The notes under the pieces: generated by a model | What the model was told of the DNA's origin: nothing | What the model saw: only the letters and a program-made list of their open reading frames with translations | The model's database searches: none | Translations under genes and position numbers: made by a program | Shown here: positions 1 to 22,442 of the stretch, in pieces | Numbering within the stretch: the first letter of the stretch is position 1 | How the letters are laid out: each line of letters starts with the position of its first letter | Source: a virus | Direction: 5' to 3' (one strand) | IMG/VR virus record: IMGVR_UViG_3300002145_000150 | Location: 1 to 22,442 of that record | Length of the DNA stretch: 22,442 nt

Positions 1-465
1 CTCGTCGCGGCGGATTACTTTGATCCGGCCACTGACACGGTAGCTAATGTCACCACGGTCGCCACCACAACGACCAATACGGACCTGGTCACAGCAGCAG
101 CGATCCGTAGTGAAATCGATTCTAATTCGACGCAACTTGCGGCGATTGTTGCTGACACAAATGAGCTTCAGGCCGCTTGGGTAGATGGTGGTCGCCTCGA
201 CCTGATTCTGGATGCAAGGTCCAGTCAAACATCAATTGACTCGTTAATCACTGACCTGCTGACCACGCAGATGACCGAATCCTACGCGGCAGACGGCATC
301 GCCCCGACACTTGCACAGGCTCTACTGCTCATCCAGCAGCGTCTATACGATTTCGCGATCAGCGGGACGGCATTGACAGTGAAGAAACTCGACGGCAGCA
401 CAACAGCTGCAACGATCACGCTTGATTCGGCCACCGCTCCTACCAGCTCAGCGAGGACTGCCTGA
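1..465 (+). CDS. Phage structural protein, C-terminal part (5' end off window)
   Basis: The reading frame is open from base 1 to the TGA at 463-465, giving 154 visible residues with no start codon in the window that must be the true one; an ATG at 271 is internal to the open frame. The visible N-terminal part is rich in Thr, Ala and Asp. The C-terminal 64 residues read TESYAADGIAPTLAQALLLI, then a beta-rich stretch with KKLDGSTTA and a TLDSATAPTSS tail. I associate this C-terminal pattern with phage and prophage virion-type proteins next to head-tail genes. The exact role (decoration, fibre or minor structural protein) is not known to me. The stop overlaps the next start (TGATG), so the two are probably co-translated. 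Confidence 0.7.
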   Translation, partial: LVAADYFDPATDTVANVTTVATTTTNTDLVTAAAIRSEIDSNSTQLAAIVADTNELQAAWVDGGRLDLILDARSSQTSIDSLITDLLTTQMTESYAADGIAPTLAQALLLIQQRLYDFAISGTALTVKKLDGSTTAATITLDSATAPTSSARTA

Positions 466-620
466 TGGAATCAATTATCACGCTCGGATTCTCGACAGGC
501 TCCAACGGCTCTGACGCGGCTTGCGTCGTGTTCATGGGGTTCTGTAGTCAGGAGCCTCAGCCGTCTGACATTCTTTCATTCCATACAACACTCACACTTG
601 GTCTCGGTCTCGGTTTGTAG
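465..620 (+). CDS. Small hypothetical protein (51 aa)
   Basis: The ATG at 465 overlaps the preceding TGA, and the frame runs 51 codons to TAG at 618-620. The product is short and neutral, beginning MESIITLGFSTGSNGS and ending with a (Leu-Gly)4-Leu run. No domain is recognisable. Support comes only from the stop-start overlap and the lack of a competing frame. The next element is a strong hairpin, so this could be the last gene of the upstream transcript. Confidence 0.45.
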   Translation: MESIITLGFSTGSNGSDAACVVFMGFCSQEPQPSDILSFHTTLTLGLGLGL

Positions 621-645
621 GATGTTGACGCCGTAAAAATGAAAC

Positions 646-679
646 AGCCCGGCGGTGGCTGCAACCCAACCGCCGGGCT
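646..679. terminator. GC-rich hairpin, probable terminator
   Basis: AGCCCGGCGGT (646-656) and ACCGCCGGGCT (669-679) form a perfect 11-bp stem around a 12-base loop. Neither side has a clean T-tract: plus-strand reading is followed by TTAACT, while minus-strand reading is followed by GTTTCATTTTTA, which is more terminator-like. It lies between two plus-strand genes, so it may be a leaky terminator or an RNA-stability element. It falls inside the longest possible form of the next ORF (ATG 639), which argues for the downstream start at 711. Confidence 0.6.
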
Positions 680-710
680 TAACTCCATCTGTAAGTGGTA
701 TCGTAAAAAC

Positions 711-1103
711 ATGTCATCGCTGGCACTGGAAAACCTGATGACCGAAGAAACTGGGCAGGGAATCCATAACGAGATCAACGACTTGCGTCAGCAGTTCGAG
801 GAGTTCCGCAAATGGATCATTGGAGGCGCACTAGCAATGACCTTTTCACTGATCGGTCAGGCCGCGATCGTGGCGTGGAACGCTTCCAGTGTGACGACGC
901 AGGTTGAGCACAATCGCATCACGATTTCCGAGGCGAAAATTCTGTCAGAGAGAATCAATGAAGAGCAGATACGCCGGGCATCACAACTCAATTCCATCGG
1001 AGAAATCAGGGCTGACATCCGGGCAGATATATCATCAATGCGGCAATTGATGCAGGAAGTTCGCGACGATGTGGTCCGGCTGAAGGCGAAGGGGAATCCG
1101 TGA
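711..1103 (+). CDS. Membrane-anchored coiled-coil protein, possibly holin-like
   Basis: The protein is 130 aa from the ATG at 711 (MSSLALENLM). An earlier in-frame ATG at 639 would run through the hairpin at 646-679, so I prefer 711, although neither start has a good SD. A charged helix (NEINDLRQQFEEFRK) is followed by one hydrophobic segment, WIIGGALAMTFSLIGQAAIV, and then a long heptad-like, Arg/Glu-rich C-terminal helix with the internal echo EIRADIRADISS. A single membrane segment flanked by coiled coils occurs in some phage holin or lysis-associated proteins, but no lysin gene is visible nearby. Holin is therefore only a possibility; a membrane or tail-associated coiled-coil protein is the safe call. 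Confidence 0.65.
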   Translation: MSSLALENLMTEETGQGIHNEINDLRQQFEEFRKWIIGGALAMTFSLIGQAAIVAWNASSVTTQVEHNRITISEAKILSERINEEQIRRASQLNSIGEIRADIRADISSMRQLMQEVRDDVVRLKAKGNP

Positions 1104-1177
1104 AAGACATCGACCGTCCGTTTAGTCACAACCTCGAAACCGCAAATCACTGGCCGGCTGATTCATTAAGAAAGTAG
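1100..1177 (+). CDS. Possible 25-aa microprotein
   Basis: A GTG overlaps the preceding stop as GTGA and is preceded by an AAGGGGA SD-like stretch; the frame runs to TAG at 1175-1177. The peptide begins VKDIDRPFSHNLETANHWP. It fills the short gap before the next gene exactly. There is no homology basis for it, and a chance ORF is quite possible. Confidence 0.25.
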   Translation: MKDIDRPFSHNLETANHWPADSLRK

Positions 1178-1181
1178 CGAT

Positions 1182-1457
1182 ATGTCAGACATCACAATTG
1201 GTCAGGATGGTGGCAACGTCATCACAGACACGACGGTCCACACTGTGCCGGACGTTGCACTGCGACCTAATCAGTGTTGGTTCGCGGTGCAGGTCATCGC
1301 GGATGCGGTATTCAACACGTCTGGAACAGTCACCGATCTCACTGACTTCAGTAGCCTCAGCGGAGTGACAATCTCAGCGGGGCAAATCATCTACGGTCGA
1401 TTCACGTCGATTCAACTCGCGTCCGGCAAAGTGATCGCCTACCAGAAGGACGTCTAA
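1182..1457 (+). CDS. Small beta-rich virion-type protein
   Basis: The product is 91 aa, starting MSDITIGQDGGNVITDT. It alternates short hydrophobic and polar segments (VTISAGQIIYGRFTSIQLASGKVIAYQ), suggesting a compact beta fold. No transmembrane segment or catalytic motif is visible. The last base of its TAA is shared with the next ATG (TAATG). It sits just ahead of the head-tail connector genes, where decoration or spike proteins and unassigned small structural proteins often occur. I cannot name a family. Confidence 0.6.
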   Translation: MSDITIGQDGGNVITDTTVHTVPDVALRPNQCWFAVQVIADAVFNTSGTVTDLTDFSSLSGVTISAGQIIYGRFTSIQLASGKVIAYQKDV

Positions 1458-1882
1458 TGGCTCGCACAAGCAGTTCAGCGGTCCAGGCGATTCTTGGCCC
1501 GAATTACGACGCAGAAGCAGCGACGGACGTCAGCCCGTTCATCGCAACTGCGACCGCTGTCGTCGATCGAATCAGCTCGGAAGCGTCCGGGCGAGGGCTC
1601 ACGATCGACTCGACGATGCTGGAGATCATCGAACGCTGGCTGGCCGCTCACTACTACGGCATTTCTGATCAGTTCTACTCATCACGCTCAACTGACGGTG
1701 CCTCTGGCAGCTTTCAGGGCCAGACGCAGATGGGTTTCGACGCGACGCTGTACGGTCAACAGGCGAAGAGGTTGGACTGGACCGGAACGCTTGCAGCGAT
1801 GGACTCAAATGCTGGAGTGCCCCAGATGGTCTGGCTTGGCAAGCCGCCGTCAACACAGCTGGCATATGAGGACCGCGACTAA
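1457..1882 (+). CDS. Head-tail adaptor (connector) protein
   Basis: This 141-aa protein has the layout of small alpha-helical head-tail connectors (HK97 gp6-like class): an N-terminal helix, FIATATAVVDRI, then LEIIERWLAAHYYGI, then the loop GQTQMGFDATLYGQQAKRLD followed by TGTLAAMD. I recognise the pattern WLAAHxY...GxGxxxTxYGQQA.xLDxTGTLA from phage adaptor proteins, which form a ring below the portal. Size and position, directly ahead of a head-closure-type and a gp10-type gene, agree. It begins at the TAATG overlap and ends in another TAATG, so translation is coupled on both sides. Confidence 0.75.
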   Translation: MARTSSSAVQAILGPNYDAEAATDVSPFIATATAVVDRISSEASGRGLTIDSTMLEIIERWLAAHYYGISDQFYSSRSTDGASGSFQGQTQMGFDATLYGQQAKRLDWTGTLAAMDSNAGVPQMVWLGKPPSTQLAYEDRD

Positions 1883-2247
1883 TGCCAGCTTTCGAGACAA
1901 TGGACAGGCTTCAAACGGTTGTCATCTACCGGCCAGCGGGAACGAATCGCTACGGACGGGCGACAGTCTCAGCGGGTGAAGAACTCACTGTCAGGCTGCG
2001 ACAAGGGCTCAATGATTCGTTCCAGGAAGAAGATCAGACAATCTCAATCAGTGCGTCGATGGTGACAGACGAGCTTCTGGTGAACGGGACGATCGTCTGG
2101 GAAGGGGCACTCGCTGACCTGCCAGCGGAGCCGACCGGACTGCTCGTTGTCGTGAACACATCGAAAGTCCCGGACATCAAGAATCGCAACGTGCGATACA
2201 CCGCTCAGCTATCTCGTTTCAACGATGCCGTTCCGGAGATTGCCTGA
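1882..2247 (+). CDS. Head closure / head-tail joining protein
   Basis: The product is 121 aa and starts at the TAATG overlap. It opens MDRLQTVVIYRPAGTNRYGR, typical of stopper-type head-tail joining proteins that begin with a beta hairpin carrying 'xxYRP...D/NxxG'. A run of short beta segments follows (TVRLRQ, TISISASMV, GTIVWEG, GLLVVVNTSKVPDIKNR), matching the small beta-barrel fold of that class. Position between adaptor and gp10-type genes is what is expected. Assignment rests on order, size and predicted secondary structure rather than a diagnostic motif. Confidence 0.6.
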   Translation: MPAFETMDRLQTVVIYRPAGTNRYGRATVSAGEELTVRLRQGLNDSFQEEDQTISISASMVTDELLVNGTIVWEGALADLPAEPTGLLVVVNTSKVPDIKNRNVRYTAQLSRFNDAVPEIA

Positions 2248-2705
2248 TGGGAATTGTTGACGGACTTAAATCGCTTTTTCGGAAGTTCCGAAAGCTGAAA
2301 GTAGACGCGAAGGCAGCGTCAAAGGCTGACGTTGTCGTCGGGCACACTCAGGCTTATGCACTGTATGTCCATGAAGTCCCGGCAAATCATCCTGTCGGCG
2401 AGGTGGAGTATCTCCTCAAGGGCTATCGCGCGGCAGAGAGTCGAGTTCAGCAAAACATCCCGAAGGCAATGCAGAACGGAGCCACGCTTGAACAGGCATT
2501 GCTAATTGGTGGGTTGTTGATTCAGCGTGAGTCGCAGTCCAGAACACCGGTCGATACCGGAGCACTCAAAGCATCAGCTTTCACGGATACTTACGCAAAC
2601 GTCGAAGCGGCAACGGTCGCGGCATTTGATCGCTCGGAAGCAATTCGCAGAACCGGGAAGAAAGCTCCCGAACGGGCTGAAGCAGAACGGAGAGCGAAAT
2701 CATGA
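2247..2705 (+). CDS. HK97 gp10-like neck / tail completion protein
   Basis: The 152-aa protein contains the hallmark of the gp10/tail-completion family, TPVDTGALKASAF (around residues 97-109), preceded by a helix (QALLIGGLLIQRESQS). The N-terminal third is basic (GLKSLFRKFRKLKVDAKAA). The segment AYALYVHEVPANHPVGEVEYLL resembles the 'YAxYVHE' strand of this family. It ends with a charged helix (KKAPERAEAERRAKS). These proteins join the tail to the head-tail neck. It overlaps both neighbours by 1-4 bases. Confidence 0.75.
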   Translation: MGIVDGLKSLFRKFRKLKVDAKAASKADVVVGHTQAYALYVHEVPANHPVGEVEYLLKGYRAAESRVQQNIPKAMQNGATLEQALLIGGLLIQRESQSRTPVDTGALKASAFTDTYANVEAATVAAFDRSEAIRRTGKKAPERAEAERRAKS

Positions 2706-3142
2706 GCGGAACACTCTCTCACGAGCCATCAGCAATAGTGCAACAGTGGATGATTGACAACGGGCTCGGGACTGATCCGGCTGCTGCCAGTTCATGGCCA
2801 ATATATTCGACATTTCGACCAGATAGACCTGACAGCCTGATCGCAATCTACGACTCTGCGGGGAAGGTCACTGGCAAATCGATGCCGGATAGAGAGGTTC
2901 AGGAGCAATACGGGATCAAAGTATTGCTCCGCGATCCGAGTCCAGTAGCGGGCCCAACGAAGGCAAGGGCGATACAGACGGCGTTTGATGCAGCGTATGA
3001 GGATGAGGTGAGTCTCGAAGGGGTGACTTATCTGATCCACAATTTCCTACGTGGTGAGAGAATCAACACTCTTGGCCATGAGACAGGTAATCAGCGGTTG
3101 CTGTATTCACTGAATGTAACAGTCAACCTGCGACAACTTTAA
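2702..3142 (+). CDS. Tail terminator protein
   Basis: The product is 146 aa, starting at an ATGA overlap. The order adaptor, closure, gp10, this gene, tail tube is the canonical siphovirus order, and this slot is the tail terminator (lambda gpU/minor capsid type). Features fit that fold: an N-terminal helix (SAIVQQWMIDNGLG), strands with DSLIAIYDSAG, then YGIKVLLRDPSP followed by a helix with KARAIQTAFDAAYE, and a final strand LYSLNVTVNLRQL. The role is to cap the tail tube hexamer at the head end. No catalytic residues are expected. Confidence 0.65.
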   Translation: MSGTLSHEPSAIVQQWMIDNGLGTDPAAASSWPIYSTFRPDRPDSLIAIYDSAGKVTGKSMPDREVQEQYGIKVLLRDPSPVAGPTKARAIQTAFDAAYEDEVSLEGVTYLIHNFLRGERINTLGHETGNQRLLYSLNVTVNLRQL

Positions 3143-3157
3143 TCGGAGACCCCTTCT

Positions 3158-3634
3158 ATGACTGCTCCTTCCGCAACAGCTAGACAGTCACCGGGCGGCA
3201 TTAAGCTGACCGATGGCTACCAAACACTGGTCACGTTCGCGAGTGATCCGGACGTTGAGCTGTATGAGATGTCGGTGACTCCCCCCGGCCTGGACGGTGG
3301 GGATGCGATCGAAACAACCACGATGCACAACGTGACATTTCGGACGATGTCACCACGGGCGTTGAAGACACTGACAGAGATGTCGTTCAGTGCAATGTAC
3401 GACCCGATCGTCTACAGCAACTTGCTGAATCTGATCAACGTCGAGACGACGATCACGATCACGCTGCCTGATGGTGGCACGTACGCGTTTTTCGGATTCT
3501 TGAAGTCGTTCGAGCCCGGTGCACTGGAAGAGGGGACGCCGCCCGAAGCGACATGCACGATCGTCCCGACGAATCAAGACCCGACAACGAAGGGCGAAGA
3601 AGCCCCAGTCCTGGTCAATGTTGCTGGGACATAA
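3158..3634 (+). CDS. Major tail tube protein
   Basis: This 158-aa protein has a GGAG SD nine bases before its ATG. It is acidic and beta-rich: LYEMSVTPPGLDGGDAIETT, a FRTMSPRAL turn, a helix (YSNLLNLIN), then ETTITITLPDGGTYAFFGFL and a terminal EATCTIVPTN strand. 'Pxx-DGGDxIxTT/S' followed by a final beta hairpin is the pattern of siphovirus tail tube subunits. It follows the tail terminator and precedes the chaperone pair, as expected. A GC-rich hairpin lies directly behind it, consistent with separate high-level expression. Confidence 0.75.
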   Translation: MTAPSATARQSPGGIKLTDGYQTLVTFASDPDVELYEMSVTPPGLDGGDAIETTTMHNVTFRTMSPRALKTLTEMSFSAMYDPIVYSNLLNLINVETTITITLPDGGTYAFFGFLKSFEPGALEEGTPPEATCTIVPTNQDPTTKGEEAPVLVNVAGT

Positions 3635-3648
3635 CGGCGATGCTCCGG

Positions 3649-3707
3649 CCCCGTCCGGGCGATCAGGTTTCGGTCCCCGGCCTATTCGCACCGGGCGGGG
3701 TTATTTT
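3649..3707 (+). terminator. Probable rho-independent terminator after the tail tube gene
   Basis: CCCCGTCCGG (3649-3658) pairs with CCGGGCGGGG (3691-3700): ten pairs including one G-U, around a 32-base loop, followed directly by TTATTTT. The loop is long for a classical terminator, but the stem and T-rich tail fit. It lies 15 bases after the tail tube stop in a 132-base gap that has no ORF support, so it may lower transcription into the chaperone and tape measure genes. Confidence 0.55.
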
Positions 3708-3766
3708 CGCACCATTGAGCATCGCATAGAGACTGAATTTAGCTGCACTACATTTCGGAGCACACT

Positions 3767-4183
3767 ATGAGTACGTCACTGGATTTTTCCGGTCTGCAAC
3801 CTGTCACGCTTCCTGTCAAAGTTGGCGAGCACGAATACACGCTTTACGAAGCGTCTGGCGATGCGGCTAACGCATACAAGGCGGCGGCCATTAAGGCCAC
3901 TCGCTTTGAGGGCGGGAAGCCGTCTGGTGTCAGCGTGGACATCGTCAAGACAGACATTCTGTTGATTTCACTTTGCCTTCGGAATTCGGAAGGCAAACAG
4001 GTTCCAGAATCCGTCATAAAAGGCTGGCCTCACAGAATCGTTGAGGCGATCGCAGCCGAGGCGAAGCGAATCAGCGGGCTCGATGACAAAGACACTCCGG
4101 AGAACCTGAAAAAGCAGGCTGCCGATATTCAGGCGAAGCTCGACGAACTCGACGGCGAGGATCCCGAGGGAAACGACGAATAA
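3767..4183 (+). CDS. Tail assembly chaperone, upstream product (gpG-like)
   Basis: The product is 138 aa with a GGAG SD six bases before the ATG. It begins with a beta portion (LQPVTLPVKVGEHEYTLYEA), then helices and a very acidic C-terminus (AKLDELDGEDPEGNDE). It lies between tail tube and tape measure, where siphoviruses encode two chaperones from one mRNA. A slippery heptamer GGGAAAC sits at 4168-4174, nine bases before the stop codon (frame G GGA AAC). A -1 shift there extends the product into the next ORF to 257 residues. These proteins coat the tape measure during tail assembly and are normally absent from the finished virion. Confidence 0.8.
   Translation: MSTSLDFSGLQPVTLPVKVGEHEYTLYEASGDAANAYKAAAIKATRFEGGKPSGVSVDIVKTDILLISLCLRNSEGKQVPESVIKGWPHRIVEAIAAEAKRISGLDDKDTPENLKKQAADIQAKLDELDGEDPEGNDE
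4168..4174 (+). promoter_or_regulatory. Programmed -1 ribosomal frameshift site
   Basis: GGGAAAC is a perfect X-XXY-YYZ heptamer in the reading frame of the upstream chaperone (GAG GGA AAC). Lambda uses the near-identical GGGAAAG for its G/GT shift. The -1 frame is open through and beyond this point (CGA CGA ATA AAG GCT GAG ATG) into the ORF at 4192-4539. An SD-like GCGAGGA lies a few bases upstream, which can stimulate -1 shifting as at dnaX. I did not identify a clear downstream pseudoknot. Confidence 0.8.
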
Positions 4184-4191
4184 AGGCTGAG

Positions 4192-4539
4192 ATGAATTTG
4201 TGGTTCCGTCTTGCCAGCCACTTACACATGCCGCTCCGCGATTGCATGGAGCGGCATACTCACCGGGAGTTTTTAGCCTGGAATGAGTGGCTTGATGATC
4301 AATGGAATCAGCCGACGCGTTCGGATCACTATCTCATGCAGATCGCTCAGGAGGTTCGGCGGTCATTTGCAAAGAAGTGTCCGAAGTTCTCAGCCTTCAA
4401 GATTCCGTTCCAGACTCCAAAGCCAGCAAAGCCTGTCTCCCCGGAAACGATCGCTCAACGAGCAGCCATCGCAAAGGCGATTTGGAGCCAGCGACTCGGT
4501 AGAAAGGTAGAGACAGATGGCGAAGGAAACGGAACTTGA
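4192..4539 (+). CDS. Tail assembly chaperone, frameshifted extension (T part of gpGT-like)
   Basis: The frame encodes 115 aa from the ATG, but most likely it is made as the C-terminal 121 residues of a 257-aa G-T fusion (3767-4174 then 4174-4539 in the -1 frame). It contains WFRLASHLHMPLRDCMERH, close to the 'LAxxLGxpldxle..mt..Ef..W..' opening common in T-type extensions and their equivalents, followed by FLAWNEWLDDQWNQ. A basic, Pro-rich helical tail follows. An AAAGG lies before the ATG, so limited independent initiation cannot be excluded. It overlaps the tape measure start by 23 bases. Confidence 0.75.
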   Translation: MNLWFRLASHLHMPLRDCMERHTHREFLAWNEWLDDQWNQPTRSDHYLMQIAQEVRRSFAKKCPKFSAFKIPFQTPKPAKPVSPETIAQRAAIAKAIWSQRLGRKVETDGEGNGT

Positions 4540-7500
4540 GCGACTGGTGATTCGGCTCGTTGGTGATGGATCGTCTTACCAGAAGATGCTCCAGACGGCT
4601 GAAGCAACAACGGCATCAGCGGTCAAATCTATTGCCGAACAAACGCGATCGATCGGCAACAAGTTGTCATTATTCGTGACAGCTCCGCTTGTGGCGATCG
4701 CCGCATCTGCCCGCTCACAGGTCAGCGAGTATAAATCAGCACTGAGTCAGATGGTTGGTCTTGTCGGACTCTCTGAGCAAACCGTAGAAGGCTTCTCGAA
4801 AGACATTCAGCGGATCGCGATTGAGACCGGGAAAGCGCCCGTTGAACTGGCAAACGCGATGTTCTTCATCACGTCCGCAGGGCTTCGCGGAGCTGCCGCA
4901 GTAGAGGCTCTGGGGGTTTCGGCGAAAGCAGCATCGGCAGGTCTGGGCGGGACGCAGTCAGTCGCTGATGCGGTGACGTCAGCAATGAATGCTTACGGGC
5001 ACTCTAATCTCTCGGCGACTCGTGCGACTGAACTGCTGACTGCTGCCGTACGCGCTGGTAAAGCGGAAGCGTCGCAGTTTGCGCCGCAACTTGGCCAATT
5101 GCTCCCACTGACGTCCTCAATGGGCATTGGGTTTGATCAGGTCGCTGGATCATTGGCGTTTCTCACGAAGACAACTGGTAACGCGTCGCTCGCGGCCACT
5201 GGACTCAAGGGTGTCCTCAACGTTCTTGTTGGCGGATCGAAAGAGTCGATCAAGAACTTCGAGAAGATGGGATTCTCGTTGAATGACATCCAGGAAATGG
5301 CACGAAAGCAAGGGCTGCCGAAGACTCTGATGACCATTAGAAAGGCAGCGGAAAAGGCCGGTCTTCGCCTCAATGAGCTATTCACGGATACAGAGGGTTT
5401 GACGGCTGCGTTGCAATTCACTGGGGCAGCCGCTGCTGACGCTCAGCAAGTGTTTAATGACGTCGCGAATTCAGCCGGTATCGTTGACGAGGCGTTCACT
5501 GCCGCCGCTAATACCACGAAATTCCAGTGGGCAAAAGCGATGGCTGAGTTCCAGGTCATCCTCATTCAAATCGGTGAGATTCTCGTTCCGTTGAGCACTG
5601 GAATGCTGGACTTGGCTGATATCGGTCTGGCGACATGGCGAGGTCTTTCGGCAGAAGGCAGGAAGTTCATCGTCATCGCAGGAGCGATCGCGGCTTCTAT
5701 TGGGCCGACACTGATTGTGTTGTCCAGGCTGCCAATGGTCCTCGGGTTAGTAAAAAGCGGATTCCTTGTTCTGATTTCTCCAGCCGCACGATTAGTGAAC
5801 GCATTCATCACGATTGGTTCGGCTGTCACGACCGGAGTGCTTCGTACCGGGCAATCTATTTTCGGATGGTCCAGATTCGTTGGGCAATCGTTTTTCACGG
5901 TCACTCAACAGGCAGTAAAGATGAGTGCCGGAGTGATAGTAGCCGTCGCGAGTCTTGGAGCCAGATTACGTGGCCAGTTTAGCGGACTGTCATTTGGAGA
6001 CATCTGGACGAGCGGAATTGTCAAAGCAAAGCTCTGGCAAACTCAAGTGACCAGTATTGTTCAGTCCGTCATCGGAACGAGCAAGAAGTTTGGTGCTGAG
6101 GCAGGCTATTGGCTCCGGCGTCCGTACGATTATCTCGTGGCTGTTGCTCCGGGACTTGTTCAGCGAGTGGTGTCAATCACCACATTGGCCGCCGATAAGA
6201 TAAAACTCGCGTGGTTGAAGGTTTCTGGTGTTGGCATTTCTGCCGGACAGGCAATTCAGTCCCGCTGGGCGCAATCCTCTGCGGCAATCGCATCAATCAG
6301 TAAGAACACGTGGCAATCGGTCACTTCTACTGTGATGCGGGCGACACAACGAATTAGCGGTGCATCGGCACGACTCAGTCAACCTGCGTTGAGTGCGTTT
6401 TCAAGCCTTGCAACTAAATCACAGGTGATCTTTTCTGGCATCTGGTCTCGATTGAGCCCACCCATTGCAAACATCAAACAGAGAATGAGTCCGGTCGTTG
6501 CACTCTTCAGTCAAGACGCTCAGCGGATTGCGAGGGGGTTTCAGATCGCGGCGACAACAATCGCTCCGGCATTTTCCGCTGCTGGGAAGCTCGCATCACG
6601 TGCTGTGATGGTATCAATGAATGCGGCATTCACTGCGGTGAAGGTCGGTGCGAAAAGTGCTGGCACAGCTATTCGATCAATGGGCGGCGGGCTTATGCGA
6701 ATCGTTGATGCAATTGGAACGCTCAGCATGGTGCTGGCGTCCGCTGGCATGGCTACGGGGTTTCTTGGGACATTGGCCACGATCGCACCGATTCTTCTCG
6801 CTGTTGTTCCAGTCGTCTCAATTGTCGGAGCGGCGTTCGCCGCAGTGATGAGTCCGGTCGGACTGATCATCGCCGGTGTATCAGCGATCGGCCTGATCAT
6901 TGCAAAACTCGTGAGCAACGTAGACCTGTCCACAATGTGGACGCGAGGTCAGGAGTCAATCAACGAGTACGTTGCCGTCGTGTCTGGCTTCTTTGCGAAC
7001 TTCGAAGCCAACATGAAGATGCTCTACGCTTGGACAAGCAATCTTTGGACATCATTTGAATCGTCCGCAATCGCAGTGTGGAATGGAGTGTCTGGATTCA
7101 TCGGCAACTCAATTAGCGTGATCCTGTCATACCTTGCGGAACTCAGCCCGAATCTGATTGGACTATGGGATAGCGTCACAATCGGAGCTTCCGAATCATG
7201 GACATACGCACTGGAAATGGTGAAGTGGTTCTTTAGTTCCGCCGTTGGATTCTTCGGGAACTTCTCACAGAACATGCAGATTCTGTGGCAATTCATGACG
7301 GCGAACTGGCGCACGGTGCTGGCTGATATCGGAAACATGATCAAACTCACTGCTCAAAACATGGGCAGCAATTTCGGTGTTGGGGTGTCAATTGCTTACC
7401 GCTTGTTCCTCGCATTTGGCGGATGGCTGAAAGGACTGTTGAAGGGCGTTTTAGTCAAAATTTTCAGTGTGGACATGCTGAACGCTGCCGTTTCTGGACT

Positions 7501-8455
7501 CAAGAAACTTGTCGCCGTGTTCACTGACATGGGCAGTGGTTTCTACGAACTATTCAAGGGGTTCTTCACTGGTGCAACGGACGGCCTTGACCTGAACAAA
7601 ATGCTTGACAACGCAGTCAAGGATATTGATGCCGGGGCTGCGAGCATTAACTTCGCAGACACTGCCGCAAAGATCATCAGTGAAGAATCAGCGAATCTAA
7701 AGAGCCCACTGGACGGGTTTACGTCACAGCTCACGAAGCTGCCTGAATTCAATCTTGAAATGGGCGACGGATTAGCACTCCCTAAATTCATCACAAAACA
7801 GGTTGATGAAGCGAGTAAAGTTGCAGAAGACGCCAGTGCTGGCATTGGTGAGGCCATCCCGAAGGGCATTGGTGATGCTGCTAATGCCGTCGATGATGCT
7901 ACGAAATCCGTTAAAAAGTTTGGTGACATCAACGCGAAGGCCACTATCGGCGTGACCGGAGTTCAGGGGGTTGCGCGTGGCACATCGGAAGCACTCTCGC
8001 ACATTCAGGAATACTTGCTCGGTGCAAAATCACCAGCACCGACACTCCCCGGAGCACCGGCAATACCAGGCAGCCCGGTGACAGTAGGTGACCTGAAGAA
8101 AACGGACGCGGCACTTCGCATTGCGGAAAGAACGCCTGACATCAGCCATCTGATTCCGCAAGAGCGAGTCGCAGCAACGACGAACCTGACGCAGTTGCGA
8201 AGTATAGAACGCTCTTTCGCACTGACGGACCTGACGCCGGTCAAGGAGGAATATGGCAACGCGAGACAAACGGCGGACCTGACGGCGCTCCGGGAATCAA
8301 TCCAGATTGACCCGACGTTCGACATCAATGCCGGAGCCACTGAGACAAACGCTGAAGAGACAGCCGAACGCCTTGACCGATTGATTGAGGTCAGCGAGAT
8401 GCAGCTTGAAGTCGCGAAATCTAAGGGCGGATTGATACTGGCAGGACTGGAATAA
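4517..8455 (+). CDS. Tape measure protein
   Basis: At 1312 aa this is by far the longest protein, sitting right after the chaperones. Residues about 20-330 match the TP901-type tape measure core: a coiled helix (SSYQKMLQTAEATTASAVKS), ALSQMVGLVGLSEQTVEGF, then ELANAMFFITSAGLRG, and the ATGLKGVLNVLVGG segment. Hydrophobic stretches near residues 382-420 and 738-800 are the membrane-active type common in tape measures, which help DNA cross the host membrane. The C-terminal 250 residues are polar and acidic. It sets tail length; at about 0.15 nm per residue this implies a tail near 0.2 micrometre (inference). Its TAA overlaps the next ATG. Confidence 0.9.
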   Translation: MAKETELERLVIRLVGDGSSYQKMLQTAEATTASAVKSIAEQTRSIGNKLSLFVTAPLVAIAASARSQVSEYKSALSQMVGLVGLSEQTVEGFSKDIQRIAIETGKAPVELANAMFFITSAGLRGAAAVEALGVSAKAASAGLGGTQSVADAVTSAMNAYGHSNLSATRATELLTAAVRAGKAEASQFAPQLGQLLPLTSSMGIGFDQVAGSLAFLTKTTGNASLAATGLKGVLNVLVGGSKESIKNFEKMGFSLNDIQEMARKQGLPKTLMTIRKAAEKAGLRLNELFTDTEGLTAALQFTGAAAADAQQVFNDVANSAGIVDEAFTAAANTTKFQWAKAMAEFQVILIQIGEILVPLSTGMLDLADIGLATWRGLSAEGRKFIVIAGAIAASIGPTLIVLSRLPMVLGLVKSGFLVLISPAARLVNAFITIGSAVTTGVLRTGQSIFGWSRFVGQSFFTVTQQAVKMSAGVIVAVASLGARLRGQFSGLSFGDIWTSGIVKAKLWQTQVTSIVQSVIGTSKKFGAEAGYWLRRPYDYLVAVAPGLVQRVVSITTLAADKIKLAWLKVSGVGISAGQAIQSRWAQSSAAIASISKNTWQSVTSTVMRATQRISGASARLSQPALSAFSSLATKSQVIFSGIWSRLSPPIANIKQRMSPVVALFSQDAQRIARGFQIAATTIAPAFSAAGKLASRAVMVSMNAAFTAVKVGAKSAGTAIRSMGGGLMRIVDAIGTLSMVLASAGMATGFLGTLATIAPILLAVVPVVSIVGAAFAAVMSPVGLIIAGVSAIGLIIAKLVSNVDLSTMWTRGQESINEYVAVVSGFFANFEANMKMLYAWTSNLWTSFESSAIAVWNGVSGFIGNSISVILSYLAELSPNLIGLWDSVTIGASESWTYALEMVKWFFSSAVGFFGNFSQNMQILWQFMTANWRTVLADIGNMIKLTAQNMGSNFGVGVSIAYRLFLAFGGWLKGLLKGVLVKIFSVDMLNAAVSGLKKLVAVFTDMGSGFYELFKGFFTGATDGLDLNKMLDNAVKDIDAGAASINFADTAAKIISEESANLKSPLDGFTSQLTKLPEFNLEMGDGLALPKFITKQVDEASKVAEDASAGIGEAIPKGIGDAANAVDDATKSVKKFGDINAKATIGVTGVQGVARGTSEALSHIQEYLLGAKSPAPTLPGAPAIPGSPVTVGDLKKTDAALRIAERTPDISHLIPQERVAATTNLTQLRSIERSFALTDLTPVKEEYGNARQTADLTALRESIQIDPTFDINAGATETNAEETAERLDRLIEVSEMQLEVAKSKGGLILAGLE

Positions 8456-9483
8456 TGACGACAGCAGTTCACGGCGGACACCGCACATGGAGCATGGAGC
8501 GCGATGACGAAGGGCATCGCACATACAAGATCAAGCATCTTGTCCGTGCTGATCTCACTGACGGGCCGGCAAACGTCATTCAAACGACTGGACTGCCTCA
8601 GACTGGCGATCAGTGGAACTTCGACGGCGACATTGATATCTGGGCGTTCTGCCGTCCGGGCACGACGGTATCAATTCACCAGGAAAAGGAAGGCGATCCG
8701 AATCGCTGGTGGATCGTGGAGAACACGTTCTCAACGCGGCCATTGCGACGGTGTCAGGACGAGACGATTGAAGACCCGCTGCTGGAGCCGCAAAAGGTCT
8801 CAGGCTCGTTTAGCTCAACGACTGAAGAGGCTCAGATAGACAGGTTGGGCAACCTGATCGCGAACACGGCCTATGAGTTGTTTCGCGGGCCGACTGTGGA
8901 GTTCGACGTCTCGCGACCGCAGGTCAACATTGAGCAGAACGTGCTCGATCTTGAGCTTCCGTTGCTGTCGTCAATGGCGAATACGGTGAACGACGCCATT
9001 CTTTGGGGCCTTCCGGTTCGCACAGTCAAGCTAAGTTCGATCTCATGGGAACGAGTCCTGTACGGCGTTTGCACGTTCTACTTCGTGAGGAAGTTCGTCT
9101 TTGACATCAACTACGACACATGGGATCGCGAGCTGCTGAATGAGGGCACGAAAGCCTTGCACGGTGAATGGGCGATTGATGCGGCTGACCTTGCGGCTGG
9201 CAATCGCAGCTCACCTGCCCCTGCGTTACCATCCGGAAGCGATTGGAAGCTGAAGTCCGTCAACGAAGATGGTGACGCTCCAGACCCGGACAATCCGCAG
9301 CATTATTCCCGGTACAAAGATCGAAACGACGAGAATAGCCGCTGCCTGCTGGATGCGAACGGTGAGCCGCTGCCGATCGGTTACGGCGGAGCGATCGACC
9401 CGATATACATCACCGTTGAAAAGTATCCGGAGTCGAATTTCACGTTGCTCGGCATCCCATCTGATCTGGCGGTTTCCATATGA
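8455..9483 (+). CDS. Tail-tip protein of unknown family (342 aa)
   Basis: The ATG overlaps the tape measure stop (TAATG). The position is that of the distal tail protein in siphoviruses, but I do not recognise a Dit fold. Visible parts are an N-terminal beta region (RTYKIKHLVRADLTDGPANV), a barrel-like middle (PGTTVSIHQEKEGDPNRWWI), a helical segment, then a strand-rich part (VLYGVCTFYFVRKFVFDINYDTW), and a Pro/Asp-rich linker before a final strand (PIYITVEKYPESNFTLLGI). The stretch FYFVRKFVFDINYDTWDREL resembles proteins in which the tail hub opens outward. It is presumably a virion component. It overlaps the next gene by four bases (ATGA). Confidence 0.6.
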   Translation: MTTAVHGGHRTWSMERDDEGHRTYKIKHLVRADLTDGPANVIQTTGLPQTGDQWNFDGDIDIWAFCRPGTTVSIHQEKEGDPNRWWIVENTFSTRPLRRCQDETIEDPLLEPQKVSGSFSSTTEEAQIDRLGNLIANTAYELFRGPTVEFDVSRPQVNIEQNVLDLELPLLSSMANTVNDAILWGLPVRTVKLSSISWERVLYGVCTFYFVRKFVFDINYDTWDRELLNEGTKALHGEWAIDAADLAAGNRSSPAPALPSGSDWKLKSVNEDGDAPDPDNPQHYSRYKDRNDENSRCLLDANGEPLPIGYGGAIDPIYITVEKYPESNFTLLGIPSDLAVSI

Positions 9484-9899
9484 TTCAATCGAGAATCACT
9501 CACGTCAGTCGAACGTACTGCAGCGACGACGCAACAACGGAGTCATTCGGTAGCTCGTTTGCGTTTTGGTGCGCCACTGATGAGCAGCCGTACCAGCGGG
9601 TTTATCGTGACCTCACAGCGGAGAATGTCACTCTCGACTTTGGATGGCTTGCCGGGAAGAATCCGATTCTGTTGGTCGCCAATCTCTGTGAATTGAAGCA
9701 TCCTGCGGACCTCGAGGCGAAAGACGAACAGCGAGAGAAGTATGAACGCAGCATCCTGATGGTAGAGATCAACGGACTGACAATCAGAGTTCGTCCGGGA
9801 CAAACTCAGTATCTGGAGTTCGCCGAAGAGCCGCAGGCCGTACAGGTGCGATCGACTGGCGACGCCATACGTGCCACTCTTCAATTGCTGGCGAGGTGA
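9480..9899 (+). CDS. Hypothetical tail protein (139 aa)
   Basis: It starts at the ATGA overlap with the previous gene. Predicted mostly beta: DLTAENVTLDFGWLAGKNPILL, a charged helix (ADLEAKDEQREKYERS), then ILMVEINGLTIRVRPGQTQYLEF and VQVRSTGDAIRATLQLLA. No catalytic motif, signal peptide or membrane segment. By position and overlap it belongs with the tail-tip proteins. I do not recognise a family. Confidence 0.55.
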   Translation: MIQSRITHVSRTYCSDDATTESFGSSFAFWCATDEQPYQRVYRDLTAENVTLDFGWLAGKNPILLVANLCELKHPADLEAKDEQREKYERSILMVEINGLTIRVRPGQTQYLEFAEEPQAVQVRSTGDAIRATLQLLAR

Positions 9900-9902
9900 T
9901 CG

Positions 9903-10616
9903 ATGGAGAACGGGTACGCACTCTCAAAGCAGGACGTCGAGACGTTGCGTGAAGTCGTGCGGATCGTTCGCAGTAATCCGCAACTGTTGAAGAACCGTTC
10001 CAGCTCAATTTCCACGGCGAGGGACGTCGAGGATCACCAGGCTCCCGAGGTGTATATCGCCTATCCGCAGGAGTCGTCCGGCATCCCGGAACTCGCGCAT
10101 GTCGGTTCCGTATCGGGTTCTGGAACGACTATGGTTGCGCCGCGTGACATGCCTGGCAAAGCCCGATGTGATATCTTTAAGATCACGCGAGACGACCAGG
10201 GCAATCCCGTATTAGTGCCGATTCAAAAGTCAGTCACGGTATACAACCTGACGACGTCACAGTTGGATCAGGACTGGCTCGTGGTCGTAAGAGACAAGTC
10301 TGGAAACTGGCTGGCGACAACTGGCGGGGGTGGTGGTGGTGGAACGATTCAGTTCACGATTCTGAGTGCGGATTGTGAGACCGGATGCGTCGAAGCAGTG
10401 GTAACCGTGTTGGGTGCCGGCGAATCATCAGTCGAAGTTGGTGACACTGTGAACGTCTATGATGGACTCGGGTGTTTCTTCAATGTTCGCGAAGACCTGT
10501 TGATCGGATTGAATGGGATTGCACATCGTTTTCAAGGCGACGATCCATGTACAGTGTATGACTCTGAATCAACACATTGGCGAGTCGCCGCATTGTGTTG
10601 CTCGGTGGGGTGCTAA
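9903..10616 (+). CDS. Tail protein with N-terminal helix, poly-Gly hinge and Cys-containing C-terminal domain
   Basis: The product is 237 aa with a GAGG SD. An N-terminal helix (SKQDVETLREVVRIVRSNPQ) is followed by a Ser-rich linker. Residues about 49-140 form a beta domain (VTVYNLTTSQLDQDWLVVVR). A run of seven glycines sits at about 141-147. The C-terminal domain carries paired cysteines (DCETGCVEAV near the front; CCSVGC at the very end). I recall this modular layout from planctomycete prophage tail regions, but not a function. The poly-Gly run probably works as a flexible hinge between a tail-bound half and an exposed half. The stop is directly followed by the next start, a GTG. Confidence 0.55.
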   Translation: MENGYALSKQDVETLREVVRIVRSNPQLLKNRSSSISTARDVEDHQAPEVYIAYPQESSGIPELAHVGSVSGSGTTMVAPRDMPGKARCDIFKITRDDQGNPVLVPIQKSVTVYNLTTSQLDQDWLVVVRDKSGNWLATTGGGGGGGTIQFTILSADCETGCVEAVVTVLGAGESSVEVGDTVNVYDGLGCFFNVREDLLIGLNGIAHRFQGDDPCTVYDSESTHWRVAALCCSVGC

Positions 10617-11972
10617 GTGTTACTAACAAGACCAAAAGCACAGTGTTCATGCGGGGAATGCTACGAACGAGTTACTGGATGCAGTGCGTGCTCTGGTTGC
10701 ATTCCGGCAACAATGTGCGTCACGCTGCGAACCAACGAGCAGTGCTGTCCATTCTCGACCGGGATATATCACCTCAATGGAACTCGCTGGCTCTCAGAAT
10801 CTGAGATAAGTTGGTGCGGCGGCATTGTTGATCTGAAAATCCTCTTAGAAGAAGTCGGTGACTCATGCTATTTTGTTGTGCGTGTTCGTTACGTGGACAG
10901 TGACGATTATGTCACACTTGCATATGAAGAGTTAGGAACGACCGACTTCTCAGTTGATTTGTCGGAGTCCGAGTACGAGCTGGAAACAACACTTCGAGTG
11001 TTTCCGAAATCAGGCGTTCTGAATCCTAACATCTACACGGATTGCGGCACATGTCTCGATAGCTGCACGTGCCTGCCATACACTCTTTGCCTCACTTATG
11101 TGACCGAGGGAGATTGCATTCCATCACGTTTTCGTAAACCAACGTCATGGAACGGATGCAATGGATGGGACACAGTTGTCTTCGCGTTCAGCAAGTTGGA
11201 CGGGACGGTTGAGCGACGTGAGGTTACTATCGCGCTTGGCGAGCCGCCGTTATGCGGGCTTGAAATCCGCGTAACAAAAGATGACTACGACGATACTGTC
11301 TTCACATATCCACTGCTGAATCCACAGAAGGCTTGCAAAGTCGATTTCTTCGAAGTCATTCAAAACAATCCGGACATTCTCGGGTTGGAGACTTTGAAGA
11401 TCACCGCAGATTGTTTGTGTCTTGATTTGCCAGACGAAGAGTGTCCGCTGGCATGCCCGCAAGTGCATGATCTGTGTGAGTTGGAACCTGTCATCGCCTC
11501 ATTTATGGTTGATGGATGTGACATATTAGACGGCGTGTCAAGAACGAATGACCCATTCGGTCCGCCGACACTCGATGATGCACCAGGATATACGCGATGT
11601 CCATCGCAAGTATGGGAATGGGATTTCACCGTAGAGGTGATTTGCGAATCCGGGTTCGGTGCGGTCAGTGGTCTGCCATATGAAATACGTGGCGACTATG
11701 TCATACACATGCGGCTATATTACCCATTGTTATCTTGTGAAGATGTTGATGTCAATGATTTAACACCAGACCCGACACGATACATTCTAGTTTGGGAAAT
11801 CGCGGCTAATTCATGTGGCACAACATGGACAGGGTTTGACTTTCCTGACCCGGCGACAGCAAATTGCTCCCCGTTTTTTCTGGAGTTCGAAATCACACCC
11901 AGTGGGGAAGATCAGCCGTCCTGTTATGGGTTGTGTTGTCAGGATACGGTTCGAGTTAGGATTACCCAATGA
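10617..11972 (+). CDS. Cysteine-rich tail fibre-like protein with duplicated module
   Basis: Start is GTG at 10617, right after the previous TAA, with GGGG upstream. The 451-aa product has about 34 cysteines (over 7 percent). A module is duplicated: C28-IPATM-C34-VTLRTNEQ-C43 and C152-LPYTL-C158-LTYVTEGD-C167 have identical cysteine spacing (6 and 9), and both are followed by about 80 residues with a CYFVVRVRYVDSDDY / CGLEIRVTKDDYDD segment. A third, diverged Cys region begins near residue 266 (CLCLDLPDEECPLAC). There is no signal peptide. The last gene before the sugar-enzyme cassette and last in the tail block, it is probably a fibre or tip protein stabilised by disulfides or metal; that is inference. 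Its base composition is lower in GC than its upstream neighbours. Confidence 0.6.
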   Translation: MLLTRPKAQCSCGECYERVTGCSACSGCIPATMCVTLRTNEQCCPFSTGIYHLNGTRWLSESEISWCGGIVDLKILLEEVGDSCYFVVRVRYVDSDDYVTLAYEELGTTDFSVDLSESEYELETTLRVFPKSGVLNPNIYTDCGTCLDSCTCLPYTLCLTYVTEGDCIPSRFRKPTSWNGCNGWDTVVFAFSKLDGTVERREVTIALGEPPLCGLEIRVTKDDYDDTVFTYPLLNPQKACKVDFFEVIQNNPDILGLETLKITADCLCLDLPDEECPLACPQVHDLCELEPVIASFMVDGCDILDGVSRTNDPFGPPTLDDAPGYTRCPSQVWEWDFTVEVICESGFGAVSGLPYEIRGDYVIHMRLYYPLLSCEDVDVNDLTPDPTRYILVWEIAANSCGTTWTGFDFPDPATANCSPFFLEFEITPSGEDQPSCYGLCCQDTVRVRITQ

Positions 11973-13375
11973 CATTGCAAACATTTGAGTGCAACTGCCC
12001 GTTAGGAAGAACCGTTATATGCGAAAGGCATGGAGTCGTTAAATCGTCGCGTGAGGTGCAAATTTGCCAAGGCAAAAACGTTAAGGATGAGGTTCGTGAG
12101 CAATGGCTAAAGCAATGGGGTGAAATCCCTGATTCTGTCGAAACACAGCCAATTGTTCGATCAGAGAAACAATTGCAGCCGCGACAGAATTATGCTTTTA
12201 GTGCATTGACGCCAACGGATATTCCTTGTGAGTTCCGTGGTGACGTTATTCGTGAGGCACCGTGTACCGTGTGTGGTTCACGTAACAAAAAAACATCAAT
12301 TTACAAGTGCGATGATCCAGCGAATTCAACGGGCGAATGCACTTTCGTGCATAAGATTCACGGAATGAGATCATGCCAACGGTGCCCAATAGGGCAAGGG
12401 GCCTATGAACGGTTGATGGATACGATCGCGGTGAAGAAAGAGACACTGCGAACATCTGGGCGTGGCGGTATAAAATTTAGCGGAAAACGAGGCGGCCCCT
12501 TCAATCCGAGTGAGGAAAAGCCGAAGTTCATCTCACGCCGCCAACTCGCAGACGACATCCTGCTCCTTGCTCAGCGAATTCCGTCTAATACATCACGAAT
12601 CATCGGCGTTGCGAGGTCTGGCGTGCCAGTGGCGGCGCAGGTAGCTCTGTATCTGCATCTACCGCTGACGATCTTTCGTCAGAGCACGTACGACATGATC
12701 GAAGCCGGCAATGGTTGGCGGCTGACCGGCAATACGGGTGGAGACGGGCCGCCTGTCGTCATCGACGATACGTGCATGAGCGGCAACTCCTTCAAATTCG
12801 TCATGCCGGTTGTGAAGAAAGAATTCCCGGATGCCGTCTCAGCGTGTCTCTACTGCAATCCGGCGGCCAGGGTGAAGCCGGACATGTGGATTCACGATCT
12901 TCCGTGGCCGCATTTCCTTGAATGGAACATGTTCAACTCGGTGATGACTGACAGCCTTGCCATAGACTTCGATGGAATTCTGTGCCGAGATTGCTACCCT
13001 GGCGAGGATGACGACGGGGAGAGGTACTTGAACTTCATTCGTACGGCGACGCCGCTCTATCCGATCCGAAAAACGAAGGTAAAGCTGGTTGTCACCGCGC
13101 GGCTGGAGAAGTACCGGAAAGAAACAGAAGGCTGGCTGAAACGGAACGGAATCGCGGTCCAACAACTCGTCATGGCACCGTATCAAACGCTGCGAGAACG
13201 GCAGCAGCACGACATGGCAAAGTTCAAAGCCAAGCATTACACGCAGTTTCTCCAGCAAAATCATCGAGTAAAGCCGCCATGTTTCGTTGAGTCTGACCCG
13301 CATCAGGCTCGTCGCATTCACGAACTGACGCGGGGGATCGTTATCTGTCCTGGAACGGGGGAATGTCATGCTTGA
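11969..13375 (+). CDS. Fusion: Cys modules + phosphoribosyltransferase + HAD-type phosphatase
   Basis: The product is 468 aa, from an ATGA overlap. Residues 1-50 hold a small Cys module (CPLGRTVICERHG); residues 87-139 a second one with CTVCG, an ECTF segment and CQRC, probably zinc-binding. Residues about 190-325 are a type I PRTase: IIGVARSGVPVAAQVAL and the PRPP loop PVVIDDTCMSGNS (262-274). Residues about 329-460 look HAD-like: AIDFDGILC (331-339, nucleophile Asp333 and Asp335), LVVTARLEKY (motif II Thr), a Lys-rich segment near 418-422, and FVESDPHQA (439-447). A PRTase makes or cleaves a nucleotide-type N-glycosidic bond with PRPP, and a HAD partner can dephosphorylate the product; the substrate is unknown. 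GC content rises sharply near base 12480, close to the domain junction. Confidence 0.75.
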   Translation: MTLQTFECNCPLGRTVICERHGVVKSSREVQICQGKNVKDEVREQWLKQWGEIPDSVETQPIVRSEKQLQPRQNYAFSALTPTDIPCEFRGDVIREAPCTVCGSRNKKTSIYKCDDPANSTGECTFVHKIHGMRSCQRCPIGQGAYERLMDTIAVKKETLRTSGRGGIKFSGKRGGPFNPSEEKPKFISRRQLADDILLLAQRIPSNTSRIIGVARSGVPVAAQVALYLHLPLTIFRQSTYDMIEAGNGWRLTGNTGGDGPPVVIDDTCMSGNSFKFVMPVVKKEFPDAVSACLYCNPAARVKPDMWIHDLPWPHFLEWNMFNSVMTDSLAIDFDGILCRDCYPGEDDDGERYLNFIRTATPLYPIRKTKVKLVVTARLEKYRKETEGWLKRNGIAVQQLVMAPYQTLRERQQHDMAKFKAKHYTQFLQQNHRVKPPCFVESDPHQARRIHELTRGIVICPGTGECHA

Positions 13376-13931
13376 TCGTCAGAAAGCTGTCGAAAGCTGT
13401 TATCTCATACCCGGCTGGTGTTGGCCGGTCGAACTTGGTGCGATCTATGACACGATCGCCGAAAGGAAACCACAGACTCACGTTGAAGTCGGGAGCTTCT
13501 GCGGACGGAGTTTGTTTGCGGCGGCAGCAGCGATGCCTGATAAAGGACAGCTGATTGCCATTGAGCCTTTTATCTACTGGGATAATTTACAGAACCATTT
13601 GCTGGGTCTGAACTGGTGGAAGCAGGTATTTAACACGACGCTCAACAGCATCCGAAGCCACCGTCCAGACCTGGAAATCGTGCATTTGGAATTGCCATCG
13701 ATCAAAGCGGCTTTAGAAGTAAGACAAGCTGACTCCGTCTATATCGATGCCTGCCACGAGTATGCTGAGGTATCATCAGACATTCAGGAGTGGGGGGCAG
13801 TGGTCGGCAATGGGCTTCTCTGGGGGCATGATTACTGTGCGAGCCAGATGGGAGTCCTCGACGCCGTCAACATGTCACTGCCAGGAGATTTCACAGTTCT
13901 GGATGGTACACGCATATGGGTTCGGAAATGA
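13368..13931 (+). CDS. Class I SAM-dependent methyltransferase
   Basis: The product is 187 aa and overlaps the preceding gene by eight bases, with a GGGGGA SD. Residues 38-48 (HVEVGSFCGRS) are the SAM-binding glycine motif in the 'EVGSxxGrS' form of the Methyltransf_24 type. LIAIEPF (62-68) holds the acidic ribose-binding position. DSVYIDACHEYAEVSSDI, then WGHDY, is the family's 'D.i.iDg.H.y..v..D...' strand. The substrate cannot be read from sequence; this family often methylates sugars or nucleotide-sugars, and neighbours here are sugar enzymes. Class and cofactor are fairly sure; target unknown. Confidence 0.75.
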   Translation: MLDRQKAVESCYLIPGWCWPVELGAIYDTIAERKPQTHVEVGSFCGRSLFAAAAAMPDKGQLIAIEPFIYWDNLQNHLLGLNWWKQVFNTTLNSIRSHRPDLEIVHLELPSIKAALEVRQADSVYIDACHEYAEVSSDIQEWGAVVGNGLLWGHDYCASQMGVLDAVNMSLPGDFTVLDGTRIWVRK

Positions 13932-14518
13932 AAGCGATCCTTGCCCTTAAAGGGCCGTCCGCGCATGCCGCATCTGACGTGATTAGCGATTTGAAGCCCG
14001 ATATCATTGCGACTGTCAACGATGCGATTTATCTTCTTGATAAAGACACAGCAGTTGACTACTCATTTTTTACTCATTGGGCGTCTTCATCAGAAGACCG
14101 TCGTCTTCACCCACATGCAAGCTGCCGAATCAAGACGTTTGTGACTCCCGAACTTTCAGCTACATTCCCGCACAACGATTGGGTCAAATCAGAAGGCCAC
14201 AAGTGGATTCGATATGAACACCACACCTGCGACGGCGACCCAGCCGCGTTATCCGCCCGCATATTTTGTGGCGGCATTACGCATCACCACACGGCGAGCG
14301 CCGCTGTCCACTGGTTGTGCAAGAATTTGTCGCTTGACTCGCTTTACGTTATCGGCCTTGATGGTGGCGACCTCAGCAACTATGCAACAGGTGTAAAGCC
14401 AGCGTGTCACAAAGACACGATGCCAGGCGACGTGCTTGATGTATTCCGGAGAGTCATGCTGGACCTGATACCAATCCTGAATCGTGTCTATGGGACAGAC
14501 ATAAAGGTCATAACATGA
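13928..14518 (+). CDS. Rossmannoid DUF115/MptE-like or sialyltransferase-like protein
   Basis: I take the ATG at 13928, which makes an ATGA overlap with the methyltransferase; an upstream ATG at 13916 would add four residues. From 13928 the product is 196 aa. It starts ILALKGPSAHAASDVISDLK, the 'l.GpSl' opening of DUF115-type proteins, then DIIATVNDAIYLL and YSFFTHWAS (the typical 'd.a.Nda...' arrangement). Near the middle ARIFCGGITHHHTASAAVHW, then DSLYVIGLDGGDLSNYA. Relatives include motility-associated and sialic-acid-type transferases, so a role in handling an activated nonulosonic-type sugar next to the cytidylyltransferase is plausible but not shown. Confidence 0.5.
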   Translation: MKAILALKGPSAHAASDVISDLKPDIIATVNDAIYLLDKDTAVDYSFFTHWASSSEDRRLHPHASCRIKTFVTPELSATFPHNDWVKSEGHKWIRYEHHTCDGDPAALSARIFCGGITHHHTASAAVHWLCKNLSLDSLYVIGLDGGDLSNYATGVKPACHKDTMPGDVLDVFRRVMLDLIPILNRVYGTDIKVIT

Positions 14519-15189
14519 AAGTGATCGTCCCTGCGAAGTCAACGAGCACGCGGGTAGCAAATAAAAACTGGCGACCGTTCTTCAATGGAAAGAATCTGGT
14601 TGCGCTTACGATTGAAAAGCTGCTGGCGGCTGGATTTGACAAAGGTGATATATACGTCAGCAGTGACTACGTCAGCGGACTTGATTCACTGCGATCGACA
14701 TACGGGACTCATTCACTATTCCGAAATGAAAGGTTGTGCGACAACGAGACGCCGCTTACTGAGTGGATACGGCACACGACAAGCCAGATTGATTTTTTTG
14801 ATGAAGTGGCATGGGCTCAAGTATGCGATCCACTCTTTGACGAATACAAAGAGGCAGTTGATTGCTGGAACAACCGTGTCGGACATTATGACAGTCTGTG
14901 CGTGATCTACCGCACAAAGCAATTTGCGTTGGACTCATACCGAAACCCGGTCGGGTGGCAATTCGGCGACTATCACAAGTCCAGTCAACACCTGCAATAC
15001 ACGTATCTGATGCCGTTCACGTTTTCTGTGTTGACGCGTCAGTCTTTGGAGCGTTGCCCATACCATATCGGAATGTCACCGCTTTGGTATGAAAGTGATC
15101 GCCATACAATCGACATTGACACTGAGGCAGATTTCGACTTCGCCATGTCGCTTTACGAAGTCATGCACTTGACAGGTAAGAAACAATGA
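14515..15189 (+). CDS. NeuA-like sugar cytidylyltransferase
   Basis: The product is 224 aa with an AAAGG SD and an ATGA overlap. The N-terminus IVPAKSTSTRVANKNWRPF follows the CMP-nonulosonate synthetase pattern IxPARxxSxRxxxKNxxP, then LTIEKLLAAGF and IYVSSDYVSGL. The C-terminus HTIDIDTEADFDFAMSLYE carries the classic 'iDIDtxxDlxxAe' ending (DID at 200-202) that binds metal. Such enzymes join a sugar acid to CTP, giving a CMP-sugar. 'AKSTSTR' in place of 'ARGGSKR' shows divergence from the housekeeping form. No nonulosonate synthase is in the window, so the sugar must come from the host or elsewhere in the genome. Confidence 0.75.
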   Translation: MKVIVPAKSTSTRVANKNWRPFFNGKNLVALTIEKLLAAGFDKGDIYVSSDYVSGLDSLRSTYGTHSLFRNERLCDNETPLTEWIRHTTSQIDFFDEVAWAQVCDPLFDEYKEAVDCWNNRVGHYDSLCVIYRTKQFALDSYRNPVGWQFGDYHKSSQHLQYTYLMPFTFSVLTRQSLERCPYHIGMSPLWYESDRHTIDIDTEADFDFAMSLYEVMHLTGKKQ

Positions 15190-16046
15190 TCTGGGCATAT
15201 GCCGTCACGACCTGCACGCAACGACTCTATACAACGTTTCCATACACTCTATCTGATCTGGCGATGGCTGGTTTCGATGAGCCACACGTGTCACTGGACA
15301 GCAACCAGCTATGCAGTCTTGAGCAAGTCGCCGGATGCAAGTCACTCACGACTCACTATCCGGCCCTCGGGGCGTTCGGCAACTGGTTTGCGACGCTCTG
15401 GGAACTCCGAGTCCGGAACCCGAAGGCGACGATGTTCGCCATTTTTCAGGATGACGTCATCGTCACGTATGGGCTGCGGGAGTATCTGGAGCGGAACCCA
15501 TGCCCAGACAACGGCTACATGAACCTGTTCACAGCACCTTCTAATCAGGACTTGTTCGGCAGTGCCGATGATGTGAACTGGAAGGAAGCCAGAACGCTCA
15601 CTGACGAGACTGATCTCCAGACCGGGCGAGGGGCTCTTGGCCTGGTGTTTTCGAAGGACGTCGTCGGGAAGTTGCTCGCGAGCCCGATCCTGACTGAGAA
15701 GCCGCTGACGGTCAGAAACCCAACGAAGAACATCGACGGGGCAGTTGTTCAGGCGTTGAACCGTGTCGGAGTTCGCGAGTACGTTCACCGCACAAGCCTG
15801 GTCCAGCACCGCGAAGGGGAAAGCACTGTCGGTCGATTAGTTCATCGACAGGCGACATCGTTCGAGCCGTATATCACCGGCCTGACTCACCGTGAAGAGG
15901 ATTCGCAAGCAACTGATCTGCCGGAGCAAGTAGATGAGACGCGACGAACTGAGGACAGTGCAGGAGATTTGCAGCCGGCACCCGAAGCCGACGATACCGC
16001 CGCTGGAATCACCGCCGTATACGCCGAAGAACAGCAGCCAGAGTAA
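15186..16046 (+). CDS. Glycosyltransferase, GT-A-like
   Basis: The product is 286 aa, ATGA overlap with an AGG SD. The sequence IWAYAVTTCTQRLYTTFPYT, then ATMFAIFQDDVIVTYGLREY (82-101), fits a GT-A fold with QDDV as the metal-binding acidic motif, a form seen in GT25-like and phage glycosyltransferases. A middle part has GYMNLFTAPSN and GRGALGLVFSKDVVGKLL. The last 60 residues are low-complexity, acidic and probably disordered, and the final 113 bases overlap the next gene in another frame. The donor could be the CMP- or NDP-sugar from the neighbouring enzymes; that is inference. Confidence 0.65.
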   Translation: MIWAYAVTTCTQRLYTTFPYTLSDLAMAGFDEPHVSLDSNQLCSLEQVAGCKSLTTHYPALGAFGNWFATLWELRVRNPKATMFAIFQDDVIVTYGLREYLERNPCPDNGYMNLFTAPSNQDLFGSADDVNWKEARTLTDETDLQTGRGALGLVFSKDVVGKLLASPILTEKPLTVRNPTKNIDGAVVQALNRVGVREYVHRTSLVQHREGESTVGRLVHRQATSFEPYITGLTHREEDSQATDLPEQVDETRRTEDSAGDLQPAPEADDTAAGITAVYAEEQQPE

Positions 16047-17004
16047 GCTCGGGCTCGCTGTCGAGTCGATGAAGTTTCATACGACTGACGAAGGCTGGCA
16101 GATTTTCGATGGACTGGAGTCAGCAGGCTACACGCTCTGCGGGCATGGGCTTCCGGAAGGCTCAACGTCAGTCCCCGACCTGCTCGCCAGATATTCACCG
16201 CAGACGCTCGTGCTGCAAGATAAACGTGAATGGGACGTGCAGCGTAAAGACTTCCGCGATGCGTCCGCTCGATTCACCGGTGTTGAAGCACTCCGTGAAC
16301 GCGACGACGTGTTCAAACTCACGATTCTGAAGGACTCACATCAGCGGCCAGAGTATCATCGTGACTCCGCACAAGAGATCGGCTGTCATGCCTGGATCGT
16401 CTACTATCACCCGACGATCGTTTCCCATCTGGCTCCTTACGTCCGGACTCAGCACCTCGTTCGAACGTACCACACGCTGAACCCTGCTCACGTTCCGGCA
16501 TACTCAATCGATCGGCTCGATCGGTGCCTGCTGTCAGGGGCAGTGTCCGGCGCGTATCCACTGCGGCAACGGATGGTCAACAACCTGCGAGCGTTCAAGA
16601 CGATCGACTATCAAAAGCATCCCGGTTACCACCGGCAAGGCTGCTGTACTCCGGAGTACCTCAAGATGCTCTCCAGGTATAAGGTGTCGTTCTGCACGGC
16701 GAGCCACTATGGCTATCTGCTGCGGAAGATCATTGAATCAGTCGCTTGCGGTTGCCGTGTGATCACAGACATGCCCGTCGATGAAGTCGTTCCTGAGATT
16801 GACGACAACCTGATCCGTATCAATCCGATGGATTCAATCCATGCGATTGAGGATCAGATTGCTTATGCGATCGTCGATTATGATCCAGAGCGACAAGAGC
16901 ACTTCGCAAAGCGAGCTATTGAACGATTCGACTATCGATTCGAAACGGCACGACTTGCGGGTGAAATTGAGAACCTTCGACTGATCTACACAGGGGACAA
17001 TTGA
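15934..17004 (+). CDS. Glycosyltransferase, GT-B type (group 1-like)
   Basis: The product is 356 aa from an ATG with a GGAG SD seven bases upstream; it overlaps the previous gene by 113 bases in a different frame. The alternative start (ATG 16069, residue 46) would lie after the previous stop but has no SD. Residues 1-38 are basic and Pro-rich. The N-terminal Rossmann half includes SPQTLVLQDKREWD. The C-terminal half holds YLKMLSRYKVSFCTASHYGY, then KIIESVACGCRVIT (265-278, the E-x7-type nucleotide-sugar motif) and DEVVPEIDDNLIRI, as in Glyco_trans_1_2 proteins. Donor and acceptor unknown. Confidence 0.7.
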   Translation: MRRDELRTVQEICSRHPKPTIPPLESPPYTPKNSSQSKLGLAVESMKFHTTDEGWQIFDGLESAGYTLCGHGLPEGSTSVPDLLARYSPQTLVLQDKREWDVQRKDFRDASARFTGVEALRERDDVFKLTILKDSHQRPEYHRDSAQEIGCHAWIVYYHPTIVSHLAPYVRTQHLVRTYHTLNPAHVPAYSIDRLDRCLLSGAVSGAYPLRQRMVNNLRAFKTIDYQKHPGYHRQGCCTPEYLKMLSRYKVSFCTASHYGYLLRKIIESVACGCRVITDMPVDEVVPEIDDNLIRINPMDSIHAIEDQIAYAIVDYDPERQEHFAKRAIERFDYRFETARLAGEIENLRLIYTGDN

Positions 17005-17589
17005 ATGAGGATTTTCGTCACGGGCACTGGCCGTTGTGGCACTTGCACGGCCTACCAGGCACTCAGCCACGCAAAGGGATTCACGGTAGGGCATGAGTCC
17101 CGCGCCGGTCTCTCAGAACATCACGAGTACCCGGACAACCACATCGAAGTTTCATCGCAGTTGGTGATGGAGATACCGCTCCTGCTCCGGAAGTATCCGG
17201 GGGCGTATTGGGTTCATCTGCAACGCGAACGAAAAGCGACCGTCAATTCTCTGATCATGAACTGCGAAGAGTCGATGGCCGCTTACTCGCTGCAATGGCT
17301 TCAGAGGCCAATTGCAGCGGTCGACGATGAAGACAGTGAACTCCGTGGCAGGCAGCTCCGGGCGGCTGCGTCGATCTACTATGACAACGTCAACGCGATG
17401 TTGTCGAAGATACTGCCATCGTTCCGGACCTATTATCTGCCGTTGGAGTATGTTGATGGTAAATGGGCCGACTGCTGGGAGTTCCTGCAACTGACAGGTG
17501 ACTTCGAAGCCAGCCAGCGGGAGTGGAGCAGGCAATACAACGCGGCGGAATTCCGAGGCCGTGACAACTACTCAGGAGCGAATCAATGA
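17005..17589 (+). CDS. Sulfotransferase-like P-loop protein
   Basis: The product is 194 aa with an AGGGG SD, starting right after the previous stop. FVTGTGRCGTCTAYQALS (4-21) is the 5'-phosphosulfate-binding loop of PAPS sulfotransferases (GxxRSGTT-like with Cys in place of Ser). YPGAYWVHLQRERKATVNSL fits the 3'-phosphate-binding strand 'hlvRdPrxxxxSl'. YYLPLEYVDGKWADCWEFLQ is the usual helix near the C-terminus in the short bacterial family. It would move sulfate from PAPS to a hydroxyl or amine, here possibly a glycan. The short length leaves little room for an acceptor domain. No PAPS-making genes are seen, so PAPS would be host-derived. Confidence 0.65.
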   Translation: MRIFVTGTGRCGTCTAYQALSHAKGFTVGHESRAGLSEHHEYPDNHIEVSSQLVMEIPLLLRKYPGAYWVHLQRERKATVNSLIMNCEESMAAYSLQWLQRPIAAVDDEDSELRGRQLRAAASIYYDNVNAMLSKILPSFRTYYLPLEYVDGKWADCWEFLQLTGDFEASQREWSRQYNAAEFRGRDNYSGANQ

Positions 17590-18626
17590 GAGAGCAGGAA
17601 GCGTTGCAGCAGATGGTGTCGCCGTCACAACGGCGAGCAGGCAAGCCGCGCGGCGGAGTGATTCAGATTCACCTGACTCGGGCGTGTGACTTGGCATGCT
17701 TTGGCTGCACTCAGGGGAGCAACCTGAGATGCCCGGCATCATTCATCTCATTGGAAAACTTCGAACTGGCTTGTAAGTCGCTTCGGAACTACTTCGGGGT
17801 GACGGGAATTTTTGGCGGAAATCCGAGTTTGCACCCTGAATTTCCGTCCATCTGTGAGATTCTCCGGAAGTACATCCCGAAGAACCGGACAGGCATCTGG
17901 TGCAACCATCCGCGCGGACATGGCAAGATCATGGCTCAGACTTTCGATCCGGGCTGCAGCAACTTGAACTGCCACCTGGTTCAGGAAGCATACGACGAGT
18001 TCAAGCGTGACTGGCCGGAGTCTCGACCGTTCGGGCTCGATAAGGACTCACGGCATTCGCCGCCGTACGTGGCGATGCAGGACGTGTTCCGAAAGGCGTG
18101 CAACGTCTGCAAAGGGACCGGCGATCTTCATGACGATGATGGTGAGTTGCAAAACTGCCCGTATTGCCGGGGAACTGGATCACGAGTAGACGATGAGGCG
18201 TGCTGGGAGAAAGCGGCCAACTGCGACATCAACAAACACTGGTCAGCGATGGTTTGCGAGATCAAAGGCGAACTCTACGGCTACTTCTGCGAGATCGCCG
18301 CAGCTCAGGCGATACTCCACCAGAACGACCCGGCATGGCCGATCACCGGAATTCCGGTAGCGACGAATCCGGACTGGTGGAAGCTTGGCATGAAAGACTT
18401 TGCGAACCAGGCTCGGCTTCACTGCTTCGCTTGCGGAGTCCCACTGCGAGGATATGGGGCTCTGGCACAAGGTGGCAGCGAGCAGAAGGAGCAGGTTTCA
18501 GTGACTCATGCTGACATCTACAAGCCAAAGAAGAAAGATCGGCTGGTTCAGATTGTGGCGGACATCAATGAGTTGGACTCGCACGATTTGAAATTCACCG
18601 AGTACCTGCAAGGGGCAGCGAAGTGA
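17586..18626 (+). CDS. Radical SAM enzyme with DnaJ-type zinc insert
   Basis: The product is 346 aa, ATGA overlap with a GGAG SD. The radical SAM cluster motif is C34-DLA-C38-FG-C41 (CX3CX2C) after IQIHLTRACDLACFGC. GIFGGNPSLHPEF (75-86) replaces the usual GGE SAM motif. Residues 172-198 carry two CxxCxGxG repeats (CNVCKGTG and CPYCRGTG), as in DnaJ zinc domains. A further cysteine set, C213, C224, C235 and C280-x2-C283, recalls SPASM-type auxiliary clusters. Radical SAM enzymes cleave SAM to a 5'-deoxyadenosyl radical for difficult C-H chemistry; here peptide, sugar or nucleoside substrates are all possible. It does not match a family I can name. Confidence 0.7.
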   Translation: MREQEALQQMVSPSQRRAGKPRGGVIQIHLTRACDLACFGCTQGSNLRCPASFISLENFELACKSLRNYFGVTGIFGGNPSLHPEFPSICEILRKYIPKNRTGIWCNHPRGHGKIMAQTFDPGCSNLNCHLVQEAYDEFKRDWPESRPFGLDKDSRHSPPYVAMQDVFRKACNVCKGTGDLHDDDGELQNCPYCRGTGSRVDDEACWEKAANCDINKHWSAMVCEIKGELYGYFCEIAAAQAILHQNDPAWPITGIPVATNPDWWKLGMKDFANQARLHCFACGVPLRGYGALAQGGSEQKEQVSVTHADIYKPKKKDRLVQIVADINELDSHDLKFTEYLQGAAK

Positions 18627-18650
18627 CGCTGGTCGGACCGAAGGGCTCAG

Positions 18651-18719
18651 GTGAATGCCGGAAGTTACGTGATCTTCAAGAATGAGCAATACGCTCGGCA
18701 GAGATTGCGACTGGACTAA
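18651..18719 (+). CDS. Possible 22-aa microprotein or read-through tail of the radical SAM gene
   Basis: GTG at 18651 has AAGGG upstream at good spacing, and the frame ends TAA at 18717-18719, two bases before the next ATG. The peptide begins VNAGSYVIFKNEQYARQRLR and looks protein-like. It lies in the same frame as the radical SAM ORF, whose stop is TGA followed by C, so the same residues could also be reached by stop-codon read-through. A chance ORF remains possible. Confidence 0.25.
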   Translation: MNAGSYVIFKNEQYARQRLRLD

Positions 18720-18721
18720 AT

Positions 18722-19459
18722 ATGCTCGATAATGCCGTCATTGTCTGCGTTGACTACTCGGACTTTCTGGCCGTCACGCTGCCATACAACCGGCACCACT
18801 TCAGCGAAGTGCATGTAGTGACGTCGATGACGGACAATGAGACGGAACAGGTCGCGAATGAGAACCTCGCCCATGTCTGGCAAACTGACCTGTTCTACGC
18901 TGACGGTGCCGACTTCAATAAGTGGCGAGCGTTAGAGTGGGCTCTGGACAGCATCGGTCGCGACGGCTGGCTATGCCTGATGGACGCCGACGTTTTATGG
19001 CCAAAGTCGATCCAGTATGACTTCGAACCTGGCAAGCTATATACCCCGATGCGGCGGATGTTCAAAGACCTCGCGAAGCCAATACCGCAGGAATCCGAAT
19101 GGTGCCGCTATCCGATCCATCGGAACGTCAATGAGTGGGCCGGGTACTCACAGATATTTCACGGATCTGATCACCACTTGCCAGCTCCACCGTGGCATGA
19201 GACCAACTGGAAGCACGCAGGCGGGGCTGACTCGTTCTTTCAGTTCCAATGGGAGCCGGCATCGAAAGTGCGTCCACCGTTCGAAGTGCTCCACCTGGGC
19301 GAGGATGGTGCGAACTGGTGCGGGCGAGTGACTCCGCGATTCGACGGCACGATTCCGGACGCGGCGGCTGAGCGACAGAGGAAGCTGAAGGGCTATTTCA
19401 CAGGACGCCGGAGTCATGCGGACCAGGCTAAGCGATTCGATCATGAGAAGCTGATGTGA
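18722..19459 (+). CDS. Glycosyltransferase, GT-A-like
   Basis: The product is 245 aa. It starts with a GT-A-like beta strand (AVIVCVDYSDFLAVTLPYNR), then VHVVTSMTDNET, and has WLCLMDADVLWP (83-94) with the DAD metal-binding motif typical of GT-A glycosyltransferases. Ahead of that, DFNKWRALEWAL resembles the 'fNKg.al..gl' helix of similar phage-encoded enzymes. HLGEDGANWCGR near the C-terminus may supply a second metal ligand. No SD is obvious. It ends the plus-strand cassette. Donor and acceptor are unknown. Confidence 0.65.
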   Translation: MLDNAVIVCVDYSDFLAVTLPYNRHHFSEVHVVTSMTDNETEQVANENLAHVWQTDLFYADGADFNKWRALEWALDSIGRDGWLCLMDADVLWPKSIQYDFEPGKLYTPMRRMFKDLAKPIPQESEWCRYPIHRNVNEWAGYSQIFHGSDHHLPAPPWHETNWKHAGGADSFFQFQWEPASKVRPPFEVLHLGEDGANWCGRVTPRFDGTIPDAAAERQRKLKGYFTGRRSHADQAKRFDHEKLM

Positions 19460-19655
19460 TGCGATTGATGCTCATCTCAACAGAATGATTCGGTGCGTTC
19501 TGCCGGATTCGTGACCGCACCAACCGCTCTGTCACTCGTGTCACTCCGCACCGCATGCACCGACTTTCGTGGGTACCACCCCATCTGTGGCCGAACACGC
19601 AAAGACAGCTAACAATCTGTTGCAGCAGAGCGGCGAATCCTCGTCGTGTTTTCAT
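19428..19655 (-). CDS. Small DUF1660-like protein with zinc-binding motif (75 aa)
   Basis: On the minus strand an AAAGG precedes the ATG by about seven bases. CVFGHRWGGTHESRCMRCG fits the pattern 'C.fGHkw......CkRCG' of small phage proteins (DUF1660-like). The N-terminus is hydrophobic and Arg-rich. The gene converges on the glycosyltransferase gene and overlaps its 3' end by 32 bases. The final 20 residues, which cover the overlap, are less convincing. Function unknown. Confidence 0.55.
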   Translation of the reverse strand: MKTRRGFAALLQQIVSCLCVFGHRWGGTHESRCMRCGVTRVTERLVRSRIRQNAPNHSVEMSINRITSASHDRIA

Positions 19656-19704
19656 AGGAATACCTTTCGTCGCCGCCTGCTGAACAGGGGCGTTCTACAG
19701 CAAT

Positions 19705-20028
19705 TCAGCGTTTTGACGATCGGAAACAATTCTGGCACGTCGCGATGCCTTCGTCATCCCACGTCACCGAATCATCACAGCCTGCCGGGCAGACCCAGAA
19801 TCTAATGCCGTCCGCAGCGAAGATTGGGGCCAACGGCTCAATCATTTCACACATCGCCCGGTAATGCTCACACATCGCCGCAATGTCCTCAGCTCGCACG
19901 TTGCCAAGAAGTCGGGCGTCCTTCACCCATGATTTGGCGCACTGTTCCACCTCAACCGCAGTCCGGTAATGCTGTAGAACAAATGCGTCAACTTGAGCGG
20001 CGGTCTCTTTCGTGTCCTGTTTTTTCAT
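19705..20028 (-). CDS. Small zinc-ribbon-like protein (107 aa)
   Basis: I choose the ATG at 20028 (MKKQDTKETAAQ) because GGAG lies six bases before it on the minus strand. The open frame continues upstream to 20262, but that part is a shadow of other frames. The N-terminal two thirds are helical (VDAFVLQHYRTAVEVEQCAK, AAMCEHYRAMCEMIEPL). Near the C-terminus FWVCPAGCDD and ATCQNCF form a CX3C plus CX2C pair typical of a zinc ribbon. It follows the minus-strand direction of its neighbour, 49 bases away. Function not recognised. Confidence 0.6.
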   Translation of the reverse strand: MKKQDTKETAAQVDAFVLQHYRTAVEVEQCAKSWVKDARLLGNVRAEDIAAMCEHYRAMCEMIEPLAPIFAADGIRFWVCPAGCDDSVTWDDEGIATCQNCFRSSKR

Positions 20029-20059
20029 GTCTTCTCCGGCCGCCAAGTTACGCAGGGCG

Positions 20060-20206
20060 TTAGCTGCCCACCGAAGCGATAAGTACATCACTCGGACTCT
20101 CAGGCGTCGAAAGCGGTCCATACCAAATCGCTTTGTCGAAACGGTAGTCATCAGCCCGAATCCACTCTCCAGAAATTTCCAGGTGATGAATATGGCCAGA
20201 ACACAC
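20060..20206 (-). CDS. Possible small minus-strand ORF or remnant
   Basis: The minus frame reads HHLEISGEWIRADDYRFDKA, then IWYGPLSTPESPSDVLIASVGS to a TAA at 20060-20062, and looks protein-like. No ATG is available in the non-overlapping part; GTG at 20206 or CTG at 20182 could start it, neither with a good SD. It overlaps the start of the plus-strand gene at 20192 and lies just upstream of the gene at 20028. It may be a decayed or atypically initiated gene. Confidence 0.25.
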   Translation of the reverse strand: MCSGHIHHLEISGEWIRADDYRFDKAIWYGPLSTPESPSDVLIASVGS

Positions 20207-20368
20207 AAAGACAGAAAACGGAAGCCGTTCAGTTTTCTGGCCGGCATTTCGTCCACATTCAAAAAGATGCGGAATCGAATGCGGCGGGCAAAAGTAAGAA
20301 ACGCGATTCAGAAAGATGAAGAAGCTCTTCCTCGATTTCGGCGTGATGATCATTGGCACTGGTGGTAA
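20192..20368 (+). CDS. Small basic protein (58 aa)
   Basis: The ATG at 20192 has AGGTGA about six bases upstream, better than any earlier in-frame start (an ATG at 20012 gives a longer form that only shadows minus-strand coding). The product begins MARTHKDRKRKPFSFLAG, is highly basic, and ends FRRDDHWHWW. Short basic phage proteins ending in 'pRfRk.DeW.w' are familiar to me from phage genomes; the function is unknown. Nucleic acid binding is suggested only by charge. Confidence 0.5.
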   Translation: MARTHKDRKRKPFSFLAGISSTFKKMRNRMRRAKVRNAIQKDEEALPRFRRDDHWHWW

Positions 20369-20397
20369 GAGCTACTTGTAGTGCCTTTATGTCCTAG

Positions 20398-20667
20398 ATG
20401 GCAATTATGATGAGTAACAGAACTACGTCAGTGATTGATACGCTCAATGGCTTCGTCGAGTCAATCCGTGGAGATCGTGCCTGCGTAACTCTGAGAGGTT
20501 ACGACGGGACAGAGTTTGATGGTGTTTGTGAGGCGAGGGAACTTCAGGATGAGGGCATCACCGAACAGCAGCCTTTTCTTTGTCAAACCGTCCGAATGCC
20601 GGACGGAACGACGAAAGTTCGGTTTAGATCAGTAAAGAAAAACCCGGACGGAACCTCATTGCGGTGA
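20398..20667 (+). CDS. Small conserved-type protein (89 aa), unknown function
   Basis: Starts near MAIMMSNRTTSVIDTLNGFV; the ATGs at 20398, 20407 and 20410 are all possible and none has a clear SD. Then VESIRGDRACVTLRGYDGTE, CEARELQDEGI and VRFRSVKKNPDG. The pattern 'G.VesI.gd.A.VtL....G..f.ge.....L...gi..g..F' is that of small beta-barrel proteins I have seen in cyanobacteria and planctomycetes, of unknown function. The gene ends inside the loop of the hairpin at 20643-20696. Confidence 0.5.
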   Translation: MAIMMSNRTTSVIDTLNGFVESIRGDRACVTLRGYDGTEFDGVCEARELQDEGITEQQPFLCQTVRMPDGTTKVRFRSVKKNPDGTSLR

Positions 20668-20696
20668 GTGACTCCGCAATGTGCTCAACGTCCGGG
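20643..20696 (-). terminator. Two-tier hairpin, terminator for the minus-strand pair
   Basis: An outer stem CCCGGACG/CGTCCGGG (20643-20650 with 20689-20696) encloses an inner stem CATTGCGG/CCGCAATG (20657-20664 with 20674-20681); both are perfect 8-bp pairings. Reading on the minus strand it is followed by TTTTTCTTTA, so it should end transcripts coming from the genes at 20731-21237. On the plus strand there is no T-tract. It contains the stop codon of the gene at 20398-20667. Confidence 0.7.
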
Positions 20697-20730
20697 CCGG
20701 GGGAGACATAGTATCCCGTCAGGCGACGTG

Positions 20731-20946
20731 TCACGCAACCTCATTGATCGCGGTTGTCCGGTTATCCGGACAATCAGACTCTCGGATACTGCTGGCGATT
20801 TGCTGCCGGCCTTGACTTCGCCCTTGCTTGTGCAGCAGGCGCCGTGAAGTGCGACGCTGCTTGCTACGCATTCCGGGAGCGTGTTTCGATGCCGGGCCGA
20901 AGTCATCGTCCCGGTATAGATGCAATTTCCATCCGTACGGTCGCAT
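20731..20946 (-). CDS. Small basic protein (71 aa)
   Basis: On the minus strand AGGA lies about seven bases before the ATG at 20946. The product begins MRPYGWKLHLYRDDDFGPAS and is then Arg/Lys/Gln-rich (KQRRTSRRLLHKQGRSQGRQ). The SD makes this frame better supported than the overlapping 95-residue frame. It lies 36 bases after the gene at 20983-21237 and 35 bases before the terminator. The basic composition suggests nucleic acid binding, but no family is recognised. Confidence 0.5.
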   Translation of the reverse strand: MRPYGWKLHLYRDDDFGPASKHAPGMRSKQRRTSRRLLHKQGRSQGRQQIASSIRESDCPDNRTTAINEVA

Positions 20947-20982
20947 GTTCGTATCCTGTTGTGCCAGTACATCGTGCCAGCT

Positions 20983-21237
20983 TTACGCGGGAAAGGACCA
21001 CAGTCCTTCAGAGGTAAACACGTTCATTGACCAGTCGCTGTTGCTGGCATCATCGTCACGCAGCCACGGACACAATACGCATGCTGTGGCGACTGCCAGA
21101 GTCCAGGACGGGCGAATACTGGCCGGATTTGCAAATGAGTGGCCGACTACTTGAGTATCAGCCTGCGTGACTTGAATTCGATTGTCGAATTCAATGATTG
21201 CGGCAACAGCTTTTGATAGTCTCTCGTGTTCATCCAT
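20983..21237 (-). CDS. Hypothetical protein (84 aa)
   Basis: The ATG at 21237 has a GGAG ten bases upstream on the minus strand. The product begins MDEHERLSKAVAAIIEFDNR, an amphipathic helix, and continues with a mixed region (HSFANPASIRPSWTLAVATA) to a WSFPA end. No motif is recognised. It is the first gene of a two-gene minus-strand unit ending at the terminator at 20643-20696. An AT-rich stretch lies upstream at about 21250-21290, but I could not fit a good promoter. Confidence 0.45.
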   Translation of the reverse strand: MDEHERLSKAVAAIIEFDNRIQVTQADTQVVGHSFANPASIRPSWTLAVATACVLCPWLRDDDASNSDWSMNVFTSEGLWSFPA

Positions 21238-21398
21238 GACTCAATTGCTCCGTTCGAAAAAAACAAAAACTCGAAATTTCAAAAATTGCGCGGTCGGTTG
21301 CGCTTGATCCAAAAACTCCCAAGATGTCGCTTGTTGCGCTGTCTGTGGCTGTCATTCAGTCGGACGGCTGCCAGGTCAGCCTCTGTCGAGGGTTTGCG

Positions 21399-21440
21399 CA
21401 CCGACCCCAGTGGCTCTCTAAAGAGCAGATGGAGTCGGTG
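21399..21440. other. Two-tier hairpin of unknown role
   Basis: Outer CACCGAC/GTCGGTG (21399-21405 with 21434-21440) encloses GCTCT-ctaa-AGAGC (21413-21426). There is no T-tract on either side, so it is not a standard terminator. It has the same nested layout as the element at 20643-20696. The surrounding 21238-21445 holds no ORF I would support, but has three TTGCGC repeats (about 21288-21341) and an A-rich stretch. Confidence 0.45.
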
Positions 21441-21445
21441 AATAG

Positions 21446-21718
21446 TCAGCCTCCGCCTTCGGGACGCATGACCGCCGGTGCCGTGGCTTGATTTCGGAGT
21501 TCCGCACCGGTTTCACCCAGCCACTCCGCTTGCGTTTCTGGGGACCAGAACGAATTCCGACCGGTGTCGTACGTCGCCGGATTCGCCGCAAGGATGCTCG
21601 TTTGAATTATGCCCTGTTTCGAAGGCCGGGCGGTCCCTTCCCGATTTTCGACTCGGGACAACGTCGTCGCTCGGGGAGCTATGGACACGAAAAAAGCCCG
21701 GTCAGGGAGAGGTTGCAC
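21446..21718 (-). CDS. Possible minus-strand hypothetical protein
   Basis: The frame gives up to 90 residues from the ATG at 21718, but that start overlaps the terminator stem at 21695-21707, so a later start (for example GTG at 21688) is more likely. The C-terminal half (ILAANPATYDTGRNSFWSPE, then TQAEWLGETGAELRNQATAP) has codon use like its neighbours and looks protein-like. No SD or motif supports it. Confidence 0.3.
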   Translation of the reverse strand: MQPLPDRAFFVSIAPRATTLSRVENREGTARPSKQGIIQTSILAANPATYDTGRNSFWSPETQAEWLGETGAELRNQATAPAVMRPEGGG

Positions 21719-21767
21719 CGGCTACGACTGCCGTGCCGGAGAACCGGCGCCTCGCCCTGATCGGGCT
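21695..21767. terminator. Long-loop GC-rich terminator-like hairpin
   Basis: AGCCCGGTCAGGG (21695-21707) pairs with CCCTGATCGGGCT (21755-21767): 13 pairs with one G-U. On the minus strand the stem is followed by TTTTTTCG; on the plus strand by CTTTGTT. It could stop transcription from either side. The 47-base loop contains further GC-rich pairing. It is the only strong element in the 21719-22037 stretch besides the repeats and promoter described next. Confidence 0.6.
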
Positions 21768-21871
21768 CTTTGTTCGGATTGTCGTAAGCGTGCGGGGGTG
21801 ACGATAGCGACTCCGCCGGCTCTGTCAAGCGAGTCGCGAGGTTTTGCGGAGTTTGTCCGGCCGTCCGGCGT

Positions 21872-21938
21872 TGTCCCGGGAAAACCGGGACAGGATCGGG
21901 ACAAAAGACGAGTTTCGGAAAATTTCAGAATCGGGACA
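21872..21938. repeat. CGGGACA repeat array upstream of promoter
   Basis: The array holds TGTCCCG inverted at 21872-21878 and CGGGACA direct at 21886-21892, 21897-21903 and 21932-21938; a further copy lies at 21654-21660. The first two form a perfect 8-bp inverted repeat (TGTCCCGG/CCGGGACA) with a five-base spacer. Centre-to-centre steps of 11 and 35 bases are close to whole helical turns. The array ends 18 bases before the -35 box of the promoter at 21957-21985, so these could be binding sites for a regulator, or iterons. Confidence 0.5.
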
Positions 21939-21942
21939 TTTT

Positions 21943-21968
21943 GCAAGGCGTCAGGCTTGACGCCTTGC
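21943..21968. promoter_or_regulatory. Perfect 11-bp palindrome over the -35 box (candidate operator)
   Basis: GCAAGGCGTCA, loop GGCT, then TGACGCCTTGC: perfect 11-bp arms with a four-base spacer. The right arm contains the -35 hexamer TTGACG. There is no T-tract after it on the plus strand, which argues against a terminator. A dimeric repressor bound here would block the promoter. Confidence 0.55.
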
Positions 21969-21985
21969 CGACACTTTGGTCTAAT
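21957..21985 (+). promoter_or_regulatory. Sigma70-type promoter
   Basis: TTGACG (21957-21962), a 17-base spacer, and TCTAAT (21980-21985): five of six consensus bases in each box and ideal spacing. Transcription would start near 21992, leaving a leader of about 45 bases before the ATG at 22038. The candidate operator and repeats listed here surround it. Not tested experimentally; read from sequence only. Confidence 0.6.
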
Positions 21986-22037
21986 CCGCCATCGCAACGC
22001 GACTGACGCGAAGCGGACCTTCAACCGGGAGACGACG

Positions 22038-22241
22038 ATGACACTGGAACAGATGACGCAGGAAACGTTCAACTGGGAAATCAAACAGGGGTTTGACGGG
22101 AAAGGGAAGCCGGTGTTTTTCATCTATATCCACGACTCCCGCCGTTACCCCGGGAGCGTCACGATCGAGGAAGGCTTTCGGTCAGAAGCCGAAGCTGTGG
22201 CCAACGCGAACTGCATGACGAATTGCGGTGAACGAATCTAA
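22038..22241 (+). CDS. Small hypothetical protein (67 aa)
   Basis: I take the ATG at 22038 because GGGAG lies six bases upstream and the promoter at 21957-21985 is just before it; a longer in-frame form beginning at 21609 would run through the terminator and operator. The product begins MTLEQMTQETFNWEIKQGFD, then GKGKPVFFIYIHDSRRYPGS, and ends with NCMTNCGERI. It is helical then beta, without a recognised domain. Being the first gene after the promoter, it may begin an early operon. Confidence 0.6.
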   Translation: MTLEQMTQETFNWEIKQGFDGKGKPVFFIYIHDSRRYPGSVTIEEGFRSEAEAVANANCMTNCGERI

Positions 22242-22257
22242 CGCGGGATGAGTCGAA

Positions 22258-22295
22258 ACGGCCCTCGGGCCGTCTGCCGGGCTGACCGCCCGGCA
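22258..22295 (+). other. Tandem intergenic hairpins
   Basis: ACGGCC-CTCG-GGCCGT (22258-22273) is followed two bases later by TGCCGGGC-tgacc-GCCCGGCA (22275-22282 with 22288-22295). Both stems are perfect. There is no T-tract, so they more likely protect or process the mRNA between two genes than terminate it. They lie in the 93-base gap between the genes at 22241 and 22335. Confidence 0.55.
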
Positions 22296-22334
22296 CTGAC
22301 GAGACAGGTCAAACGCTAACCAGGGGAGAGAACG

Positions 22335-22442
22335 ATGACGCGGTTCGAAGTCGGGAAAACCTACGAATGCCACTCGGTTTGCGATCATGAGTGTGTCTGG
22401 CAATACAGGATCGCGAGCCGGACGGCGGCAACGATTCGCACG
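22335..22442 (+). CDS. Hypothetical protein, N-terminal part (3' end off window)
   Basis: An excellent SD (GGGGAGAG) lies four bases before the ATG. The visible 36 residues begin MTRFEVGKTYECHSVCDHEC and continue VWQYRIASRTAATIRT. The pattern 'F.vGkTY..rSiCdHdCvf...v..RTa' is one I recall from small hypothetical proteins of phages, cyanobacteria and planctomycetes, with a conserved CxHxC. The function is unknown. It belongs to the same plus-strand unit as the gene at 22038. Confidence 0.65.
   Translation, partial: MTRFEVGKTYECHSVCDHECVWQYRIASRTAATIRT

Follow-up and report, generated by a model that had tools for sequence, protein, structure and literature searches.

What might the nine genes behind the tail genes of this virus make together, and on which molecule might the product be placed? 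The window, meaning the whole stretch of DNA that was analysed, is a 22.4-kb IMG/VR virus fragment. The initial annotation described nine consecutive genes, and each ORF is indeed present, intact, and on the same strand. The genes upstream of the cassette are tail genes, including one for a tail terminator-like protein. Most of the domain catalogue was upheld by Pfam and TIGR03584; the exceptions are the HAD half of the first protein, which is recognised by motifs only, and the DUF115-like protein and first GT-A protein, which have no Pfam hit. The features are given below with their matches, several of which score under Pfam's curated cut-off for the cassette proteins.

4517..8455, + strand: tail tape measure protein (PHROG tape measure families, best 1.4e-47)
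8455..9483, + strand: conserved tail-region protein g8455, the tail-lineage marker (70 related viral loci; 75% identical in L039)
9903..10616, + strand: tail-region protein with a poly-Gly linker, g9903 (homologues in L002, L019, L034, L035, and L039)
10617..11972, + strand: cysteine-rich tail-region protein, candidate acceptor (34 Cys in 451 residues; 54% identical in L039)
11969..13375, + strand: PRTase-HAD fusion with an N-terminal Cys/His-rich region (PRTase PF00156, 8.9e-8; homologues in L039, L037, and L118)
13368..13931, + strand: class I methyltransferase, Methyltransf_24 (PF13578, 2.6e-9; 76% identical in L039)
13928..14518, + strand: DUF115-like protein with GPS and HHHT motifs, possible CMP-sugar transferase (from its pairing with the cytidylyltransferase)
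14515..15189, + strand: CMP-sugar synthetase-like cytidylyltransferase, distantly PseF (CTP_transf_3 PF02348, 3.5e-6, above cut-off)
15186..16046, + strand: core glycosyltransferase 1, GT-A-like (GT-A1), with QDD and PSLVQH-type motifs (by alignment)
15934..17004, start uncertain, + strand: core glycosyltransferase 2, GT-B-like (Glyco_trans_1_2 PF13524, 1.6e-4)
17005..17589, + strand: sulfotransferase, accessory (Sulfotransfer_3 PF13469, 1.6e-4; absent from L039)
17586..18626, + strand: core twitch-type radical SAM protein, SpeY/BtrN-like (Radical_SAM, 7.4e-6; fold match)
18722..19459, + strand: core glycosyltransferase 3, GT-A-like (GT-A2), with a DAD motif (Glyco_tranf_2_4 PF13704, 3.4e-3)

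From the cysteine-rich gene onward, the junctions are -4, -8, -4, -4, -4, -113, 0, and -4 bp, followed by a 95-bp gap before the last glycosyltransferase. The reported start/stop overlaps are found at most junctions, but the last gene does not overlap. For the DUF115-like gene, a start at 13928 is more likely than one at 13916, because it gives a 4-bp overlap as in the relative L039. The 113-bp overlap between GT-A1 and GT-B is uncertain, as it hinges on the first ATG. No forward-strand promoter-like site was found between 8400 and 18705, and neither the promoter nor the terminator scan of the window rose above shuffled sequences. Since the promoter-site counts are no different from those of the shuffles, we still only infer a mRNA common to the cassette and the tail genes.

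The closest relative, L039, is a 57-kb contig that may be incomplete, and it was retrieved through the tail gene g8455 alone. Behind the same tail genes, it keeps the order PRTase-HAD, methyltransferase, DUF115-like protein, CMP-sugar synthetase, two glycosyltransferases, radical SAM protein, and glycosyltransferase. Thus eight of the nine cassette genes are present, with overlapping starts and stops and 45-76% amino-acid identity to the window. L039 differs in that the sulfotransferase is missing, and an extra methyltransferase stands at the position of the 95-bp gap. For the eight shared genes, pN is 0.14-0.39 and pS is 0.74-0.84, with synonymous sites saturated. As pN is far below pS, these genes are maintained under strong purifying selection, and no degradation of the cassette is indicated. 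The repeated order together with this selection argues against a chance assembly. The window and L039 therefore support a co-oriented, overlapping, and functionally coherent set of sugar-activating, transferring, and modifying genes linked to tail genes.

How far this set extends was assessed from the radical SAM gene and from the tail marker. Homologues of the radical SAM protein (44-55% identity) came from viral contigs (34 loci) and from MAG contigs (3 loci); dereplication at 85% left 27 loci, the window among them. In 23 of these 27 loci the fetched flank includes at least one core or methyltransferase partner, and four have none. The partners are GT-A2 (20 loci), GT-A1 (17), GT-B (14), and Methyltransf_24 (11); owing to contig ends, these counts are lower bounds. 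Partners and radical SAM gene lie on one strand in all loci except L025. GT-B is 41-54% identical in 13 relatives, and GT-A2 is 38-60% identical in relatives. Of the 70 loci found with g8455, 43 extend 6 kb or more beyond it on the downstream side; in this set, which counts the window and was not dereplicated, GT-A1 is present in 29 and the radical SAM gene in 10. The linkage thus holds in relatives, and the genes are not scattered. The conserved core, which recurs behind tail genes, consists of a GT-A, a GT-B, the radical SAM protein, and a second GT-A. The nine genes do not form a fixed pathway; those outside this core are swappable accessories. Swapped between loci in relatives are extra glycosyltransferases and glycan-tailoring types, namely FkbM and other methyltransferases, LicD, UDP-glucose dehydrogenase, and a CDP-type cytidylyltransferase. 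In the radical SAM tree, tail types are mixed on supported branches, so the module has changed its tail background, or the tails have been replaced around it, while it stayed with the glycosyltransferases. A small C-G-C-x2-R-x3-LN domain on some GT-A1 copies was considered as a tag of the cassette and was ruled out: it is encoded in 515 viral stretches, and most of the 80 that were read lie outside the cassette. PDB sequence searches with the three glycosyltransferases were empty or insignificant.

The CX3CX2C motif of the radical SAM protein (C34, C38, and C41) is invariant in 29 sequences. A twitch layout comes next, with C213, a hairpin at 220-233, C235, a helix at 269-280, C280, and C283; the four cysteines are likewise invariant in the 29 sequences, and the hairpin, helix, and four-Cys layout matches the published twitch description (PMC6231123). 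The AlphaFold model, built with 29 homologues, had a mean pLDDT of 92. In a Foldseek search against the PDB, SpeY ranked first (E 9.2e-8, TM 0.54/0.62) and BtrN was the next enzyme (7.6e-4). The model is thus confident and matches the fold of SpeY and BtrN, twitch-type dehydrogenases that act on a hydroxyl of a sugar or cyclitol, with a putative site for one auxiliary cluster. The window protein shares fold, CX3CX2C motif, and four-Cys twitch site with these dehydrogenases; however, identity is only 13-15%, its family occurs in phages with glycosyltransferases, and the copy in the window has a DnaJ-like CxxCxGxG insert. In an aminocyclitol antibiotic pathway, BtrN oxidises the hydroxyl of a cyclitol (PMC9012708). 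The putative reaction in the window is the oxidation of a sugar hydroxyl, although fold likeness is no proof, and in this radical SAM subfamily fold or function is hard to predict from sequence networks (PMC6231123).

The cytidylyltransferase had been called NeuA-like. CTP_transf_3 matched above its cut-off, and the protein is distantly PseF-like: TIGR03584 matched over the full length at 4.5e-11 with 42.8 bits, far under the cut-off of 205.7. For the DUF115-like protein, Pfam gave nothing at E up to 1, Maf (PF01973) included. Its model has a pLDDT of 68, and the highest-probability match, human ST8SiaIII (probability 0.75, E 0.034), is not significant. The two genes are adjacent in L039 and also in the unrelated phages L115-L117, and this kept adjacency supports a joint function. 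No NeuB synthase (PF03102) was found in the window or in L039, with a control that matched in 9 of 14 genomes; this agrees with the initial annotation, which had seen no sugar synthase gene. The sugar for the cytidylyltransferase could come from the host. Maf offers a precedent: it transfers nonulosonates to flagellin, a structural protein, in the cytoplasm (PMC4065374). Maf-type pseudaminic acid glycosylation (PMC4065374, PMC11339370) pairs a CMP-nonulosonate donor with a cytoplasmic transferase that acts on a structural protein, as the window may also do; the window differs in its lack of a Pfam Maf hit and of a nonulosonate synthase, and in its extra glycosyltransferases and tailoring enzymes.

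The PRTase-HAD fusion is predicted to be a possible PRPP-dependent ribosyl transferase with a phosphatase. The HAD half shows DFDG, TAR, and ESD motifs and no Pfam HAD hit. Single-sequence scans with this protein or with the cytidylyltransferase gave no matches, and profiles built from the window and L039 performed better. In L118 a GT8-like domain precedes the PRTase-HAD in one fused protein, and the cytidylyltransferase comes next. In bacterial polysaccharides, PRTase and HAD activities together attach PRPP-derived ribofuranose (PMC10299916, PMC11127046), and the bipartite ribofuranosyltransferases (gPRT with HAD phosphatase; Bcs3 CriT/CrpP and Klebsiella O4/O7) have both halves together, beside glycosyltransferases, as the window protein would with its HAD-like motifs. 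However, against characterised chains at E up to 10 the profile matched nucleotide-type PRTases only and left the solved gPRT/CriT enzymes unmatched, and the window protein retains the DD motif of nucleotide PRTases. Since no sequence similarity between it and the solved glycan enzymes could be detected, a ribofuranose role would be by analogy. The sulfotransferase recurs in L031, where a 37% identical copy lies within the cassette at a different position.

The initial annotation suggested a cytoplasmic target and noted that no flippase or lipid carrier gene is present. Apart from the tape measure, neither the window nor the L039 pieces showed a multi-pass membrane protein, and hence no flippase-like protein. 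With neither this nor a phage NeuB, a cytoplasmic acceptor modified with host sugars is favoured; the linkage to tail genes makes a virion protein, putatively of the tail, the most likely acceptor. The cysteine-rich tail protein was considered as a cassette-specific substrate and was ruled out, as such proteins (about 7-11% Cys) are also present in g8455-lineage phages without the cassette. We therefore favour, with a rough probability of 55%, a phage-encoded cytoplasmic assembly and decoration of a glycan, expressed with the tail genes and most likely carried on a virion (tail) protein. The three core glycosyltransferases would assemble an oligosaccharide from host nucleotide sugars, and the twitch radical SAM enzyme, acting as SpeY and BtrN do, would turn a hydroxyl of a sugar into a ketone. 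The PseF-like cytidylyltransferase and its DUF115-like partner might activate and add an acidic CMP-sugar from the host; the PRTase-HAD may attach PRPP-derived ribofuranose; and capping of the glycan would fall to the methyltransferase and sulfotransferase. Every substrate, the order of the steps, and the acceptor are what we infer. A fuller version is a tentative and rather unlikely elaboration: a tail-protein glycan made wholly in the cytoplasm, with a keto sugar oxidised by the radical SAM enzyme, an acidic residue derived from a CMP-sugar, and ribofuranose from PRPP, built by a module that passes from one tail type to another, unrelated one and can exchange its tailoring enzymes. Two of the glycosyltransferases have weak or no Pfam hits, which counts against the virion-glycan reading.

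The main rival is that the cassette alters a host surface polysaccharide, for receptor masking or superinfection exclusion, through host lipid carriers and exporters. Tail linkage would then reflect shared selection for host recognition, or late expression. We regard this as possible, though unlikely. Host lipid carriers could be available for borrowing, which counts against the favoured reading, and the LicD and UDP-glucose dehydrogenase accessories are types that are also found in envelope polysaccharide loci. The host recognition clusters of pelagimyophages are similar: glycosyltransferase and radical SAM genes stand beside tail fibres in a variable region for which O-chain modification of the host was inferred (PMC7029224); these are large T4-like myophages, and the comparison is by description only. 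On the other side, O antigen side-chain glycosylation employs GtrA/GtrB/GT-C membrane proteins (PMC11127046), but the window and L039 pieces hold no candidate for a membrane-embedded glycosyltransferase, flippase, or polymerase. Late co-expression with tail genes would also leave little time for surface remodelling. As for host origin, L021 belongs to a Schlesneria MAG, and in 294 genomes from the phylum of that MAG no homologue of GT-B or the cytidylyltransferase was found. This search weighs little since no positive control matched, and that phylum may not be that of the window's host. Among 392 genomes sampled from the phylum, the radical SAM protein had a single full-strength match, in the MAG already known.

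That the product is a small nucleoside- or aminocyclitol-like compound, and not a polymer-linked glycan, appears improbable. SpeY and BtrN do belong to aminocyclitol antibiotic pathways, and nucleotide-type PRTases are the best matches of the PRTase-HAD profile. However, the cassette showed neither a cyclitol synthase nor an aminotransferase; a glycan is the better fit for loci with three or more glycosyltransferases each and with tailoring enzymes that change; and the linkage is to tail genes, not to exporters. A modified nucleotide or DNA base, which the initial annotation had offered as another product, is disfavoured and very improbable. The PRTase domain would suit it, and in L115 the pair of DUF115-like protein and CMP-sugar synthetase has a dCMP deaminase gene nearby, together with apparent ribonucleotide reductase and dUTPase genes. 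But the cassette has no base-modifying entry enzyme, and L039 carries its own hypermodification cluster far from the tail cassette, with a 5-hmdU DNA kinase, an amino acid:DNA transferase, a TET-associated glycosyltransferase, and a thymidylate synthase homologue, which makes DNA a poor acceptor candidate. Finally, a pile of unrelated auxiliary genes at an insertion hot spot, with no common product, is hardly credible and for the core largely refuted. The strongly variable accessory content would fit such a pile, but not the gene order kept in L039, the purifying selection on each shared gene, or the recurrence of the core at radical SAM loci.

Among phages, virion glycosylation by glycosyltransferases of their own is known for a few that infect mycobacteria. 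Che8, Corndog, and Myrna glycosylate their virions, according to the account of Freeman et al. (2023) in PMC12363180; in that account, phage-encoded glycosyltransferases modify capsid and tail tube proteins. The window likewise encodes glycosyltransferases. In contrast to those systems, GT-A1, GT-B, and GT-A2 have no homologue at E 1e-3 in 50,697 phage records, and the window adds predicted radical SAM, CMP-sugar, PRTase-HAD, and sulfotransferase functions. The radical SAM protein gave nothing usable in the isolate phages searched. The cassette genes are thus absent from the isolate phages of that collection, with no cultured member, and isolate-based annotation therefore misses this family; no description of the cassette was found in the open literature. 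The cassette is a further form of phage-encoded glycosylation, one that has a conserved radical SAM protein, rather than a category of its own. If the favoured reading is true, a dedicated and recurrent multi-enzyme assembly line behind tail genes, whose conserved members include a candidate radical SAM sugar oxidase, would widen the ways in which viruses modify their own proteins and would be a tractable source of unusual sugar chemistry.

Early in the tail region, a window gene (639-1103) encodes a protein of 154 aa for which a single membrane segment is predicted. In most of the lineage marked by the conserved tail-region gene g8455, hypervariable cysteine-rich proteins are encoded downstream of g8455, whether the cassette is present or absent. 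These proteins contain ~7-11% Cys, with lengths up to ~1170 aa; examples are found in the window (10617-11972) and in the related loci L061, L067, and L090-L100.

The radical SAM protein of the window (17586-18626) contains a DnaJ-like CxxCxGxG zinc-ribbon insert at residues 170-200. A similar Cys-pair insert is present in the L002 homologue, and the copy in L039, the 57-kb contig of the closest relative, has no insert. A small domain (LGD..AL..vGiTeeRv..wLG.pCgC..R.ekLN) occurs either standalone or fused to GT-A1, the core glycosyltransferase 1:

L019:7895-8125, small domain
L031:4054-4335, small domain
L034:7464-7685, small domain
L002, C-terminus of GT-A1

Sequences related to this domain were found in >500 viral stretches, mostly as proteins of ~120 aa.

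At L118:2471-4348, a Cys-rich N-terminus, a GT8-like domain, and PRTase-HAD form a single 625-aa protein, and its gene is followed by the cytidylyltransferase gene. In an unrelated phage (L115:6908-12522), the DUF115-like/cytidylyltransferase pair sits next to a dCMP deaminase gene as well as genes reading as ribonucleotide reductase and dUTPase; an NAD-dependent epimerase is encoded upstream. The L039 contig contains a DNA-hypermodification cluster (L119, contig positions 1-20000; cluster at 11186-19621), with the following members:

thymidylate synthase homologue, NT5C, and myo-inositol-1-phosphate synthase
TET-associated GT, amino acid:DNA transferase, and 5-hmdU DNA kinase

Among these neighbours, the inositol phosphate synthase is unusual.

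Follow-up and report, generated by a model that had tools for sequence, protein, structure and literature searches.

The fusion gene and its neighbourhood

The stretch of DNA analysed here, referred to as the window, is a viral record of 22,442 bases from IMG/VR. It encodes a protein in which N-terminal Cys segments precede a type I phosphoribosyltransferase (PRTase) domain and a capless HAD phosphatase domain (Table 1). Along the window, a tape-measure gene (4517-8455) is followed by tail-side genes and then by a run of sugar-related genes. The fusion ORF begins within the stop of the ORF before it (ATGA) and its 3′ end overlaps the next ORF, which begins at 13368; the gene lies in a tightly packed row that is probably translationally coupled. 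The ORF directly upstream (10617-11972), which overlaps the fusion gene, encodes a very Cys-rich protein of 451 aa that belongs to no known family and is possibly a tail fibre and a candidate glycan acceptor. Within the downstream block, the 200-aa protein (13916-14518) adjoins the PseF-like CMP-sugar synthetase (14515-15189). The order of these two genes is kept in L013 and L015, and because the pair recurs there a CMP-sugar transferase is suggested. Further along the block, the radical SAM protein (17586-18626) carries an internal DnaJ-like CxxCxGxG zinc-finger insert.

Table 1. Features of the fusion gene and of the genes that follow it (window coordinates).
Feature	Position	Strand	Residues and remarks
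PRTase-HAD fusion ORF	11969-13375	+	ATG start, 468 aa, N-terminal Cys segments
Module A	12011-12127	+	aa 15-53; C..H......R..IC.G.....W..WG; low model confidence
Module B	12221-12397	+	aa 85-143; seven Cys
Type I PRTase domain	12515-12943	+	aa 183-325
GVARSG loop	12605-12622	+	PRTase domain
PRPP loop	12755-12790	+	residues 263-274; VVIDDTCMSGNS
Conserved EWN hood motif	about 12920-12928	+	PRTase domain
Capless HAD phosphatase domain	12950-13372	+	aa 328-468
HAD motif I	12965-12985	+	residues 333-339; DFDGILC
HAD motif II	13088-13117	+	residues 374-383; VVTARLEKYR
HAD motif III	13223-13240	+	K420
HAD motif IV	13283-13318	+	residues 439-450; FVESDPHQARRI
Methyltransf_24 protein	13368-13931	+	overlaps end of fusion gene
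Downstream glycan block	13916-19459	+	200-aa protein without family match, PseF-like CMP-sugar synthetase, 286-aa protein of no assigned function, GT-like, sulfotransferase-like, radical SAM, GT2-like

Domains, catalytic residues and Cys modules

The Pfam profile Pribosyltran (PF00156) matches residues 207-315 with an E value of 8.9e-8, above the curated cut-off. An AlphaFold2 model built on an alignment of 92 rows predicts PRTase and HAD folds for residues 183-468 with a pLDDT of about 97, whilst much of the N-terminus was modelled at low confidence. In the PRPP loop, D267 and G272 are invariant in all 92 aligned relatives and position 266 is Asp in 85 and Glu in 7; of the W-N pair at 319-320, W is kept in 90/92 rows and N in 86/92. 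The HAD residues D333, D335, R378, K420 and E441 are likewise invariant (92/92) and T376 is kept in 90/92. Because the PRPP loop and the HAD catalytic residues are conserved across these relatives, the motifs are not chance occurrences. Sequence matches of the HAD part to known families are weak, being to phage polynucleotide kinase families and a BT0820-type HAD phosphatase. HAD motifs I and II lie about 40-45 residues apart in all members where a pattern found both, a spacing too short for a cap domain; the AlphaFold2 model also has no cap. With its PRPP loop and predicted PRTase fold the protein is a type I phosphoribosyltransferase, and with all four motifs and a predicted Rossmannoid fold it is a HAD phosphatase. 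The first-pass annotation, which had described a PRTase, a HAD phosphatase and extra Cys modules within one protein, is borne out, and the catalytic Asp pair of the HAD part is present.

Structural comparison with VIA-align placed the PRTase domain closest to xanthine-guanine PRTases (Z 15-17), with which it shares the PRPP loop. The 6-oxopurine PRTases are defined by a purine-contacting Asp in the PRPP loop (DDxxD) and a purine-contacting Lys. However, the position aligned with this Asp (270, from the alignment with 1vdm) is Asp in only 1 of the 92 relatives, and that aligned with the Lys (297) is Lys in 3. Judged from this alignment, the fusion family is without the residues that define 6-oxopurine PRTases. 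It further differs from the xanthine-guanine enzymes in having a fused HAD domain and a glycan context.

The Cys residues of the N-terminus fall into two segments, the first comprising C8, C10, C18 and C33 and the second C87, C99, C102, C114, C124, C136 and C139. Module A also occurs on the PRTase-HAD proteins of L010, L013, L014 and L090 and on a GT2 glycosyltransferase in L091, although recurrence of the first segment is weaker than that of the second, comprising mainly C18/C33 and the W-G end. The Cys residues of module B are conserved in the viral relatives L010, L011 and L031, together with L016, a partial contig of the same kind as L011; six of the ten columns that are invariant across four relatives are Cys. 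The module was found in 3 of 199 genomes scanned from the planctomycete phylum. It lies at the N-terminus of a GT2 protein (L172, PF00535 at 1.7e-15) and of the GT-like proteins L170 and L171/L173, for which Pfam support is marginal, and is also present in a small ORF of 166 aa (L174). The first-pass annotation had associated such a module with glycosyltransferases and with a separate small protein, and both forms were recovered here. The L170 and L171 regions are prophages, since these genes lie downstream of tape-measure genes. Given that modules A and B recur on both kinds of enzyme, we conclude that the Cys modules travel between PRTase-HAD proteins and glycosyltransferases. We infer zinc binding from the spacing of the Cys residues alone, and on this ground module B is likely zinc ribbon-like. 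Modelled by itself, module B gave a pLDDT of 56 and no meaningful PDB match, and the N-terminal Cys region used as a search query returned a single, insignificant phage match.

Distribution and genomic context of the family

Searches of annotated phages returned no direct relatives at an E value of 0.01 and only weak PNK-type matches at 10, and a pattern scan with the single window protein gave no match. When plasmids were searched by tblastn with residues 183-468, however, full-length relatives of about 30% identity were recovered (E values down to 3e-28). Eight of these plasmid relatives were used to build a scan alignment, and only scans with this alignment found further members, both in viral contigs (at least 90 stretches) and in one-per-species genomes (at least 445), each in one scan. 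The relatives occur in Bacteroidota, Pseudomonadota, Planctomycetota, Balneolota, Verrucomicrobiota and Bacillota, as well as in a Treponema, a Synergistaceae MAG and a haloarchaeal MAG. Contrary to the rarity initially ascribed to it, the PRTase-HAD fusion is therefore widespread, and it is only the version with Cys modules that is restricted. The family is uncharacterised and annotated only as 'phosphoribosyltransferase'. The long extensions at the N-terminus of L017, L019 and L067, which appear to be artefacts of a wrong reading frame, were left out of the counts. In a tree of 151 rows, computed by a quick method and containing several long branches, the window groups with L090, L091, L010 and L011 (support 96). 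Its branch has 61 rows, of which 54 are viral and 7 derive from genome contigs of planctomycetes, and is for the most part separate from the branch of the bacterial polysaccharide members.

The PRTase-HAD gene is found in glycan biosynthesis loci. On annotated plasmids of Paracoccus, Rhodobacter and Bosea it lies among genes for LPS biosynthesis, glycosyltransferases, acyltransferases and nucleotide sugars, and plasmid relatives sit in LPS/EPS loci. The homologue on pMARC4 of Paracoccus marcusii had already been grouped with carbohydrate genes by the authors describing that plasmid (PMC3832669). In Rhizobium lentis, a glycosyltransferase gene lies two genes downstream of PRTase-HAD, beside a VgrG gene; the PRTase-HAD gene of this plasmid (L007, 7938-9257) is located between a caspase-family protein and the glycosyltransferase and VgrG of a type VI secretion locus. 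Amongst 112 neighbours at 21 genome loci, GT2 matches were found in 18 and GT1 matches in 15, and Wzy- and Wzx-type proteins were also present. Gene lengths and order around PRTase-HAD are nearly constant in most Flavobacteriia loci.

Among the neighbours of viral members are tape-measure proteins, Methyltransf_24 proteins (5/105 and 8/104) and members of the GT2, epimerase, CmcI/rhamnosyl O-methyltransferase, sulfotransferase and pyruvyltransferase families. Phage members often have a methyltransferase directly downstream, and in L010, L011, L012 and L090 this is a relative of the window methyltransferase. Moreover, the PRTase-HAD unit is itself fused to other enzymes, several of the fusions being known from single metagenomic contigs. 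These comprise GT2-PRT-HAD in a single frame of 649 aa (L104), PRT-HAD-GT4 (L077), methyltransferase-PRT-HAD (L070, L079 and L080) and a GT8-like domain with PRT-HAD (L055/L083, with L085 and L086 in the same length class), for which the GT8 match is weak. In Planctomycetaceae bin-253 (L093-L095), two PRT-HAD units stand in tandem in one protein.

A candidate glycan ribosyltransferase

We propose, with a probability of roughly 0.6, that the fusion protein works in two steps, as a PRPP-dependent glycan ribosyltransferase and 5′-phosphatase. The PRTase domain would transfer 5-phosphoribose from PRPP to a glycan hydroxyl with release of pyrophosphate, the acceptor being either a polysaccharide of host or phage or a glycan borne by phage tail proteins. 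The fused HAD domain would then take off the 5′-phosphate to leave a ribosyl residue, probably beta-ribofuranosyl. The coupled methyltransferase may O-methylate the ribosylated product, and the N-terminal Cys modules would serve as docking modules, probably zinc-bound, that are common to the glycosyltransferases of the phage. From the domain content, intact catalytic residues, predicted folds, glycan-locus context, fusions to glycosyltransferases and methyltransferases and shared Cys modules that were observed, we infer the reactions and their order, the acceptor, the anomer and the role of the modules. A glycan is favoured because of the polysaccharide loci, the fusions to glycosyltransferases and methyltransferases and the loss of the residues that define 6-oxopurine PRTases. 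Against it we count that the nearest phage genes are partly tail proteins without assigned function, that the capless, PNKP-like HAD domain is unlike the helical-capped PRP/CrpP domains, and that a sequence link to characterised gPRTs is absent from the 60 best profile matches to solved structures.

The known gPRT/PRP enzymes transfer a ribosyl unit from PRPP and then dephosphorylate it at the 5′ position; they include the polysaccharide ribofuranosyltransferases of Klebsiella O4 and O7, Bcs3 of H. influenzae type b and KrkA of E. coli K13 (PMC11127046, PMC10299916, PMC12887879). As in these enzymes, a PRPP-binding PRTase-type domain and a HAD phosphatase are united in one protein of the window family, in glycan biosynthesis loci and with fusions to other glycosyltransferases. 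However, both domains together span about 286 aa in the window family, compared with roughly 650 aa for residues 357-1013 of KrkA. Moreover, the window family has no helical cap, with 41-45 residues separating motifs I and II wherever this was measured, whereas CrpP of Bcs3 has one of 98 residues and a cap is stated for the known PRP domains; the window family also keeps both Asp residues of the DxD, of which CrpP conserves only the first. Domain order was dropped as a difference because the sources disagree, the numbering of Bcs3 placing the phosphatase first (PMC10299916) and the transferase being described as N-terminal elsewhere (PMC12887879). Neither Bcs3 nor the Thermobacillus ribofuranosyltransferase was among the fold-search matches listed. 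Owing to the capless HAD domain and the retention of both motif I Asp residues, we do not file the window protein as a gPRT/PRP member, though by analogy it probably works like one.

The first alternative is a nucleoside-like metabolite synthase, in which the PRTase domain would couple a base-like compound with PRPP and the product would be dephosphorylated by the HAD domain to a free riboside. The similarity of the PRTase fold to purine PRTases points this way, and PRTase-based nucleoside biosynthesis is known, for example for angustmycin (PMC8599513). We nonetheless consider it unlikely, and less probable than a glycan acceptor, since it leaves unexplained both the glycosyltransferases that are fused to and surround the relatives and the replacement of the Asp and Lys that recognise 6-oxopurines. 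PRTase and HAD proteins also occur together in Ter-linked gene sets, from which the first-pass annotation drew its analogy with nucleotide-like pathways. This analogy finds no support: the scanned window proteins include neither Ter genes nor a match to a Ter-type (PRTase_2-type) PRTase, polysaccharide loci and glycosyltransferase fusions characterise the relatives, and the base-recognition residues of 6-oxopurine PRTases are missing. Of the riboside-type product that had been suggested, we retain the dephosphorylated ribosyl product, but with a glycan, in light of the fusions and lost purine contacts, as a more likely acceptor than a base.

A lipid-linked ribose donor is slightly less probable again. 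Here, ribose-5-phosphate from PRPP would be placed on polyprenyl phosphate, the HAD domain would remove the 5′-phosphate and another glycosyltransferase would use the donor. Analogous chemistry involves the HAD-type PRP domain protein ORF15 (PMC11127046), and genes for lipid-carrier polymerisation are often present in the loci; however, the lipid-directed enzyme already known, a UbiA protein, is integral to the membrane, whereas the fusion has a predicted soluble type I PRTase fold. Nucleic-acid end processing, with the HAD domain as a 3′-phosphatase and the PRTase domain binding nucleotides, would fit the best HAD fold matches (T4 Pnkp 3′-phosphatase, Z 12.1, and Pnkp1, Z 11.9), the capless layout and motif spacing shared with them and the weak matches to phage polynucleotide kinase families, but is very improbable, as the HAD domain, whose partner here is a PRTase, is in every case accompanied by an intact PRPP loop, no kinase or ligase was found among the scanned window proteins, and a glycan context is seen again in different phyla.

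Ribosylation of glycans from PRPP is a recent finding and was established for one structural type, a PRTase with a capped HAD phosphatase. As a putative glycan ribosyltransferase, the PRTase-HAD family is a second candidate, very widely distributed and of far more compact build. Its confirmation would account for the ribose of many uncharacterised polysaccharides, turn the annotation 'phosphoribosyltransferase' into one that is testable in culturable hosts, and mean that phages bring their own ribosylation enzyme beside their tail genes. More tentatively, planctomycete (and other) phages might possess a PRPP-dependent ribosylation machine of their own, whose Cys docking modules are interchangeable and shared with the phage glycosyltransferases, and might use it to cover their tail proteins with ribose-containing, possibly O-methylated, glycans.

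Lastly, multiple copies of the family were observed within single replicons or genomes. Planctomycetes bacterium TBK1r (L099/L100) has three PRTase-HAD copies in its one genome, two of which lie in like-looking regions 44 kb apart. On a plasmid of Rhodobacter sp. CZR27 (L004, 7950-8924), a paralogue that adjoins both a glycosyltransferase and another copy of the family has partly lost the PRPP loop (IGDTAPDG) and has GGG in place of the RSG loop; judged by these residues, it is possibly inactive as a transferase.

Follow-up and report, generated by a model that had tools for sequence, protein, structure and literature searches.

Twitch-type radical SAM enzymes in phage glycan cassettes carry a DnaJ-like hairpin as an optional insert

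Among the closest described systems for the enzyme considered here are two dehydrogenases. SpeY, a twitch radical SAM dehydrogenase with a solved structure (PDB 7wzv), belongs to the spectinomycin pathway. BtrN is the 2-deoxy-scyllo-inosamine dehydrogenase (PDB 4m7t), and its twitch domain has one cysteine before a hairpin, one after it, and two after the following helix (PMC6231123). The reaction of BtrN is a two-electron alcohol oxidation, and a low-potential auxiliary cluster is the proposed electron acceptor (PMC9012708). Within the twitch/SPASM group, function is hard to predict (PMC6231123). Radical SAM genes are also found in phages, those of Campylobacter carrying them in clusters with an amidinotransferase (PMC2853527). 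Literature searches for radical SAM enzymes that contain a DnaJ-type insert, or that are encoded in a flagellin glycosylation island, gave nothing relevant among the papers listed.

The gene studied here lies in a stretch of viral DNA of 22,442 nucleotides (IMG/VR record IMGVR_UViG_3300002145_000150, positions 1 to 22,442), which we call the window (Table 1). A preliminary description of the window had proposed an unusual radical SAM enzyme with a DnaJ-like (CxxCxGxG)2 insert, encoded in a phage tail/glycan region, and this much is supported. The gene overlaps the sulfotransferase-like gene before it by 4 bases, its start codon sharing bases with that gene's stop (ATGA), which makes it part of an operon-like run starting after the tail genes. 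No tRNA was found in a scan of the window. Two other stretches of the window deserve mention. At 9903-10616 is a protein with a glycine run, which precedes a long cysteine-rich protein of 451 aa (10617-11972) found downstream of the tail genes. The latter has no Pfam or PHROG match. It may belong to the tail tip, as a component rich in disulfides or metal, and is a candidate for the protein that the glycan cassette modifies. The frame at 11969-13375 is an unusual fusion of a CxxC-rich N-terminus with a phosphoribosyltransferase domain (E 8.9e-8), and its C-terminus resembles polynucleotide kinase/phosphatase (phrog_415, E 3.4e-4).

Table 1. Features of the window discussed in the text, in order of position.
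Feature	Coordinates	Strand	Remarks
Tail tape measure protein	4517..8455	+	phrog_991, E 1.4e-47
Methyltransf_24 methyltransferase	13368..13931	+	38.3 bits, above cut-off
Cytidylyltransferase-like (CMP-sugar synthase type)	14515..15189	+	CTP_transf_3, 27.4 bits, above cut-off
Conserved cassette gene, unknown family	15186..16046	+	homologues in 23 loci; no Pfam match
Glycosyltransferase (Glyco_trans_1_2-like)	15934..17004	+	E 1.6e-4, below cut-off; homologues in 26 loci
Sulfotransferase-like, directly upstream	17005..17589	+	Sulfotransfer_3, E 1.6e-4, below cut-off
Twitch-type radical SAM enzyme gene	17586..18626	+	346 aa; ATG at 17586, stop at 18626
CX3CX2C motif, CDLACFGC, residues 34-41	17685..17708	+	direct reading; invariant in 58/58 members
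DnaJ/anti-TRAP-like hairpin insert (putative zinc hairpin), residues 169-202	18090..18191	+	CxxCxGxG pair; optional; 4/58 members at this site
Twitch domain core	18222..18434	+	C213, beta hairpin 221-233, C235, helix 269-280, C280, C283
GT2-like glycosyltransferase, downstream conserved partner	18722..19459	+	GT family 2 Pfam models matched

From its sequence, the CX3CX2C motif is predicted to supply the ligands of the SAM-binding [4Fe-4S] cluster. The two CxxCxGxG units, CNVCKGTG at residues 172-179 and CPYCRGTG at 191-198, are present as the preliminary description had them; when the protein was shuffled (n=200,000), one such unit arose in 0.66% of cases and two in 0.002%. To collect relatives, viral contigs were scanned three times with protein guides and once with a DNA pattern, and genome contigs were scanned once. 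The resulting set comprises 58 distinct members including the window protein, to which the others are ~41-55% identical. Conserved in 58/58 are C34, C38, C41, C213, C235, C280 and C283, together with Q27, T42, Q43, W105, N107, S125, N126, N128, H130, H157, W219, S220, E236, W264, W265, K315 and Y340; conservation of the motifs CTQGS, SNLNVH, AYDEFKR, QIxxTRACD and NCDINKHW is partly built in, since the search patterns included them, and C235, C280 and C283 lie outside every pattern. Loss of the CX3CX2C motif in close homologues had been named as one possible objection to the proposal; all of the members keep it. A profile search also turned up two bacterial proteins at a far greater distance, and these share the same motif set. 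Annotated phage records gave no close relative and one distant match, from Synechococcus phage S-SCSM2R. In cellular genomes, a close homologue was found in 1 of 369 genomes sampled from the class of L031 and in 1 of 392 sampled from the phylum of L029, each time the starting genome itself, and the phylum of L029 gave three distant homologues as well.

The Pfam model Radical_SAM (PF04055) scores just below its cut-off on the window protein (26.7 vs 29.5 bits), is matched at E up to 1 by 52 of 53 family members, and exceeds the cut-off in 4 of the 8 phage records searched. The GGxP-type motif of the radical SAM barrel is present as GGNP at residues 77-80. NCBIfam gave no named family: all matches are far below the cut-offs, ArsS, HxsC, SbtM and MoaA being the most frequent, and those of the window protein cover its N-terminal part. 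Profile searches of the PDB gave weak matches only, including QueE and BlsE, with SpeY not listed. Judged by the Pfam, PHROG and NCBIfam searches, the enzyme is covered by no named family. By structure it falls near a known group, that of SpeY and BtrN.

That placement comes from an AlphaFold2 model (53-sequence alignment; mean pLDDT 95, pTM 0.91), which superposes on solved radical SAM barrels and in which the inserted hairpin is folded. In Foldseek against the PDB, SpeY is the top match (E 2.6e-7), the next other entries being near 2e-4. In VIA-align, SpeY has a Z of 17.1 (257 residues, 3.4 A) and BtrN 12.6, and lower rows include SuiB (10.3), BlsE (10.0), anSME (9.8) and DesII (8.2). A separate model of another member, L068, gives the same order (SpeY 17.2, BtrN 12.4). 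The separate later set of cysteines that had been picked out is genuine and no oddity, being that of a four-cysteine twitch domain. C213 comes before a hairpin, whose strands are residues 221-226 and 229-233 in the model, C235 after it, and C280 and C283 after the helix, which is the published twitch layout. The twitch core is predicted to bind one auxiliary [4Fe-4S] cluster. The seven-cysteine SPASM motif, CX9-15GX4C..CX2CX5CX3C..C, is absent from this region, which conserves only the four twitch cysteines.

The hairpin has a narrower distribution. An insert of ~33 residues with the (CxxCxGxG)2 pair is found at this site (site 1) only in the window protein, L002, L034 and L059. Members without it run directly from SRHSP..VAMQDV to DE..RW, and L007 has an unrelated insert there. 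In the model the insert consists of four short strands (pLDDT ~91) and, from the order of secondary-structure elements, comes after the final segment of the barrel and ahead of the helix that leads to the twitch domain. The Pfam models DnaJ_CXXCXGXG and Anti-TRAP both match over it at sub-threshold scores, the DnaJ model (PF00684) reaching 15.6 vs 32.7 bits; the insert has two repeats rather than four. By sequence, its best match among solved structures is the cysteine-rich domain of E. coli DnaJ (1exk, E 0.0099); against anti-TRAP the best family member has E 2.6e-4, and small phage proteins of unknown function are also matched (phrog_33780, E 3.3e-5), with further short viral matches by structure. 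The motif suggests that the insert binds zinc. At a second site, immediately ahead of WW264-265, L007 (263-291 aa) and L068 (227-255 aa) have CxxC hairpins of their own and L054 has a partial one; the second-site insert of L068 is modeled at pLDDT ~50 with no strands. The best tree requires three changes to account for the four carriers at site 1, but the grouping of all four in one clade is not rejected either (AU p 0.16); repeated gain, loss or exchange of the insert may all be compatible with the tree. Since the insert is absent from 54 of 58 members, the catalytic function of the family cannot depend on it, and its presence in only four makes it an optional decoration, probably a structural or docking element.

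Gene neighborhoods were compared across the relatives. A homologue of the GT2-like partner is found in 40 of 50 non-redundant loci, in 33 of them within 2 kb downstream, and is missing from 10, some of which are incomplete. Its commonest Pfam match is a GT family 2 model (19 of 34 members). Methyltransf_24, CmcI/FkbM-like methyltransferases and capsule-type glycosyltransferases are other frequent neighbors. Three members are themselves fusions, with GT2 in L040, Methyltransf_24 in L047 and Anp1/GT2 in L063, and the glycosyltransferase fused in L040 is a relative of the downstream partner in the window. In a Chromatiaceae MAG (L031, 2036-15936), the homologue adjoins genes for FliD, two flagellins, an MptE-like protein (the Maf-type domain), GT2 enzymes and Methyltransf_24, and by its content this looks like a flagellin glycosylation locus. 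Among the distant Planctomycetota homologues, L103 adjoins GT9 and Wzt/Wzm-type exporter genes, and L104 is joined to a TPR region ending in a GT9-like part and has a DegT-type aminotransferase nearby. The distant match in S-SCSM2R (E 1e-4 over 82 residues) itself finds SpeY as the top hit in a sequence search of solved structures (E 5.7e-7). Its gene has as neighbors glycosyltransferases, 2OG oxygenases, an AHBA-synthase-type aminotransferase and an inosamine amidinotransferase. The gene set of that locus (L096, S-SCSM2R 231862-235529) is suggestive of an aminocyclitol-like or guanidinylated glycan. In the L004 record a second, stronger Radical_SAM match (61.4 bits; G003:89851-90414) lies ~8.7 kb from the family member.

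The reading that we favor, by a little over even chances, is that the phage glycan cassette includes a twitch radical SAM enzyme that oxidizes a sugar-type hydroxyl as SpeY and BtrN do, with the zinc insert as an option. The glycan neighbors and fusions and the SpeY/BtrN fold make modification of a sugar by radical chemistry, one of the earlier suggestions, the best fit. In sequence, the resemblance to SpeY extends over the N-terminal region only (68 columns in hhalign, probability 31%), and no full-length sequence link was obtained, so the reaction is proposed from fold and context. In this mechanism, the CX3CX2C cluster would cleave SAM to give a 5'-deoxyadenosyl radical, which would abstract hydrogen from a hydroxyl-bearing carbon of the substrate, be it a sugar, nucleotide-sugar or glycan. 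From the radical so formed, one electron would pass to the auxiliary cluster, with C213, C235, C280 and C283 as its ligands, and a ketone would result, as it does in SpeY and BtrN. The neighboring enzymes could next methylate, sulfate or transfer this keto-sugar, the simplest acceptor being a tail protein of the virion. In this scheme, the DnaJ-type hairpin would be an optional zinc-stabilized insert before the helix to the twitch domain, probably with a structural or docking role.

Peptide maturation and other chemistry are likewise carried out by enzymes with twitch and SPASM folds, which counts against reading the protein as a dehydrogenase. A sugar-acting radical SAM enzyme of the same cassette might instead catalyze epimerization, deoxygenation, decarboxylation or cyclization. 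Such an enzyme would share all of the glycan context, namely the fusions, the glycosyltransferase partner and the bacterial loci, and the decarboxylase BlsE and DesII are indeed among the structural matches. We nevertheless consider another reaction fairly unlikely, because the alcohol dehydrogenases score clearly higher (17 and 12.6 vs <=10) and members that oxidize their substrates typically have a fully ligated auxiliary cluster. The structural list also contains the SPASM/twitch maturases SuiB, anSME and SkfB; the tail genes are adjacent, and the fused or neighboring methyltransferases could act on protein, all of which would suit a maturase of peptides or proteins, acting on an amino-acid side chain in a tail protein. 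However, the model has no N-terminal peptide-recognition domain, its barrel beginning at residue 25 after one short helix, and among the neighbor clusters (ORFs of at least 80 aa) there is no conserved small peptide gene. The fusion partners, moreover, are glycosyltransferases and a methyltransferase, and SpeY and BtrN rank above the maturases. A maturase is thus improbable.

The preliminary description had treated the DnaJ-type pair as the defining feature of the enzyme and supposed that it might bind a peptide or a zinc-structured partner. The hairpin would then mark a distinct radical SAM class, a proposal to which its confident prediction and its occurrence at the same site in four members lend some substance, as do the CxxC hairpins at the second site in L007 and L068. 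The members that lack the insert, however, retain every catalytic and twitch residue, and the model of L068 gives no confident fold for its hairpin at the second site. The pair was accordingly rejected as the defining feature; nothing was found in support of a peptide or zinc-structured partner, and a distinct class of this kind is very hard to credit.

If the favored reading, oxidation of a sugar-type hydroxyl, is true, phages own an oxygen-independent sugar-oxidizing chemistry in cassettes beside their tail genes, related in fold to enzymes of aminocyclitol antibiotics and also present in a bacterial locus for flagellin glycosylation. There would then also be a concrete enzyme with which to test whether uncultivated phages glycosylate their virions. 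In the zinc insert, nature offers a small experiment on inserted domains, as members with and without it allow direct comparison. A more speculative and on balance unlikely extension is that many uncultivated tailed phages bear a tail-tip glycan with a sugar ring oxidized by a dedicated twitch enzyme, DnaJ-like zinc hairpins at two loops docking it in some lineages to a glycosyltransferase or a tail protein.

Each of the known systems resembles the enzyme in part. The insert is like the DnaJ cysteine-rich domain and anti-TRAP (RtpA) in having CxxCxGxG units at much the same spacing, but DnaJ has four units, whereas here there are two, set within an enzyme without any other part of DnaJ. Campylobacter phages CP220, CPt10 and WX1 and S-SCSM2R likewise have phage-borne radical SAM genes, there in clusters with an amidinotransferase gene, one gene of WX1 being annotated 'BtrN protein'. 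Their sequence similarity to the family is only distant, over ~80 residues, and the S-SCSM2R protein is without the zinc insert; these aminocyclitol-type clusters are distant analogies rather than members. BtrN is ~100 residues shorter in its solved chain (246 vs 346) and 12% identical, yet its twitch domain has four cysteine ligands in the same arrangement. SpeY comes from an antibiotic cluster rather than a phage glycan cassette, is 13% identical over the structural alignment, and has no zinc hairpin in the stretch compared (its residues 34-223). In spite of these differences, it shares the CX3CX2C motif and the barrel and twitch domain over 257 residues, and its first twitch segment, C..W...GW.Y.C, resembles by eye the segment from C213 to C235.
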